Shown: piece by piece, positions 1 to 64,000 of the stretch
How the letters are laid out: every line of letters starts with the position of its first letter
Numbering within the stretch: position 1 is the first letter of the stretch
Source of the DNA: Denitrovibrio sp.
GTDB lineage: Bacteria; Chrysiogenota; Deferribacteres; Deferribacterales; Geovibrionaceae
Assembly: GCA_002869145.1 (NCBI GenBank)
Contig: PKTM01000011.1
Coordinates: 62,001 to 126,000, forward strand
DNA length: 64,000 nucleotides
Direction: 5' to 3'
Notes under the pieces: model-generated
Databases searched by the model: none
What the model was told of the DNA's origin: nothing
Seen by the model: the letters and a program-made list of their open reading frames with translations, nothing else
Made by a program: the position numbers and the translations under genes

Positions 1-595
1 GGTTCATAGCCTCATCCATCCGAAGACCTTCCATGTATGGCCATTCAAGAACATTAGAGCGTGCGCCAGGCATGTGTTCCTTATCAAGCTTGGTTACAAA
101 CTGAATGTATTTGGCACTGCTGAGAGGTTCGCACTTTTTGACTAGTTCGCTCAGCGAAAAACCGTTCCAGGGTATAACCATGCTCCACCCTTCCACACAG
201 CGAAGCCGATATATACGCTCTTGTGTCCCTGCGAATCTCTTTACTTCATCCACAGAAAATTTAAGAGGTTTTTTCACTAATCCTGTGACCTCTATCTCCC
301 ACGGGTCTGTAGGAAAATCAGCCGCCAAGTCTTTCACGTCACCCTTGCTGGTAGTGAACTCATAGAAATTATTATAGGATTTTGCGGCTATCTCTTTGGT
401 TATTTTTTCGCCGCCGGTGGTGTCTGTCTTTTTTACTATATCGAACCCGCCATGAGCATTCGGCACAAAAACGAACCCTGCAGACAAAGCCGCCGCCGTA
501 AGGGTTGTTTTCTTTATAAAATCTCTTCTGGAGAGATACAGACTTTTCTCAGTTACTTCGTTTTCACTTATATCGGACTTATCTTTGATAATCAT
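1..595 (-). CDS. msrP: MsrP (YedY) periplasmic methionine-sulfoxide reductase catalytic subunit, partial
   Basis: This is the N-terminal 198 codons of a molybdopterin enzyme that reduces methionine sulfoxide in periplasmic proteins; the rest lies off the left edge. I read it by reverse-complementing the edge. It starts at ATG 595 behind a strong GGAGGTGA at 602-609. A twin-arginine signal (SRRDFIKK, about residues 22-29) followed by an alanine-rich hydrophobic stretch marks Tat export. The YNNFYEF motif, TDPWEIEV, and the ERIYRLRCVEGWSMV segment carrying the conserved molybdenum-ligand cysteine match the MsrP/YedY family closely, as does YMEGLRMDEAM at the edge. In the family the partner is the haem membrane protein MsrQ, which may lie off the edge. 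It diverges from the lipoprotein gene at 815. Confidence 0.93.
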   Translation of the reverse strand, partial: MIIKDKSDISENEVTEKSLYLSRRDFIKKTTLTAAALSAGFVFVPNAHGGFDIVKKTDTTGGEKITKEIAAKSYNNFYEFTTSKGDVKDLAADFPTDPWEIEVTGLVKKPLKFSVDEVKRFAGTQERIYRLRCVEGWSMVIPWNGFSLSELVKKCEPLSSAKYIQFVTKLDKEHMPGARSNVLEWPYMEGLRMDEAMN

Positions 596-814
596 CGGAG
601 TCACCTCCATTTATAGTTAAGCAGCTATACCTTAAACATAAGACTTATAAATATATATGCAACCGAAATGGTCTTCTTAATGAATAGACAAAAAATGATG
701 GCAGTAATCTGCTTTGTCATTACTACATTTTGGGTTTATGAATAATAAACATTTTGTTGATGACAGATCGTTGTTTTGGTAAAATGTAGTCATGTTTTTT
801 GCCCGGAGGCATAC
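596..814. other. Divergent intergenic region, AT-rich
   Basis: This 219-base spacer separates msrP (leftward) from the large lipoprotein gene (rightward). It is strongly AT-rich and must hold both promoters. I could not assign convincing -35/-10 pairs or operators by eye. Confidence 0.5.
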
Positions 815-3541
815 ATGCAAAATCGTGCTTTTACAAAAATAAAATATAAGCTTTTTGCTCTTTTTATTATTTCTTCTTTTCTTGTTTCCTGTAACTTTAT
901 ATTAGTGGAAGACAGCAATGACAGCACAGTTGTCTGGGGCTCCGTGGCTATGGATAGCCCTGCAGATGAGGCTAATATCACCATTGAGCAGAGGGGCTCT
1001 ATCGTATGGCAAGGCACCTGCACAAAAGGCCATTTTCAGGGGTACACAAGCCAACTTTCAGGCGGAGAACTTCGGGCTATCGCAGATAATATCACAATAA
1101 ACAGCGTACCTTATAGCGTTGAAATAAGCGCATATGTTTCTGATTATGATACAGGCTACCATATTGACATCAACCTTTTTACTACTCTTGTGGATAGATA
1201 TATCCGCTATTACTACTCATCTTATGACGAAGCTGTGAGCGCTGTTGAGCGCAACCTGCACCTTCAGGCGGGACTGGACTATTCAGCACCAATAATGTCT
1301 GAAGCGTTGAAGGCGTATTTTGACCCAAAAATTTTGATGGCAGAAGCGGCAGAATACGGTGGGCTAGATGCATATCTCGATCATCTTGTGATAGATGTGA
1401 TGAGCATAGAAACCCCAACTCTGAAGCTGAATGCACTTTATAGCCCGGCAGAGGATAGTCTGATGAAAGACCTGCCTATTTCAGCAGCAGAGGCAGCAGC
1501 GGTGGCTCTGGGCAAAGAGACAGCAGGAGAGCTGCTTAAAAACTATGGGGTTGTTGTGTCTGACCCTGCCAACCAGACCTTTCTGGATACTCTGAATGCT
1601 CAGAATGCAAAGCTGACTCAGATAGAAAATCAGATATCCGCTCTCAACGAGGATGTCGTTAATCTGGAAAATGAGTTAGGGAGTGCCATTGTCGATATGC
1701 TTTTTGACAACAGTGACCAAAATATACTAGATGCGGTAAATAATCTTCAGAATCTGGCAACAAGGCTTAAAACAAACTATACATCTGCGGCGGCGCAGGG
1801 AGCGACACCTCTCAATCAGCATGATTTTGCAATCAGCATGATAGGTAACAACGCTTTAGCGGAAAACAATGTACCTGGTATGATCTCGACTATACATATT
1901 AATGTTGTTCCTGACGGAGCTTCCGATAGCAAAGGTTCGCTGGGGGACTATGCCCTCTCCGTTCAGTCGAAGGGCGGACATGGTAATCTGTTGCAGAAAT
2001 ATATGGTACTCGAGGCCTATTTTGCCAAAATACTCTCCCTGCAGCACAGGGGGCTAATCTTGGTGACAGAGGCTATTAACGCACTTGAATCTGGAGATAC
2101 AAATGTCCAATATAATAGTAACGAAACCTATATCAACAGCGTATTTCAGCCTTTAATAAATGAAGAGATTGATGAATTTATGCGTTGGGTTGACTATCTG
2201 GTGATAGCAAACTCAGACTTTGATACAGACCTTGTGAAACCAGTACAATTTGCTCCTGACAATTCGGGTGCGGTTTATGAAAGAGCAGATTTTATAGCAC
2301 AAATGTTTTCCACCGAGCACAGAGCAAGTGCAGATGATAAAAGCGGATTTGTGATCAGACTGATAGGGCAGCCGAAAGAGATAGATGACTTTGTCTCCGC
2401 AGGTGGATATGAGGCTATGCAGATGCAGAACGGCACAAATATGTCATATGACCTGAAGCTCGTTTACCATACCGTTTACGATCTGGAAAGCAGCGATTTT
2501 TATGTAAGCGATAAGCCCAGCTGGGCAAAACCATACATACAGTGGAGCTATGCTGAAACAGACGAACATCCATCTGTTAAGGATTATATAAGCGGGACTA
2601 GTACCACAAAATATAGTGTAGCAAAATTTGTCGGTCAGGACATAGGGAACAGCAATACTTTGAGCGCACCAACTGAGTGGGGCACAGGCTGGGGGCTGGT
2701 TTCTGGAGGGAACTTCTTCGATCAGGCTGTCCACTGGAGCGGAATAGTCTCTGATATGATCAAGTATTACGTTTTTGATGAAAATAACGCTGACGGAGCA
2801 CAATTTGACGTTGCTACAGCAAACACTTCCGGTTCATTGTCATATGGCTCTCACCTGTATGTTGTGCGACACTTTCCGAATATGTCAAAGTTTGGGACAA
2901 TCAAACACAGTACCATTACAGCCCCACCATGGAACCAAGTGAGCAGTACTTTTGATAATGGTTCAATGAAGTTTTCATTTTTAGCTGATATCAAGAATAT
3001 AAATTACTCAACTTCCAGCCATGATGAAGATGGACATCAACGTACTTTATATGTATATAGTGAAAATCACCATATCGATCGAACCATTGGAGTTACATTT
3101 TATTTCGAGCAACCAGCAGGTGAGGATTGGGAACTTTTGATAAATAGCTCTATCAGTACTAAGTATACAGGTTCAAAATGGCCGATGGACGGCTTTGCAG
3201 AATTAAATCTTTTGGATGTACCATATCCAAGACCTCACGAAATACTCGTAGATGTCACGATTCACAAGCTTCGCAGTCATTATGGCTACTCTGTAGCTGA
3301 TCAACACTTTGGAGAATATGATTATGCCTATCCGTTTCGTACAGACGGCAACTCTAAGCATACTCTGAAATTTGAGGCAACAATGGATGGGAGCATTGAC
3401 AAGAGCTCTCCCTCCCATCTGAATCTGCCAAAATATGTGCAGGAGGCCAACGTGCAGATTACAAAAATGCTGTTTCACCTGAAAAGCAAAGATGACCCTT
3501 ACATACCATATGGACCTAGAGAGAGGATTTCGGGGACATAA
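815..3541 (+). CDS. Large lipoprotein of unknown function (908 aa)
   Basis: I do not recognise this protein. The chosen start is ATG 815, because GGAGG at 806-810 sits just upstream; an in-frame TTG at 776 is also open. The first 25 residues form a lipoprotein signal with a charged stretch, a hydrophobic core and lipobox FLVSC (lipidated Cys about residue 26), so the product should be anchored to a membrane facing the periplasm or the outside. Around residues 270-310 there is a short heptad-like coiled coil (QNAKLTQIENQI followed by LNEDVVNLENEL). The rest is mixed alpha/beta and rich in Ser, Tyr, Asp and Asn, with several Trp residues, as in secreted binding or adhesion proteins. No repeats or catalytic motif were seen. 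It is monocistronic and convergent with the next gene. Confidence 0.8.
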   Translation: MQNRAFTKIKYKLFALFIISSFLVSCNFILVEDSNDSTVVWGSVAMDSPADEANITIEQRGSIVWQGTCTKGHFQGYTSQLSGGELRAIADNITINSVPYSVEISAYVSDYDTGYHIDINLFTTLVDRYIRYYYSSYDEAVSAVERNLHLQAGLDYSAPIMSEALKAYFDPKILMAEAAEYGGLDAYLDHLVIDVMSIETPTLKLNALYSPAEDSLMKDLPISAAEAAAVALGKETAGELLKNYGVVVSDPANQTFLDTLNAQNAKLTQIENQISALNEDVVNLENELGSAIVDMLFDNSDQNILDAVNNLQNLATRLKTNYTSAAAQGATPLNQHDFAISMIGNNALAENNVPGMISTIHINVVPDGASDSKGSLGDYALSVQSKGGHGNLLQKYMVLEAYFAKILSLQHRGLILVTEAINALESGDTNVQYNSNETYINSVFQPLINEEIDEFMRWVDYLVIANSDFDTDLVKPVQFAPDNSGAVYERADFIAQMFSTEHRASADDKSGFVIRLIGQPKEIDDFVSAGGYEAMQMQNGTNMSYDLKLVYHTVYDLESSDFYVSDKPSWAKPYIQWSYAETDEHPSVKDYISGTSTTKYSVAKFVGQDIGNSNTLSAPTEWGTGWGLVSGGNFFDQAVHWSGIVSDMIKYYVFDENNADGAQFDVATANTSGSLSYGSHLYVVRHFPNMSKFGTIKHSTITAPPWNQVSSTFDNGSMKFSFLADIKNINYSTSSHDEDGHQRTLYVYSENHHIDRTIGVTFYFEQPAGEDWELLINSSISTKYTGSKWPMDGFAELNLLDVPYPRPHEILVDVTIHKLRSHYGYSVADQHFGEYDYAYPFRTDGNSKHTLKFEATMDGSIDKSSPSHLNLPKYVQEANVQITKMLFHLKSKDDPYIPYGPRERISGT

Positions 3542-3634
3542 TGCTTAATTAAATAGTGATCTGTCGCCGTACTTTAAATCGTTAACTTGTCTTTAGGGTT
3601 TTATTAAGGTTTTTTAATGTAAAATTATTTAGAC

Positions 3635-4363
3635 TTATTTTAATGCAGAAAGCTGTTTTGCCGCCTCTATACCTGCAAGACGAGCAGCCGGTTCAACGGG
3701 GGATTTGGCATCTCTGTCTACCTTATAGTCTATGAAACCCGATCTGGTCACTCCAAACATACTTCCGTTAACAGCTGCAGTAGCTATCTTTGCCGAAAGG
3801 ACTATAAGATCAAAAAATGACCCGGCGCTTATCGGAGCATGCTTTATCTGACCTTTTCCAATAATTGGTGTAAAAATGTATTCTCTGCCGTTTTTGTAAG
3901 CTATAAGAGCAAAATCAGTTTCAGCTTCCCAAAAATCACCTGCTGATCCGAATCCTCCGAATCCGTTGTCATATATACCTATTCTGATTTTTGTAATATT
4001 ACACTTAAGCCTGATGCTGTCTATTTCGGGTATAACGTCTACAGTGAGCAGCCTGACAGAGGCTCCCGAGTCCTGAAGCTGCTGAAAAAAAGCAAGCGCA
4101 GCTGACTGCACGGAAAGCTGGATCATTTCATCTCTTTGAGATTTAGGAAATCCGCCGATAAATGAGGGCTGAGGAATCCTGAAAAGTCCCTGATAGTGCG
4201 AAACCTTAAGATTTGCACCTTCGTATGTGCAACCTTCGGAATATATCACTTTGCCTGCAAGCCCATCTCGTAAAACCATGTCTGTGGGCGGAACTACAGT
4301 ATCTTTAATATTTGCACATGCGGAGATAATAAGCATCAAAGGTATTATGAGCAATTTCTTCAT
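3635..4363 (-). CDS. Putative lipoprotein, 242 aa
   Basis: This is an unrecognised small lipoprotein. The signal peptide MKKLLIIPLMLIISAC ends in a clear lipobox (lipidated Cys16). The start at ATG 4363 follows AAGGAGC in the leader. The mature part contains a glycine/phenylalanine-rich turn (GFGGFGSAGDFW, about residues 133-144) and ends with an Ala-rich helix. No catalytic motif is evident. It is convergent with the big lipoprotein gene, 93 bases away, and has no obvious operon partner. Its size and mixed beta character would suit a LolA- or LptE-like carrier or a secretion accessory protein, but that is only a guess. Confidence 0.75.
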   Translation of the reverse strand: MKKLLIIPLMLIISACANIKDTVVPPTDMVLRDGLAGKVIYSEGCTYEGANLKVSHYQGLFRIPQPSFIGGFPKSQRDEMIQLSVQSAALAFFQQLQDSGASVRLLTVDVIPEIDSIRLKCNITKIRIGIYDNGFGGFGSAGDFWEAETDFALIAYKNGREYIFTPIIGKGQIKHAPISAGSFFDLIVLSAKIATAAVNGSMFGVTRSGFIDYKVDRDAKSPVEPAARLAGIEAAKQLSALK

Positions 4364-4415
4364 AAAAAGCTCCTTGGGTATATAGCTTATTATACACCCG
4401 CAGAGACTTTGGCGC

Positions 4416-4631
4416 TTATGAACTAATCAGTGATTCATAAGGGATGTCTAAATAATTATGAAGATTTTTGATCATACGGATGGTAAGGCTTCGTTTTCTG
4501 TTCAGAATTTCGCTGGCTCTGTTTGCACCGTCCAGTGTTTTTGCTATGTCTTTGTTGGAAAGCCCCATCTGCTCCATACGAAATTTTATCGCCTCCACAG
4601 GGTCTGGGCTGTCTATTGGGAAATGCTCTTC
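4416..4631 (-). pseudogene. higA: HigA-family antitoxin, 5'-truncated remnant
   Basis: On the minus strand the frame reads E-E-H-F-P-I-D-S-P-D-P and continues into VEAIKFRMEQMGLSNKD, the standard middle and C-terminal part of HigA antitoxins with their XRE-type DNA-binding helix-turn-helix (DIAKTL then ASEILNRKR). The first roughly 50 residues of the family are missing. The frame closes at a TAA exactly where the 22-bp repeat unit beside the transposase begins (4632), so the gene appears to have been cut by insertion or recombination there. A GTG at 4598 could start a 60-aa fragment that keeps the DNA-binding domain. No HigB toxin was found on either side. The family identity is clear; whether the fragment is expressed is unknown. 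Confidence 0.72.
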
Positions 4632-4675
4632 TTAGTTATGGTGACGTGATACTTTAGTTATGGTGACGTGATACT
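4632..4675. repeat. Two tandem copies of a 22-bp motif at the end of the RAYT gene
   Basis: The unit TTAGTTATGGTGACGTGATACT occurs at 4632-4653 and again, identically, at 4654-4675, head to tail. The right copy runs into the transposase stop codon (TAA, 4677-4675 on the minus strand) and the left copy abuts the broken end of higA. A diverged inverted copy lies on the other side of the transposase at 5366-5387. This looks like a terminal element of a RAYT-mobilised unit. Confidence 0.85.
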
Positions 4676-5328
4676 TAATTATCCCTTTTAGGTCCCGGCT
4701 TGTTCTTCTTTATTTTTCTGCCAAGCTCAAACTCTAACATGTCAACAAAGCATTCATCTCCGCATGGGCGACCTGTTCTTGTGCTGGAGATGATAAGATC
4801 ATCTTGTCCGTCAATGGATAGAAAATTTTTCCAGTCAGTTATTTCTGCAGTAAACGGATGTTTATCAACAAGTTTATCTTTGCTTCGTTCACCAGTAAAA
4901 AATTTCGCACTTGACCATTCATAATCCCACGCATTCTTAACAATTGATGCCTTCACAGGATTTCGCTCTACATACCTGATAGCAGAATAAAAATGTGACT
5001 CCGACAATGTGCAAGAAAAGAATCTGTCCTGAAAAAGATGTCCCCTGACACCTGCTTTAGAGTTCTTGTATCTTGTGTATAAACGGTGTGCTTCTCCGAT
5101 TCCTTTTGCAAGACTGTCTGGTTCGGAAGGTATTACAATGAAATGTACATGGTTATCCATCAGACAATAAGATAAAAATTTCAGACCTTTTTTTCCAGCC
5201 GATTCTTTAAGAAATGTCAGATATTCAACTCTGTCTTCGTCACTGTGAAATATGTCCATAGAGCGCACACCACGCTGGGTAACGTGGTGAGGGTGATTTG
5301 GTAAAACAATTCTTGGTAATCTAGCCAT
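4675..5328 (-). mobile_element. REP-associated tyrosine transposase (RAYT, Y1 HUH family)
   Basis: This is an intact 217-aa single-strand HUH endonuclease of the IS200-like REP-associated group. Family members cleave and rejoin palindromic REP-type DNA and are usually domesticated and single-copy. The HUH metal motif is DNHVHF with His60 and His62, the probable nucleophile is Tyr114 in the ESHFYSAIRYVERNP block, and the C-terminus has the TGRPCG element and a basic tail typical of the group. It starts at ATG 5328; a TATAAT ends only six bases upstream of the ATG, so the transcript may have almost no leader. It is flanked by related 22-bp motifs in opposite orientation (4632-4675 and 5366-5387), which probably mark the element ends. 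The left end adjoins a truncated antitoxin gene. Confidence 0.9.
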
Positions 5329-5365
5329 TCCTGATTATACACTACTTCATAACTGAAACAATAAT

Positions 5366-5387
5366 TAAGTATCCCGTCCCCAGAATT
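5366..5387. repeat. Inverted, diverged copy of the 22-bp RAYT-flanking motif
   Basis: The plus strand reads TAAGTATCCCGTCCCCAGAATT. The minus strand of the left motif reads TAAGTATCACGTCACCATAACT, so 18 of 22 positions agree with the two copies facing each other across the transposase. This pairing defines a candidate element from about 4632 to 5387. Confidence 0.75.
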
Positions 5388-5474
5388 CTACTTGCAACTT
5401 CATGAAATCTTGTCATAAAAGAATATCGTGTTATAATGAGTGTAATCGAGTTACTAAATGTGTAGGAGAGTACT

Positions 5475-6347
5475 ATGAAAAGAGTGATAAATATTAGTGC
5501 GGTTAATATTAAATTCGTAAAATCTAGCATGCATAAGCCTCATAACTATGTAAAGCTATTGAAATACGTTTCACAAAATCATTTTATAGGTAAAATACGA
5601 AAACATTCTATTGGCATGCTAGGAGAATTAAACACAATAACAAATGCTAATGGTGTATGCATTAGTGGAATGATATATCGGTTCACTGATATTGATGACA
5701 CCTGCCCATGGTTTAACACAAAAACAAATCAACTTATTCTTGATGACAAAGGCGAACCAATACCGCTTGTAGACAAAAATAATAAACCTAATACTGAGAC
5801 AACGCGTTTTGTTTTCTTCTCAAATGGGCATAGATTTCTATTTGATAATAAAATAATAGCTCCTCGCTCTTTGCAAAAACTACTAGATAGCATTTTTAGC
5901 ATAAATGAAGTTAGAAAAATGTTTGGCAATATAGAAGTTGAGGTCGAAACATCTCAGGATAAAGTAAAAGAGATTGTAAAAATAAAAAATAAGCGAAGTT
6001 TATTTCTAGAATTTACTGTACCGAACCCAGACGATCTATCGGCAGAAAAAGCAAAAGTTGCGAAAAGAATTGAAATGCTGAATCTCAGAAAGTACAACGA
6101 ATTGTATGTATCAGATGATTCAATAAAATTAGATGATGAAGCAAAAGCAAAGATTGATATTGCAAGTTCGAATGGTAAAATTATTGTTAAAACATTAGGA
6201 AAAGATGGTAAGATACATACAATGTCAACCGATGAATACCCATTAGATGAAAAAACTTATTATGACGGTAAAAAGACCAGTAATTATTTTAATGCTTTTA
6301 TGTCAAAATCTGAGGAAATATGGAAAATCTTGAAAAAAAGGGGATAA
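5475..6347 (+). CDS. DUF4747-like protein, accessory cassette gene 1
   Basis: This is a 290-aa soluble protein starting at ATG 5475 behind GGAGAG. The N-terminal block (KRVINISAVNIKF), the middle region with a short hydrophobic strand and phenylalanine-rich motif (RFVFFSNGHRFLF, about residues 116-128) and the charged C-terminus resemble DUF4747 proteins. I make that assignment from memory and with limited confidence; the function is unknown. The gene is visibly more AT-rich than its surroundings, with many AAA, AAT and ATA codons, which suggests acquisition by transfer. It overlaps the next gene by 28 bases, so the two are translationally coupled. Its position between a RAYT and a tRNA gene, with a soluble-plus-membrane gene pair, is reminiscent of small phage-defence or toxin-antitoxin cassettes. 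That is inference only. Confidence 0.6.
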   Translation: MKRVINISAVNIKFVKSSMHKPHNYVKLLKYVSQNHFIGKIRKHSIGMLGELNTITNANGVCISGMIYRFTDIDDTCPWFNTKTNQLILDDKGEPIPLVDKNNKPNTETTRFVFFSNGHRFLFDNKIIAPRSLQKLLDSIFSINEVRKMFGNIEVEVETSQDKVKEIVKIKNKRSLFLEFTVPNPDDLSAEKAKVAKRIEMLNLRKYNELYVSDDSIKLDDEAKAKIDIASSNGKIIVKTLGKDGKIHTMSTDEYPLDEKTYYDGKKTSNYFNAFMSKSEEIWKILKKRG

Positions 6348-6847
6348 GAAAAGTTTTTGATCCAATAAAGACTAATTTTTGTTTTTACTGGAAAATATAT
6401 GGTGGCAAAAAAGCACTGTTCTCAAGTCCGTATTTATATATCGCTTTAGGGCTTGCTTTAATTTCACCTAAGTTTGTGAGTGGTCAATGGCATAATCTTG
6501 CAATAACTATCATTCCCAATATGCTAGGATTTACACTTGGCGGGTATGCAATTCTTCTTTCTTTTGGAGGAGAGCGTTTTTTTAAAATATTATGTATAAG
6601 ATGCGCAGATGAATCTACACCAACACCTTTTATGATTTTCAATGGTGCTTTTGTACATTTTATTATTGTTCAAATAACTACCCTATTGCTTTCAGTATTA
6701 TGTAGTCAGTATGAAAAAACATGGATATTAGTTGGTTTCATTGGAACGTTCTTATTATATTACACTCTCACTACAGCATTAGCAGCTGTATTCGCAATAA
6801 TGAATATGGCAGACTGGTATGAAGATCAAGCAAACAATGAGTTGTAA
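6320..6847 (+). CDS. Small multi-pass membrane protein, accessory cassette gene 2
   Basis: This is a 175-aa protein with about four hydrophobic segments: roughly residues 34-50, 60-85, 110-128 and 135-155. It has short loops and a charged C-terminal tail (NMADWYEDQANNEL). It starts at ATG 6320 inside the end of the preceding gene, with GAGG at 6312-6315 as ribosome binding site. It shares the neighbour's AT-rich composition. I recognise no family. Coupling to a soluble DUF4747-like gene suggests the two act together, with this one as the membrane component. Confidence 0.65.
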   Translation: MENLEKKGIRKVFDPIKTNFCFYWKIYGGKKALFSSPYLYIALGLALISPKFVSGQWHNLAITIIPNMLGFTLGGYAILLSFGGERFFKILCIRCADESTPTPFMIFNGAFVHFIIVQITTLLLSVLCSQYEKTWILVGFIGTFLLYYTLTTALAAVFAIMNMADWYEDQANNEL

Positions 6848-6966
6848 AACATATAGTATTTGCAAAGCAAGCTATTACATCATTTCTACATCATACAGAA
6901 CACTACTCACCCTTTAAAACCAAGCATCACTACAAATAAACCACCATAAACCACTGATAATATTAT

Positions 6967-7063
6967 TGGCGGAGGCGCACAGGAATCGAACCTGCCTCTC
7001 GGGGAGTACCCGAGACAATCGGTTTTGAAGACCGTGGGGTGCACCAGCATCCCAAACGCCCCC
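6967..7063 (-). tRNA. selC: tRNA-Sec (anticodon TCA), CCA encoded
   Basis: This is a 97-base tRNA on the minus strand with anticodon TCA (7028-7026) in the loop CTTCAAA. The 5' end GGGGGCGT pairs over 8 bp with GCGCCTCC near the 3' end, followed by discriminator G and an encoded CCA. The 8-bp acceptor stem, 5-bp T stem (GCAGG/CCTGT), long D stem and large variable arm (CTCGGG/CCCGAG) are diagnostic for bacterial selenocysteine tRNA. It delivers Sec at UGA codons with SelB. No known selenoprotein family, and no selA, selB or selD, occurs in this window, so the users lie elsewhere. It sits downstream of the HIT gene and could be reached by its transcript. Confidence 0.96.
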
Positions 7064-7070
7064 GAATAAG

Positions 7071-7230
7071 TTAGATTATTTTTTCGTCATGAAAAAATAA
7101 TTCGGTCGTTCACCTTGTTAAAAGCAAGGTTCACTTACACTTCGCTGGATGCAAAGCATCGCTCCGTGAGGCACATCCTGTGCCTTTAGGTTAGATTATT
7201 TTTTCGTCATGAAAAAATAATTCGGTCGTT
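7071..7230. repeat. Duplicated 40-bp AT-rich palindrome enclosing three more hairpins
   Basis: An identical 40-bp sequence occurs at 7071-7110 and 7191-7230, spaced by exactly 120 bases. Each copy contains a perfect 11-bp inverted repeat (ATTATTTTTTC and GAAAAAATAAT) around GTCAT. Between the copies are three further perfect hairpins: ACCTTG/CAAGGT (7112-7130), GATGC/GCATC (7148-7160) and AGGCACA/TGTGCCT (7169-7185). The block lies between tRNA-Sec and the HIT gene and could act as terminators or processing sites, or be a dispersed intergenic repeat family. Confidence 0.85.
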
Positions 7231-7259
7231 TCTCTTCTCATAATGACCAGCAAAAGTGA

Positions 7260-7670
7260 CTACAATGCTTCTTTTACTTTCTCGGCCATCTCGCCCATCT
7301 CGTCTAAGCTGTCGTACTCCTTATGAATAGAGGCGAAGCGGAGTTTGTCGTTGTCATATCTGTGGATAATATGCAGGTGCGAGTGAAAAACCTCCTGCCC
7401 TGCGGCGGCGTTATTGTTCTGAACAATATTTATCCCGTCACAGCCGGATGCCTTCATAACAGCACCAGAAATCTTTTTTGCCACCTTGTAAATAGCTTCC
7501 GCCTCTTCGTCTGGAGTGTCGAAGACATTCAGAAAATGCTTCTTAGGCACAATAAGAACATGCCCCTTATGCACAGGACGAATGTCCAGAAAAGCTATGA
7601 AGAGTGCATCTTCGTAAACCTTTGAGCAGTGTATATCTCCTGCAATAATTTTGCAAAATATACAATCCAT
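7260..7670 (-). CDS. HIT-family nucleotide hydrolase/transferase
   Basis: This is a 136-aa histidine-triad protein, a small cytoplasmic enzyme that hydrolyses nucleoside phosphoramidates or related adenylated compounds. The HIT motif HSHLHII (His96, His98, His100) is intact, and the N-terminal CxxC (CIFC) is the structural zinc pair seen in many bacterial HIT proteins. The start is set at ATG 7670 because GAGG lies just upstream; an in-frame extension to 7685 exists but has no ribosome binding site. Length is normal for the HinT branch. It is upstream of tRNA-Sec on the same strand, with a hairpin-rich spacer between. Confidence 0.92.
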   Translation of the reverse strand: MDCIFCKIIAGDIHCSKVYEDALFIAFLDIRPVHKGHVLIVPKKHFLNVFDTPDEEAEAIYKVAKKISGAVMKASGCDGINIVQNNNAAAGQEVFHSHLHIIHRYDNDKLRFASIHKEYDSLDEMGEMAEKVKEAL

Positions 7671-7798
7671 AAAAAACCTCAACACATGATTTCTTTAACT
7701 AATTCTATACATGAACAAAATGGAAAACAAGTTTTAAATATAAAGTATTGAAAATATAGAAAAATCTTTTTATAATTAAAAGATTAGAGGTGGTGCAG

Positions 7799-8389
7799 AT
7801 GAATACGCATGCAGGGCATGAAAAAAGGCTGGAGACAGTATACAAATACTTCTCCCACCACATGCGAACCAACACTGCTGTAATTGTCGCTATGCTGGAA
7901 GCTATCGAAGATGGTTTGTCCGACGAATCAATAACGCAAATGGTTATGGAATCAGGCTATCTTCTGGATGTTTTCGACAGAGGCATGAGTGTCAGCTTCA
8001 ACTATCTTTTCGGCAAAGACGAGAGCTCTGAACCGGAAGAGATAGAGATTGCGCTTCTTGTTGAGGTTTTTGCTACAAACGCAGTTACAAAAGACGGAAG
8101 CTGCGAAGTAGATATAGACATCCCGGAAAACATAAAAGTCAATTGCGAGCCATACTCATTCAAAAGTATAGTCCAGATTTTTCTCCATGAAGCGGCCCTA
8201 GCTGCAAAAAGTGGCTTCAGCGTTGTTTTCAGTAAAAACACACTGGAGATTACACCGGATAAAAGTTTTTATGAAAATCCGCCTGTGTTTGCCATTTTCA
8301 GTGACCTTTTGGCTAAGCACGGCATCACTTTAGATTATGACAAAATTTCGATCAAACTGAGGTTCCCAGATGAAAGTATTAATAGCTGA
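7799..8389 (+). CDS. Histidine-kinase-like (DHp) protein without a clear ATPase domain
   Basis: This is a 196-aa soluble protein. The N-terminal block YFSHHMRTNTAVIVAMLEAI resembles the H-box and first helix of a HisKA dimerisation domain. The second half has no recognisable N, G1 or G2 boxes of an HATPase, so it may be a phosphotransferase (ChpT-like) or a degenerate kinase. The start ATG 7799 follows GAGG at 7787-7790. It overlaps the downstream CheY gene by 20 bases and leads a four-gene signalling cluster with an HDOD protein and a SpoIIE-type phosphatase. The family call rests on the H-box and on context. Confidence 0.6.
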   Translation: MNTHAGHEKRLETVYKYFSHHMRTNTAVIVAMLEAIEDGLSDESITQMVMESGYLLDVFDRGMSVSFNYLFGKDESSEPEEIEIALLVEVFATNAVTKDGSCEVDIDIPENIKVNCEPYSFKSIVQIFLHEAALAAKSGFSVVFSKNTLEITPDKSFYENPPVFAIFSDLLAKHGITLDYDKISIKLRFPDESINS

Positions 8390-8729
8390 CGACGAGCTGA
8401 GGCTGAGAAAAGTTGTCTCGCTGCACCTGAAAAAAAGCGGTTTTGAGGTTATAGAAGCCGGAAACGGGAAGCAGGCGATTGATATAGCTCAGGAGTGCAT
8501 GCCGGATGTCATTGTTCTGGACGTGATGATGCCGGAGATGACAGGGCTTGAGGCTTGTAAAGCTTTAAAGGCTTTACCGGAACTTACTTCTGTTCCAATA
8601 ATTCTGCTCACCGCTATGGCAGATTCGGAAGATGTTAAAAAAGGCCACGAAGCGGGTGCTGACGCATACCTTACTAAACCTTTCAGCCCGAAAGAACTCA
8701 TTGATATAATAAAAAAGAAGTCACAGTAA
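8370..8729 (+). CDS. Single-domain response regulator (CheY-like)
   Basis: This is a 119-aa stand-alone receiver. It shows the acidic pair DD at residues 7-8, the phospho-acceptor Asp51 in VIVLDVMMP, the Thr/Ala pair in LLTAMAD and Lys in LTKPF. There is no output domain, so it must act by protein contact. It starts inside the end of the DHp-like gene and its stop overlaps the HDOD start (TAATG), so the three genes are translationally coupled and probably form one pathway. Confidence 0.93.
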   Translation: MKVLIADDELRLRKVVSLHLKKSGFEVIEAGNGKQAIDIAQECMPDVIVLDVMMPEMTGLEACKALKALPELTSVPIILLTAMADSEDVKKGHEAGADAYLTKPFSPKELIDIIKKKSQ

Positions 8730-9841
8730 TGAAAATACTCTACATTGGCTCAGCAAAAAGCAAAGAGCTTTTCGAAGAAGCTTTGGGTAACACAGCTCAG
8801 CTAACCACCGAAAAAAATGCGGACGCATGCCTCATAGAGGTGAATGATACCGCCACTCTTTTCAAACTTCCAAAACAATTCGGCGTGCCTACATATTTTT
8901 ATATAACCGTTAAAGACAAAAAGATTATCGAAGTACTGAAAGATTTCAAAATATCTGGAATTTTCTTCCCTCCGCTGAAACCAGACGAGGTCAGAAGAAA
9001 ATTTACAATCAAAAAACCTGAAAAATCAGCAAAGACAGGCGGCAACGAATTCGACACCTTAAAGGCGAAAATTATAGCCAAAGCGGAAAACATTCCGCCT
9101 CTCCCTGCACTAGCCAGAGAGTTGGTGCGCCTTACCAGAAGTGACAAAACGCAGATGAAGGACTTCATCAATAAAATAAAACGTGACCAGGGGCTCAGCT
9201 CCCGGATAATAAAGCTGGTGAATTCCCCTTTTTACGGACTCCGCCAGGACGTGGCCAGCATAGACAGAGCCACTGTTCTTTTGGGGCTGAACACTGTAAA
9301 GAATCTTGCTCTTGCTATATCCACATCACAGTTTTACGACAAAAACTTCAGCATGTACAAATCAAACGGAACCGCCATGTGGGAGCACTCCTTTCTAGTG
9401 GCCAGACTTTGCGAATCACTAGGCAAGGCATGCAGTCTTGACGAAGATTCACTTTATCTGGCAGGGCTCATGCACGACATAGGTAAAACAGTTCTGGTTG
9501 ATTTTCTTGTGAAAGAAGTCGATTCCACAGAAGATGAGATAAAACTTCTCGGCACTGACCACACTTCTGTGGGCGAGTTGGTGCTGTCGAAATGGTCTGT
9601 GGTTCAGGTGATAACAGAAGCGGTAAGAGGTCACCACTCTAACTCTCCGGACAAGTTTAAGGCAGTGCTTTATTTTGCCAATATCTTTGCTCATGAAGAG
9701 GACTACTCAGAAGCAGCAGAAGATGCTTCCATGGCGCTTGAGCTTCCTCATAGCGAGATAATGGAGATTGTCAGACCATTGCTGGAAGCTGTAGACGACA
9801 AAGAGGAGGGTGAGGATGAAGCTTCAGAAGAAACTACTTGA
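8729..9841 (+). CDS. HDOD-domain signalling protein
   Basis: This is a 370-aa protein with a divergent receiver-like N-terminus (about residues 1-100, lacking a convincing phospho-acceptor) followed by an HDOD domain (about 115-310). The domain includes PPLPALARELVRL at its start, the VNSPFYGL segment and the HDIGK motif. HDOD domains are HD-GYP relatives that mostly lack phosphodiesterase activity and act as regulators of motility, cell cycle or other signalling. The C-terminus is acidic. It is coupled by overlap to the CheY gene before it, and its end overlaps the start of the phosphatase gene. Confidence 0.88.
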   Translation: MKILYIGSAKSKELFEEALGNTAQLTTEKNADACLIEVNDTATLFKLPKQFGVPTYFYITVKDKKIIEVLKDFKISGIFFPPLKPDEVRRKFTIKKPEKSAKTGGNEFDTLKAKIIAKAENIPPLPALARELVRLTRSDKTQMKDFINKIKRDQGLSSRIIKLVNSPFYGLRQDVASIDRATVLLGLNTVKNLALAISTSQFYDKNFSMYKSNGTAMWEHSFLVARLCESLGKACSLDEDSLYLAGLMHDIGKTVLVDFLVKEVDSTEDEIKLLGTDHTSVGELVLSKWSVVQVITEAVRGHHSNSPDKFKAVLYFANIFAHEEDYSEAAEDASMALELPHSEIMEIVRPLLEAVDDKEEGEDEASEETT

Positions 9842-11387
9842 TACTCTCTTTACCAACAGCTTAAGCGACTTTTTCCATACACTTTCGTCCCATCTGGAAC
9901 ATTCATGGTTTACTCCTTTTACCTTATGGAGGGTTGAAAACAACATCTGTGAAGCTGTTGCAGGCAAATACAAAGATGCAGAAGGCCGTTACGACCTTTA
10001 CGATCTGGGCTACTGCGAAGAAAATACCTGCAAAGAAGAGAAAACGCTTGAGTTCTTTGACGAGCAGATAAACATAAAATCATCAGTATTTTTCAGGTAC
10101 TTAGATACGGTTCACGGTGTTGTCACATTCCACACTGAGCCTGATGTTGTCATACTGGAGATGGAGACATACTGCGAGTATCTTGGTCAACGGATGAACG
10201 AGATTATCGCCCGTGAAAGGAATATAAATGTTTATGTGGACTACCAGAAAAAACTGGAATTCGTTAAACAAAGCAGCCGCATCCTGAAAGCTGTCGAATC
10301 CGATGAAGTTATGGCTGTTGCACTTAATTTTTTCATGGATACTTTCAGCGCTGAAGCTGGCGGAACCATTCTTAATGAAGAGTTTCAGGGGTTTGGAATA
10401 GAGCTTTCAGACGTGCAGAGCGCTATAACCATAAACGACAAACCGGCTTTTGAAACATTTTTGAAGATGGAAGCCACAGAGTTCGTAGACAACATGATAG
10501 AATGCACTAAATTCAACATAGACAACATCTTTTTCATATACGAAGAGAGTCTGGATATTAGAATTATTCTTTTTAACATACATTTTGATGTTATCCCTGA
10601 TAAAGAGTTTTCGGAACTGGTGTCTTCCATTGTAAGCACCGCAGTTGAAAACGCCCAATATCACCAGAGAATGACACAAATCAAAGTTCAGGAATCTGAA
10701 ATGAAGGTGACTGGCAACATCCTGAACAAGTTTGTACGTAAAAACCTCAGCGTGGAAAGCGGTGTAAAAATCACAGGGATAAACTATCCGGCAAGGGATG
10801 CCGGAGGCGACTTTTTAATGGTTAAAGAGACTGAAAACGGAATATTTTTCACTGTGGCTGATGTCTGCGGAAAGGGTTACTCCGCCGCAGTATTTACGGT
10901 TGTGCTGTCTGTTTTCACAGAAAACACCACACTGTTTGACCAGCAGGGCTCACTGCAAAAGCTTGTAACAGCCCTTAACACCTACCTTCTTTCGAAGGGC
11001 TTCGCCGACAGGTTCATCACTGCTTTTTTTGGTTACATAGATAACGACGGAAAAAAGATGCGCTACATATCATGCGGGCACGAACCTGCAGCCGTTTTCA
11101 GAGACGATGACAACAAAGAGGATATTGTTATCACATCCGATTTTCTCCCTATAGGGCTTTTCGAAGAGGAACATTTTGAGAAATCTGTTGATCTGGAGAA
11201 GAATGACACAATCTTTATATACACTGACGGGCTTGTGGAATACACCACGGATGAAGAACTCAGAGAAGATGTCAAACAGCTTGCAAAATCCGGCAAAGGC
11301 AATATACTTGATACCCTGTATGACGAAATGGTGAAGGATAAAAACACCCAGAAGGACGACTTCACCTGTATGATTATCAGGATATAG
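9816..11387 (+). CDS. PP2C/SpoIIE-type serine phosphatase
   Basis: This is a 523-aa cytoplasmic protein. The C-terminal half (about residues 310-523) is a PPM phosphatase of the SpoIIE/RsbU type, with the metal-site motifs DAGGDFL and DVCGKGYSA and the late IFIYTDGLVEY block. The N-terminal half is probably a divergent sensory (GAF-like) region. Such enzymes usually dephosphorylate anti-sigma-factor antagonists or similar partners. The start is ATG 9816, well placed after GAGGAGG at 9803-9809; a GTG at 9810 is the in-frame alternative. No STAS or HPK partner lies nearby, so the target is unknown. Confidence 0.9.
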   Translation: MKLQKKLLDTLFTNSLSDFFHTLSSHLEHSWFTPFTLWRVENNICEAVAGKYKDAEGRYDLYDLGYCEENTCKEEKTLEFFDEQINIKSSVFFRYLDTVHGVVTFHTEPDVVILEMETYCEYLGQRMNEIIARERNINVYVDYQKKLEFVKQSSRILKAVESDEVMAVALNFFMDTFSAEAGGTILNEEFQGFGIELSDVQSAITINDKPAFETFLKMEATEFVDNMIECTKFNIDNIFFIYEESLDIRIILFNIHFDVIPDKEFSELVSSIVSTAVENAQYHQRMTQIKVQESEMKVTGNILNKFVRKNLSVESGVKITGINYPARDAGGDFLMVKETENGIFFTVADVCGKGYSAAVFTVVLSVFTENTTLFDQQGSLQKLVTALNTYLLSKGFADRFITAFFGYIDNDGKKMRYISCGHEPAAVFRDDDNKEDIVITSDFLPIGLFEEEHFEKSVDLEKNDTIFIYTDGLVEYTTDEELREDVKQLAKSGKGNILDTLYDEMVKDKNTQKDDFTCMIIRI

Positions 11388-11396
11388 AGGTAAGGT

Positions 11397-12086
11397 TTGG
11401 AACAGAAATCCCGTGAAATTCAAGCAATGTTTGACGACATCGCTCATAAATATGACCTTTTAAATAGGCTGCTCAGCTTCCGTACAGATGTTCGCTGGCG
11501 CAAAAAAGCTATCAAACTTGCCAAAATCAGTTCCGGTCAAACTATTTTAGATCTGGCATGCGGCACTGCTGATATGATGATAGAGATGGACACCAGAGTG
11601 CAGGGTGTAAAGCTCATCGGCGGCGACTTCAGTTATAACATGCTGAAGCTTGGCAAAGAGAAATTCCCTGCCGGCTCATTCAGCGTATCAGATGCCCATA
11701 TGCTCCCTTTTAAAACCGACAGCTTCGACCGCATCACAATATCCTTCGGGTTCAGAAATGTTACTGACAAACCCAAAGGGCTTAAAGAGATGCATCGAGT
11801 GCTGAAACCGGGCGGCAGACTCTGTATTCTGGAGTTTTCCCAGCCGGAGGGTTTTATTTTCAGCAAGCTTTACAGGCTTTATTTCACTAAAATACTTCCA
11901 TTCATAGGCGGTATGATATCAGGCAACAAAAGCGCATATGAATACCTTCCGGAATCAGTATATAAGTTTCCAAAAAAAGACCTCTACCGACAAATGGTGC
12001 TTGAAGCCGGATTTGAAAAGGTAGACTTCAACCCCATGACTTTTGGAATAAGCGATGCCACTATCTGCTACAAATCAGAAGGATAA
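11397..12086 (+). CDS. ubiE: Demethylmenaquinone methyltransferase (UbiE/MenG)
   Basis: This 229-aa class I SAM methyltransferase carries out the last step of menaquinone synthesis, C-methylation of demethylmenaquinone. UbiE signatures are present: FDDIAHKYDLLNRLLS near the N-terminus, the SAM site LDLACGTAD, and the SFGFRNV and KPGGRL blocks. Translation starts at TTG 11397 after GAGG-TAAGG. It follows the phosphatase gene by nine bases and overlaps the ubiD-like gene by 32 bases, which places quinone synthesis in the same transcript as the signalling cluster. Confidence 0.94.
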   Translation: MEQKSREIQAMFDDIAHKYDLLNRLLSFRTDVRWRKKAIKLAKISSGQTILDLACGTADMMIEMDTRVQGVKLIGGDFSYNMLKLGKEKFPAGSFSVSDAHMLPFKTDSFDRITISFGFRNVTDKPKGLKEMHRVLKPGGRLCILEFSQPEGFIFSKLYRLYFTKILPFIGGMISGNKSAYEYLPESVYKFPKKDLYRQMVLEAGFEKVDFNPMTFGISDATICYKSEG

Positions 12087-12942
12087 TTACTCCTTCACCT
12101 CCTTTCTCCAAAAACTCACAGAAAGCAATTACCTTGAAATATTTGATGGCGACAAAAGCGGCTTTGAAATAGCCAGCCAAGCCTCTGACATATGCAAATC
12201 CGGAGGAAAAGCACTGCTTTTTGATGGAGATATCCCCATTGCAGTGAACCTTATGGCATCAAACAAACGGATAGAACAGGCACTCGGAATGAGCATACAA
12301 AGTGCCGCAGACAAGGCACGCCAATACATAGACAATAAGACTGAAACACAGCTCAGCTTTACTAAATCCCCTGAATATGAGGAGATTAAGCTGACCAGCC
12401 TCCCTATCAAAAAACATTACAAGGGGGATGTCTCCGGCTCAGTAAACATGGGTTGTGTGATAAGTGAGGGCTACAGCTGCGGCATATACCGTATTCAGCC
12501 CTTATCAGACAGCAAAGCCGTTATCAATTGCCACTCTGATTCCGACCTGGCTGCACAGCTTACAAAGGATACACCTGTCACAATAGCACTCGGCACATCG
12601 CCTCATCTTATATATACCGCTGCCGCTTCACTCCCCGCAGGTATAGACGAACTGCTTATGGCATCATACATACATCCAGAAACCATGCTGTTCATCAGTA
12701 CAGACCGTTTTCCTGTCCCTATAGACACACAGGTGATAATTCAGGCGACAGTGTCCGCCACAGAAAAGCATCCCGAAGGGCCTTTTTTCAATTATACTGA
12801 TAACTATTCTAAGGTGTCGGATTTTCCAGTGATGAGTTTAGAATCGGTAAAAATGATAAGAGGCGGCATCTACCACACAACCATTACGGGCAAAATGCCC
12901 ACAGAGACGACTTATATTTTAAATGCAGTAAGTATTATTTAG
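12055..12942 (+). CDS. Short UbiD-family decarboxylase lacking the C-terminal domain
   Basis: This 295-aa protein resembles the N-terminal and middle domains of UbiD prenylated-FMN decarboxylases. It shows ALLFDGDIPIAVNL (the substrate and Mg region), GIYRIQPL, whose Arg aligns with the catalytic Arg, and HPEGPFFNYT with the family's EGPF glutamate. Full UbiD proteins are about 430-600 aa; here the usual C-terminal domain is absent and the reading frame ends at TAG, overlapping the tail of the convergent exporter gene by eight bases. No continuation was found in another frame. It overlaps ubiE, consistent with a quinone role, but it may be inactive or represent a short subfamily. The start at ATG 12055 lies within ubiE. 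Confidence 0.7.
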   Translation: MPLSATNQKDNYSFTSFLQKLTESNYLEIFDGDKSGFEIASQASDICKSGGKALLFDGDIPIAVNLMASNKRIEQALGMSIQSAADKARQYIDNKTETQLSFTKSPEYEEIKLTSLPIKKHYKGDVSGSVNMGCVISEGYSCGIYRIQPLSDSKAVINCHSDSDLAAQLTKDTPVTIALGTSPHLIYTAAASLPAGIDELLMASYIHPETMLFISTDRFPVPIDTQVIIQATVSATEKHPEGPFFNYTDNYSKVSDFPVMSLESVKMIRGGIYHTTITGKMPTETTYILNAVSII

Positions 12943-13690
12943 TCACAAGCAGAAGCACGGCAAAAATCAGTATCACAACAGAGACCAGCCTTTTCAAAAA
13001 GACATCGCTAACCTTTACGCTCATTCCAGAGGCGATAACAGCAGACAGCGACATCCCTGCACCCATGGCGAGAGCTGGCAGTATCAGCACTTTTCCGGCA
13101 TAAAAGAAAATTATAAGCGAGATGGTAGCCGCTGATAAATTAAGAAACATCTTCACAGCATTAGCCCTCACCATTCCGAGCCCCGATATGACCGATGCGG
13201 CGATTATCATAAACCCTACACCCGCCTGAATGAAACCTATGTATATTCCTATAAAAAAGTAGATAAAGTAATTTACAGCCAGAGATTTGCCTGTAAAACC
13301 CACATCAGTTTGCTGTATTTTTGATGCAGGTTTAAAAAAGGTAACAAGAGTCATCAGCACCATAAAAAAAGCAAAATATTTACGAAATGTCTCATCAGGG
13401 ATCACGGTCAGCAGATAAGCTCCAATAAGTGTTCCGGCAAGCATAGGCCAAACTACTTTAAAGCAATAATTTTTCGGAAAATATCCCATCATGTAAAGCT
13501 TTCTGGTTCCGAAAAAACACTGGATCCAAACCGCAAGCCTGTTTGTAGCGTTGGCTACCGTTGGCTCCAGACCAGTAAAAATAAGCAGAGGGACAGTCAT
13601 AAAAGAGCCGCCGCCTGCAAGGGCATTTATAACACCTGCTCCAAGGCCTGCGAAAAAAAGCAGTGTAAGCTGAACAAAATTTATATCCAT
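12935..13690 (-). CDS. TauE/SafE-family anion exporter
   Basis: This multi-pass membrane protein of about 251 aa has some eight hydrophobic segments. The N-terminal half-motif GLGAGVINALAGGGSFMTVPLL is the TauE/SafE (formerly DUF81) signature, followed by VANATNRLAVW. Family members export sulfite, sulfoacetate or other organosulfur anions; the substrate here is unknown. I place the start at ATG 13690, where the hydrophobic domain begins. The frame is open to 13750, but the extra residues are not typical. It is convergent with the ubiD-like gene and divergent from nth. Confidence 0.88.
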   Translation of the reverse strand: MDINFVQLTLLFFAGLGAGVINALAGGGSFMTVPLLIFTGLEPTVANATNRLAVWIQCFFGTRKLYMMGYFPKNYCFKVVWPMLAGTLIGAYLLTVIPDETFRKYFAFFMVLMTLVTFFKPASKIQQTDVGFTGKSLAVNYFIYFFIGIYIGFIQAGVGFMIIAASVISGLGMVRANAVKMFLNLSAATISLIIFFYAGKVLILPALAMGAGMSLSAVIASGMSVKVSDVFLKRLVSVVILIFAVLLLVTK

Positions 13691-13748
13691 AAGATATCTT
13701 ATCTCAAAAAATGATTTATGCATAACCATTAAAGTGATATATATGTGC

Positions 13749-14381
13749 ATGAACAGAAAGGAACGAGCTGCTGTTTTTAAGCAGTATTTAACAGAAAAAT
13801 ATCCTGTAGTAGTCTGCTCTTTGAGATATGAGACAGACTTTCAGCTTCTGACTGCAACCATTTTAAGCGCCCAGTGCACCGATGCACGTGTTAATATTGT
13901 CACAAAAGAGCTGTTTGAAAAATATCCTGACGCTTTTGCGCTGGCAAATGCAGACCCTGAGAATGTGGCTAAAATCATAAAAAGCACCGGCATGTATAAC
14001 ATGAAAACAAAAAACATTATAGCTATGGCAAAGGCTCTTGTGGAAAATCACGGCGGTGAAGTTCCCAAAGGGATGCAGGAGCTGCTGGCTCTTTCTGGTG
14101 TTGGACGAAAAACAGCTAATGTTGTCAGAGGCAACCTCTGGAAAATGCCCGGGGTCGTTGTTGACACACATGTTAAAAGGATAAGCAGACGGGTAGGACT
14201 AACAGACAGCACTGAGCCTGAAAAGGTTGAAAAAGATCTAGAAAAACTTATAGACGGCGCGGAACACTGCGATTTCTGCCACAGAATAATATATTTCGGG
14301 CGAGAAATATGCACCGCCAGAAAACCAAAATGCGAAAACTGCGGAGTAAATCATGCATGCAGATACTACACTTCACTTTGA
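13749..14381 (+). CDS. nth: Endonuclease III, DNA glycosylase/AP lyase
   Basis: This base-excision repair enzyme removes oxidised pyrimidines and nicks AP sites. The helix-hairpin-helix LSGVGRKTANVV contains the catalytic Lys121, Asp139 follows in VVDTHVKR, and the C-terminal cysteine pattern C-x6-C-x2-C-x5-C binds the [4Fe-4S] cluster. Its length of 210 aa matches the family. The start is uncertain: ATG 13749, ATG 13743 and GTG 13734 are in frame and none has a strong ribosome binding site; 13749 gives the usual N-terminus. The gene overlaps larC by 29 bases. Confidence 0.95.
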   Translation: MNRKERAAVFKQYLTEKYPVVVCSLRYETDFQLLTATILSAQCTDARVNIVTKELFEKYPDAFALANADPENVAKIIKSTGMYNMKTKNIIAMAKALVENHGGEVPKGMQELLALSGVGRKTANVVRGNLWKMPGVVVDTHVKRISRRVGLTDSTEPEKVEKDLEKLIDGAEHCDFCHRIIYFGREICTARKPKCENCGVNHACRYYTSL

Positions 14382-15522
14382 CATATTATCAGGGATAGCC
14401 GGGGACATGTCTCTGGCAATTTTGCACGGACTGGGGCTGAACCTGTCCGAAGTGGCCGATATTATCTCTGAAATGACTGGGAAAGAGATAAAAATTGAGC
14501 CTGTCACAGTATCCATAAGCGGCATAGAAAGCTTCAGGCTGAAAATAACCATCCCCCACGAACATGCTCACAGAAGACTGGGTGACATAAAAGAGCTGAT
14601 TTCTAAAGCAAAGCTTCCAGCCGAGGCTGCTAAGGACGCTTTGGGGATATTCTCTATTGTTGCTGAGGCAGAAGGTATCGTTCATGGCAAGCCCGCAGAC
14701 GAGGTTCACTTCCACGAGGTAGGTGCTATCGATTCCATACTGGATATTGTAGGGTTCGCATATGGAAAACATAAACTGGGAATTAAAAATATCTCTTCCT
14801 CAAAGCCTGTGCTTGGGAGTGGCTTTGTTAAGTGTGCACACGGAAAGGTTCCCGTACCTGCTCCTGCCACGCTGAAGATACTGGAGGGTTGCGAAGTGAT
14901 CCGCACTGATGAGCCAAATGAGCTTACAACCCCCACTGGTGCAGCCATACTTAAATATTATATAAAAGATTTCTCTACAGCATACACAGGAAAAGTACTC
15001 AACTCTGCATACTCCACAGGCACAATGACACTGAAGACCATGCCTAATATACTTCGAGGTACGCTGATAGAATCAGCAATCAAAAATGATCCTGTTACAG
15101 TTATTGAAACAAACATAGATGACAGTACAGGGGAGATGATAGGCGAGCTTTTCAGCAAGCTTAACGGTGAATGCATAGACGTTTTCTGCACTTCGGCTAT
15201 AGGGAAAAAGAACCGTCCTTCAACGCAGGTGAGTGTACTTTGCCAAAGGGCAAAAGTGGAAAAGATTGCTGAAATACTTTTTGCAAACAGCTCCACAGCA
15301 GGGATAAGATATTACAATACCGACAGGATAATAATGCAAAGAGAATTCATCACTGTCAAAGTAAAGGGTTTTGATGTCGTGGTAAAAAAACTCACTTACA
15401 AAGGGGTGACAAAGTTCAGCCCTGAGTGGGATGAGTGCGTCAGCTGTGCAAAAAAAACAGGCGCTACCCCAATGGAGATATATGACAATGCTAAAGCTCT
15501 GGCTATTAAAACTGAGCTTTAA
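14353..15522 (+). CDS. larC: Nickel-pincer cofactor biosynthesis protein LarC
   Basis: This 389-aa protein inserts nickel into the pincer cofactor of LarA-type racemases. The N-terminal LHFDILSGIAGDM motif, the His-rich segments (HEHAHRRLG and HFHEVGAIDS), the SGFVKCAHGKVPVPAPAT block and ETNIDDSTGEM in the C-terminal domain are typical of LarC (DUF111). It is a single uninterrupted frame, without the frameshift used in some LarC genes. It overlaps nth. LarB, LarE and LarA are not in this window. The start ATG 14353 gives the conserved N-terminus. Confidence 0.94.
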   Translation: MHADTTLHFDILSGIAGDMSLAILHGLGLNLSEVADIISEMTGKEIKIEPVTVSISGIESFRLKITIPHEHAHRRLGDIKELISKAKLPAEAAKDALGIFSIVAEAEGIVHGKPADEVHFHEVGAIDSILDIVGFAYGKHKLGIKNISSSKPVLGSGFVKCAHGKVPVPAPATLKILEGCEVIRTDEPNELTTPTGAAILKYYIKDFSTAYTGKVLNSAYSTGTMTLKTMPNILRGTLIESAIKNDPVTVIETNIDDSTGEMIGELFSKLNGECIDVFCTSAIGKKNRPSTQVSVLCQRAKVEKIAEILFANSSTAGIRYYNTDRIIMQREFITVKVKGFDVVVKKLTYKGVTKFSPEWDECVSCAKKTGATPMEIYDNAKALAIKTEL

Positions 15523-15823
15523 ACTCCTCCACGCTCCTTTTAATGTTTGATAAGAGAGTATTTACCATCTCTCTGTCTGCTTTATCAGCGTTCTGGAGTT
15601 CGCTTGAGTATAACCTGATATCTTCAGCCATCATGTTGGCTGCTGCACCTTTCATTTTGTGTGCATAGTGAGTTATATTTTCCCGATCATCCTCTTTAAC
15701 AGATTTTTCCAGGTTTACAACCTCTTCGTCCATAACAGAAATAAATTCATCAAGCAGCATCAGTATTGTGTCTTTATCAAGTCCTATGACCGATGCAACC
15801 TCTTCAATATCGTACTTTTTAAT
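15506..15823 (-). CDS. Hpt histidine phosphotransfer protein, apparent ATT start
   Basis: This small phosphotransfer protein has its active His in the helix motif AHKMKGAAANM. The first ATG in frame (15760) would give only 84 aa and would drop helical residues that look like part of the domain (YDIEEVASVIGL). Upstream the frame stays open, and a perfect AAAGGAGG (15837-15830) sits six bases before an ATT at 15823, one base after the TGA of the receiver gene. I therefore place the start at ATT 15823 (105 aa). It is translationally linked to the receiver gene, so the two probably pass phosphate between a hybrid kinase and its output. Confidence 0.8.
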   Translation of the reverse strand: MKKYDIEEVASVIGLDKDTILMLLDEFISVMDEEVVNLEKSVKEDDRENITHYAHKMKGAAANMMAEDIRLYSSELQNADKADREMVNTLLSNIKRSVEEFKAQF

Positions 15824-15824
15824 T

Positions 15825-16193
15825 TCAATCCTCCTTTAAATGAGCGGAAAGTATTTTCTTTATTTTCTCTACCTGAAAAGGCTTTGAAAGAAAAGTGTCA
15901 AAAGCCTTGTTGTTCCCGTGTTCATCATCAGCGGAAACACCCACGATGAAAGGTCGTTCTGCCTCTTTTTCCTTAAACCATTCTTTGATCTTTTGTGCAC
16001 ACTCCACACCAGTGTACCCTGGCATGTTATAGTCCAGCATAACAATGTCGAATTCTTCTGCGAAGCACTTCTCTAGTGCTACACTGCCGTCTTCCGCTGT
16101 CACACACGAAGCGCCGTATTTCTCTAGAAGCTTACATATCAATACTCTGTTCAGCTTATCGTCTTCTGCAATAAGTACTTTTATTTTCTGCAT
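15825..16193 (-). CDS. Single-domain response regulator
   Basis: This is a 122-aa receiver with the acidic pair ED-D at residues 10-12, phospho-acceptor Asp54 in IVMLDYNMPG, and Lys in FLSKPF. There is no output domain. It lies between the coiled-coil MCP-like gene (32 bases upstream) and the Hpt gene, whose Shine-Dalgarno overlaps its 3' end. The receiver resembles those at the C-terminus of hybrid kinases, so receiver and Hpt may serve as a detached relay module. Confidence 0.93.
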   Translation of the reverse strand: MQKIKVLIAEDDKLNRVLICKLLEKYGASCVTAEDGSVALEKCFAEEFDIVMLDYNMPGYTGVECAQKIKEWFKEKEAERPFIVGVSADDEHGNNKAFDTFLSKPFQVEKIKKILSAHLKED

Positions 16194-16225
16194 AATAATC
16201 TCATTTAAAATAACTCCAACTGACC

Positions 16226-17671
16226 TTAAGCGCTTTTTGAGAGCTCTTTCAGCTCTGCATCATTCCTACCCTGAGTAAACTCTTCACTGGATAAAATCAC
16301 ATCATCAAGTTTATCATTAAACTGGACAAAAACATGCTGAATAGATTCATTGAATTGCTCTAAAAATTCTATTAGTTCTGATGTTTTGCAGTCTAAAAGA
16401 CCTATATATTTATCAGTGCTGAATGTCTCACATAAATTTGCTAACTGACTGTCAAGAGACTTTATATCTTCCAGTATTTTCTTACCAACTTTATTTATAC
16501 TTATATTGTTAAGTTTTTCCAATTCCTTTTCTGCGCTGGTGAAAACATTCATAAACTCGTCACGCAGAGACTCCCATATGCTTACATTGCTATATAGCTT
16601 TTCAATTAGTCCATTCAGTTCCTTTTCAGTCTCAGTCATGGACGCCACAACGCTGCGAAGTGAGTCGTCGTTAATTCTGGCAACTTCAACAGCAGTTATC
16701 ACAACAAGATTTCTGAATGTCTTTGACTGTTTAGACAGAAAATCTATACTCCCACGTGTAGAGTGTAGCACATCTCTGGTTTCTTCCACACTGCCTTTTA
16801 GAGCTGTAATGTTTGATTTTAAATTTTGGGAAGCATCGCTGGCACTGGCAATACCTTTATGCAGAGCATTTGTTGCACTGGCTGTATGTTGCAAATCACT
16901 AGAGAAAGCTTTCAAAAAATCATTCACAACACTCTTCATTGACTCTAAATGGTCCATAAGTGAGTACTTAACCTGGTCCATTTTAGACATAGATTTTTCG
17001 TAAATGCCAAACACCTGTCCTGCCTCGTATGGATTTGAAAAATCAGTCACTGATACAGCGTTGTTTATGTTCTCTATATCACTTACAAAGGTTTCATAAA
17101 CCTGTAAGCTTTCTTCAAGTGCTGATACATCCGAAGATACCGTCAATTCCTGTATGTTCTCAATTTTTAAGTTTCCCTTATCTGATATGAGCTGATTGTC
17201 CGTAAGGTTGTCTGCGACATGTTTGAATTTAGAGAACATTTCGCTGAAGTTCTTTGATATGACTTCCAGCAGGTCTTTCACTGTGGTGGAATATTTCTTA
17301 ATCTCTTTACTTATATGCGTAATACTAGCTCCCTTTTCGCCTAGGGCCATTGTCCTGCATATCGTGTTATAAGAGAGAAGTTCCAGCTCTTCGGTAATCT
17401 CAATGAAAGTTCTGGTGGCCTCAGCTATCTCATCTTTCATCTTTTCCATACTGAGGTTTTCAATTTTTTCATTTATATCCTTTGATATAGCATCAGTAAT
17501 AACGCTATTCTCACGTAACAGCTCATCAGAACTCTCATTTATACTTTCATGAGTTTCAAGCATCTCTGGAAAAGTCGCAGTTCTGCAATCTATTATATCT
17601 CTGATAATACTAGATATGTCATTTAACCTTTCATAGATCTCTTCGTACATGATGTTGTTTTTTACACTCAT
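16226..17671 (-). CDS. Soluble coiled-coil signalling protein, MCP-like
   Basis: This 481-aa protein has no membrane segment and is almost entirely helical, with long amphipathic heptads. About residues 99-128 (ELLSYNTICRTMALGEKGA then ISKEIKKYS) echo the hairpin of methyl-accepting chemotaxis proteins (NTxIEAARAGE...VADEIRKLA), but the match is degenerate. The N-terminal 90 residues are also helical. Its role is unknown. The neighbouring receiver and Hpt genes on the same strand suggest a cytoplasmic sensor or scaffold for that relay. The leader has only a weak ribosome binding site; ATG 17671 and an internal ATG at residue 8 are both possible starts. Confidence 0.65.
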   Translation of the reverse strand: MSVKNNIMYEEIYERLNDISSIIRDIIDCRTATFPEMLETHESINESSDELLRENSVITDAISKDINEKIENLSMEKMKDEIAEATRTFIEITEELELLSYNTICRTMALGEKGASITHISKEIKKYSTTVKDLLEVISKNFSEMFSKFKHVADNLTDNQLISDKGNLKIENIQELTVSSDVSALEESLQVYETFVSDIENINNAVSVTDFSNPYEAGQVFGIYEKSMSKMDQVKYSLMDHLESMKSVVNDFLKAFSSDLQHTASATNALHKGIASASDASQNLKSNITALKGSVEETRDVLHSTRGSIDFLSKQSKTFRNLVVITAVEVARINDDSLRSVVASMTETEKELNGLIEKLYSNVSIWESLRDEFMNVFTSAEKELEKLNNISINKVGKKILEDIKSLDSQLANLCETFSTDKYIGLLDCKTSELIEFLEQFNESIQHVFVQFNDKLDDVILSSEEFTQGRNDAELKELSKSA

Positions 17672-17958
17672 TTAAATAATTATCTCTCTTGTCTAATCTC
17701 TCAGATAGGTTAAAAATACATCTAGGAATTTTTCATATTGGAGCCTGCCTAACCTATACCTGAGAAATCATACAATGAAGATTTCATCATAAACAACCAA
17801 TACCATTAGAAAAATATACATGTCTAATATTGATTTATAGTTCCACCTCTACTATTCTACTTCTAATAGAGTTTTTTTTCATCGCAAATATTACATAAAC
17901 CGTATTATTTACTCTATAAGCTTTAGCTGCACAACATCACCTAAGAGGCCTTTATAAA
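17672..17958. other. AT-rich divergent intergenic region
   Basis: This 287-base spacer separates the MCP-like gene (leftward) from the gmhB-like gene (rightward). It is AT-rich and has no coding potential or strong hairpin. It must carry promoters in both directions; I could not place them with confidence. Confidence 0.5.
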
Positions 17959-18498
17959 ATGATAAAAGCATTATTTCTGGATCGAGACGGGATAATTAAC
18001 GAAGATAAAGGATATATCTACAAAGCTGAACAAGTAACATTCACTGAAGGTATCTTCCGGTTTATGAAAACAGCTGCCTCTCTGGGTTTTGAACTTTTCG
18101 TTGTGACCAACCAGTCTGGCTTAGCCAGAGGCATGTACCAGCAGGCAGACGTTCTTGAGCTTCATAAGTTGATGAACAAGGAACTGGAGAAAGAAGACAT
18201 CAGCATCAGAAAATTCTACATCTGTCCTCACCACCCTTCGCTAACAGGCAGGTGCGAATGCAGAAAACCAGAGTAAGGGATGTTTAAAGCCGCTGAAAAA
18301 GAATTTGATATAGATATGAATTCTTCAGTAATGATAGGTGACAAAAAATCAGACGTGCAGGCAGTAAAAAACGCCGGAGTTGCGTTTAACATACTGGTAA
18401 AAAGCAAATATGCAAGTGAACCTTTACCCGAAGCTGACTTCTTTGCCGCTGATTTGCATGAGGCAGAGCAGGCTCTTAGAAACTATTGCGAAGCTTGA
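17959..18498 (+). pseudogene. gmhB: GmhB-like heptose bisphosphate phosphatase with in-frame TAA
   Basis: This HAD phosphatase family removes the C7 phosphate of heptose-1,7-bisphosphate for lipopolysaccharide core synthesis (related to the HisB N-domain). Motif I FLDRDGII, motif II VVTNQSG and the zinc loop CPHHP...CECRKP are intact. The frame then meets TAA at 18274-18276, exactly where the family reads CRKPxPGM, and continues in the same frame with GMFKAAEKEF and motif IV VMIGDKKSDVQA to 18498. One substitution (for example AAA, CAA or GAA to TAA) explains the break. If read literally, the product loses the metal-binding aspartate motif. Everything else looks functional. Confidence 0.85.
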
Positions 18499-19435
18499 CA
18501 TGCGCCTGAACAACCTTATTACGACCGCTCTGTTTACCCTGATATAACGCATCGTCCGCTTTTTTAATACTTTTTTCTATCCCAAGGTCTTGCTCATACA
18601 CTGCTACGCCAAAGGTCATAGTTATACTGAACTTGTGTTCCTCGTACTCCATAGTGTCTTTCTCTATACTTTCACGGAGCTTTTCGGAAACCCGTACACC
18701 GTCTTCTATCATTGTTTCGGGCAGCACAATAAGGAACTCTTCGCCACCCCATCTTGCTATAATGTCCTGTTGGCGAAGATTTTTCTGAATGATATCTGCA
18801 ACTCTCTTTAAAACAAAGTCCCCGGTGTCATGCCCATATGTATCATTAACTTTTTTAAAAAAGTCAATATCACACATTATCATGGAGAACGTGCCTCCAT
18901 TTCTACGGCATCTGGATGCTTCCTTGTTCATCATATTTGTTATGTTTCTTCTGTTAGGTATCCCGGTGAGCATATCAGTCAAAGCCAGATATTCTATCTT
19001 GTCATAGGCTTCTTTAAGCTCTTTGTTCTTCTGTTCAAGCATATCCCGGGATTTTTTCATCTCAACATGAGTGTTTATCCTCACAAGAAGCTCTGCGTCG
19101 TTGAAAGGCTTAGTGACATAATCCACTCCACCAGCTTCAAAACCTTTTATAATGTCCTCTGTCTCACTTTTTGCTGTAATGAATATTATCGGGATATCAG
19201 ATGTTTGTTCGTTTTTGCTTAGTTCACTGCAAACGGTAAAACCATCCATACCGGGCATCATAACGTCCAGAAGCACCATGTCAGGCAGAGATTTGTTTAT
19301 ATAAGCAAAAGCCTCTTCACCGCTGATAGCAAATGCAAGGTTATAGTCAGTGTTTTCTTTCAGAACATTACCGAGAACCTTAAGATTCTGCTTGTTGTCG
19401 TCAACGATTAATACGAGGGTTTTATCCTTTTTCAT
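18476..19435 (-). CDS. Response regulator with diguanylate cyclase output (REC-GGDEF)
   Basis: This 319-aa protein has a receiver domain (about residues 7-122, phospho-acceptor Asp57 in MVLLDVMMPG), a short coiled coil and a GGDEF domain (about 150-312). The active site reads GGEEF, preceded by RQQD, which fits the RxxD inhibitory I-site, so it should make c-di-GMP and be product-inhibited. It overlaps the end of the hybrid kinase gene by 14 bases and is the natural output for that kinase, connecting the sensory block to c-di-GMP and hence motility or attachment. Its 3' end overlaps the end of the convergent gmhB-like gene. Confidence 0.95.
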   Translation of the reverse strand: MKKDKTLVLIVDDNKQNLKVLGNVLKENTDYNLAFAISGEEAFAYINKSLPDMVLLDVMMPGMDGFTVCSELSKNEQTSDIPIIFITAKSETEDIIKGFEAGGVDYVTKPFNDAELLVRINTHVEMKKSRDMLEQKNKELKEAYDKIEYLALTDMLTGIPNRRNITNMMNKEASRCRRNGGTFSMIMCDIDFFKKVNDTYGHDTGDFVLKRVADIIQKNLRQQDIIARWGGEEFLIVLPETMIEDGVRVSEKLRESIEKDTMEYEEHKFSITMTFGVAVYEQDLGIEKSIKKADDALYQGKQSGRNKVVQAHVKLRNSF

Positions 19436-22400
19436 CTTTTATACCTTTGTCAATGTTTGTGATGTGCTCAGCAAGGGTGCTGAGTAATTTCTTAATATTT
19501 TCAATCTCAAGGTTCTCAATAAAATAATCGAATGTTAAAGCAAGCTGTTTCATGTCATCATTTTTGGTCTTCTCCCCCTGCTTCTTCAGCTTATTTGATA
19601 GATTATTAACCTGCTCGAAATCAACAGCTCCACTATATAACATTATAAGCTCTGCTGTCTCTTTATCCAGCTTTATCTTATTAAGGTCATATATTGGTTT
19701 ACCAGTTTCAGCGCTTTTTACCTGGGATGTATCATCTGCAGTCCGCTTTTTCACTTTTAAGAACTTTGAAAGTGTCCCCATTAACTTGCCGGATGTTACA
19801 GGCTTCATCAGCACTTCGTCAAACATCTTGCTTTCATCATCGGTCAGCAAGCCTGTGGTCAGTGCTATCAGACGCTGTTTGTTTGAAGGCAGCCTTTCTT
19901 TTATACTGCCTGCAATCTGAGACAGGTTTAGATCCGGCAGATTGTCAGATATAATAATCATATCAGGCTGCACTTCAGAAGCTATGAGTTCTGCCGCATG
20001 TCCATTCTGAGCCTCCAGAGCAAAAAGTCCTGTATTATCCAACATTTCCCTCAAGATTCTCCGGCTCTGATCTTCATCAACTATCAGCACTCTAGCAGGT
20101 TCAAATTTAACCCAGACCCCGTCTAAGGAATCATCATGAACTATTTGCTCACTCTTAATAACTTTCGGCAGACACACGGTAAACCTACTTCCCTCGTTTA
20201 ATCTGCTTTCAAGAGTAATTTCACCGCCCATCATTTCCACAAGTTTTTTAGAAATAGACAACCCAAGTCCTGTGCCGCCATATTTGTTCTGATTTTGTCC
20301 CGTTCTTTGCCTGAAAGGTTCGAAAATATCTGAAAACTCACTTTCTGGGATGCCGACACCAGTATCTGCCACTGATATCTCAAGTTTTACATGTTTATCG
20401 TCAACTTCGGAGCTCCGCAGTGATATTTGCACATGTCCTTTCTCGGTAAACTTTACAGCGTTGCCGATTATATTCAGCAAAACTTGTCTCAGCCTAGAAA
20501 CATCTATCATAAGGGATCTCGGAATATTGTCATCTATGTCATATTTTATCTCTATGTTGCGGCTTTCCATTTTATAGTTGAATATTTTAACCATATCCTC
20601 AACAAGCATCTTTACATCAGCAGGCCCCAGATTTGGGTTTGACTGGACATACTCCAGTTTGGAAATATCCAGAATATCGTTGATAAGTGTAAGCAGAGCC
20701 TTGCCGCTTGCTTTTATAGAGGAGAGGTATGATAACGCTTTTGAGTCGTGAACTTTGGATGTAAGAAGTTCGCTGAAGCCTATCACAGAGTTCAAAGGTG
20801 TCCTTATCTCGTGGCTTATGTTTGCAAGAAATTCACTTTTTGCTCTGTCGGCCTTTTCCGCATAATCCTTTGCCTTCTTTAGGCTTTCTTCGTAAAGCTT
20901 TCGTTCGGTTATGTCCCTGCCGATTGAGTAAACCCTGTCGTTGGAATTGTCCACAGTGAAAGACCAGGATATCCAGCACACGCGACCTTCAGGAAGAAGA
21001 TGACGTGTCTCTGTCTCATGTATGGCGTCCACATCCCTCAGTCTTGAGTATATGCTGATTATTTGCTCTTTATCACCATCTCTAAGGAAATCTTTAAATT
21101 TGACGCCATTGATGTTATCTGTTTCATATTCGAGAAGCTTGCCAAACGCTGAGTTTAAATAATATATATAACCTTTTTTATCTGTAATGCCTATAATCTC
21201 TCTGCTCAGCTCAAATATCCTGTCGCGCTCTTTTCTGGTGAGTTCTGCCTCTGTGATATTCACAACATTCGATACGATATACTGTGGTTTTTCATTACTC
21301 TCTTTCACAACAGAAGAGTTTACGGTACAAAAAATCTCACTGCCGCTTTTGTGGATATATCTTTTGATAATCTCTAAATGCCCTACGTCGCCGTTAATCA
21401 GTCTATAGAAATTCTCTGAAGTAATACTGACATCTTCCGGGTGGGTTATGGAGCAGATATCTGAACCGATAAGTTCGCTTTCGTCATAACCGAGCATCTC
21501 TGCAAAAGAGTTGTTTACCTGAAGTATCTCTCTGGATAGCGAGACAATCATCATCCCATGCACTGTTGATTCAAATGCAGTTCGAAACCTTATTTCGCTT
21601 TCACGAAGCTGTGCTGTACGAAGGTTAACCTTCATCTCCAGCTCTTCGTTAAGCTTGTTTATTGTCTTCTCCACTTCACTCCGTTCACGGAGACGCCAGA
21701 CACCTTCCAAAAAATGGTTCAGAGCTACAACCTCAACTTTAGAGAAGTTCATAGTGCTGCGAAACAAACACAACAGCAGCCTTATCTCACCCTGCACCAT
21801 AAGCGGAACTGTGGCACCGAGCACCTTCTCGTTTATAATACCGCCAGAGTGCGTGGGGAGAGTTATCTCCCCTGTCGGATTTATATAATACTCTTTAGAA
21901 TCTATAACCTTCATTATGTCTGGAAACTTGCTGCTTTCCAGGACTACATTATCACAAACTTTTACAAAAGCATCATCTGTATTTTTAACCGCTAGCAGGG
22001 TAAGCTTCTCATATTCTTCACTATATTCCGCTATAAAGCCACCATCTCCGTCTACTTGCTCCATGGCGCTCTCTAGGGAATAGTCAAGAATGTCCTCGAA
22101 ATCCGCTTCATACATCTGTCCAAGTATAGCCAAAGACTTATATCGAAGTTCATTTATTTTCTCAAACCGCTCTGCTTTCTTATCTGATGTTATATTGTTA
22201 GCAAAAACAACAACCCTGTCTACGTAACCTTCGTCTGTGGTCACAGGAGTCATGCTTACTTCGTAGCACTCATTTACACCCATATCTTCGAAAACATCAG
22301 GCTCTCCGGTCTCAAGAACCTTCATGAAATTTTCTCTTCTCATGCTCTTTTTTGAAGAGCTTTTCATTAGCGGCCATATACTTTTGCCTTTCAAATCAGA

Positions 22401-23249
22401 CACATCATGTCCGAGGCCTGCTGCAAAATGCATGTTACAGTCTAAGATATTACCTTCTTTGTCTAAAAGCAGGATATTGCTGTCTGAAGCATCAAGTATT
22501 GTCCGCAACGAGGTTTCACTCTTGCTCAGGGCTTCCTCTGCCGTCTGCTTTTCAGTGATATCTTTTGCTATGCTGTTAATAAAGAGGACATTGCCATCAT
22601 CGCCGTAGTGGACAAGAACTGTCCAAAGCAAGTAAAAAACAGAGCCGTCTGAACTTATCTGTCTGTTTATCAGAGAATCAGTCTTTATACCCTTTTCAAC
22701 CCACTCAGAGAACTTTTTCAGAGTATATTCTTTGTCGTCAGGGTGTATAAAGTCAAAAGCTTTCATCCCTATGAGGTTCTCTCTGCTAATACCGAAAATC
22801 TTCTCACAGCCGGAGTTTACATAGGTAAAACGTCCTTCATAATCTACTCTTGTAGCGATATTCTCAGTGTTTTCCACAAAAAGCTCATAAAGTTCCCTGT
22901 CAGATACACTGTTTTTTTGATCAGCAGAAAACTTTGCCATAGATTTCAGCTCTGAAAAACTAACAGGCTTCACTGCAAAAAAAGGATTTATATCACGGGT
23001 AAGCTGCTCTTTTAATTCCAGATCGAAACTATCAGCTACAAACACAACAGTATAATCTGATAAATATTTTTTAATTAATAAATAAGGTTGGTCACCTGCG
23101 CACAAATCTACAATCACAAGATCGTAACCTTGAGTTTTGAAACCAGTAAAGTCTTTAAATGGGTAAATGGTAACAGAGTGTTTGATTTCTGCTGAAAGCA
23201 GGTCTTCCGGATTGTCAGAGATAAGAGCAAAGCTTATACTGTTAGTCAT
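19422..23249 (-). CDS. Multi-PAS hybrid sensor histidine kinase (1275 aa)
   Basis: This is a soluble hybrid kinase. In order it has a receiver-like N-terminal domain (about 1-110), two PAS domains (about 120-360), a GAF-like region (about 370-540), two more PAS domains (about 555-805), HisKA with the H-box NISHEIRTPLNSVIGF, HATPase with DTGVGIP and GTGLGLSI boxes, a C-terminal receiver (about 1075-1190, aspartate in IIISDNLPDL) and a helical tail of about 80 residues. No membrane segments were seen, so it senses internal cues such as redox or small ligands. The start is ATG 23249 (AAGG six bases upstream); a GTG at 23255 is also open. It is coupled to the REC-GGDEF gene. Confidence 0.93.
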   Translation of the reverse strand: MTNSISFALISDNPEDLLSAEIKHSVTIYPFKDFTGFKTQGYDLVIVDLCAGDQPYLLIKKYLSDYTVVFVADSFDLELKEQLTRDINPFFAVKPVSFSELKSMAKFSADQKNSVSDRELYELFVENTENIATRVDYEGRFTYVNSGCEKIFGISRENLIGMKAFDFIHPDDKEYTLKKFSEWVEKGIKTDSLINRQISSDGSVFYLLWTVLVHYGDDGNVLFINSIAKDITEKQTAEEALSKSETSLRTILDASDSNILLLDKEGNILDCNMHFAAGLGHDVSDLKGKSIWPLMKSSSKKSMRRENFMKVLETGEPDVFEDMGVNECYEVSMTPVTTDEGYVDRVVVFANNITSDKKAERFEKINELRYKSLAILGQMYEADFEDILDYSLESAMEQVDGDGGFIAEYSEEYEKLTLLAVKNTDDAFVKVCDNVVLESSKFPDIMKVIDSKEYYINPTGEITLPTHSGGIINEKVLGATVPLMVQGEIRLLLCLFRSTMNFSKVEVVALNHFLEGVWRLRERSEVEKTINKLNEELEMKVNLRTAQLRESEIRFRTAFESTVHGMMIVSLSREILQVNNSFAEMLGYDESELIGSDICSITHPEDVSITSENFYRLINGDVGHLEIIKRYIHKSGSEIFCTVNSSVVKESNEKPQYIVSNVVNITEAELTRKERDRIFELSREIIGITDKKGYIYYLNSAFGKLLEYETDNINGVKFKDFLRDGDKEQIISIYSRLRDVDAIHETETRHLLPEGRVCWISWSFTVDNSNDRVYSIGRDITERKLYEESLKKAKDYAEKADRAKSEFLANISHEIRTPLNSVIGFSELLTSKVHDSKALSYLSSIKASGKALLTLINDILDISKLEYVQSNPNLGPADVKMLVEDMVKIFNYKMESRNIEIKYDIDDNIPRSLMIDVSRLRQVLLNIIGNAVKFTEKGHVQISLRSSEVDDKHVKLEISVADTGVGIPESEFSDIFEPFRQRTGQNQNKYGGTGLGLSISKKLVEMMGGEITLESRLNEGSRFTVCLPKVIKSEQIVHDDSLDGVWVKFEPARVLIVDEDQSRRILREMLDNTGLFALEAQNGHAAELIASEVQPDMIIISDNLPDLNLSQIAGSIKERLPSNKQRLIALTTGLLTDDESKMFDEVLMKPVTSGKLMGTLSKFLKVKKRTADDTSQVKSAETGKPIYDLNKIKLDKETAELIMLYSGAVDFEQVNNLSNKLKKQGEKTKNDDMKQLALTFDYFIENLEIENIKKLLSTLAEHITNIDKGIKDEKG

Positions 23250-23338
23250 AATCACCTTCTGATAGAGAAGAGTACTTTACAACAAAAGATAACCCGTCTG
23301 GCGAATATGTGCAAATAATAAATAATTATTATAAAGAG

Positions 23339-24880
23339 CTAAGATTTCTTGAAAAGCTTCATGGTCATTACTGCACCGTCTCCGGTGTTGGAAGCATCAA
23401 GCTCCCCCTCCATGTGTTCCTCAATAAAGACTTTTGCCATATAAAGTCCTATCCCAGTTCCTTTTTTCTCTTCTTTTGTGGTGAAGTAGGGTTCAAATAT
23501 CCTTTCTATGACATTTTCAGGTATCCCGCCGCCGTTGTCTTTAACATTTACAGTGATACATCTCTCTACGCTCTTTACATCTATTTTAATAGAGCCTCGG
23601 GATATCTTTGCTACTTCCAGCCTTTCAACTATGGCGTCTTTTGAGTTAGAAAGAATGTTCATCAACACCTGATTAAAAACGCTCTGATCACCATTTACAA
23701 CAAGCTCTTCGCAGTTTTCAGTATCGGAACTGCATAAAACATCTATAAATATTCCTGATTCGCCGTAGTGCTCCTCCAGAAGAGATGCAACCTCGCTAAC
23801 AGCTTTAAAAACATTAAAGTACCCGGAATCTCCATCTTTGGAAACCATATTGGAGAAATCGTCTATTGTGGATGACATGTGAAGAATAAGTTTCACTGCT
23901 TTATTTATCGAATCTGAAAGGTAGTCTCTGGACATTCCGTTTTCATCGAATTCGTCCATAATATCCTGAACAACCATTCCGAGAGAATTAAGAGGCTGAC
24001 GCCACTGGTGCGATATTGCGTTCAGCATCTGCCCCATGGCAGCCAGCTTGCTTTGCTCGTGAAGCACCTGTTCGCTCTTGCGCCTGTTTTCAGTCTCGAT
24101 TGCTACTCTGTTTTCCAGCGTTGCATTAAGATTTTCCAAAGCTTCTTTTTGCTGAACCAAGAGCTTTTCTATCTTTTTCCGTTCACTTATTTCATTTTCC
24201 AGAAGCTCGTTCGTGGCCTTCAGCTCTTTTGTACGTGACTCCACTTCTGCTTCCAGTTTTTCGTTGAAGCTCTTAAGATGGATTTCAGACTGCTCCAGCC
24301 TTTTTACACTCTCGCTAAGCAGATTATTCGCTTCTCTGTTTCTGGTGTAAAGCTCAAAGCTCTCCAGCAGGTGTGCAGTGGTATTCATTACTATAGTAAT
24401 GAGAGAAAAGACTGCATCAGGGACTTCGTCCTTTTCAATATCCAAAAGACCTACGAACATTCCTCTTGTTCTGGAAACTGTAGACAGGGTATGTATAAGC
24501 AGCATACCTTTCATCTCTTTACTTTTCACTGTGATGCATTTATTAGCTTTGACAGCGAGAGCAAAAGTATTATCCATGATAAGATGGTCTGTTTCAGCAA
24601 GAATGCTTTCCCTACAGTCCTCAGGGTGAAACCAGGCCGGTGAGAAAAGCCCGCTGCTTTCTTCAACAAGCATAAAGCCGGCACACCTGAGCTGTACCAG
24701 TTTAGATAATTTTCTAAAGGCTCTCTCTATAATAATGTCTGTATTTTCCAACTGGTTCAGGCTGATAGCCAAATCATCCACATCAGTAACGTTTTCGAGC
24801 GCTTTTAAAGTCTCGTTCTTTTCCTGGCTAAGATACTCAAGTTTGTTTTCAAGAAAATTTACTCTCTCTTTCTCGTTCAT
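23339..24880 (-). CDS. GAF-type sensor histidine kinase
   Basis: This is a 513-aa cytoplasmic kinase. The N-terminal region (about 45-180) is GAF-like, followed by a long coiled coil (about 190-270), a HisKA-type domain with the H-box AISHQWRQPLNSL, and an HATPase with DNGGGIPE and GTGIGLYMAK. The HQWRQPLN H-box is the variant also used by the Cache kinase upstream in this operon, so the two are probably related by duplication. Its ATG directly follows the TAG of the HDOD gene (no gap), and the hybrid kinase gene follows after 90 bases. Confidence 0.93.
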   Translation of the reverse strand: MNEKERVNFLENKLEYLSQEKNETLKALENVTDVDDLAISLNQLENTDIIIERAFRKLSKLVQLRCAGFMLVEESSGLFSPAWFHPEDCRESILAETDHLIMDNTFALAVKANKCITVKSKEMKGMLLIHTLSTVSRTRGMFVGLLDIEKDEVPDAVFSLITIVMNTTAHLLESFELYTRNREANNLLSESVKRLEQSEIHLKSFNEKLEAEVESRTKELKATNELLENEISERKKIEKLLVQQKEALENLNATLENRVAIETENRRKSEQVLHEQSKLAAMGQMLNAISHQWRQPLNSLGMVVQDIMDEFDENGMSRDYLSDSINKAVKLILHMSSTIDDFSNMVSKDGDSGYFNVFKAVSEVASLLEEHYGESGIFIDVLCSSDTENCEELVVNGDQSVFNQVLMNILSNSKDAIVERLEVAKISRGSIKIDVKSVERCITVNVKDNGGGIPENVIERIFEPYFTTKEEKKGTGIGLYMAKVFIEEHMEGELDASNTGDGAVMTMKLFKKS

Positions 24881-26131
24881 CTATTTCACCAAAAAGAAGA
24901 CGTCTTCTATCTCGTCTATCTGTCTTTTTGACTGATTTACAATAGGTTGTATGACGGAAGGTGACAGCTTCATGGATTCCCATATTTTGAAATTAATAGA
25001 AGGCACTATATTCGATTTAGAAATAGGTGAGCCAAAAGCGATGGACAGACAGTCTGCAATGTTTATTATGGATGGTTCCAGCTCAACTGCTACATCAGCG
25101 TGGTGAAATCTTACGTTTCTCACCAGTTTTGTTGGAAATTTCCATTTTTCCATGAGCGCGCTTCCAACTTCCGCATGTTCAAAGCCGAATATCTCCCTCT
25201 CCACATCACAAAGCGGTCTGTTCTCCGATATGCTTGCGTATAGTGAGTAGGCCGAGTGGTCGGGCAGAGATCTGAAAATAACCAGACGTCCTACGTCATG
25301 AAGAAGCCCTGAAACAAAAAGACGCTCAGTTGAGACCCCATCAAGATAAGTACCCAGCAGTCTGGCAAAAACTCCGCAGGCTATTGAATGACGCAAGAAA
25401 AGCTTCATATTCGTAAGCTCAGCAGGAATACCCTTGAAAGCCTCAATGGCAGAGACACCAACTGCAAGTGTCGCCAGCTCTTTAGTACCTATTATGGTTA
25501 TGGCTCGTCTGATAGAATCTATTCTGGAAGGAAAACTGTAAAATGCGCTGTTAACTATTTTAAGGAGTTTAGCCGATAAGCTTGTGTCTTTCTCAACAAC
25601 ATCTGCCATATGAGATGCAGAACTTTTGGGCGAATTCAGAACTTCGTTAATCTTATAGTAAATGTCAGGAAAGGACGCCAGACCCACTTCTTTATCAATA
25701 AGCCATTTGGCAGATATATTATTTTTGTTAAGTCCTTCCGGTGTTTCCGGCCTGTCCATCTTGATCTCGCTCAGGGCATCCTCTTTAGTGAGCTTACCTG
25801 TGGCGAGTTGTTTGGCTATGTGCAGCTTGTCCAGACGGTAAATCTCCTGCATAACAGGGACATGGTGGTCAACATTACTGAACCTGTTTCTCTGAGCTTG
25901 CTCGGCAATGTCGAGTATCTCCTGCGGATACTCTGACTCAGCAGCATCGTCCAGAGTTTTTTTGTCTACACCTTCTATATACGCTTCTGTAATCCCCCAT
26001 GAGCGGGCTATTTTAAGATGCTTTACTTCAAAAACTGCACCAGCACTAAGAAGGAAGCGACCGTTTGGGCAAACAAGGTTTTTTTCAAGAACCATACCCG
26101 GCTTTATGTCGTCAATGTAAACTAATCCCAT
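24881..26131 (-). CDS. HDOD-domain signalling protein
   Basis: This 416-aa protein has an N-terminal module (YIDDIKPGMVLEKNLVCPNGR), as seen in front of many HD-GYP/HDOD proteins, a helical linker and an HDOD domain at about residues 150-360. The domain contains KLLKIVNSAFYSFP and GLLHDVGRLV. Like the HDOD protein at 8.7 kb it is likely a regulatory rather than catalytic protein. The start is ATG 26131, seven bases after GAGG. It lies between two kinase genes, and its stop abuts the next ATG, so it is part of the signalling operon. Confidence 0.88.
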   Translation of the reverse strand: MGLVYIDDIKPGMVLEKNLVCPNGRFLLSAGAVFEVKHLKIARSWGITEAYIEGVDKKTLDDAAESEYPQEILDIAEQAQRNRFSNVDHHVPVMQEIYRLDKLHIAKQLATGKLTKEDALSEIKMDRPETPEGLNKNNISAKWLIDKEVGLASFPDIYYKINEVLNSPKSSASHMADVVEKDTSLSAKLLKIVNSAFYSFPSRIDSIRRAITIIGTKELATLAVGVSAIEAFKGIPAELTNMKLFLRHSIACGVFARLLGTYLDGVSTERLFVSGLLHDVGRLVIFRSLPDHSAYSLYASISENRPLCDVEREIFGFEHAEVGSALMEKWKFPTKLVRNVRFHHADVAVELEPSIINIADCLSIAFGSPISKSNIVPSINFKIWESMKLSPSVIQPIVNQSKRQIDEIEDVFFLVK

Positions 26132-26191
26132 CACCCATCCTCATTTATACATATGTATATAACACACAGAAGTCCTCAAAACAATAATTAC

Positions 26192-28873
26192 CTACCTGTC
26201 ATAATGTATTGTGATTGTAAATTTCGCACCGTTATCAATATTTTCAGCCATCAAAAGACCTCCAATATGATCCTCTATCATAATCTTTGACATATAAAGG
26301 CCTATCCCCGTACCTTCGCCCTCGGGTTTTGTGGTGAAATAAGGGTCAAATATTCTCGCAAGAGCCGCATCAGCTATCCTGCCGCCATCGTTGCTAAAGG
26401 CTAATGATACGTTATCGACATTATATTCTATATTTATGTGAATATTACCATCTTTTATATTTGAATTCTTTCGTTTTTCTGTAATGGCATACCTGGCATT
26501 ATGTATTATGTTCAGTATCACCTGTTTCATTTCACTCGGATAGATGGAGATGTTCCGGCCATACACATCTACTTCCTGCGGTGTACTGTTAAAAAAAACA
26601 TCTTCTTTTTCAGAGTTCTTTATTGTCAGCTTATAATTGATCCCCTGGCTTCGAAGCTGAGTATCTACAAGCTCTAAAGTGTTCTTCAGCACCTGAACAA
26701 TATTCACCTGTTCTGTAACATTCGACGAGTGAAAAAAGTTTCTGAAGTCGTCTATAGTGCAGGACATATGGTCTATAAGGCTCATGGAGTTTTCCACAAA
26801 GTTTTTCAAATAGCCATCGTCTACTTCGTTTGCTTGATAGGCGTCTTCTATGTCCTGAGTAAACAGAGCAAGTGCATTCAGCGGCTGCCTCCACTGATGG
26901 GCTATAGCGCTTATCATCTGCCCCATTGCAGCGAATTTTGCCTGTTCAAAGAGCATCTGCTCGTTTTTCCTTCTCTTCTCCGCTTCATCAGTGACTCTTA
27001 TTTCCAGATTTCTATTTATCTCTTCAAGCTGTATTTTTCTATTCATCAGCTCTTTCTCTATCTTAATTTTTTCTGTTATATCTCGAAAGACATAAACAAA
27101 ACCGATTACATCGCCGTCTGAGTGCAGCATTGCAGATGCCGTAAGAACTACTGTAACTGGTTCAGATTGTTCAGAAATTATGTTTGCGCGCATGGTTCTT
27201 TTAGACAAATCAGAAACAGATGTCAAAACCATTGAAAGATCTTCACCACTATCATAATCATAGATTCGAAGAATATCTTTGATATTGTTTCCAACCATAA
27301 AATCATATTGCTGCCCTATAACCGTTTCAGCACTGCTGTTAACCAAAGTAATGCGCCCAGCTTTATCAGTGGCTACAACTCCTTCCCCTATACTCTTCAA
27401 AGTAACATCCAATCTCTCCTTTTCACTCTCCAGAGCGGACTGAACTCGTTTTATCTCTGTAATATCTATAAAGACAACAATAAGCAGGTTTTGATATGTG
27501 TTGCCTTTTATAAGCGGGTGGGCTGTGCAAAGTACTGAGATATTCTCACCATTCTTTTTAGTCATGTCAAACTGAGCGGTGACCATAGCTTCGAGAGCCT
27601 GAGCTTCTTCCTGCATTCTTCCGATATCTTCCCCGATATACCTCACAAGAGCATCAGGCGGTAGCCCTATCAGCTCTGTAGGCTTGTACCCTAGTATTAA
27701 CTGAGCGCCCATGTTTGTATCTGTTATAACAGGCTCACCTTCGGTATCAACAACAAGGATACCGGTGTTGGTGGTGGAATCGAATATGGTTCTTACATAT
27801 TCTTCCTTCTCCATGAGTGCCTGCTCTCGCTCGTCAATCTTTATTGTCATGTGCTCAAAGCTTTCATAGAGTTTTGTCAGCTCACTGAACCCGCCTTCCT
27901 GAAAATCTACAAATTTAGGTTTCTCACCTTTTGAAAGCTGCTGGCTGTATTTCGTAAGCTGGGTTATAGGGTTTATAAGCCTTTTTTTAATAAGTATGAG
28001 TACTACCAATATAAAACAAAGAGTCATAAGAACAGCGAAAGCCGTTAAATCAAGAATATTATAAAATAAAGAGAAAGCTTCTTTCTGTTTCTGTTCATAT
28101 ACTATATACCAGTCCACAATAGGAATCTTGAAACCTGCGGCGGTGTAGTCTTCCCCGTCATAAGTATAATCCAAAAGTATGTGATTGCCCTGATATGACT
28201 GCTGAACAGCGGGGTGGGTAAACATGTTTGTATAATGAACAGCATTATCAAATCCTACAGCAGATATTATATCTCCTTTGGAATCCACTATGAATATATT
28301 CGTTTTGTCATTTTCTGCATCGATAATAAGAGCATCTGAAAGAAACTTAAGGTTTATGTCACCCACAACATAACCTTGCGGATACTTTACTGACAGCCTT
28401 ACTATATAGTTACTTGTTAAAAGAGAGTTGAAGGGTCTGCTCCAGTTGGGAAGGAAATCGTCAAATGTCTTCACTTCGTTCAGCTTTATCCGCCTGAAAT
28501 CTTCGTTGCTGTATCTGTTAAAATCGCTATAAGAGACAGCATTTATCTTCTTCTCTTCGTCAAGCACATAAATATTATCCAACAGCTCAAAATTCTTTAT
28601 GCTGGAAGCCAGAAGCTTATCTATACTTATCTTATCTCTGTCAGCTGCCAGAGTATCGGCGGTAGAAACAAGATGCATGGCTGTACCTTTCAGGCTTGCA
28701 TTAACCTTATCAGCAGTAGAGTGACTAAGAACCTGAAGGTCTGCCGCAATCTTCTCTTTACTCGAATAGTAAATACTAACCAGAAAAAACAGAAGAACTA
28801 CTCCCATCGGAACTATAAGAAAGAATGTAAAAGCAACAATAAACAATCTACTCAGGCTTAATGCCCTTTTCAT
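26192..28873 (-). CDS. Cache-domain membrane sensor histidine kinase
   Basis: This is an 893-aa membrane kinase. TM1 (about 10-33) and TM2 (about 284-306) flank a periplasmic dCache-like domain. After these come HAMP (RLINPITQLTKYSQQL), two PAS domains (about 355-600), a coiled coil, a HisKA-type domain with the H-box AIAHQWRQPLNAL and an HATPase ending in GTGIGLYMSK. The 5' end overlaps the end of the binding-lipoprotein gene by four bases (ATGA), which suggests that the lipoprotein delivers the ligand or is itself sensed. Signal output probably runs through the HDOD, REC and GGDEF proteins downstream. Confidence 0.93.
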   Translation of the reverse strand: MKRALSLSRLFIVAFTFFLIVPMGVVLLFFLVSIYYSSKEKIAADLQVLSHSTADKVNASLKGTAMHLVSTADTLAADRDKISIDKLLASSIKNFELLDNIYVLDEEKKINAVSYSDFNRYSNEDFRRIKLNEVKTFDDFLPNWSRPFNSLLTSNYIVRLSVKYPQGYVVGDINLKFLSDALIIDAENDKTNIFIVDSKGDIISAVGFDNAVHYTNMFTHPAVQQSYQGNHILLDYTYDGEDYTAAGFKIPIVDWYIVYEQKQKEAFSLFYNILDLTAFAVLMTLCFILVVLILIKKRLINPITQLTKYSQQLSKGEKPKFVDFQEGGFSELTKLYESFEHMTIKIDEREQALMEKEEYVRTIFDSTTNTGILVVDTEGEPVITDTNMGAQLILGYKPTELIGLPPDALVRYIGEDIGRMQEEAQALEAMVTAQFDMTKKNGENISVLCTAHPLIKGNTYQNLLIVVFIDITEIKRVQSALESEKERLDVTLKSIGEGVVATDKAGRITLVNSSAETVIGQQYDFMVGNNIKDILRIYDYDSGEDLSMVLTSVSDLSKRTMRANIISEQSEPVTVVLTASAMLHSDGDVIGFVYVFRDITEKIKIEKELMNRKIQLEEINRNLEIRVTDEAEKRRKNEQMLFEQAKFAAMGQMISAIAHQWRQPLNALALFTQDIEDAYQANEVDDGYLKNFVENSMSLIDHMSCTIDDFRNFFHSSNVTEQVNIVQVLKNTLELVDTQLRSQGINYKLTIKNSEKEDVFFNSTPQEVDVYGRNISIYPSEMKQVILNIIHNARYAITEKRKNSNIKDGNIHINIEYNVDNVSLAFSNDGGRIADAALARIFDPYFTTKPEGEGTGIGLYMSKIMIEDHIGGLLMAENIDNGAKFTITIHYDR

Positions 28874-29979
28874 TCAGCCAGACCTTTATAAATTGTTTCG
28901 CCGTTTGAAATTGTAAAAAAGTGAAGCGGCAGTTGTGCGTCCCCATATTCGTCAAATTCGAAACCAGAAAGCAAAACATTATTTTCAGTAGCTTTTGAAA
29001 CTGCCTTCAGCATGTTTTCACCTTTTAAAAGCTCGGGGAGAGCATCAATAAGTATTCTTGCGGCCTCAAAACCGTAAACACTCATCCATGCCGGTTCTTT
29101 ATGAAATATCTTCTTATACTCTCTTTCGAAATGTTTATACCTTGAAGTGCTTTTGTCCAGATAGTAATCAAAGAGCATCACACCTTCAACAGCGTCCCCG
29201 CCAAGCCTGTAAAACTCGTTTGAAGCTGCCCACTTTCTTATAAGCACACGAGAGTCAAACCCGTTCTTTTTGATCTGCCAAATGATCAGCGAGGTATCCA
29301 TTGCTGAACCTATGATGTAATAAAGCGAAGGCGGATTGTCGCTGTCATTATCAAGCAATCCTTTAAGACTTTCACCAGAATCAGGACTAAAAGAACGCAC
29401 ATCTTTAACCTCGCCGCCCATCCTGATATAGGATTCGCTGAACTTCTTTACTAAGTCATTTGAATATGAGGCATTCCTTGAATCGTAAATAACGACAATA
29501 TCTTTTATTTTGAGTTTATTTATAAGGTATCCTGAAATAGCTTCAGACTGATGGGAACTGTTATGGGGCATAGTTCTTACAAAGTTGTCCCTTTTACCAG
29601 CCAGATCAGATGTGCTGACAGTAGGGCTTATCATCTTTATATCATATTTTTCAAGCAGAGGAACAACAGCAGCAGCCACACTGCTTATACTCGGGCCTAT
29701 CACAAAATTGACACCCTGTTCGCTGAACTCGCGTATAATACTCTCAGCTTCTGCAGGTTTTCCGAAATCGTCTTTAACTATGAGATTAATATTAGAATCA
29801 GAGCCAGTTCTATCCAGAGCTAGCATGACGCCTTGAAGCGAGGCCTGCCCAAGGTCAGAATATCTTCCAGATAACGTCCCGATAAATCCAATGTCAGTTT
29901 TTTCTACTTTCTTCTCGCACCCGCCAAAAGCAAGTAAAGCGAGCAATAATAATAGTGTAAGCCGCAACAATGTAATCAC
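28870..29979 (-). CDS. Periplasmic ligand-binding lipoprotein (Peripla_BP_6 type)
   Basis: This protein of about 369 aa resembles the solute-binding components of branched-chain amino acid ABC transporters. The lipoprotein signal ends in AFGGC (Cys21 counting from GTG 29979; a TTG at 29970 is a better-spaced start after AGGGG). IGFIGTLSGRYSDLG and ISPTVSTSDLAG are typical ligand-pocket segments. No ABC permease or ATPase genes are adjacent. It overlaps the start of the Cache kinase gene by four bases, so I infer a sensory rather than transport role. The ligand cannot be named; amino acids, amides or small organic acids are usual in the family. Confidence 0.88.
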   Translation of the reverse strand: MITLLRLTLLLLLALLAFGGCEKKVEKTDIGFIGTLSGRYSDLGQASLQGVMLALDRTGSDSNINLIVKDDFGKPAEAESIIREFSEQGVNFVIGPSISSVAAAVVPLLEKYDIKMISPTVSTSDLAGKRDNFVRTMPHNSSHQSEAISGYLINKLKIKDIVVIYDSRNASYSNDLVKKFSESYIRMGGEVKDVRSFSPDSGESLKGLLDNDSDNPPSLYYIIGSAMDTSLIIWQIKKNGFDSRVLIRKWAASNEFYRLGGDAVEGVMLFDYYLDKSTSRYKHFEREYKKIFHKEPAWMSVYGFEAARILIDALPELLKGENMLKAVSKATENNVLLSGFEFDEYGDAQLPLHFFTISNGETIYKGLAE

Positions 29980-30035
29980 CCCTATTCAGTCCGAAATTAT
30001 ATCATGCTAAATAGGCTTACACAACATAAAGATGA

Positions 30036-30063
30036 CATAAAAAAGGCCGCAGTCAGCGGCCTT
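30036..30063 (-). terminator. Rho-independent terminator after the flagellin transcript
   Basis: On the minus strand AAGGCCGC, loop TGACT, GCGGCCTT is followed by a T run (GGCCTTTTTTATG). The stem is 8 bp and GC-rich. It lies 16 bases past the small gene at 30079 and should end the flagellin unit before the signalling operon begins. Confidence 0.9.
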
Positions 30064-30078
30064 AAAAAATTATTTTAT

Positions 30079-30297
30079 TTATGCCAGCTCGTCGAGATTG
30101 ACACCTTTGTTTTCTGCTCTGTTTCTGGCCTCAGCCCTGCTTTCTTCCTGAGCTCTGACATCCTCTTCTACCGCTTCTTTGGTGCGTGCCTCGTTGTCTC
30201 GTGCTGCCTGCTGATTATCCAGTGCACGAAGCTCCTGTGAACGCTCTATCCTTTGCTGTGACTGGTCTGAATAGTTACTCTCTTGTACTGTAGCCAT
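30079..30297 (-). CDS. Small charged protein downstream of flagellin
   Basis: This is a 72-aa protein, extremely rich in Glu, Arg, Gln and Ala, predicted to be one long helix. It starts at ATG 30297 because GGAGG lies five bases upstream; the longer frame to 30309 would place that ribosome binding site inside the coding region. I know no family. It follows flagellin by 24 bases and precedes the terminator, so it is co-transcribed and probably has a flagellar role, such as a chaperone or translational regulator. That role is inference. Confidence 0.7.
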   Translation of the reverse strand: MATVQESNYSDQSQQRIERSQELRALDNQQAARDNEARTKEAVEEDVRAQEESRAEARNRAENKGVNLDELA

Positions 30298-30321
30298 ATC
30301 GTCCTCCATCTCGTTTGATTA

Positions 30322-32307
30322 TTACGAAAAAATTCCTAAAAGATTCAGCACTCTGTTAGGCATAAGGTTAGCCTGAGCCACCATAGCAGCAGCAGAATCT
30401 CTCAGAGCGGAATTATCGTAGTAACTTCTTGTCTCTTCAACAAAATCTGCATCCTCATGCTGCGAAAGGTTCGCCTCATACTCGTACTGGGTGCTGTCCA
30501 GATAGTTCAAATGATTGTCCAGGCTGTTCAGCACACTGCCTATCTTTGCCGATTCGCTGCTTACCGTATCTGCTATGCTGTCTAAAAGTCCGAGGGCACT
30601 TTCTGCTCCGGCAGATGTTGTGACGTCTACGCCGTAGCTGCCGTCAGCTCTTATAAGCCCAAGCCCGGAAGCTGAAAGATCTCTTATAAAAACAGAGATA
30701 CCATCTGTACCGCCGTTAATATTTGTGGGCTGAGTATATGTTTTGTCGCTGACATTTACATATCCGGAATTTATATCTGCATCGTTGGCTACCTCTATAA
30801 CAACCTTATCTGCTATGTCATAAAAATAACCTGTTGCAGATTCATACGTCTGACCGTTATAAACAACAGAAGCATCTGTTCATGTTGCAGTATCCTCAGT
30901 AAGACCCAGAGTTGAAACAAAATCCCCTGTACTGTCGTACATACTTATCCTCGCCTCTTTGCCATAATCTTCAGCTTTAATATTTAATATACTGCTTCCA
31001 GAAGATGTATCAAGCTCAGCTGAGGCTACGCCGCCGCCATTAGAATTTATAGAAGCGACTACATCACTCAGTTTATCTTCACCCGTATAGCTTACAGAGA
31101 AAGAATCTGTAGCGTTGCTGACAACTATTGTACCGCCGGCTGACTGAAGGCCAGTGTAATTAGCAAACTGAACACGACATGTATCTCCTGTCCCGGCATC
31201 AGCAGAGGTAAAGGTAAATGTGCTGCCGTCAAGTTTTGAAGAGTCGTAGGCAGTAAATTCTGAGCCAGAAGCCACCCATGAACCCATCCGGTTGCCGTCA
31301 GGGTCATATGCTGCATACTTAAGTGTACCGCTGTCGAACTGAAACTTTATGTCGAAATAGGAGTTCATCATTGCGTCCGAGCCCCATTCCGCGTTTGTAA
31401 TAGAGGTGTTTGCGCTGAGGCCTCTGTTACCATCTTCAACGGTTGTCAGGGTGTTGTTTCCATTGGTGAGAGAAAAATTAAGCTTATAACCATCTGCAAA
31501 TGTTCCGTCTGATTCAATGGTTATTCCTACGCTGTTCACCGTGAATTCGCTATCAACAGAACCTGAGGCAGTAACTACGCCTGTGCTGTTGTTGTAAACG
31601 TCAAATGCAGTACCGCTTGAAAAAACCACTTCGAAATTACCATCGGCACTAGCATTTGTTCCATCCAGAGTTATTGTTCCTGTGGTTCCCAGGCTCTCAG
31701 TATAGTCGTAATCCGAACCTGTAATATCTGTTGTTCCGCTTGGTGCATTGTCTGCATCATAAACATGCTGAGTCGCACCAACGATATTTTCGAAATGATA
31801 AGAGGCTGAATCAACAGTATCGGTAACGTAACCCGCAAGTCCTGAATCAGTACCGGTAACCTTAGCCCCCATCTCGCCGTTTAATAGTTTTTTGGTATTA
31901 AACTCGGTGTTTGCAATAACACTGTTAAGCTCATCGATAAGATCCTCTACCTCCTGCTGCAGGTTCTGTTTGTCCTGAGAGGTTAGGGTAGAGTTTTGCG
32001 CTGAGATTGCTCTCTCTCTGATGCTCTGTAAAATATTAGATATTCCGCCTGATCCTGAGATCGCGCTGTCCGCTGTCTGAAGAAGGCTCATGTTATCCTG
32101 AAGATTATCGTTGAGTTTTTTGTATGACATGATCGCAGCACGAAATCTGTTTATATAACCTGTTTCGCCCGGCGAGTCGCTGGCAGAATTGAACTTCTTA
32201 CCTGATGAAAGTCTTTCTACAGACTTGTTCACTGCTTCCTGATACTGGTTAAGGTAAAGACCTGATCTGGATGCAACGGTATTGGATGCGAATGTTATCC
32301 CGCTCAT
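30322..32307 (-). pseudogene. fliC: Flagellin with a single in-frame TGA
   Basis: The frame encodes a flagellin of about 661 residues. The N-terminal D0/D1 region is classical (NKSVERLSSGKKFNSASDSP, LLQTADSAISG, NTEFNTKKLLNG), the central part is a long variable Gly/Ser/Thr-rich surface region, and the C-terminal D0 region is present (ALRDSAAAMVAQANLMPNRV). The frame is interrupted once, by TGA at 30882-30880, after LTEDTAT; reading continues in the same frame with TDASVVYNGQTY to the true end at 30322. If the TGA terminates translation, the product lacks the C-terminal D0 helix and could not polymerise. A sigma-28-like promoter precedes it and no second flagellin is in the window, so loss would abolish motility unless another copy exists. 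Confidence 0.87.
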
Positions 32308-32361
32308 GGAGCACCTTTCCTGGTACTTCCCTGTGTTTTATTGCGCATCCTTGCTATTATC

Positions 32362-32388
32362 GTATCGACTACTATTCTCAATACTTTA
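32362..32388 (-). promoter_or_regulatory. Sigma-28 (FliA) type promoter of flagellin
   Basis: On the minus strand TAAAGTAT, an 11-base spacer and GTCGATAC match the flagellar sigma consensus (TAAAGTTT-N11-GCCGATAA) at 13 of 16 positions. It lies about 55 bases upstream of the flagellin start, as expected for a late flagellar gene. Confidence 0.8.
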
Positions 32389-32571
32389 GTTTTTTTTATA
32401 AAAAAGTTCTTAAAATTTTAATTACTTGGATATTGCTGGCATTTGCTTCATTGGTCTTAAGGTTTTTTTATTTGACTGACAAAGAGATGGAACGATTATC
32501 AGGATATGAATTAAATTGAGCGAGTATTCAATTTTATATTTATTTTGACCAGCAATGCGGTACTGAGAGGT

Positions 32572-34359
32572 CTAAAATTCCGATTCTTCTTTTTTAGATG
32601 CCTGACGTTTGCGCAATACTTTATTATAAGTGGAGATAATGTCTCTTCTGGTGATAATCCCGACAAGTTTTGAATTATCCTCTTCATCCACCACAGGCAG
32701 AAGTTCGACATTTTTGAAACCTATACTCTCAATGGCATCTGCCAGTGAATTGGTTGTCAAAATAGTCGGAACCTCTTTTTCGCAAACTTCACCCGCGACA
32801 ACAATGTCTTCCAACCCTTCCTCAAAAACGAATTCTCTGATTTCTTCAAAGAGAAGCACACCAACAAGTGTTCCATCCTCTTTCACCACAGGAAAGTTGT
32901 TGTGCTTGGTGCTGGGAATAAAATGCATAAAGTCGTAAAAACGCATGTCTTCTTTTATGATGATAGGGTCAGGGCGCATAACATCCTTTACTTTTATATC
33001 CTGAAGCACTTGGACAAAGAATTCACCCTTATGTATAGGGGAGTCGCTTCTGACCTGCACCTGATTCACATACATAGTCGTATTTCTCAAAAGCAGGAAT
33101 GCGAGTGTACTCACCCACATAGAGGGAACAAGAAGATGATAGTTACCCGTCATCTCACTCACCATTATTATGGTGGAAAGCGGCGCACTTGCAATACCGC
33201 TGAAAAATCCTGCCATCCCCACTATGACATAAGCACCCGGCTCTGGAGCTAAAACAGGAAAAACAGCATTCAGCGCAAGCCCCACAAAACCGCCCACAGA
33301 TGCACCTATCACCATGGAAGGCCCAAATATTCCCGCTGAACCTCCGGAACCTATGCTAAAAGAAGTGGTCAGTATCTTTGCAAATATCAAAATGAATATA
33401 AACCCTATTGTAAGGTGACCGTGCATTCCAAGCTCTATCTGCGCATAACCGCCAGCGAGTGCCTGAGGGATAAAAAAACCGATACAGCCGGTTAAAAGAC
33501 CACCTATTGCCGGCTTCAAATAATTAGAAATACTCAATTTTTTGAAATATCTGTGGATACCGTAAAATGTATTAACATAAAGCCAGCCGAAAATAGCACA
33601 AGCAAATCCAAGCACAGAATACCCGATCAGCTCTACCGGATTTTCAAAATTAAAATCAGGAGTCGCAAAAAGAGGCTCCCACCCAAAAACAGAGCAGAAT
33701 ACCGAATATGCGATGATAGATGTTATGGTGGAAGGTAAAAGCGCCTCATATTCCATATCGGAACTGGCATAGAGAACTTCTGCGGCAAAGATGGCTCCGG
33801 CAAGGGGAGAACGGAATATTGCCCCAACACCTGCACCCATACCTGCTGCTGTCAGAATACGTTTTTCTCTATCAGAAAGCTTTAAAGAACGCCCCAGAAA
33901 AGATGCAAAACCAGCGCCAATCTGTGCAATAGGCCCCTCTCGACCGCCTGAACCGCCCGTACCTATGGTGATAGCACTTGCAATGGTCTTGATGATGGGT
34001 ACCTGCCAGCGTATGTAGCCATTTTTACGGTGAATAGACTCGATGGCGGCATCTGTGCCGTGTCCTTCTGCCTCTGGTGCAAATTTATAAACAAGAAAAC
34101 CTGACAAAAGACCGCCAAGCGCAGGAATGAGGAATATCGTCCATCGGCGAAGCTCTGTTGCAGCGTGTCCGAAAATCGCAGGTTCCCCGGCGGTCTCCTC
34201 TACACGCATCCCCATCAGATAGTCCATAAAGAAGTAAGCACTCCCTTGAAGGAGAAAAAAGAAGACTATAGCCCCCAAACCGGAGACCAGTCCCACTATC
34301 GACCCCAAAATGAACCAGCGCCCTATCACAGGAAGGTTGAATCTTTTACCAGTTATCAT
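32572..34359 (-). CDS. ClC-family chloride channel/antiporter with CBS pair
   Basis: This is a 595-aa inner-membrane protein with the ClC transport domain (about residues 10-440) and two CBS domains at the C-terminus (about 455-580). Selectivity motifs are present: GSGGREGPIAQIGA (the GREGP motif) and GSGGSAGIFGPSMVIGA (the GxFxP motif). In the region of the E. coli gating glutamate the sequence keeps GREGP. CBS domains usually bind adenine nucleotides and regulate transport. It moves chloride or a related anion, either as a channel or in exchange with protons. It stands alone, with no operon partner. Confidence 0.93.
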   Translation of the reverse strand: MITGKRFNLPVIGRWFILGSIVGLVSGLGAIVFFFLLQGSAYFFMDYLMGMRVEETAGEPAIFGHAATELRRWTIFLIPALGGLLSGFLVYKFAPEAEGHGTDAAIESIHRKNGYIRWQVPIIKTIASAITIGTGGSGGREGPIAQIGAGFASFLGRSLKLSDREKRILTAAGMGAGVGAIFRSPLAGAIFAAEVLYASSDMEYEALLPSTITSIIAYSVFCSVFGWEPLFATPDFNFENPVELIGYSVLGFACAIFGWLYVNTFYGIHRYFKKLSISNYLKPAIGGLLTGCIGFFIPQALAGGYAQIELGMHGHLTIGFIFILIFAKILTTSFSIGSGGSAGIFGPSMVIGASVGGFVGLALNAVFPVLAPEPGAYVIVGMAGFFSGIASAPLSTIIMVSEMTGNYHLLVPSMWVSTLAFLLLRNTTMYVNQVQVRSDSPIHKGEFFVQVLQDIKVKDVMRPDPIIIKEDMRFYDFMHFIPSTKHNNFPVVKEDGTLVGVLLFEEIREFVFEEGLEDIVVAGEVCEKEVPTILTTNSLADAIESIGFKNVELLPVVDEEDNSKLVGIITRRDIISTYNKVLRKRQASKKEESEF

Positions 34360-34431
34360 TTAATACCTTTTTATTTCGAACAACTCACCATAAAACAATC
34401 AGCAGAAATTTTCAAACATAGATACCGGGTT

Positions 34432-35148
34432 TCACACTTTTTTAAAGACAAATAAAGCTTTTTTGTCGGTGTATGAAATAACTTTGTCACCTTCGGTTTC
34501 GAGGCGGAGTTCTTTTTTCATCTTTGCCGACAGCTCCAGAAAAGCCTGTACTATGCTCTGATAGTGCTCTTCGGAAGGGTTCAGCCTGCGTGCCCACTCA
34601 TCAAAATCATGACGTTTAAGAAACACCTGAGCCGTCTCCAGCAAAAAGCCTTCTGCTTCTGCGAGAGCGATGATCTCTTCCATCCGCAAGCTTCTGCGGT
34701 GAGTACTGTCACGTATCAGCTCCAGTCTGTTAAGCTCCGCGTCCTCAAAATCCACAACAGAATCTATCAGCACAAAATATCCGCTGTTTTTCAGAACCCG
34801 AAACGCTTCATATATGAACATGCACGGGCTCATGAAATGATGCATAGCTATTCTGCACCCAACAAGGTCAAAAACTTCATCCAGATAAGGCAGAAATTCA
34901 CCTCTGGACAGAACAGGCATGTCAAAACCCATAGAGTCTCTGGCGGTTTTAAGCATATTAAAGCTGAGGTCTGTGGTGTAAATTTTATCTGCTGAAAAGG
35001 TTTTCGCAAAATGACCCGCAGCACATGCCACGTCTAAAGCTTTCTAGAATTTTTTGTTTTTGAAGTATTTGATGAAAAAATCCAGATCGGAACCAACAGC
35101 ATGGTCACTGCTTTTTAAGTAGTTTGATACACTCTTGTCAAAACTCAC
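34432..35148 (-). pseudogene. SAM-dependent methyltransferase in the met operon, with in-frame TAG
   Basis: This class I SAM methyltransferase has about 238 codons. The SAM site is ALDVACAAGHFA, followed by acidic TTDLS and the RIAMHHF and VLKNSGYFVL blocks typical of UbiE/YcgJ-like enzymes. The start is GTG 35148, overlapping the metX stop (GTGA). TAG at 35046-35044 interrupts the frame just before the SAM site (KNKKF-stop-KALDVAC); TTG (Leu) to TAG by one base would explain it. A GTG at 35031 could restart translation but would lose the N-terminal helix. It is the third gene of an S-box-controlled operon. The place resembles that of MetW in other bacteria, but the sequence is not MetW. Confidence 0.85.
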
Positions 35149-36257
35149 TTTACCTTTTCCAAAAAGTCTCTCACTATGCCCGTCTGAACCTCAAACTCCA
35201 GAAGGAAAGCGTCATGACCATAATCGGATTGAATATTTTCCCACTGAGGATTCTGGCCTATCTCTTTCATAAGATTCACAATCTCTTCCGTCTGGTATGG
35301 CGGAAATAGAAAATCCGACGTGAAAGTAATAAAAAGCGATTGCGCTGTAACAAGTCTCAGCGCATCTTTAAGGCTGTTTCTGCCGTATGACAGATCGAAT
35401 ATGTCCATAGCTTTCAACACATAAAGATATGTGTTTGCATCGTAAAACTCAGTAAATTTATAACCATTATAGCGAAGATAGTTTTCCACCTCGAAAAAAC
35501 CCTGAAAATCATAAATCCCTTCATAGGCTGAATATCTGCGGCCGAATTTGCCGTGAAACGATTCATCGGACATATATGTAATGTGCCCCGCCATCCTTGC
35601 TATAGCCAGCCCGTCTGTGGGCATAACATCATCGTAGTAGTCACCGCCCCGCCAATTCGGATCTTTCATAATGGCAAACTTAGCGATAGCGTTAAATGAT
35701 ATCGCCATAGGTGTTATGGCTGCTGAGGCAGCTATGGGGATAATACTCTTTGTGGCGTATGGGAAAGTAACTCCCCACTCCAGTGCCTGCATTCCGCCCA
35801 TGGATCCTCCGGCAACGCTATGCAGCACCTCTATGCCCAGATGATCTACCAGCTTTTTCTGAAGCTTCACCATATCCCTTACTGTTACCACAGGAAATTT
35901 CAGGGCATACCTTTTTTTGCTATGAGGGTCTATGGAGCTTGGACCTGTTGTTCCAAAACAACTACCCAGAAAGTTTGAGCATATTACAAAATATTTATTA
36001 GTATCAAAAGCTTTGCCCGGCCCTATCATGGAGTCCCACCAGCCGGGTTTCTGCTCATCTTCTCTGTTAAATCCTGCAGCGTGGGCGCTCCCAGTTAGAG
36101 CATGACAGACCAATATTGCGTTATCCTTCTTCTCGTTCAGGGTGCCGTATGTCTCATACGCCACTGTCACCTGCGAGATAACCCGTCCGCTTTCAAAAAA
36201 GAAATCGTCCTTAAAGGTCACAAATTTGGTTTTTACTACGCCTACAGAATCTGACAT
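35145..36257 (-). CDS. metX: Homoserine O-acetyltransferase
   Basis: This is a 370-aa alpha/beta-hydrolase-fold enzyme that activates homoserine with an acyl-CoA for methionine synthesis. The nucleophile elbow reads AGGSMGGMQALEW, preceded by LGSCFGTTGPSS and VTVRDMV, and the late GHDAFLLEF supplies the catalytic His. It starts at ATG 36257, four bases after the metY stop. The product is the substrate of MetY, and both are under the S-box. Some MetX-family members are succinyltransferases, so the acyl donor is not proved by sequence reading alone. Confidence 0.95.
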   Translation of the reverse strand: MSDSVGVVKTKFVTFKDDFFFESGRVISQVTVAYETYGTLNEKKDNAILVCHALTGSAHAAGFNREDEQKPGWWDSMIGPGKAFDTNKYFVICSNFLGSCFGTTGPSSIDPHSKKRYALKFPVVTVRDMVKLQKKLVDHLGIEVLHSVAGGSMGGMQALEWGVTFPYATKSIIPIAASAAITPMAISFNAIAKFAIMKDPNWRGGDYYDDVMPTDGLAIARMAGHITYMSDESFHGKFGRRYSAYEGIYDFQGFFEVENYLRYNGYKFTEFYDANTYLYVLKAMDIFDLSYGRNSLKDALRLVTAQSLFITFTSDFLFPPYQTEEIVNLMKEIGQNPQWENIQSDYGHDAFLLEFEVQTGIVRDFLEKVK

Positions 36258-36261
36258 ATAT

Positions 36262-37536
36262 TTAAGCCTCCATAGCCTGCTGGAAGTCTTCTATAATATC
36301 GTCTATGTTTTCTATTCCAACACTCACCCTGATAAGTTCCTGCGGAATACCAGCAGATTCTAGCTGCTCTTTTGTAAGCTGCCTGTGAGTTGTGCTGGCG
36401 GGGTGTGTTACAATAGTTCTAACATCGCCAAGGTTTGTTGCGTGTATTGCCAGCTGAATGCTCTCTATAAACTTCTTACCAGATTCGAATCCGCCTTTCA
36501 GTCCGAAAGACATCATTGCACCAGAGCCTTTAGGCATAAGTTCTTTTACCCGCTGATAGTTCTTATTATCCGGCAGGTCAGGGTAGTTCACCCAAGCCAC
36601 CTCATCACGGCTCAGCAGCCAGCCAGCCAGCTTGTATGCGTTCTCGCAATGCCTCTCCATCCGAAGCGGAAGAGTCTCCAGACCGGTGAGCATCATAAAT
36701 GCATTCGAAGGGCTGAGGCAACCGCCTACGTCTCTGAGCACCTGAACTCTCATCTTAACAGCAAGACCAACATTGCCGAAATCTTCTGCGTATTTTATTC
36801 CGTGATAGCTAGGATCCGGCTCTGTGAATGATTTAAACCTGCCGCTAGCTTTCCAGTCGAATGTACCGGCATCAACAACAATACCGCCCATGGCAGCACC
36901 ATGCCCGCCAATAAATTTTGTCATGGAATGAAGCACAATATCAGCACCGTACTCTATAGGCCTGAAAAGGTAAGGGGTGGTATATGTATTATCCACTATA
37001 AGCGGAAGCCCATTAGCTTTTGCTATGGCCGATATCGACTCTATGTCAGGGATATCGCTCCCGGGGTTGCTCACTGATTCGATATATATCCCTTTGGTGT
37101 TTTCATCAATAGCCGCTTTGTAGGCATCCATATCGTCCTGATCAACGAGGCGAAGCTCTATCCCCATCTTTTTAAAAGTGTGGACAAAAAGGTTATATGT
37201 TCCGCCATAGAGTTTTCCTGAAGCGACAATATTGTCTCCGTTTTCAGCAAGTGTTGTTATTGCCATATAAGTGGCGAACTGTCCTGTAGAGGTTGCAACT
37301 GCTGCTGCGCCGCCTTCCAGCATGGCAATCCGGTTTTCGAGCACCTCTTGGGTTGGGTTTGAGAGTCTGGTATAAATGTGTCCGCTAACTTTAAGATCAA
37401 AAAGACCTGCCGCATGATCTACATCTTTGAACTGATATGCGTTAGTGTGATAGATAGGAACCTGTGTGGCACCTGTCTTTTCATCCGGCCTGTAAGCGCC
37501 GTGAATGGCGAGTGTTTCAAACCTGTGTGTGCTCAT
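36262..37536 (-). CDS. metY: O-acetylhomoserine sulfhydrylase
   Basis: This is a 424-aa PLP enzyme that makes homocysteine from O-acetylhomoserine and sulfide. The PLP lysine lies in HSMTKFIGGHG, with YTRLSNPTQEVLE and GSDIPDIE typical of the Cys/Met metabolism family. The start is ATG 37536, with GGAGG six bases upstream; the longer open frame to 37641 runs into the riboswitch terminator and aptamer and is not used. It is the first gene after the S-box, so methionine or SAM sufficiency should stop transcription before it. Confidence 0.96.
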   Translation of the reverse strand: MSTHRFETLAIHGAYRPDEKTGATQVPIYHTNAYQFKDVDHAAGLFDLKVSGHIYTRLSNPTQEVLENRIAMLEGGAAAVATSTGQFATYMAITTLAENGDNIVASGKLYGGTYNLFVHTFKKMGIELRLVDQDDMDAYKAAIDENTKGIYIESVSNPGSDIPDIESISAIAKANGLPLIVDNTYTTPYLFRPIEYGADIVLHSMTKFIGGHGAAMGGIVVDAGTFDWKASGRFKSFTEPDPSYHGIKYAEDFGNVGLAVKMRVQVLRDVGGCLSPSNAFMMLTGLETLPLRMERHCENAYKLAGWLLSRDEVAWVNYPDLPDNKNYQRVKELMPKGSGAMMSFGLKGGFESGKKFIESIQLAIHATNLGDVRTIVTHPASTTHRQLTKEQLESAGIPQELIRVSVGIENIDDIIEDFQQAMEA

Positions 37537-37552
37537 AAAAAACCTCCATATA

Positions 37553-37587
37553 CAAAAAAAGCCTCTATCCAAGTTATTGGAAGAGGC
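37553..37587 (-). terminator. Riboswitch expression-platform terminator
   Basis: On the minus strand GCCTCTTCCAA pairs with TTGGATAGAGGC (one bulge) around a TAAC loop and is followed by TTTTTTT. It sits between the SAM aptamer and metY, so it is the regulated intrinsic terminator of the S-box. Confidence 0.92.
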
Positions 37588-37608
37588 GGTATGTGCTTTG
37601 ACATATCG

Positions 37609-37716
37609 ACTTATCTCTCCTGCTTGGGTAGGAATTAGCACCAGACATCAGCATATAATGCCGACCGGCTGCTGTAGCTTCACAGGGCCTTGTCCCTCCA
37701 CTACTCTCGATAAGAA
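37609..37716 (-). ncRNA. SAM-I (S-box) riboswitch upstream of metY
   Basis: The minus strand carries the conserved S-box elements in order: CTTATCGAGAG, GGTGGAGGGA-like (AGTGGAGGGAC), GGCCCTGTGAAGC, a P3 stem, GGTGCTAATTCCTACC and the closing GAGAGATAAG, which pairs with the start as P1. It binds SAM. A terminator hairpin follows at once. It controls the metY-metX-methyltransferase operon. Confidence 0.95.
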
Positions 37717-37723
37717 TAAACAT

Positions 37724-37752
37724 AGCCTATCTTTTATAAAAGTGTTTGTAAA
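37724..37752 (-). promoter_or_regulatory. Candidate promoter of the S-box operon
   Basis: On the minus strand TTTACA (37752-37747) and TAGGCT (37729-37724) are separated by 17 bases and lie just upstream of the aptamer. The -35 match is good; the -10 is weak. Confidence 0.4.
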
Positions 37753-37838
37753 GTTTTTTATATTATGGTTCATAAAATACTCTGTTTATTTACCTAAAAC
37801 TTTCTGCTAAATTGTACTTAATCTTTCTGGAGGCATCT

Positions 37839-38435
37839 ATGAATCCTAAAAATCTTAAACTCATACTGATCGTTGGGGGCTTTATCCTTATGGTTATTAT
37901 CCTCAGCAAAGTGATTATCTAAGGAAAAGCTAAAGTTGACAACGATCTGGAAGCCACAAAAAATGTCACAAAGGCAGGGTGGGAGCAGAGATGGATAGGC
38001 GAAACAGGCATATCGCTTTATGCACCGGATGGCATGAAAGAGATACAAACCACACTTGATAATAACGTCAAACAGGTTTTAGAAGATTACAACGCTTATG
38101 AATACAAAGTCGGCTCTTTCCAGATGAAACTGAACCATGTCGTGGCAAAAACAAGAATTGATCCCGTGGAATACGCAGACAGACTTGCTGAAATGTTTGA
38201 AGAATCAGGCGAATATAAAGGCTACTCCCACAAAAAGATAGAAGTGCAGGAGGGGGGAGCATTCGGGATTTTCATGAAAGGTTCCGGCATGTATCAGGGT
38301 GTGGATATGGTTATTAACTCTGTGATACTCGTCAAAGATAACGATCTTTGGGAGATCACTGTAATACTCAACAGCTCCAGTCACGAACTTAAGATTCTTA
38401 TGGAAAACATATTCAGTTCACCGATAATAAAATAG
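37839..38435 (+). pseudogene. Membrane-anchored protein of unknown function with in-frame TAA
   Basis: ATG 37839 follows GGAGG and opens a frame with a hydrophobic N-terminal anchor (NLKLILIVGGFILMVIIL). At codon 28 the frame meets TAA (37920-37922) and then continues in the same frame through GKAKVDNDLEATKNV to 38435, for 198 residues in all if read through. A Tyr codon (TAC or TAT) changed to TAA would explain it. The C-terminal domain is an alpha/beta fold without a motif I recognise; it contains LYAPDGMKEIQ and ends in ENIFSSPIIK. An ATG at 38034 could only restart a shortened cytoplasmic form. It stands alone, divergent from the met operon and convergent with the RND pump. Confidence 0.7.
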
Positions 38436-38443
38436 AGCGCAGA

Positions 38444-41400
38444 TTAAACTGTTTTGCCCCTTTTGCTGTTTACCCAGCCCCTCATCCGCTCAAGCAGTTC
38501 ATATTCTGCGGGGATAATGAGCAGGGTAAGGATGGTAGCACTGGCAAGCCCGCTTGTAAAAGCAGTAGCCATACTTGACCACTCGATGGATTTGTTAGGG
38601 AAACCTATCGCCATAGGCAGCAGGCCAAGCATTGTTGTCACTGTAGTAATAAGCACAGGACGCATACGCTCACTGCACGCAGTCATGATAGCATCACGAA
38701 GAGCCATCCCCTGCTTTCGCCTTACATTCATGAAATCAATAAGGATGAGTGAATCATTCACCGCAACACCAGCAAGACCAACAACAGCGATAAAGCTCTG
38801 AATGGTAAATGTGGAGCGGGTTATGAACATGCCGTAAACAACCCCTATAACAGCAAAAGCTATAGCTGACAAGATAAGCATCGGCTGAAAATAATCATTA
38901 AACTGAGCAGTAAGCACAAGGTATATGCCCAAAATTGCTATTATAAAAGCCAGAAAGAGTGACTTAAACGCTCGCTGAGTCTCTTCAAACTCTCCACCAA
39001 AAGCTATCACAACGCCGGGGAACTGCTCTGAAATGTCAGAAAATTCATTTTTTACAAGGTTCTGCACACGGCTTGATGACAGGCTCACCCCTTTTGGTAT
39101 GTTTGCTGTTACTGTTACAGCGGGCTTGCCGTTATACCTTCGCAGCACGTTCGGCTCAAATTTATAATCCATCCTGATAACGTCTTTCATATATATAGGC
39201 CTGTCAGCATCCTCAACAACGGGAAGCATAAGTATGTCTTCCGGAGAGGATATGCCGCTTTTTGTGCTGTTATATGAGTCGGAGAGCTTTGCCAGCTTAA
39301 CCTTAAGGTCGACATCTTCCTCCTGTGTGCGGTACTTCCCAGCGTAAAAGCCGTTAAGCGCACCGGAAGCAGCGGCTGTAACAAAAGTGCTGTCCAGTCC
39401 GTACTCCTTCACTTTTGCATTTTCAGCATTAATAGCGAGCGCAGTCTGAAGCTTTGCTCTGTTGTCCTGAAGCTCAAGAAGGACTTTTGTTTCAGGGTTT
39501 GATCTCATATATTCTAAAACATCGTCAGCGGCCAAGGCTGCATCTTCGAAAGAATTTGCTGTAACACGGATGTTAACGTCTTTGCCGACTGGCGGGCCTG
39601 TGTTTTCTCCAAAAAGATTTACAATGGGCTTTGCGCCCCACTTCTGATAATTATCATCTGCAAACTGCACAAGCTCCTTCCGGAGTTCGTCCAGATATAC
39701 CACAACATCACAAAACTGCTTATCTTTAGCTTTCGGCAGGGTTACTATTATCGAACCATAATAGTGTCCTCTATGCCTTGAAAAATCCACGTCTTCATAA
39801 AAGCCTGCAAAACCGGATGCTGAAACAGCGTATCCTTCACCTTTGCCCATAATGTGTGCAGAATAATCCCTTACAACCTGGTCTGTTGTCTCGATGGGGG
39901 TTCCCGTAGGCAGTTCAAAAGTTACGTGATATCTGTAATAGCTGTCCGGAAAGAATTTTACTTTTATAAGCGGCACCACGCCAGATGCAGAGAGAGCAAG
40001 GATAGCTATGGCTACACAGAACACAGCTGTCATAACCACCATTGTCTTTATGGAGTTGTTCAGCAAAACAGTTACAATCTTATTATAAACACGCCAGAAA
40101 AAACCAAAAACTCCACCGGATAAATGGGCCTTCTCGTCTGGGTTATGTTGTTTGACCTTTTTCGGCCCCCACTCCAGATAGTGCACAGGGAGTATTATAA
40201 GAGCCTCAAGCAAGGAAGCTGCGAGTGCAAAAATAACTGTTAATGGAACAAATGCAAAGAAGTCGCCTGTGCTTCCTGTCATGATAAACATAGGAACAAA
40301 TGCAAGTATCGTTGTAAGCGCAGAGCTGGTCACTGGCAGAAAAATCTCCGCTGTGCCGTCACGAACAGCTTTTGCCATCGGTTTTCCGTTCTGCAGATGC
40401 CTGTAAATGTTTTCGACAATAATGACCGAGTCGTCAACAATTATACCAGAGATAAGCACAAAAGAAAAAATTGTGATGGTGTTTATAGAGTACCCAAACA
40501 GAGAGTTCATCAAAACAGCAAAAAGTATCGAAAACGGAATCCCCACAGATGTGAGCATTGCGTTTCTAAAACCGAGCGCCATCCATAGGATTATCACCAC
40601 AAGGATGATACCCATAAGCATGTTACCGCCAAGAACCTTTATAGAGTCCTCTATCTCTAAGGTGGAATCCTGAGTGTAAAATACACTTATCCCTTCGTCT
40701 GCGTGAATTTTTGCGAAACCGTCAGAAATCTCCCTCACGGCTCTTGCTATTGTGGATGTGTCACCTGTACGGAGCTTTTTTACCACAAGCTGAACAGTAT
40801 TCTCTCCGTTCACAGATACCATTATATCCGGATCACGGTTGCTCATCCCCGCATAAACACTCAGGTCTTTTATAGTAACAAAATTGCCATCGCCATCTTT
40901 TCTGACAACAGCATCAAGTATGCCTTCCTGAGACGAAAACCTTCGTCCGGCATCAATCATATACTCGGAACTCCCTTTTCTGAATATACCTGCAGGTATT
41001 TTTGTATTGGCTAGTTTTACAGCATTTGCAGCTTCAGAAAAAGACACTCAGTGTTCGCGAAGCTTTTCCGGCGAGAGGGCCACATGGAACTCCTCCACAA
41101 AATCGCCTTGTTTCACAACATTTTGAACATCAGGAATCTTTCGCAAATCAGTCTTTAGTTCTTCCGCGAGCATTTCCAGTGTTTTGTTAGAAACATCATT
41201 ACCCGCAACATTTACAGCGATAACAGGCAGAAACACTTCTGTGTCGACATAAAGAAAACTCGGTTCGTCAGCCTCTGCGGGAAGGTTGTTTTTTATGTTC
41301 AAAATACGAAGGCGCATGTCGTCGTATAGCTCTTCATAATTGGTATCGTCTATGAATTTTACCTCAACAACAGAGATGTTCCGCATTGAGCTTGACTGGG

Positions 41401-41641
41401 TATACTCTACATTTTCCAGACCGTCTATGGCATCTTCTATCTTTGAGGTGACCAGTTTTTCCACATCCTCGGGCGACGCTCCATAGTAGCTGGTGTAAAT
41501 AAAAACTTTGCCAATATCCACAGGAGGCATGTTCTGTATAGGTGATGTCATGAAGCTTTCTATGCCCGCTATCAGAAAGATGATAAACAGGACATTGACA
41601 ACAACTCTCTTTGAGATGACAAGTTCTATGAATTTTTTCAC
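38444..41641 (-). pseudogene. RND-family efflux transporter with in-frame TGA
   Basis: This frame of about 1065 codons encodes an AcrB/HAE1-like inner-membrane pump with 12 membrane segments and two large periplasmic loops. The N-terminal part (KRVVVNVLFIIFLIAG, then PEDVEKLVTSKIEDAI) and the later part (GIIVDDSVIIVENIYRH, carrying the proton-relay aspartates) both fit. A TGA at 41050-41048 interrupts it in phase, between SPEKLREH and VSFSEAANAV. AcrB relatives have Gly at that point (LREHG-like), so GGA to TGA by one base explains it. GTG 41047 lets the rest appear as a separate frame, but that lacks TM1. It lies directly after its adaptor gene, with a 4-base overlap; no TolC-type gene is adjacent. 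Confidence 0.88.
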
Positions 41642-42624
41642 TTGGCCGCCTCAAGCTCCATTCCGGGTTTCAGCTCTGGTGTTTCAGCTATCATAACCAT
41701 TCCGTCTTCTCTGCTTAGAACGCTTACACGAATTTCCTGCCCAGTGGATTTCACCTTTACTCTAGGGTTTGAATATCTGTTGATAAGTGCGTCTTCGCTT
41801 ACTAGGTAACCGTCAGCTTTCAGCTTAACAGGTATCTCTGCCAGCATTCCGCCGAGTCCCTGTTTATCAAGCAGAATCTCCGCCTCACGCTTTCTGGTGC
41901 GCTCGTCAAAGGACGGGTTCACCTTGCTGAGCTTTGCGGTGAGTTCTTCGCCTTCCAGTCTGATAGGAAAAGTCTCCTTTGAGCTAAGATACTTCATCTC
42001 TTCATTACTTAAAAAAACAGGAACAATGAGCTTGTTAAAATCGCCCGCTGTGGCTATTGGCTGTCCAGCACTCACCAACTCACCAACCTCTAAAGGTTTT
42101 GAAGTGATGCTCCACCCCTCCGGAACTCGAATGTAGTGTCTTTGGAGTTTCTCTTTCAGCTCTTCCATCTGAGCCAACAGAGATTTCCTCTCTGCTTCCA
42201 GTTCATTAAGGCTCAGCTTGGCCTGCTCAAAAGCATGAAGTGCATCATCACGCCTGCTTGCCGTAGCAACATCGCTTTTGTAAAGCTCTGCCACACGGTT
42301 ATAATCTTTCTGATAATAATCTACACTCTCTTTTAATCTGGCTTTTGAGGCATCAACTTTGCCTAAGGCTGCCTCTAAGGATTTGATATTAAGCTGTGTG
42401 AAGATAGGATCGATAACGACAAAAACGCCGCCTTTTGACACATGACCCATATCGGCATAAATTTCTTTAATCCTGCCCGAAACCTCTGCTGTTATGGTCA
42501 TAGTGTTTACCGCACGGGTATAACCTTTAATAATATTAGTTTTTTCTGCGGGCATAATGGTGTATGCGTATGAAGTGGAAATTATCCCTATGGTTAAAAA
42601 AATAATTAAAATTAATCTGGACAC
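41638..42624 (-). CDS. RND efflux periplasmic adaptor (membrane fusion protein)
   Basis: This is a 328-aa protein with an N-terminal signal sequence (LILIIFLTIGIISTSYA), then the split biotinyl-lipoyl, helical-hairpin and beta-barrel domains of MFP adaptors. It shows AEVSGRIKEIYADMGHVSKGGV before a coiled coil of about 85 residues, then RVPEGW and VGELVSAGQPIATAG. It joins the RND pump to an outer-membrane channel. It overlaps the pump gene by four bases (ATGA), so the two are made together. The substrate is unknown. Confidence 0.93.
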   Translation of the reverse strand: MSRLILIIFLTIGIISTSYAYTIMPAEKTNIIKGYTRAVNTMTITAEVSGRIKEIYADMGHVSKGGVFVVIDPIFTQLNIKSLEAALGKVDASKARLKESVDYYQKDYNRVAELYKSDVATASRRDDALHAFEQAKLSLNELEAERKSLLAQMEELKEKLQRHYIRVPEGWSITSKPLEVGELVSAGQPIATAGDFNKLIVPVFLSNEEMKYLSSKETFPIRLEGEELTAKLSKVNPSFDERTRKREAEILLDKQGLGGMLAEIPVKLKADGYLVSEDALINRYSNPRVKVKSTGQEIRVSVLSREDGMVMIAETPELKPGMELEAAK

Positions 42625-42731
42625 AAAGCACCCCTCAAAGGCAATAGATTAAACTAGTATGGAATGTTTGCAAGCAAATTTCTACTTATTTTTTAAGCTT
42701 AGCCCTGTGCAGGAATATTTATATCAATTTT

Positions 42732-43871
42732 TTAGAAATTTTTTGTTAAAACTGCTCCAAAGAAACCATCAGAATCATTTTTATATGGCAGCGAGAGAAA
42801 ATATTTACCATTTTTAAACTCTGCATCACAGGAAGGCTCTATAACCTGAAACGAACTGTCATGCTTCAAAAATGCTTCAATAACGTCGGTGGTCTCTTCT
42901 GGCTCCATAGAACAGACAGAGTATATAATTATCCCCCCTTTACTGATGAAGGTGGAAACTTTTTTTAACATCTCAAGCTGTAAGGCGCCGTTTTCACGCA
43001 GTGAATCAAGGTTTCTGAACCAGCGCACCTCAGGGTGTCTTTTTATGGTTCCGATGGCTGTGCAGGGTGCATCAAGCAACACAAGGTCAAACTCAGCCTC
43101 GGTTTTAAGCTCCATAATATCGCTGTTTACACAGTCCACATTACCTAGCCCCATACCTGCCATGTTCTCTTTTAGCTTTTCAAATCTGGCCGGATTTTTC
43201 TCTACTGCAAAAATTCTCGCATCTGGATATGTTTCTGATAATACGAAGGTTTTACCTCCAGGCGCAGCGCAGCAGTCCAGAACGGACATAGGGGTGCAGT
43301 CTCCTGCAAGCTTTGCAATGGCAAAAGAAGCTTTATCCATAATATAGTTATCGCTTCTCTCTTCAAGCTTTTCCAAAACCATGGTGTCTCTGTTAATACC
43401 ATAAAATGATGGTTTTGTGTTCAGGTCATACAAAAATGCTTCGAGATCTTCTCCGAGCCTCTTCTCCCATCTTTTTACAAACCAGCCCGGAAAATCCTCA
43501 CGAACGCTGTAGTTAGCCTGAAACTCCTCTTTTCTTCGGATAAGGTTTCGAAGCACCGCATTCACAAAGCTCTTTTTGTTTGGCTGTACCAGAGTAACAG
43601 ATTCATTAACTGCTGCATAATCCGGTATATCATCCATAAAAAGTATCTGGGACGCACCAAGAGCCAGTGCAGCTCTCAGGTCAGGTCCAGGCAACTCTTT
43701 GTATAACTGTCTCAGACATTTTTCTATAAATCCGAGATGCCTGAACGTCTCAAAATATATCTTTCTGTAAAGCCTCTGTTCAGCAGAATCTTCGAAATAA
43801 TCTTCCGCCAGAACTCCCATATAAAATGATCTCAGAAGCTCATATAGCCTTCGCCTGTATCTATCAGCCAT
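42732..43871 (-). CDS. rsmB: 16S rRNA m5C967 methyltransferase RsmB
   Basis: This is a 379-aa enzyme with an N-terminal NusB-like domain (about 1-125) and a SAM methyltransferase domain. Motifs include DCCAAPGGKTF (SAM binding), LLDAPCTAIGTIKRHPEV and YSVCSMEPEE with the two catalytic cysteines of m5C RNA methyltransferases. It is somewhat shorter than the E. coli enzyme, mainly at the C-terminus. Its start overlaps the htpX stop (TAATG), as last gene of the fmt operon. Confidence 0.93.
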   Translation of the reverse strand: MADRYRRRLYELLRSFYMGVLAEDYFEDSAEQRLYRKIYFETFRHLGFIEKCLRQLYKELPGPDLRAALALGASQILFMDDIPDYAAVNESVTLVQPNKKSFVNAVLRNLIRRKEEFQANYSVREDFPGWFVKRWEKRLGEDLEAFLYDLNTKPSFYGINRDTMVLEKLEERSDNYIMDKASFAIAKLAGDCTPMSVLDCCAAPGGKTFVLSETYPDARIFAVEKNPARFEKLKENMAGMGLGNVDCVNSDIMELKTEAEFDLVLLDAPCTAIGTIKRHPEVRWFRNLDSLRENGALQLEMLKKVSTFISKGGIIIYSVCSMEPEETTDVIEAFLKHDSSFQVIEPSCDAEFKNGKYFLSLPYKNDSDGFFGAVLTKNF

Positions 43872-44740
43872 TAGCCGATCTTCGATGCAAGAGCATTAAG
43901 TCTTTTGATACGCTCCTCAACAGGAGGGTGTGTTGAAAAAAGTGACATCATCCCTTTTCCTGTGAGCGGGTTAATAATGAACATATGAGCTGTCCCTGCA
44001 TTTGCATTCTTCATAGGAGCTTGTTTGACTCCGCCGGATATTTTAGCCAGTGCGCTCGCAAGAGCCTTTGGTTTGTGAGAGAGATTAGCTCCGCGCTCAT
44101 CTGCACGATATTCTCCGGAACGGCTGATAGCCATCTGCACCAACATAGCGGCGATAGGGGCAAGTATGCTTACAACTATCATTACAACCATACCAACAGG
44201 GCTTCCGCCCTCATCGTCGTCACCTCTGAATCCGCCGAAAATAGCCGCAAACCTTGCCCAGTCAGCAAGCATCATTATAGCACCTGCAAATGTGGCAGCT
44301 ATGGTTCCTATCAGAATATCTCTTCCGTGAATGTGAGCCAACTCGTGGGCTATAACACCCTCCAGCTCATCATCATCCAGCATCTGCATGATGCCTGTTG
44401 TTACAGCCACAACGCCGTGCTCTGGGTCTCGCCCTGTAGCAAATGCGTTAGGTGTTGGGTTATTCATTATATATACTTTCGGCATGGGCAGACTGCCTTT
44501 TGTCGAAAGGTTTCTAACTATTGAGTAGAGCGCAGGATATTCTGCCTCTGATGCCTCTTTTGCTCTGTACATCTTAAGAACTATCTTGTGACTGTACCAG
44601 TATGAAAAGAAGTTCATCACCATCGCTATTCCAAATGCAAAGATAACGCCTCCACGGCCGCCTAAAATCCCGCCGAGAGCTATAAAAAGTACTGTTAGCA
44701 GGGTCATAAGAAACGCGGTCTTGAGCGTACTGCTGGTCAT
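43871..44740 (-). CDS. htpX: Membrane zinc metalloprotease HtpX
   Basis: This 289-aa inner-membrane M48 protease is involved in membrane protein quality control. Two N-terminal membrane segments, the zinc motif HELAH (132-136) followed by a downstream glutamate, and two further hydrophobic segments agree with HtpX. MPKVYIMNNPTPNAFATG is the family block before the active site. It is coupled to DUF116 upstream (ATGA) and to rsmB downstream (TAATG). Confidence 0.95.
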   Translation of the reverse strand: MTSSTLKTAFLMTLLTVLFIALGGILGGRGGVIFAFGIAMVMNFFSYWYSHKIVLKMYRAKEASEAEYPALYSIVRNLSTKGSLPMPKVYIMNNPTPNAFATGRDPEHGVVAVTTGIMQMLDDDELEGVIAHELAHIHGRDILIGTIAATFAGAIMMLADWARFAAIFGGFRGDDDEGGSPVGMVVMIVVSILAPIAAMLVQMAISRSGEYRADERGANLSHKPKALASALAKISGGVKQAPMKNANAGTAHMFIINPLTGKGMMSLFSTHPPVEERIKRLNALASKIG

Positions 44741-45501
44741 ATTGCCTCCTGATCGTTATATATTTTTTTTATTTCATCCTCAATTAATGACACATTTACC
44801 CTTGTGCTTCTGCACTCACCGCTTGGTCTTCTGTTGCAAAATCCGATAACAGGAAGAGGGTATGTGTCCTGAATGCCGCTTAAGAGATCTCTTTCACAGG
44901 CAACAGCCAGAATAACATCCGGCTTTGTATCTTTTACTATCCGTCTGGCGACAGTACCGCCTGTTGCGACATTTATAGCTAAATTATATTTTTCTGCGAT
45001 TTCTACAAGGTCTTTTATATCACATTTTCCACAACCGACACATTTGCCTATGTCGCTGGTGAGCTTCAGTTCACAGTCTTCTAGCTGCAGACAGTGAGGG
45101 AGCAGCACAAGTATGCTCTCAGGTTTTTTACCTTTTACAAGGTTCCTGACTATCTCATTGTTAATGTTTACAAAAGCTCTTACTATCCTGTCTTTCTCTA
45201 CACCAAGCATCTTTCCGGTACGAAGAACAACAGGCAGAGTCAGCCTCTGGGCAACCCTTCGAAAGCCTTTAACCTGACCAAAATTCTTCCCTGTGAGCGC
45301 AGTATATGCAAATATTGCAGAAAAGAACGTCATTGAACCCGCAAACAAGATAAAAAGCAAGGTGATGACCGCTGCCATCCAGTCAGCATAAACAGCCGCA
45401 CCAATTGCCATAAAATACCATATTATAAGCCCTGCTCCAAAAAGGATGGAACCGGATAAAAAGAACAGCGCCATAAAGATAGCTCTGTCTTTTGAAATCA
45501 T
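44737..45501 (-). CDS. DUF116-family membrane protein
   Basis: This 254-aa protein has about two membrane segments near the N-terminus (about 8-75) and a cytoplasmic domain with a conserved cysteine set: LPHCLQLEDCELK and IGKCVGCGKC, then VACERDLLSG and FCNRRPSGEC. This is the DUF116 pattern, suggesting a metal or Fe-S site. The function is not established. The start is placed at ATG 45501, one base past the fmt stop; a TTG at 45510 overlaps fmt. The arrangement with fmt, htpX and rsmB recurs in many anaerobes. Confidence 0.85.
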   Translation of the reverse strand: MISKDRAIFMALFFLSGSILFGAGLIIWYFMAIGAAVYADWMAAVITLLFILFAGSMTFFSAIFAYTALTGKNFGQVKGFRRVAQRLTLPVVLRTGKMLGVEKDRIVRAFVNINNEIVRNLVKGKKPESILVLLPHCLQLEDCELKLTSDIGKCVGCGKCDIKDLVEIAEKYNLAINVATGGTVARRIVKDTKPDVILAVACERDLLSGIQDTYPLPVIGFCNRRPSGECRSTRVNVSLIEDEIKKIYNDQEAI

Positions 45502-45502
45502 C

Positions 45503-46426
45503 TTACTCAAATTTTTCGCCGCCTGTTATTTTAGTACCTGCAAGAAAACTTCCCACAGGCATTCTTTTTTTACCTTCCGGCTGAAGCTCTTTAACCTTCA
45601 GTCCGCCTTCACCGCATTTTATACTGAAGCTTTTTTTAGTGACATCGTAAACACTGCCCGCCTCCAGATCTGACGGAGCATTGACAATTTCGGCGGCAAA
45701 AAGTTTTACTGTTTTACCACCCATCTCTGCGTAGGCTGCCGGCCAGGGCACAAAACCCCTTATCATGCACTCAATTTCTTCAGCAGGTTTTGTCCAGTCT
45801 ATCTTGCCGTCCTCTTTTTTCATCATGGGTGCATATGTCATATCAGCATCGTTTTGTTTGAGCGGTGTTATCTTTTCGAAATCATTAAGGGTTTTAATTA
45901 GAAGCTTTGCGCCTGTTTCTGAAAGCTCTTCAGCTATGTCCAGCGCTGTCTTTTTTTCTATAGGGGTTTTTTCCACAAGCAGGATGTCCCCTGTGTCGAG
46001 CCCAGCATCCATAAGCATGGTAGCAACGCCTGTCTCTTTTTCACCGTTTATCACAGCCCAGTTCACAGGTGCTGCGCCTCTATATTTAGGTAAAAGCGAG
46101 AAATGCACATTTACTGGGGCAAACTTAGGAGTGTCAAGAACTGCCTGCGGGAGAATCTTTCCATATGCTGCAACAACAAGGAAATCCGGATCAATATCTT
46201 TCAGCCTCGCTAGCACTTCAGCATTTTCTTTTAGGGTTTTCGGCTGGATAACCTCTACCCCCTTGCTCTCGGCAAACTCTTTCACAGGCGGTGCCTGCAT
46301 CTTTTTCCCACGCCCTTTCGGTTTGTCTGTCTGGGTGATGACCAGCGCCACTTCTATATTATTATCTATAAGCTCTCTGAGCGTAGGAACAGCCATCTCT
46401 GGCGTTCCCATAAATACAACTTTCAT
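45503..46426 (-). CDS. fmt: Methionyl-tRNA formyltransferase
   Basis: This 307-aa enzyme formylates initiator Met-tRNA using 10-formyl-THF. The catalytic block NVHFSLLPKYRGAAPVNWA, the DTGDIL motif and the C-terminal OB-like domain are intact. It starts at ATG 46426. It heads the operon with DUF116, htpX and rsmB. Peptide deformylase is not adjacent in this window and may lie elsewhere. Confidence 0.97.
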   Translation of the reverse strand: MKVVFMGTPEMAVPTLRELIDNNIEVALVITQTDKPKGRGKKMQAPPVKEFAESKGVEVIQPKTLKENAEVLARLKDIDPDFLVVAAYGKILPQAVLDTPKFAPVNVHFSLLPKYRGAAPVNWAVINGEKETGVATMLMDAGLDTGDILLVEKTPIEKKTALDIAEELSETGAKLLIKTLNDFEKITPLKQNDADMTYAPMMKKEDGKIDWTKPAEEIECMIRGFVPWPAAYAEMGGKTVKLFAAEIVNAPSDLEAGSVYDVTKKSFSIKCGEGGLKVKELQPEGKKRMPVGSFLAGTKITGGEKFE

Positions 46427-46581
46427 TAAAGCCCTCTTGCAGTTTTATCCAGTATATTAATAATACAAAACATAACTTTTTACAAGAAACTTAGGAATAG
46501 ACTGAAAAATGTGAAAAATATGCACACGTGTTTGCAATATTTGCCAATGTAAAAATATCACATATATATTATTATCATACT

Positions 46582-47826
46582 ATGGAAAAAACATTTACAA
46601 ACAGACTTAAAAAAATACTTATACTGGCTGTAGTGCTTAACCTGTTCATCATCGTTATGCAGGGGCTCAACACAAAAAAAACTATTCAAAACTCAAAAAA
46701 CAGCCTGATACTTATCGGAAAAACCGCCCTGTCCTCTTTTGAAGGCGGCCGGAGGGCTCAGCTGCTTTTAAACCCTGAAGGCGGACAGAGATTCCGCACC
46801 TTTGTAGACATGATAGGAGAAAACTCAGGAGTGCTTTCGCTTTATCTTTTCGATCAAAGCGGTGAAGTTCTCTTTAACTCCAAAGAGATAACGCCCCCTC
46901 AAATATCACCAATAGAGTTGCCCCACGGCATGGTGGAAACCGATGCAGGCATGCTGCTTTATCAGACACTGCCGCCGCCACGTCCTATGATGGGCAGAAT
47001 GATGGGGCAGAATGCACCAAGGTGGATGCAGGATGACAGAAACCTTGTTGCTGGTGTTATGCTTGACACAACCGAATATAAAAACATGGTGCGAACCGAG
47101 GTGATATTTCTCGCCTGGATGTTTTTTCTGGAACTGATCCTTATAGCAGTCTACGTATATACTGCACGAATGATAAGGGTTCAGACAGAACAGTCTAAAA
47201 GGCTTTCGGCTGCGGAACACGAGGCGGAGCTTGGAAAGATGTCACGTGTTATGGCGCACGAGCTCAAAAATCCGCTCAGCTCTGTTAAAGGCTTGATGGA
47301 GTTTTCAGCAAAGAAACTGGAAGGCGACCTTAAGGATATTTCAGATAGGTGTGTCGAAGAGCTTTCACGGCTGGACAGGATTATCAACGATTATCTGGCA
47401 TACGGTAAAGATATTACGCTGAATGTCAAAGACACAGACCTCAAAGCTGTCAGCGAAAACATTGCTAAACTCCTTGAGATAGATGCTGACGAAAAAGATA
47501 TCGCTGTTAAATTAGAAGGCAGCGGGCAAATAAAGGCAGACACTGAGAAGATGAAGCAGGTCATCTTTAACCTGATGCTGAATGCCATTCAGGGCGCACC
47601 AGCAAATTCAGAGATTCAAATGACTATAAGTGAAAAATCGATTATCATAAAAAATGAGGTTTCAGACACTAGCTTTGAAACAGAAAACCTAGGTAAGCCT
47701 TTCTACACCACAAAAACTGTCGGGACAGGACTTGGTCTTGCCATAGTTAAAAGGATATGTAAGCTTCACAGCTTCGATGTGAAGATAGATGCAGGAAAAG
47801 TATTTTCTGTACAAATTAATTTTTAG
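46582..47826 (+). CDS. NtrB/ZraS-like membrane sensor kinase
   Basis: This is a 414-aa kinase with two membrane segments (about 11-31 and 175-200) around a periplasmic sensor domain of about 140 residues. That loop holds a Pro/Met-rich stretch (PPPRPMMGRMMGQNAPRWM) that could bind soft metals. HisKA has the H-box VMAHELKNPLSSVKG, and HATPase has FYTTKTVGTGLGLAI. The start is set at ATG 46582 for a normal N-terminal signal anchor; the frame is open to 46528. The sigma-54 activator gene follows 18 bases after, so the pair is a two-component system. Confidence 0.9.
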   Translation: MEKTFTNRLKKILILAVVLNLFIIVMQGLNTKKTIQNSKNSLILIGKTALSSFEGGRRAQLLLNPEGGQRFRTFVDMIGENSGVLSLYLFDQSGEVLFNSKEITPPQISPIELPHGMVETDAGMLLYQTLPPPRPMMGRMMGQNAPRWMQDDRNLVAGVMLDTTEYKNMVRTEVIFLAWMFFLELILIAVYVYTARMIRVQTEQSKRLSAAEHEAELGKMSRVMAHELKNPLSSVKGLMEFSAKKLEGDLKDISDRCVEELSRLDRIINDYLAYGKDITLNVKDTDLKAVSENIAKLLEIDADEKDIAVKLEGSGQIKADTEKMKQVIFNLMLNAIQGAPANSEIQMTISEKSIIIKNEVSDTSFETENLGKPFYTTKTVGTGLGLAIVKRICKLHSFDVKIDAGKVFSVQINF

Positions 47827-47844
47827 TGATATATATGAGGCTGT

Positions 47845-49146
47845 ATGAGAGTACTTATCGTTGATGACGAAAAGAACCACAGACTAATGCTGAAGCTCCA
47901 TCTGGAGGATTCAGGCCACACTGCCGTTGAGGCTGAAAACGGGCTGAAGGCTCTTCAGACACTGGAGAATGAGCCTTTTGACGTTATCCTTCTCGACATG
48001 AAGATGGACGTAATGGACGGGCTGACATTCCTAGGGATGATGAACCGTAAAGGTTTTTCCATCCCCGTGATTGTAATCACCGCTTTCTCCACCGTAAAAA
48101 CAGCAGTGGAGTCCATGAAGCTCGGTGCTCTGGATTATTTAACCAAGCCAGTTGACTTAACACAGCTTATGGAAGCTTTGTCAAATGTGAAAGAGAGCTC
48201 CTCTGACGTGCTAACCCCTGCTGATAACTATAAGTTTTCAGGTTTATACTCAGAAGATGGTCTCGGCAACACCATTGAACAGCTAAAGCTGGTAGCGCCT
48301 ACTGATGCTTCCGTTTTAGTTTTAGGCGAATCAGGAACTGGCAAGGAATTAGTTGCACGCAGCATCCACGATAACTCCAAAAGGTCACAAAAACCTTATC
48401 TGGCTATAAACTGCGCCGCACTTTCGGAAAACATAATCGAAAGCGAGCTCTTTGGCCATGTGAAGGGAGCTTTTACCACTGCTGTGAAGGACAAAGCGGG
48501 ACTTTTTGAAGCCGCAGACGGCGTAACGCTCTTTCTGGACGAGATTGGAGAGCTCTCTCTGAATGTTCAGGCAAAGCTGCTCCGTGTACTTCAGGAGGGA
48601 TGCTTCGAGCGTGTTGGCGACACACGTACACTAAAGGCCAACGTAAGGATAGTGGCCGCCACAAACAGAGATCTGAAAAAACTCTCAGAAAAAGGTGAAT
48701 TCCGTGAAGATCTTTACTTCCGTCTGGCGGTTTTCCCAGTGGATGTCCCCCCGCTGCGTGAACGTAAAGAGGAGATAGCGCCTCTGGTAAAATTTTTTAT
48801 AGAGAAACATGCGGATAAGCTTGGCAAACTGATAAAGTCGGCTGACCCTGCTTTTATAAAGAAGCTTTCCCAATACAGCTTTCCGGGTAATATCAGGGAA
48901 CTTGAAAACATAGTGGAGAGAAGCATTATCCTTACCACCGGAACCAAGCTGGAAGCAGCAACACTGCCGGCACTTGGCGCAGGCAAAGATGGAGGACTCA
49001 GCATCAGGAGCAACGAAAAAGACCTGATCGTAAAAGCTTTGAAAAAGACAGGCGGTAATAAAACAAAAGCTGCGCAGATACTTCAAATATCAAGAAGAAC
49101 ACTGCACAATAAATTAAACGAATTTGACTTGGAGGATGAATCTTGA
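47845..49146 (+). CDS. Sigma-54-dependent NtrC-family response regulator
   Basis: This is a 433-aa activator. It has a receiver (about 3-115, Asp51 in VILLDMKMD), an AAA+ domain with Walker A GESGTGKE (161-168) and Walker B LFLDEIGEL, and a Fis-type HTH at the C-terminus (NKTKAAQILQISRRTLHNKL). The sigma-54 contact loop reads GAFTTA (208-213) instead of the near-universal GAFTGA. It works with the kinase just upstream. Its stop overlaps the start of the outer-membrane protein gene, which may be a target or partner. Confidence 0.95.
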   Translation: MRVLIVDDEKNHRLMLKLHLEDSGHTAVEAENGLKALQTLENEPFDVILLDMKMDVMDGLTFLGMMNRKGFSIPVIVITAFSTVKTAVESMKLGALDYLTKPVDLTQLMEALSNVKESSSDVLTPADNYKFSGLYSEDGLGNTIEQLKLVAPTDASVLVLGESGTGKELVARSIHDNSKRSQKPYLAINCAALSENIIESELFGHVKGAFTTAVKDKAGLFEAADGVTLFLDEIGELSLNVQAKLLRVLQEGCFERVGDTRTLKANVRIVAATNRDLKKLSEKGEFREDLYFRLAVFPVDVPPLRERKEEIAPLVKFFIEKHADKLGKLIKSADPAFIKKLSQYSFPGNIRELENIVERSIILTTGTKLEAATLPALGAGKDGGLSIRSNEKDLIVKALKKTGGNKTKAAQILQISRRTLHNKLNEFDLEDES

Positions 49147-50087
49147 GATTTTTAAAACTTGCTACCTTTTTAATGCTAGTGTCTGCTGCGATACCAGTTA
49201 CAGCATTTGCAGCACAGCACGAGAAAGAGGGCTTCAGTGGCTACCTTGACGCCGGAATATTTGCCCTAAGCTCTACCGACACACTTATGGTGAGTGGAAA
49301 CAACGAAGAGATCGACTCGCTTGATGACAACTCAGACAGCTTCGGAAAAGCTATTGCCGCATTTATGTTTGAGGTAAAGTACAAAAAAAACAGTCTGACA
49401 TATCATATAGGCACACCTATTCAAACCGGTAAACCAGAGTTCGAACTTGGCATAACAAAGGCTTTTGCAGCTTCATCTGTTGATGTCTCACTGGTGCTTG
49501 ATCCTATGGCAAAGGTGTGGAAAGACCCTTATGTGGCAGACAGAGATGATACTGATTCACACAGGTCCGGACTGAAGATAACCTGGAGCGAAATAGGCGG
49601 CTCGCCTCATTATGCGTATCTGAAAATCACAAGCCACGACATTGAGGACGACGAAACTGGCAAAAGGTTTGACTCTTTGGAGCGTGACGGTGTGACTAAT
49701 GAGCTTGGAGTAGGATATAAATTTCGCTTGCAGAGAAGAGTTTTCACACCTGTAGTTATACTAAGACATGACCACAGAGAGGGGGATGCCGAAAGCAGTA
49801 AAGGTGCTGATTTGAAACTTATCTATACAAAGATAGGCAAAAACGGCGTGCTGATATCAGCTGCACAGCTGGGATACGACAAATATGATGAAAAAAATCC
49901 TATCTTTGGCAAAACCAGACAAGATACTAAATTTACAGCATTCGCCAGCTATAAATGGCTGAGTCCTTTCGGATGGGAAAATAAGCATTTCGCTTTCGCA
50001 TTAGGGGTAACAGACAGATTTTCCAACATAGACTTTTACGATGCTATGACATATTTCGGCGGGGCTACATTCGGAATAGATTTCTGA
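49143..50087 (+). CDS. Outer-membrane beta-barrel protein, DUF2860-like
   Basis: This is a 314-aa protein with a Sec signal peptide ending near VTAFA-AQ, then alternating amphipathic strands with aromatic residues and a C-terminal Phe (FGIDF), as in outer-membrane barrels. EGFSGYLDAGIFALSS after the signal and the overall pattern resemble DUF2860. The function is unknown. Translation starts at TTG 49143, seven bases after GGAGG, and overlaps the regulator stop (TTGA). A strong terminator follows. Confidence 0.75.
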   Translation: MRFLKLATFLMLVSAAIPVTAFAAQHEKEGFSGYLDAGIFALSSTDTLMVSGNNEEIDSLDDNSDSFGKAIAAFMFEVKYKKNSLTYHIGTPIQTGKPEFELGITKAFAASSVDVSLVLDPMAKVWKDPYVADRDDTDSHRSGLKITWSEIGGSPHYAYLKITSHDIEDDETGKRFDSLERDGVTNELGVGYKFRLQRRVFTPVVILRHDHREGDAESSKGADLKLIYTKIGKNGVLISAAQLGYDKYDEKNPIFGKTRQDTKFTAFASYKWLSPFGWENKHFAFALGVTDRFSNIDFYDAMTYFGGATFGIDF

Positions 50088-50118
50088 TAAGAGATTAACT
50101 GTTTATAATAAAAAATAT

Positions 50119-50152
50119 GGGGACAAATACTTTAGTAAATGTCCCCTTTTTT
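50119..50152 (+). terminator. Rho-independent terminator
   Basis: GGGGACA (50119-50125) pairs with TGTCCCC (50140-50146) around a 14-base loop and is followed by a T run. It ends the kinase-regulator-barrel operon 32 bases after the barrel gene. Confidence 0.92.
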
Positions 50153-50196
50153 ATCTTTATGCGATTGTTTTTTCCAAGAAAATAAACATCACCCGC

Positions 50197-51177
50197 TTAC
50201 TGGAAGATGGCTCCGTCAGCTATTTTGATGTATTGAAGACGCTCAAAAGTCTGAACCTGCTTCACCTTCTTTTTAGCTGCAAGACCTATCATCTCGGAAA
50301 CATTCTCTATGTTTCTGTGCTTCATCCAGCTAGCAAGCCCGCTGTTCAAGTCAGAGATGACGCTCATTCCGTCCTTGTAAAGAGCAGATGCAACCTGCAC
50401 TGTCTTTGCTCCTGCCAGCAGGTACTGAAGAAGCATGTCTTCGTTGTAAACACCTGTGGTGGCTGAGATATCGATATTGCACTGTCTGCTGGTTATGGCA
50501 ACCCAGCGCAGTACGCTGTAGGCATCTGAAGGCTCACTAAAGGTATGTATAGGTTCAAGCTCCAGAGTTTTTGTATTTATCTTTAACTGAAAATATTTAT
50601 TAAACATGGTGATACTGTCTGCTCCGGCGTCCTGAAGTTTCTGAACCATGTTAGGTATAGCTGAGAAGTTGGAACCTATCTTAACGGCAACAGGTATATC
50701 CACTTTGTTTTTTACACTTTTTACAACATCTATATATTTCTGCTCGGCTGATGTGCCGTTTATATCCTTATCAAAAGGAACAAAAGCAACATTAAGCTCT
50801 ATGGCGTCCGCACCGGCCTCTTCAATGTTTGCTGCAAAATCTGTCCACCACTTTGTCCCTTCACAATTAATGCTTGCTATAACCGGGATGCTGATTTTAT
50901 CAGCAGCTTTTTTCACATATTCCAGATATTCTGCGGAACCATAAACCATAGCCGCATCAGCATTCATATAGTCATATGCCTCTGGGTGGTAATCATCCTC
51001 TATCTCCCCTGCATCCTGCCTGAGTTCCTCTTCGAAAAGAGACTTTAAAACAACAGCTCCCGCCCCTGCATCCTCAGCTTTTTTCAGGCTGTCCATATCT
51101 TTTGTGAGTGTACTGCTGCCTGCAATAACAGGTGAGCCTAGTTTTAAACCCATATAGTCAATACTAATATCTGCCAT
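50197..51177 (-). CDS. Dihydroorotate-dehydrogenase-like flavoprotein
   Basis: This 326-aa TIM barrel belongs to the DHOD-like family that stands apart from true PyrD. It shows GLKLGSPVIAGSS at the start, IELNVAF (in place of the PyrD NxSxPN motif), VAVKIGSNF, and ATTGVYNEDML with VQVASAL at the FMN phosphate site. Homologues are found beside ferredoxin or pyruvate oxidoreductase genes, but their substrate is unknown. It is the last gene behind ftsK, after a 36-base gap. Confidence 0.85.
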   Translation of the reverse strand: MADISIDYMGLKLGSPVIAGSSTLTKDMDSLKKAEDAGAGAVVLKSLFEEELRQDAGEIEDDYHPEAYDYMNADAAMVYGSAEYLEYVKKAADKISIPVIASINCEGTKWWTDFAANIEEAGADAIELNVAFVPFDKDINGTSAEQKYIDVVKSVKNKVDIPVAVKIGSNFSAIPNMVQKLQDAGADSITMFNKYFQLKINTKTLELEPIHTFSEPSDAYSVLRWVAITSRQCNIDISATTGVYNEDMLLQYLLAGAKTVQVASALYKDGMSVISDLNSGLASWMKHRNIENVSEMIGLAAKKKVKQVQTFERLQYIKIADGAIFQ

Positions 51178-51213
51178 TTTTATCCTCTTGATTTTGTGGT
51201 GTGCAATACACCC

Positions 51214-53373
51214 TTAGTCTTTAATTAGCAATTCTCTCGGCTTCGAAGTGCCGTCTGATGGTGCTACTATACCTTTCTTTTCCATAATTTCAACTATTCT
51301 TGCTGCACGGTTGTATCCTATGCGCAGATAACGCTGAATCATGGAGATAGATGCAAAGCCCTTCTGCTGAACCAGAGTGAGTGCCTCATCGTATTTTTCA
51401 TCAAGTTCAGAATCATCTATCTCTTCAGGATCAAAACTCTGCTCTTTAACCAGATCCATGTTGTATTCCGGTTCGCCGAGTGATTTCAGATATTCAACTA
51501 TCCTGCCCACCTCGTCATCTGAAACAAAACATCCATGAACTCGTATAGTGTCGCTCATGCCCGGCGGAATAAAGAGCGAGTCTCCCTTGCCAAGCAGAAG
51601 CTCCGCCCCGCTGGTGTCTATGATTGTTCTGGAATCAACCTTCGAGGAAACCCTGAATGAGAGCCTCGCAGGCATATTTGCCTTTATTATACCGGTGATA
51701 ACATTCACCGAAGGCCTCTGCGTGGCAAGTACAAGATGTATCCCCACAGCTCTCGCCATCTGAGCAATACGTATGATGGACTGCTCCACCTCTTTTCCGG
51801 CCACAAGCATAAGGTCTGCGAACTCATCAACAATAACCACAAGATAAGGCATTACCGGAAGCTCCTTATCTTTCAAAGCTTTCTGGTTATATGAATCAAG
51901 GTTTCTGACCTTCATGGACGCCAGAACGGAGTATCTGTTCTCCATCTCTTCTACAACGTTTTTCAGCACATTTGCTGCCTTTCTTGCATCTGTCACAACA
52001 GGTGCTGCAAGGTGCGGAATGTCCTCGTATATGCTTAGCTCCACCATTTTCGGATCAACCATGATAAACTTCACAAGCTCCGGCGGAGAGTTATAAACTA
52101 TGGAACAGATCAGTGTGTTCACAGCTACGGATTTTCCGCTGCCTGTTGTTCCGGCCACCAGCAGGTGCGGCATACTGGCGAGGTCGCTTACATATGCTTT
52201 GCCGGAGATGTCTTTACCCATAGCAAAAGGGAGTGCGGATTTACCGCTGACAAACTCTTTGGATTTCATCAGCTCCGCAAGAAATACCATAGCTCTGTTT
52301 TTATTCGGAAGCTCAATCCCTACAACAGATTTGCCGGGAATAGGCGCAATTATTCGAACACTGACTGCGGACATGGCAAGTGCCAGATCATCAGACAGGT
52401 TCGCTATCTTATTTATCTTTACACCGGGTGCTGGCTCAAACTCGAACTGAGTCACAACAGGTCCGGGCTGTATCTCTCTTATCTTTCCGTTTACGCCGAA
52501 ATCTGCGAGTTTTGCAACAAGCATTTCACCTTTCAGTTTCAGCTCATCGTCTGATTCCATACGGTATTCTCTTATAGGCTCGTCCAGAAGTTTCAAAGGT
52601 ACGCTGTATTTGCCTTTCCCCTTCTCCACCTTCGAGATTTCTTTCACGTTCGGTTCATCAAAGTCCTCATTTACCACAGGCTCCACAGCCTTCTTTTTGA
52701 CAGGCGAGGGGGGAGTTACAACCTCTTCGGGTTCCGGCTCAGCCTTTATATCCGGCACTTCACCCTGATACTCATCTTCTTCGTACATGTCGGGAACTTT
52801 TTCATTGCCGCGCTTAGGCATTTTTATATCGGCACGGGCAAGCTTCATAAAAAATGCAGGAAAAAGCAGAAACAGAAGCAGTGTGCCCAGAAAACAGCAG
52901 ATGATTATCCCGCCTACCATCCCCACTATAGATACAAAGAAATCAGCAGAAAAAAGCCCTGATATCCCGCCATTGGGCTTAGATGGGAAAGCGAAATCCG
53001 CTCCGCCGAAAAAACCAGTCATAGTGGCAAGAACCAAACAGAGCAAAATATACATAAAAAAACGGAAAATTGTCTTTTTCCATTTCATCTCAGGTCTTTT
53101 ACGGTGCAGATGTAGTCTGATAGTCAGCCAAAGGAAGATCAGCGGAAGCATATACGCAGTCCAGCCGAAAACAGTAGCAAGCAGATCACTGAAATATGCA
53201 CCCGCTTTGCCAAACAGGTTCGCCACCTGCTGCTCATAATTGCTAAAAATTATGAGACTGTATCCGGGGTCAGTTTCGGAATGAGAATATACCGACACCC
53301 CAAGAAATATTGAAAAAAACAGAACAGTCAGAAAGATAATGTCGGCCTTTAGCCCTTTTGATTCTACATCCAT
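51214..53373 (-). CDS. ftsK: DNA translocase FtsK
   Basis: This 719-aa septal DNA pump moves chromosome ends and dimer sites during division. It has four N-terminal membrane segments (within about 10-175), an acidic/proline linker, the alpha domain, and the RecA-like motor with Walker A AGTTGSGKS (408-416) and Walker B VVIVDEFADLM. The C-terminal gamma winged helix (about 650-719) ends in MEKKGIVAPSDGTSKPREL and reads KOPS-type sequences. It starts at ATG 53373, overlapping the uppP stop by ten bases. Confidence 0.96.
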   Translation of the reverse strand: MDVESKGLKADIIFLTVLFFSIFLGVSVYSHSETDPGYSLIIFSNYEQQVANLFGKAGAYFSDLLATVFGWTAYMLPLIFLWLTIRLHLHRKRPEMKWKKTIFRFFMYILLCLVLATMTGFFGGADFAFPSKPNGGISGLFSADFFVSIVGMVGGIIICCFLGTLLLFLLFPAFFMKLARADIKMPKRGNEKVPDMYEEDEYQGEVPDIKAEPEPEEVVTPPSPVKKKAVEPVVNEDFDEPNVKEISKVEKGKGKYSVPLKLLDEPIREYRMESDDELKLKGEMLVAKLADFGVNGKIREIQPGPVVTQFEFEPAPGVKINKIANLSDDLALAMSAVSVRIIAPIPGKSVVGIELPNKNRAMVFLAELMKSKEFVSGKSALPFAMGKDISGKAYVSDLASMPHLLVAGTTGSGKSVAVNTLICSIVYNSPPELVKFIMVDPKMVELSIYEDIPHLAAPVVTDARKAANVLKNVVEEMENRYSVLASMKVRNLDSYNQKALKDKELPVMPYLVVIVDEFADLMLVAGKEVEQSIIRIAQMARAVGIHLVLATQRPSVNVITGIIKANMPARLSFRVSSKVDSRTIIDTSGAELLLGKGDSLFIPPGMSDTIRVHGCFVSDDEVGRIVEYLKSLGEPEYNMDLVKEQSFDPEEIDDSELDEKYDEALTLVQQKGFASISMIQRYLRIGYNRAARIVEIMEKKGIVAPSDGTSKPRELLIKD

Positions 53374-54155
53374 ATTATCGCTACTATACCTACTATAAGA
53401 CAGTAAAGCGCAAATGCCTTAAGGTTTGCTCTCTTTATAAAATATACCATAAAACCTATGGCAAAAAATCCGCTGATAAAAGCAGCTGCCATTCCTGCAA
53501 TATAAGCTGTCATTTCACCAACAGGTATAGATGTTATGTGCTTGGACTGTAAAATGATTGCACCTATAATGGCCGGAACTGACATCAGAAAGGTAAACTC
53601 TGCCATCTCTTCACGCTTTATGCCGAGAAAAAGTCCTGTGGCTGTTGTAGAGCCTGCCCTTGATATACCGGGGATAACAGATAACCCCTGCACTATACCT
53701 ATTATAAAGGCTTTCGACCCTGTTACCTCTGAATTGCCCTGAAATCTGTCAGAGACAAGCAGAAGAACTGAGGTCAGTATAAGGAAATAGCCAACATAAG
53801 AGGGCGTACCAAAAACCCCCTCCACATGGCTCTCCAGAAAAAGGCCTATTATAGCTGTGGGTACACTTGCTATAATTATCCCCCAAAAAAACCGCTTATT
53901 TTCAAAATAAACTATTTTATAATCATTGCTAATAAGCCCCACAGGGGTGATGATCAGCTCTAAAATTCTTTTTCGGAAATATACAAAGACTGCTCCCAGG
54001 GTTGCTCCGTGCAAAAGTGTGTCAAAGAGCATTCCGGGCTGTTCGAAATCCTTTATAAGTGACTGAGCAAGAACCAGATGCCCAGAACTGGACACAGGCA
54101 AAAACTCTGTCAGACCCTGTATCACTCCCAGAATAACAGCCGTTAAAATATCCAT
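53364..54155 (-). CDS. uppP: Undecaprenyl-diphosphatase UppP (BacA)
   Basis: This 263-aa multi-pass membrane enzyme recycles the lipid carrier for peptidoglycan by dephosphorylating undecaprenyl diphosphate. GVIQGLTEFLPVSSSGHL and the second half-motif IVQGLSVIPGISRAGSTTATG hold the catalytic glutamate, serine and arginine residues. Complete. It lies between rnj and ftsK on the same strand. Confidence 0.96.
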   Translation of the reverse strand: MDILTAVILGVIQGLTEFLPVSSSGHLVLAQSLIKDFEQPGMLFDTLLHGATLGAVFVYFRKRILELIITPVGLISNDYKIVYFENKRFFWGIIIASVPTAIIGLFLESHVEGVFGTPSYVGYFLILTSVLLLVSDRFQGNSEVTGSKAFIIGIVQGLSVIPGISRAGSTTATGLFLGIKREEMAEFTFLMSVPAIIGAIILQSKHITSIPVGEMTAYIAGMAAAFISGFFAIGFMVYFIKRANLKAFALYCLIVGIVAIIWM

Positions 54156-54167
54156 CTATTTCTCCGT

Positions 54168-55808
54168 TTATATCTCTGTGACCACAGGAATCACTAGCGG
54201 TCTTCTGTCGAGATTCTTTTTAAAATATCGCTTGGTCAGTCTGGAAAGACCGCCTTTCAGCTCCAGATCGTCATAGTCATCGTCCTGAAGAAGTTCTGTG
54301 AGGTGTTCTACCAGAAAACTCTGTAGCTCTGCTGTCTTGGCATTACCAAGTTCAAAACCGGCCGTTTCAAAAACAGGAGGGAGGATGAATACACCGCTCT
54401 CTTTGCGCCGCATAAGCACTACGGATACCGCTCCGTCACGGCAAAGATGCTTTCTGTCCTTCACAGAATCTTCATCCATCACAAAATGCCCACGCAGATC
54501 TATGAAGACCTTGCCAAAAGGGACATCATCTATCTTTTCCACTGAATTATCAGTAAATATTATTTTTTTGCCGTCTTCCACCATAAGGACATTCTCAGGT
54601 TCAACAAGGTTCATGTCCCTTAGTGATCTTTTCAGCGTTATCATATGCACCGGTTCACCGTGCACAGGTATAACAAACTTTGGTCTGGTGAAATTCACCA
54701 TCAGCTTTATCTCTTCCTGAGAGGCATGGCCGGAGACATGTATCCTGTTTTTCCCTATGTCTACAACATTACCGCCAGCCTTATATATCAGGTTTACAAG
54801 GTTAATGAGGTTTTTCTCATTTCCGGGGATAACCCTTGCGGATATAACAAACAGGTCACCCTCCCGCACATGCAGGTCTTTGCGTTCGCCAGAGGCTATA
54901 CGGTAGAGCGTGGAGTTGGTCTCACCCTGACAGCCTGTTATTATGTAGCAGACTTCATTGTCAGGCAGTTTTTTCGCCTGCCTGAGAGTTACCATAACGT
55001 CTTCCGGAAGATCTATGTATCCGAGAGATTTTGCTATGGAAACATTTCTGTCCAGCGCAGCACCTTCCAAAACAACCCTTCTTCCGCAGTCTCTGGCTAT
55101 ATCCAGTATCTGGCGAAATCTGTCAATATTTGAAGAGAAGCTGGTAAAAAAGATGCGCCCTTTAGCGTTTTTAAAAACTTTGCGCAGATTCTCTTTAATA
55201 GATGATTCGGACTGGGTGAAACCTTCATTCAGCGCATTAGTGGAATCCACTAAAAGAGCTGTAAGTCCTTCTTTGGCAAGCATTGTAAAGTCTGAAGGGT
55301 TGAAAGGTTCGCCCCCTGCTGGTGATTGATCGATTTTAAAATCTGAGCAGTGAAGGGCGGAAAAATCTCCGCATTTTATATAAAGTGCATAAGTATCGCT
55401 TATGGAGTGGGTGACTGGGAGAAATTGTACTGTAAAATCCCCTTCAGCAATCTCCTCTCTCGGTTTTACAGTGTTCAGCCGTGAAGCTATCTTTTTCGCG
55501 CCCCGCTTTGCCTCTAAAATACCCAGAGAGAGCTTTCCACCGTAAACGGGGATGTCATAAGCCCTTAACAGAAAAGGGACTGCACCTACATGGTCTTCAT
55601 GGCCATGGGTGATAAAAAGCCCTTTGAGCTTATGTTTTATGCGGTCGAGATATTCAAAATCAGGGATAACATAGTCTATCCCCGGAAAGTTGTTATCCGC
55701 AAACATAACGCCACAGTCAATAATTATGGCGGAGTTGTCGGTCTCATAGACATACATGTTCATGCCTATCTCGCCTACACCGCCTAAAAAAGAAATAGAA
55801 CAAGACAT
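54168..55808 (-). CDS. rnj: Ribonuclease J
   Basis: This is a 546-aa metallo-beta-lactamase/beta-CASP RNase with 5'-3' exonuclease and endonuclease activity. The zinc motif HGHEDH (68-73) is intact, with VTHSIS, STNALNEGFT, the beta-CASP block and HVSGHASQEE downstream, and GEPVHM near the end of the core. Length and order match RNase J. It starts at ATG 55808 and leads the rnj-uppP-ftsK operon. Confidence 0.95.
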   Translation of the reverse strand: MSCSISFLGGVGEIGMNMYVYETDNSAIIIDCGVMFADNNFPGIDYVIPDFEYLDRIKHKLKGLFITHGHEDHVGAVPFLLRAYDIPVYGGKLSLGILEAKRGAKKIASRLNTVKPREEIAEGDFTVQFLPVTHSISDTYALYIKCGDFSALHCSDFKIDQSPAGGEPFNPSDFTMLAKEGLTALLVDSTNALNEGFTQSESSIKENLRKVFKNAKGRIFFTSFSSNIDRFRQILDIARDCGRRVVLEGAALDRNVSIAKSLGYIDLPEDVMVTLRQAKKLPDNEVCYIITGCQGETNSTLYRIASGERKDLHVREGDLFVISARVIPGNEKNLINLVNLIYKAGGNVVDIGKNRIHVSGHASQEEIKLMVNFTRPKFVIPVHGEPVHMITLKRSLRDMNLVEPENVLMVEDGKKIIFTDNSVEKIDDVPFGKVFIDLRGHFVMDEDSVKDRKHLCRDGAVSVVLMRRKESGVFILPPVFETAGFELGNAKTAELQSFLVEHLTELLQDDDYDDLELKGGLSRLTKRYFKKNLDRRPLVIPVVTEI

Positions 55809-55887
55809 GTTACTATTCTAAATAACTATTAGAAAAAACACAATACCGTATAGTCTATGGGAACTACATCTGTGTTTTATTGAATAT

Positions 55888-56487
55888 TTAAACAGAAGGC
55901 ATGTGCACACGAAACTTATAAGTGACCATCCGTATGGCAAAAAGCAGCACAGCGGAAGCCATCATATTAATCTGCATATTCACACCTAAATAATGCATCA
56001 GACAAAATACCACACCCGATATAATACACGCAGTGGCATATATCTCCTGTTTCAGCACAAAAGGTGTCTCGCCTATGATGACATCACGCATCATGCCTCC
56101 AACAGTGCAGGTTATAACACCGAAAACTATACTTCCGAAATATCCAACACCGGAACTCAGGGCAATGGTGAGCCCTGTCACGTTGAAAAGCCCCAGCCCA
56201 ACAGCATCCATCCACACAAGCTTTGTGTATGTTCTGGTCATCTGAGTTTGAAAGGTAAAAACCACTATAGCTGTTGCTATGGAGAGCAGGAAATAGCTTA
56301 TTTCGGTAAAGGCGAAAGGCGGTACATGACCAAGCATAACATCACGAGTTGTTCCGCCGCCAATAGCTGTGACAATTGCCAGAAAGCATATTCCATAAAG
56401 ATCAAGCTGCTTTCTAACGCCCGCAAGCGCACCGGATGCGGCAAAGGACACTGTGCCGATGAAGTCTATTATCTGGAAAAGGGTCAT
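55888..56487 (-). CDS. TRIC-type cation channel protein (YadS/YicG family)
   Basis: This 199-aa membrane protein has about seven segments arranged as two similar halves. GTVSFAASGALAGVRKQLDLYG and IGGGTTRDVMLG in the first half and GGMMRDVIIGE in the second are the UPF0126/TRIC signatures. Relatives form trimeric cation channels. It overlaps the FetB-like gene upstream by four bases (ATGA), so the two are co-translated. Confidence 0.92.
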   Translation of the reverse strand: MTLFQIIDFIGTVSFAASGALAGVRKQLDLYGICFLAIVTAIGGGTTRDVMLGHVPPFAFTEISYFLLSIATAIVVFTFQTQMTRTYTKLVWMDAVGLGLFNVTGLTIALSSGVGYFGSIVFGVITCTVGGMMRDVIIGETPFVLKQEIYATACIISGVVFCLMHYLGVNMQINMMASAVLLFAIRMVTYKFRVHMPSV

Positions 56488-57230
56488 GAGTTCTGCTCCG
56501 AAGCGGCTATCATTAAAATGCGTCTTGTGAACATGTAGCAGGCCACTGCGGATGTAAGTACATTTACAGACATTATCATATACATTATGACTAGCTGATA
56601 TATAACAGCCTTCAGAGGATCGACCCCCGCAATAAGCAGACCTGTTGCAAGTCCGGGCAGAAGAACCACTCCCAGCGATGCTATGTTATTAAGTATCGGC
56701 ATCATAGCGGCCTTTATGGATGTGTTGACCGCTTCACGTGTGGCAGCTTTCATAGTGAGTCCAAGTGCCAGCATCCCCTCTATGCTTGCAAGCCTTGACT
56801 TGCTCTCTGCTCGAAGCCTGTCGAGACTGAGAGTATAGGCGTTCATAGAGTTGCCCAGAGCCATACCGGTAACAGGCAGAACCGCACTCATCTCTACAGG
56901 AACAGCACCAGACATAAACACAGGTAAAACGCCAAGCATGGAAGGGATATATATTGCAAAGAAGGCTTTCCGCAGACATGTGCAGTCTAAATCCAGTCTG
57001 GAGCTAGCGGTATAGGCAGCGAATATGGCCATAAACCCTGCAAAGTACACCACATGGTAGACGTTTTCCAGTTTAAAGATGTATTCCAAAGCAAAGCCCA
57101 TGGCAAACATCTGTAAAACCGAACGTACTCCGGCAACCCCTATCTGTTTTTCCAGCTTCATCCCTCTTTTAAAGGAGAAGGCTAGAACAAACACAAAAAA
57201 TATCGATATTGCCAGCGTTGAACCTATCAT
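56484..57230 (-). CDS. FetB-like (UPF0014) ABC permease
   Basis: This is a 248-aa membrane permease of the iron-export type. RGMKLEKQIGVAGVRSVLQM near the start and VLPVTGMALGNSMNAYTLSLDRL in the middle match YbbM/FetB. The partner ATPase FetA is not adjacent. It is followed by the TRIC channel gene with a 4-base overlap, an unusual pairing. Confidence 0.88.
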   Translation of the reverse strand: MIGSTLAISIFFVFVLAFSFKRGMKLEKQIGVAGVRSVLQMFAMGFALEYIFKLENVYHVVYFAGFMAIFAAYTASSRLDLDCTCLRKAFFAIYIPSMLGVLPVFMSGAVPVEMSAVLPVTGMALGNSMNAYTLSLDRLRAESKSRLASIEGMLALGLTMKAATREAVNTSIKAAMMPILNNIASLGVVLLPGLATGLLIAGVDPLKAVIYQLVIMYMIMSVNVLTSAVACYMFTRRILMIAASEQNS

Positions 57231-57326
57231 GTAAACCTCTTAAGTATATGTAATAATAATCTATTACTGTGTAAATAACTTATTTATTTCAAAAGCACTC
57301 TTTGGTTAAAGGCGAACAAAGGTTAA

Positions 57327-57366
57327 TATCCTGAGCACAGGCATAGCGTTCACTGCACTCAGGATA
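57327..57366. terminator. Long hairpin between the FetB-like and yajQ genes
   Basis: The perfect 9-bp inverted repeat TATCCTGAG/CTCAGGATA extends inward as GTGCAG/CTGTGC-like pairs (14 bp with two G-U pairs in one strand reading). It lies 18 bases past the yajQ end. There is no clear T run on either strand, so it may be a weak terminator, an RNA-processing site or a protein-binding site. Confidence 0.6.
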
Positions 57367-57384
57367 AATTAATATTTGAATTGT

Positions 57385-57876
57385 TTAATTTTTCATATTT
57401 ACGAACTGAACAGGAACATCCATAGATGATGTTTTCAGCATCTGTATAATCTGCTGAAGCTCGTCCAGTTTTTTACCTTCAACACGCACTCTGTCGTCCA
57501 TGATGGAGGGGTTAACTTTCAGTTTCATCTCTTTGATCATCTTGACTATCTTTTTAGCGTTGTCTTTGCCAAGCCCTTCGTTGGCTTTGACTTCAAATTT
57601 CCTCTGCCCTTTGGACGTGTTCTCTGGCTCAGAAAACTCAAAAACTCTGCTGTCAATGCCTCTTTTGGAAGCGTGTTTCACCAGCATCTCTTTGATAGCC
57701 TGCACTTTCATGTCATCGCTTGTGACGATCTTCAGCACCTTATCTTTTTTATTAAGTTCGATCTCTGTGCCGCTCCCTTTGAAATCATAGCGCTGGTCTG
57801 CCTCCTTGCGCACAAGGTTTACGGTGTTGTCCAGTTCCTGAAGATCGAGTTCGTTTACTACATCAAATGACGCCAT
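57385..57876 (-). CDS. YajQ family nucleotide-binding protein
   Basis: This 163-aa protein has two ferredoxin-like halves. It begins with MASFDVVNELDLQELDNTVN, includes QRYDFKGSGTEIEL and DDMKVQAIKEML, and ends with VPVQFVNMKN, all typical of YajQ (UPF0234). Members bind nucleotides, in some species c-di-GMP, which fits the c-di-GMP enzymes nearby. The start is ATG 57876 behind GGAGG; the longer frame to 57897 includes that ribosome binding site. Confidence 0.94.
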   Translation of the reverse strand: MASFDVVNELDLQELDNTVNLVRKEADQRYDFKGSGTEIELNKKDKVLKIVTSDDMKVQAIKEMLVKHASKRGIDSRVFEFSEPENTSKGQRKFEVKANEGLGKDNAKKIVKMIKEMKLKVNPSIMDDRVRVEGKKLDELQQIIQMLKTSSMDVPVQFVNMKN

Positions 57877-58013
57877 ACTAAAATCCTCCAAATTCATATA
57901 TACGCCCCTCCTTGTTCTTTTTTTAAGAACTCACGAGAGGTTATTAAGGGTATTTTACAGTTTTTGGCAGTAAAAATCATTGATTTTATTGATTTAAAGT
58001 AGATAATTGGCAT

Positions 58014-59684
58014 ATGAATTTTTTTTGCAGTAAAGATTGCCCTGACCTTTGCGGGATTCGGGCGGAAATAAAAGATGACGGATACTCCTTTGAAGGTATA
58101 CCTGAAAAATGGTCTGAGACAGGCTTTGTCTGCTCCAAGTTCAAAGTCTTTGCAGAGCGAGAGATAAACTCCGGACTGAAATCATATCAGATGGAAAAAG
58201 GCGAAAAACGCAGCTTTGAAGATGACAGTCAGGCTATCAGCGCTCTAGCAGAAACACTCGAAGAGTACAGTGACAAAAAGATACTCTTTATGCGCGGTTC
58301 AGGCAGTCTGGGCTACAACCTGGCCTACTGGGATGTGCTTTTCTCCAGTTTTAATAACTGCTGGGGGATAACAGGCGGCCCATGCGATGAAACCGGCGGC
58401 GATGCCCACGTAGCTGATTTTGGGGCACTGACAAACCCTGATGTAAAAAATCTCGAACAACCCGACACAATAATCTTATATGGCAAAAATGCCGCAGTTT
58501 GTTCTCAGCATCTTTACGCATATCTTAAAAAACTGAAAAAACAGGGGAAAGTTATTATCTATATTGACCCTGTCAGGACAAAAACAGCTGAGCTTGCCGA
58601 TAGATACATTATGATAAACCCATGCACTGACGGGCTTCTTGCCTGTGCTTTGCTAACTGAGCTTGGGCTTGAAAACGGTCACGACACTATGGCTCTTATT
58701 TCAAAAACTGGTATGTCAGCAGACGATTTCGACTTCCTCCGGTCACGCATAGAAAAGGGGAAGACTGCTCATATTCAAGGATTTGGAATACAGAGACACT
58801 CCAACGGGATGAACTCTTTCCAGTGGATAAACAGGCTGGCTGTAAAGACAGGCTGCGAAGACCTGCTATACTTCGGTCACAGCTCCAAAAGAAAGTGGAA
58901 AACCCCAAGCAGCAGTTTCAAAGCTTTTGTCCATGCTGATAAAATCGCTGAAACACTTCTCAAAGATGATTTTGATCTTTTTGTCATAGCCGGGGCTAAC
59001 CCCGCAATGACATTTCCTGACACTAACATGTGGGAGAAGGCACTCTCCGGAATAAAAACCATTGTAATAGATACAAACGAATCCAAAACATCTGTCCATG
59101 CTGATTTTTTTCTGAGGGTAGGCGGGATGTTCGCTCAACAGGACTTTATGGGAAGCTACTTTTTCCCGCAGCACTACCAGCGAGGAAAGCTTACCAAAGA
59201 GATGAGCGATACAGATGCCGTTGAAAGGCTGGCAGAAAAGCTAAACATAAGCATTCGCATAAAAGATATTTCAGAAGTGAAAGAACTGCCTCAGCCAGAG
59301 AGGAAATATGCCACGCAGTCACTGGAGCTTACGATGCCGGAAACTTCCGAAAAGTTTCAGCTAATCACCTCATCACACCACTCATATCTGAATTCCCAGA
59401 CACTCCCCGGAATGGAACAGGGACTTCAGGTGGTATACATAAACAGCGATGATGCAGAAAAGGCAGGGCTGAAGACTGGTGATGATGTAAAGATATCAGG
59501 CGACACTGGGCACTTCACCGCAGAAGCAGTTGTTACAGAAAACATAGCTGAAAGAAGCGTAATGTGCTGGAAAAATATCCCGATGAAAAAGGGTTATACA
59601 AACTGCGCCATACCAAACAAACTGACCGATTCCGGCAGCGGGCTTGTTTATTACACAGCTTTTGTCGATATAGAAAAAGCCTGA
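58014..59684 (+). CDS. Orphan bis-MGD molybdopterin oxidoreductase
   Basis: This is a 556-aa member of the DMSO-reductase family. The N-terminal four-cysteine motif CSKDCPDLC...GFVCSK (C5, C9, C13, C40) binds one [4Fe-4S] cluster. GGPCDETGGDA may carry the metal-ligand cysteine, and GANPAMTFPD and the C-terminal cap follow. No Tat or Sec signal is present, so it is cytoplasmic. It is shorter than most formate dehydrogenases and has no adjacent electron-transfer subunit. The substrate is unknown. A plain Cys codon is used where some relatives have selenocysteine. Confidence 0.88.
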   Translation: MNFFCSKDCPDLCGIRAEIKDDGYSFEGIPEKWSETGFVCSKFKVFAEREINSGLKSYQMEKGEKRSFEDDSQAISALAETLEEYSDKKILFMRGSGSLGYNLAYWDVLFSSFNNCWGITGGPCDETGGDAHVADFGALTNPDVKNLEQPDTIILYGKNAAVCSQHLYAYLKKLKKQGKVIIYIDPVRTKTAELADRYIMINPCTDGLLACALLTELGLENGHDTMALISKTGMSADDFDFLRSRIEKGKTAHIQGFGIQRHSNGMNSFQWINRLAVKTGCEDLLYFGHSSKRKWKTPSSSFKAFVHADKIAETLLKDDFDLFVIAGANPAMTFPDTNMWEKALSGIKTIVIDTNESKTSVHADFFLRVGGMFAQQDFMGSYFFPQHYQRGKLTKEMSDTDAVERLAEKLNISIRIKDISEVKELPQPERKYATQSLELTMPETSEKFQLITSSHHSYLNSQTLPGMEQGLQVVYINSDDAEKAGLKTGDDVKISGDTGHFTAEAVVTENIAERSVMCWKNIPMKKGYTNCAIPNKLTDSGSGLVYYTAFVDIEKA

Positions 59685-59688
59685 CAAA

Positions 59689-60231
59689 TCAGCTAAGTAC
59701 GGCTTTTTTAACAGCATCTATCTCGCTGAAAAATGATATCCCGGCTACACCGGTATACCCCATTCCTTTCAGCTGTCCAACATTGTCAGCATTAATACCG
59801 CCCAGCGCATATATAACCTTGCCCAGCTCAGACACACTGCTCACACCTATCGGTTTCACCTCATAATTTTTCACCGTAAAAAAAACAGGACTTAAAGTAA
59901 AAAAATCAGCATCCTTTTCTGCTATCTCCTCTTTTGTGTGCGCTGAGTAGCCTATCTTCAGTGAGGGATATCTTCTGCGCACCTCGGCTATATCGCTCTT
60001 TCCGCTGAGCTGTACAGCCTCATATCCAAGGCCATAGGCGATGTCGGGATCCTTTGACAGACAGAGATATGCTTCGGGCAATGCCTCCCGCAGCTTTTTA
60101 GCCTGCTGATAAATGTCGTCTCTCCCTTTTATTCTAAACCAGATGATGTCCGCATAAGACGAACACATCTTAGCAGTTTTTACACAGTCGTCCTTAAAAG
60201 TGTCATAATCAATCACCTGCATTATTTTCAT
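59689..60231 (-). CDS. ThiE/TenI-like thiamine phosphate synthase family protein
   Basis: This 180-aa small TIM barrel has IGYSAHTKEEI (where ThiE reads IGxSxH), FFTLSPVFFTV, IYALGGINADN and GVAGISFF at the phosphate site, typical of ThiE/TenI. It lacks about 30 residues compared with ThiE, and the usual pyrophosphate loop is only partly visible, so it might be a TenI-type isomerase. It overlaps the end of glnE by 23 bases and starts at ATG 60231 after GAGGG. Confidence 0.78.
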   Translation of the reverse strand: MKIMQVIDYDTFKDDCVKTAKMCSSYADIIWFRIKGRDDIYQQAKKLREALPEAYLCLSKDPDIAYGLGYEAVQLSGKSDIAEVRRRYPSLKIGYSAHTKEEIAEKDADFFTLSPVFFTVKNYEVKPIGVSSVSELGKVIYALGGINADNVGQLKGMGYTGVAGISFFSEIDAVKKAVLS

Positions 60232-63085
60232 TTAGTTCCCTCTCAAATATTCTGTTAAAAGCAGCCCTGACTGATCTTCTGATGGTTTGATATTCATCCA
60301 TCAGCATTGCAGAGCCGTCACTTCTGTATCCGTAAAAGTTTGCTATCTTGCCCCTTAGCTCGTCGCTTTTCGGCAGGTTGGATGTGTCCGAATTTTCGTA
60401 GATTCGCACAAGGTTTTCCAAATGCCTAAAAAACAGATAACCTTTGTGCAGGCTATTGAAGTCTCTCTCTTTTATAACCCCTGCCTGTTTGAAGGCATGT
60501 ATCGCATCGTGGGTGTTTGGAGTGCGGAAAGAGTCGTGCTTACAGCCGTATTTAAGCTGAAGCATCTGTGCTATGAACTCTATATCCAAAAGCCCGCCAT
60601 AACCGGCTTTTATATTGTTCTTCTCGTACGCTCACCCCTTCTCTTTCTCTATCCTCATCCGCATGTCATAAACCTCTTGCACACCCATGTCATCCAGTCT
60701 GCATACAAACGTCGCATTATCTTTTATGCGCTGAAAATCCTCAGCAAGGGGTGAATCTTCGTTTATAATACCGGAACGCAGAAGTGCCTGTTTCTCCCAG
60801 ATCATGGCGGATTTGTTGTGATAGCTCTCAAAAGCTTTCATTGTTACCACCAAAGTTCCACTTGATCCGCTGGGTCTGAGCCGCATATCTGTTTTGTAAA
60901 GATAACCGTTTCTGGTGAACGTGTTCAGAAATGAGTTGCCGCGCTGCACCAGTCTTGAAAAGAACTCGCCGTTGGTAATAGAATTCTTTCCATCTGTGCT
61001 TCCGTGTCCTTCAAAGAGGAAGATCAGATCCAGATCAGAGCCAAAGCTCATCTCTACACTCCCCACTTTCCCCATCCCTATAAGGAGATATCTGCACTCT
61101 GAGCCGTCCTCGTTCCTCGGTTTGCCGTATTTCTCCACCAGCTTTTCATATACTGTACGGAAGCTGTAGTCCACAGTGCCTCTGGCCAGTTCTGTCAGAC
61201 TTTTCATCATGTCTATTACATTTATAGTTTTATTCAGATAGGCGTAGCCTGCATTAAAAATATATGCCCTGTGCCTTATCCTTGCCGCTTCAGGTTCCAG
61301 CTCCGCATCTCCCCTGTATTTCTCTGTACGCTCCCACATGTCTTCGGCTACTTCTTTTGCGGTGTAGTCACTGTCTTTAGGGTCATACACATAATCCAGC
61401 AGGTCTATGTTTGAGAGGATCATGTTTGTCAGGTAAGAACTGTACGAAAATGTATTTGTGAGCATACTGATTATTTTCGGTGCAGAAATATACAGATCGT
61501 GCAGCATATAAAGAGTTGTATTTCTCCCCAGCAGCTTTTCAAATGTAACTATTATCTGACAGGCATCTTCTCTCTCTTTAAGTTCGTTTAAAATGGCAGG
61601 AATCAAAACTTTCAGGACTGATATCTCCCCCTGAAGCCTCGGCTTACTCTTAGGCCCGGCCATAATCCTGCGTATATGCTTCATGCATACCACAGGATCA
61701 AGTATCCCCATCTCCTTCAGAACAATAACAGATTCCTCATCTGTAAACTCATTGTCGAAAATAGCCATGATATTGTCATCCACAGATAAATCGTCGCTGA
61801 AAAGATTGGAAAACTCATGGTTAACCTGTCTGGTAACCTCGCTATATCTGAATTCGAATTCTGTAACATTTTTAAAGCCGCACCGCTCCAGATATAGGTC
61901 AAAAGTAGGTGTGTCCTCCGGCACCACATGGGTCTGGCGCTCATTCTCCAACTGTACCATATGTTCCAGTTTACGCAGAAATCTATAGTTCTCTGAGAGC
62001 ATTTCGGCAGTCTGCTCATCCATTATCCCGTTTTCAAAAAGCAGCTTTATTGCTTTCAGTGTGTTTCTGCTGACTATCTGCGGATATTTAGGATAATGCA
62101 GTATCTGAAGTGTCTGCACCACAAACTCTATCTCTCTTATGCCGCCATATCCAAGCTTCACATGCTTTATAGCCTTCCCTTTTAGCTCCACACGCTTATT
62201 TATCTTCTTTTTAACGTCTTTTAATTCTGTCATAAACCTGTAGTCCAGACTTCTGCGAAACACAAAAGGCTTCATCCTTTCCTGAAAAACTCTCCCCACT
62301 TCACTGCACCCGGCAATGGTTCTTGCCTTCAGCAGCATCATTCTCTCCCAGCTTTGCCCATGTGACTCGTAGTAAAGCTCGTAACTATTCACAGGCAGAC
62401 ATATGGCTCCTCTGTCACCATCCGGCCTGAGCCGAAGATCCACACGAAAAACGATCCCGTCTTTTGTCCTTTCCCCTATGAGGCTTGTGAGCTTTTCCGA
62501 AAGTTTGCTGAAAAAAACATGATTGTCCACGGGATCATCACCGTCAGTAGTTCCATGATCATTGCCGTAAACGTACATGATGTCTATGTCAGAGCTGAAA
62601 TTCAACTCCCAGCCGCCTAGTTTTCCGAGCCCTATTATACAGAAACCGACCTCAGCGCCCTCTTCATCCCTTGGGATGCCGTGTTCTTTTTGCAGCTCTG
62701 ACTCACAGTAAAGATACGCGGCCTGACATGCAGCAGAAGCAAATGATGAGATATGGGCAGTTACATCCTCCACAGAGTTTTCAAATGCTATGTCAGATGC
62801 AGCGATATGAACATACTCACGCATTTTCACCATGCGCAGGTAAGTCATGAACTCCTCCTCTGTCATAGAGTAGATGTCGCTTTCGAGTATATCTTTCAGG
62901 ATTATGTCTTTATCTCTTTTATGGTTAAAGCGGCTGCAAATGTCGTGTAGTTTATCGGTGTTGTTCGTCAGCCACATACCTAGGAATTCTGAATGTCTTG
63001 CGATACACAGCAGAGCGTCTGAATTTATCTTTTTAATATTCTGCTCTTGCGCCGCCTTAGAAATTATCTCAAATCTGCTTATCAT
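60209..63085 (-). pseudogene. glnE: Glutamine synthetase adenylyltransferase GlnE with in-frame TGA
   Basis: GlnE adds and removes AMP on glutamine synthetase in response to nitrogen signals. The frame of about 958 codons has both nucleotidyltransferase domains: GLGKLGGWELNFSSDIDIMY and GMGKVGSVEMSFGSDLDLIF, each with the catalytic GSxxDxD-type motif, and RLRPDGDRG and MRLRPSGSSG after them. TGA at 60634-60632 interrupts it in phase after MRIEKEKG; the frame goes on with AYEKNNIKAGYGGLLDIEF, the expected continuation, to 60209. CGA (Arg) to TGA would explain it. If read literally, the last 140 residues (the C-terminal helical region) are lost. The kinase gene upstream overlaps it by four bases. 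Confidence 0.88.
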
Positions 63086-64000
63086 TTTGACTCAATAAAC
63101 ATTAATGTAAATTTAGTCCCCTCACCTGGAGTACTCTCAACTTCTATAAACCCACCGAGTTCCATCATGGCCTGTCTCACTGCCGCAAGACCTATACCTG
63201 TTCCTTTCGACCTTTTTGTTGTAAAAAAAGGTTTATAGATATTATCAATATCCTGAGGCTTAATACCTATTCCTGTATCTGCCACAGTTATTTTAAAAAA
63301 ATTCCCAAAGGGTTTCTCGTCCGCAAAAGCCTCTATAACAATCTCACCTTTTCCATCCATAGCATCAGCAGCATTCTGGCAAAGGTTTCTAAGCATCTGA
63401 GTTATCTTCACCTGACCGGCCTTTATCATCATGCCGCCGGATTTATCCTCAAACCGTATCTTTACTTCTGCTGGCAGCACCCTCTCCAGCATCACTATAG
63501 AATTTTTAACAAATTCACTACCGCTCTTCACATATATATCAGACTTAGTGTCCTTCGTATACCTGAGCACACCGGAAAGATAGCCGTTGGCTCCTTCTAG
63601 TATTTTCCTCATGTTTGCCATGTTTTTGTCACTGGAATCAGAGCTTGAACGTTCGAAAAGGCTGAACTGAAGTGATATATTCTGCAGAATATTGCTAAAA
63701 TCGTGCACCATTCCTGCGGCCAATGTTCCGATAACCTCTTTTTTCTGAGTCAGAAAGTAAGCTTCCTGCATGCTTTTAAACTTCGAAATGTCAGTCATAA
63801 CGGCTAAAATAGCACGTTCGCCGTCCAGCTCCACCTGACATACATTCACAGAAACTGATATGTGCTGAGTTCCCGTCTCAATTAAAAACTCGCCCATGCT
63901 TAAACTCGAATTTTCGTCTACGACATCCAGTATTTTTTTAAACCGCTCTTTCTCTCTTATCATGTCTATAAGGTTCAAATGTGAAGGTTTCTCACCATCA
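63082..64000 (-). CDS. Sensor histidine kinase, 5' end beyond the window
   Basis: This is the C-terminal part of a kinase whose start lies off the right edge; the frame is open to the last base (…DGEKPSHLNLIDM). It shows the end of a PAS domain, then a HisKA-type helix with AAGMVHDFSNILQNI, the H-box form seen in NtrB-like and hybrid kinases with HDFNN motifs, and an HATPase with VADTGIGI, FFTTKRSKGTGIGL and PGEGTKF. The stop overlaps the glnE start by four bases. A link to nitrogen control is suggested by position only. Confidence 0.9.
   Translation of the reverse strand, partial: DGEKPSHLNLIDMIREKERFKKILDVVDENSSLSMGEFLIETGTQHISVSVNVCQVELDGERAILAVMTDISKFKSMQEAYFLTQKKEVIGTLAAGMVHDFSNILQNISLQFSLFERSSSDSSDKNMANMRKILEGANGYLSGVLRYTKDTKSDIYVKSGSEFVKNSIVMLERVLPAEVKIRFEDKSGGMMIKAGQVKITQMLRNLCQNAADAMDGKGEIVIEAFADEKPFGNFFKITVADTGIGIKPQDIDNIYKPFFTTKRSKGTGIGLAAVRQAMMELGGFIEVESTPGEGTKFTLMFIESK

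Follow-up and report, generated by a model that had tools for sequence, protein, structure and literature searches.

The closest described systems to the gene pair reported here are RexA/RexB of phage lambda, gp44/gp43 of CarolAnn, gp30/gp31 of Sbash, gp30/31 of Butters and PP_5643/PP_5644 (RexAB-pp) of P. putida. RexA has a fold related to that of RdgC, in which a split globular domain surrounds a dimerization domain, with flexible loops between the two (PMC11077077). Defense by CarolAnn and Sbash needs both genes of the respective pair, with membrane depolarization as the proposed mode of action (PMC6426606, PMC6426596). In P. putida, overexpression of RexA is toxic only with RexB present, and activated RexB admits dyes and damages the membrane, with no depolarization detected (PMC12894663). 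Weak HHpred matches tied DUF4747 to RexA and to the systems of CarolAnn, Sbash and Butters in 2019–2020 (mBio 2019), and DUF4747/CarolAnn was named as an immune operon downstream of capK-capS, with 17 cases, in a later study (EMBO J 2026, PMC13373217). Here we describe a DUF4747 gene (gene 1) and the membrane protein gene directly downstream of it (gene 2) in a 64,000-nucleotide stretch of Denitrovibrio DNA, which in its full length is referred to as the window, and compare the two with these systems.

Results and Discussion

The pair consists of two reading frames at positions 5475–6847, which overlap by 28 bp on the same strand and are both intact (Table 1). As the initial annotation had noted, the composition is foreign: the GC content of the pair is 0.314 (31.4%) against a window mean of 0.423 (42.3%), and other stretches of this size in the window reach 0.352 at the lowest. 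That both are genes beyond chance open reading frames follows from the homologues of both, in conserved order, in many genomes. The promoter listed in Table 1 carries a TG before its −10 element; across the region as a whole, a promoter scan gave no more sites than it did in shuffled sequence. The pair is a two-gene operon acquired horizontally.

Table 1. Coordinates of the DUF4747 operon, its signals and its tRNA neighbor in the window
Feature	Position	Strand	Basis or remark
Probable operon promoter, TTGTCA-16-TATAAT	5410–5437	+	11/12 consensus bases
Ribosome-binding-like site of gene 1, AGGAGA	5464–5469	+	from sequence
Gene 1, DUF4747 protein, 290 aa	5475–6347	+	intact ORF, PF15931, phrog_10040
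Ribosome-binding-like site of gene 2, GAGGA, within gene 1	6312–6316	+	from sequence
Gene 2, four-helix membrane protein, 175 aa	6320–6847	+	intact ORF, phrog_20580
Predicted helices of gene 2 protein	residues 37–48, 57–81, 103–129, 136–174, plus N-terminal helix		model
tRNA-Sec, 3′ end facing the pair (context, not part of the system)	6967–7063	−	ARAGORN

The placement given at first, between a RAYT and tRNA-Sec, was likewise confirmed. The left neighbor is a Y1/IS200-type (RAYT) transposase gene on the minus strand (4675–5328), present as a single copy in the genome, most of which is flanked by the 13-nt inverted repeat GATACTTAATTAT at 4670–4682 and 5361–5373; a tandem copy of TAGTTATGGTGACGTGATACTT lies at the left end of this inverted-repeat element. 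Beside it, at 4416–4598, is a 60-aa helix-turn-helix (HTH_3) reading frame, possibly a truncated antitoxin. On the right, between tRNA-Sec and a HIT gene, a 57-nt direct repeat (7067–7123 and 7187–7243, 88% identical) contains a near-palindromic 27-nt core. In the family of the window, synteny from the HIT side reaches tRNA-Sec and stops there in most relatives examined; in two of them (L053, L057) the tRNA is either missing or not next to the HIT gene. What lies beyond tRNA-Sec differs: a dCTP deaminase defense protein (PADLOC dCTPase, 6e-164) and a HipA kinase in G019, an IS3 transposase and an N-terminal fragment of GmrSD in G018, HipA and Sir2 proteins in G025 and HipA in G027. The site therefore swaps accessory and defense genes between species, its variable 3′ flank being seen at the tRNA-Sec of the window and at L050, L051, L054 and L055. 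The window contains no tRNA-derived att repeat, and we therefore do not claim an intact integrative element.

Gene 1, annotated at first as DUF4747-like, encodes a true DUF4747 protein, matching Pfam PF15931 far above the curated cut-off of 27 (176.4 bits, E = 9.6e-52) and across the full domain (profile positions 6–257 of 257), as well as phrog_10040 (4.3e-39). An AlphaFold2 model computed from an alignment of 13 sequences (pLDDT 85.9, pTM 0.82) was subjected to the fold search proposed in the initial annotation. Foldseek against the PDB returned lambda RexA (8TWQ) as the top match (E = 8.2e-6, prob 1.00) and E. coli RdgC as the second (E = 1.0e-5). Superposition on RexA as a whole chain, with the domains taken together, is poor (TM-score only 0.29, rmsd 14 Å), as would be explained by a different orientation of the domains, and the succession of strands and helices predicted for gene 1 agrees with the split globular and dimerization domains of RexA (PMC11077077). 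Compared with viral predicted structures, the model reaches TM-scores of up to 0.69, to unannotated phage proteins. The fold predicted for gene 1, with good confidence, is thus that of RexA and RdgC, both of which are non-specific DNA-binding proteins. Its homologues differ in charge (pI 5.6–9.4), so that DNA binding by gene 1 is not certain. Searches of the PDB by sequence gave no match, and Pfam found no RdgC domain in gene 1. RdgC is a housekeeping recombination protein that is not known to have an obligate membrane partner, and in this it differs from the DUF4747 protein.

Gene 2 belongs to the phrog_20580 family, as judged by a significant profile match (6.6e-26) and by the conserved motifs of that family, YWxxYGG, LGFxLGG and HFxxxQ; Pfam and NCBIfam hold no family for it. 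Four hydrophobic peaks and a model in the form of a helical bundle (pLDDT 85.3) bear out its annotation as a four-pass membrane protein. Invariant in the alignments A6 and A12 are Y23, W24, Y27, G28, G29, S36, G70, F71, H113, F114, Q118 and Y148, and the YW..YGG, GF, HF...Q and Y positions are invariant across 14 membrane protein sequences. Here the proposed fold search returned no solved relative of the model at E ≤ 0.001, and we therefore claim no channel fold. Both the N-terminus and the helix 2–3 loop contain basic residues, which suggests that these parts are cytoplasmic, as in the published topology of Sbash gp31. Some homologues carry C-terminal additions: a zinc-ribbon-like CxxC...CxxC tail in L014, L016 and L061, and long charged tails that are not zinc-ribbon-like in L006 and L018.

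The two genes are a conserved, co-inherited unit. All first relatives, obtained by tblastn on plasmids and by a Pfam search of the phylum, carried both genes (Niveispirillum, two Acinetobacter plasmids and one genome of the same order). Screening 2.9 million viral contigs with the membrane protein as the only query then yielded 13 loci, of which 12 have upstream sequence; in every one of the 12 the next gene upstream, in the same orientation, encodes a DUF4747 protein, the thirteenth locus (L061) starting at the contig edge. The 13 loci include near-duplicates (L065/L066, L067/L069, L068/L070), and L060 equals L015. In 19 pairs the spacing between the genes ranges from −62 to +12 bp, and the distance matrices of the two proteins correlate with r = 0.84 (0.59 among 16 divergent pairs), values as high as either of which were found in 0 of 5000 permutations. 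Alignments of closer relatives were needed as queries because the families are too divergent for single-sequence searches: a single-sequence query with gene 1 retrieved nothing related from viral or genome contigs, nor did tblastn with either protein retrieve a phage record. Neither of the outcomes that the initial annotation had named as speaking against a defense module was therefore encountered, in that the neighborhood analysis found the pair conserved as a unit and the search for a clear housekeeping homologue found none at the sequence level. In the relative of the same order (L004), a stop occurs soon after the likely ATG of the DUF4747 gene (about 2256–2275, minus strand).

Copies of the pair were found in prophages, on small plasmids and in chromosomes, and their occurrence is patchy. 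DUF4747 is present in 2 of 51 genomes of the phylum of the window; outside this phylum the counts rest on a small taxonomic sample, with 12 of 176 genomes in Acinetobacter, the genus of G051, and 1 of 369 in the class of G051, the one being G051 itself, the center of the search. Near the pair in viral contigs are genes for terminase, portal, head protease, baseplate and integrase and, in one case (L062), for an M13-type assembly protein I, which suggests that tailed as well as filamentous phages carry the pair. Of the chromosomal Acinetobacter copies, two (L025, L026) lie near phage genes and one (L027) near a Bro-N gene.

Set beside lambda RexA/RexB, the pair shows the same order of two adjacent genes with products of similar length (290/175 aa here, 279/144 aa in lambda), a soluble protein whose best solved fold match is RexA, a membrane protein that, like RexB, has four helices, and a phage-borne state in many of its copies. 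It differs in that its genes overlap, whereas those of lambda are 15 bp apart, in that it is not placed behind a cI repressor, and in the conserved motifs of gene 2, which are other than those of RexB. Neither Pfam nor PADLOC matches gene 1 to the RexA family (PF15969/PDLC02339), with lambda RexA as control matching its own family at 1e-97 in the same kind of search, or gene 2 to the RexB family (PF15968/PDLC02340), and hhalign detects no similarity in either case; PADLOC 2.0 recognizes neither gene of the pair, yet does recognize lambda RexA and RexB. With CarolAnn and Sbash the pair shares the overlapping order of a soluble and a four-pass membrane protein gene, and the soluble proteins of these phages have the weak published link to DUF4747 mentioned above; they are longer, however (about 370 aa against 290 aa), and the membrane proteins are devoid of the YWxxYGG motif. 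Defense by CarolAnn and Sbash has been shown by experiment (PMC6426606, PMC6426596), whereas the pair in the window is known from sequence and models. Alignments of the profiles A5, A6, A11 and A12 with the RexA, RexB, CarolAnn and Sbash proteins gave no similarity, and sequence homology to any of these is not claimed. In the case of CarolAnn and Sbash (gp44/gp30 and gp43/gp31) the hhalign probabilities were below 1%, with alignments of only 3 sequences on the phage side. Since these alignments are shallow, and since hhalign likewise fails to connect CarolAnn/Sbash with lambda RexA, distant homology is possible.

The remaining systems share parts of this plan. P. putida PP_5643/PP_5644 combines a RexA-related cytosolic DNA-binding protein with a four-helix membrane effector (PMC12894663), a likeness drawn from the published description, and Butters gp30/31 has the two-gene plan. 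The capK-capS operons with DUF4747/CarolAnn have a DUF4747 gene in common with the pair in the window, which has no capKS. Therefore, given a published RexAB-like plan, a literature link between DUF4747 and RexA and the fold match to RexA, the pair is not an undescribed kind of module: the initial annotation knew of no described system of this sort, and its plan is that of lambda RexAB, Sbash, CarolAnn, Butters and P. putida. The defense reading made there stands; the claim of novelty for the module does not, RexAB-type pairs having been published and DUF4747 already being linked to them.

We consider the pair to be, most probably, a RexAB-type phage-exclusion (abortive infection) operon. Its co-inheritance, predicted fold and mobile context are observed in the pair and its relatives: the membrane partner is four-pass, directly downstream and inherited together with a soluble protein for which the RexA fold is predicted. 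DNA binding, activation by phage, protein–protein contact and membrane damage are carried over by analogy from RexA/RexB, CarolAnn, Sbash and P. putida. Following these, the DUF4747 protein would dimerize on DNA and respond to a protein of the incoming phage or to its DNA or DNA–protein intermediates. Once activated it would act on the membrane protein, with contact probably being made through the conserved N-terminal YWxxYGG helix of the latter or its helix 2–3 loop, and the membrane protein would then open a pore or damage the membrane, such that the infected cell stops growth or dies before phage release. The order of events, with a sensor followed by membrane damage, is rather likely, and an ion channel and a general damage of the membrane are about equally plausible as the lesion.

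Alternatively, gene 2 could be a constitutive membrane toxin kept in check by gene 1, the two forming a toxin–antitoxin module that stabilizes plasmids or islands. Toxin–antitoxin genes are frequent in such islands, the pair lies next to RelE/ParE or BrnT/BrnA genes on small plasmids, and the overlap of genes 1 and 2 is seen in many toxin–antitoxin operons. However, the soluble protein (277–362 aa in the homologues compared) is far longer than usual antitoxins and has the predicted fold of DNA-binding proteins, neither gene of the analogous CarolAnn pair is toxic alone, and the soluble partner in P. putida activates the membrane toxin and does not silence it, all of which makes this an unlikely explanation. 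Thus, where the initial annotation had left abortive infection and toxin–antitoxin side by side, a mobile, conserved unit with the plan of the former is retained, and the latter fits less well.

The rank of RdgC as second-best PDB match of gene 1, the effect that lambda RexA also has on the lysis–lysogeny switch (PMC11077077) and the many copies in prophages would be in line with gene 1 being an RdgC-like regulator of recombination or of a prophage switch that is localized by gene 2. Copies on plasmids and at a tRNA site outside prophages would have no such switch to regulate, though, Pfam detects no RdgC domain, and the search that started from the membrane protein always found both genes, at variance with an RdgC that has no obligate membrane partner; we hold a modulator of this type to be very unlikely. 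It is also improbable that the pair is cargo, decayed or passive, left over from a lost element and now functionless in this genome. It does sit next to a RAYT transposase and a helix-turn-helix fragment, with no att repeat derived from the tRNA in the window and no copy of the pair in the two other genomes of the genus, but both reading frames are full-length, every invariant residue is kept, and a near-consensus promoter and ribosome-binding sites are in place.

Returning to the RexAB-type operon, we find that DUF4747 genes also occur with other partners. In four Acinetobacter genomes (L029–L032) the gene after DUF4747 encodes a different membrane protein, which begins with MDLVLKYLPLIIFIYPILSW or a similar sequence and gave no family match in the two genomes that were scanned. 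In three of these loci (L029–L031) DUF4747 is preceded by two capK/capS-like genes that resemble each other from locus to locus, and the membrane protein behind DUF4747 there is not of the phrog_20580 family. In L029 the two genes encode a HATPase protein and a small MarR-like winged-helix protein, which matches the description of capK and capS, and PrrC and a type I restriction gene lie before them. Two further Acinetobacter loci (L033, L034), with weak DUF4747 matches, have no membrane gene directly downstream. This suggests that a DUF4747 sensor can be joined to different effectors. Tentatively, DUF4747 may then be a modular sensor family of RexA/RdgC fold that was joined independently to unrelated membrane effectors, namely the YWxxYGG four-helix family, the Acinetobacter family under capKS-like control and, by kinship of fold, RexB and gp31/gp43, with the pair in the window as a branch with a trigger and a membrane lesion of its own; we regard this as possible, somewhat short of probable.

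Conclusions

What appears new here is, on the basis of the model, a structural link to RexA for a true DUF4747 protein and, as far as the sequences indicate, the strict pairing of DUF4747 with a membrane family of its own, together with the description of that family. DUF4747, a Pfam domain of unknown function, gains a predicted fold and a testable role, and defense-finding tools could pick up pairs that escape PADLOC 2.0. Despite decades of work on RexAB, both the trigger of RexA and the action of its membrane partner are still unsettled. A branch that is distinct in sequence and widely spread outside E. coli and the actinobacteria, and in which both proteins have invariant positions, provides independent material for mutational and comparative tests of these questions.
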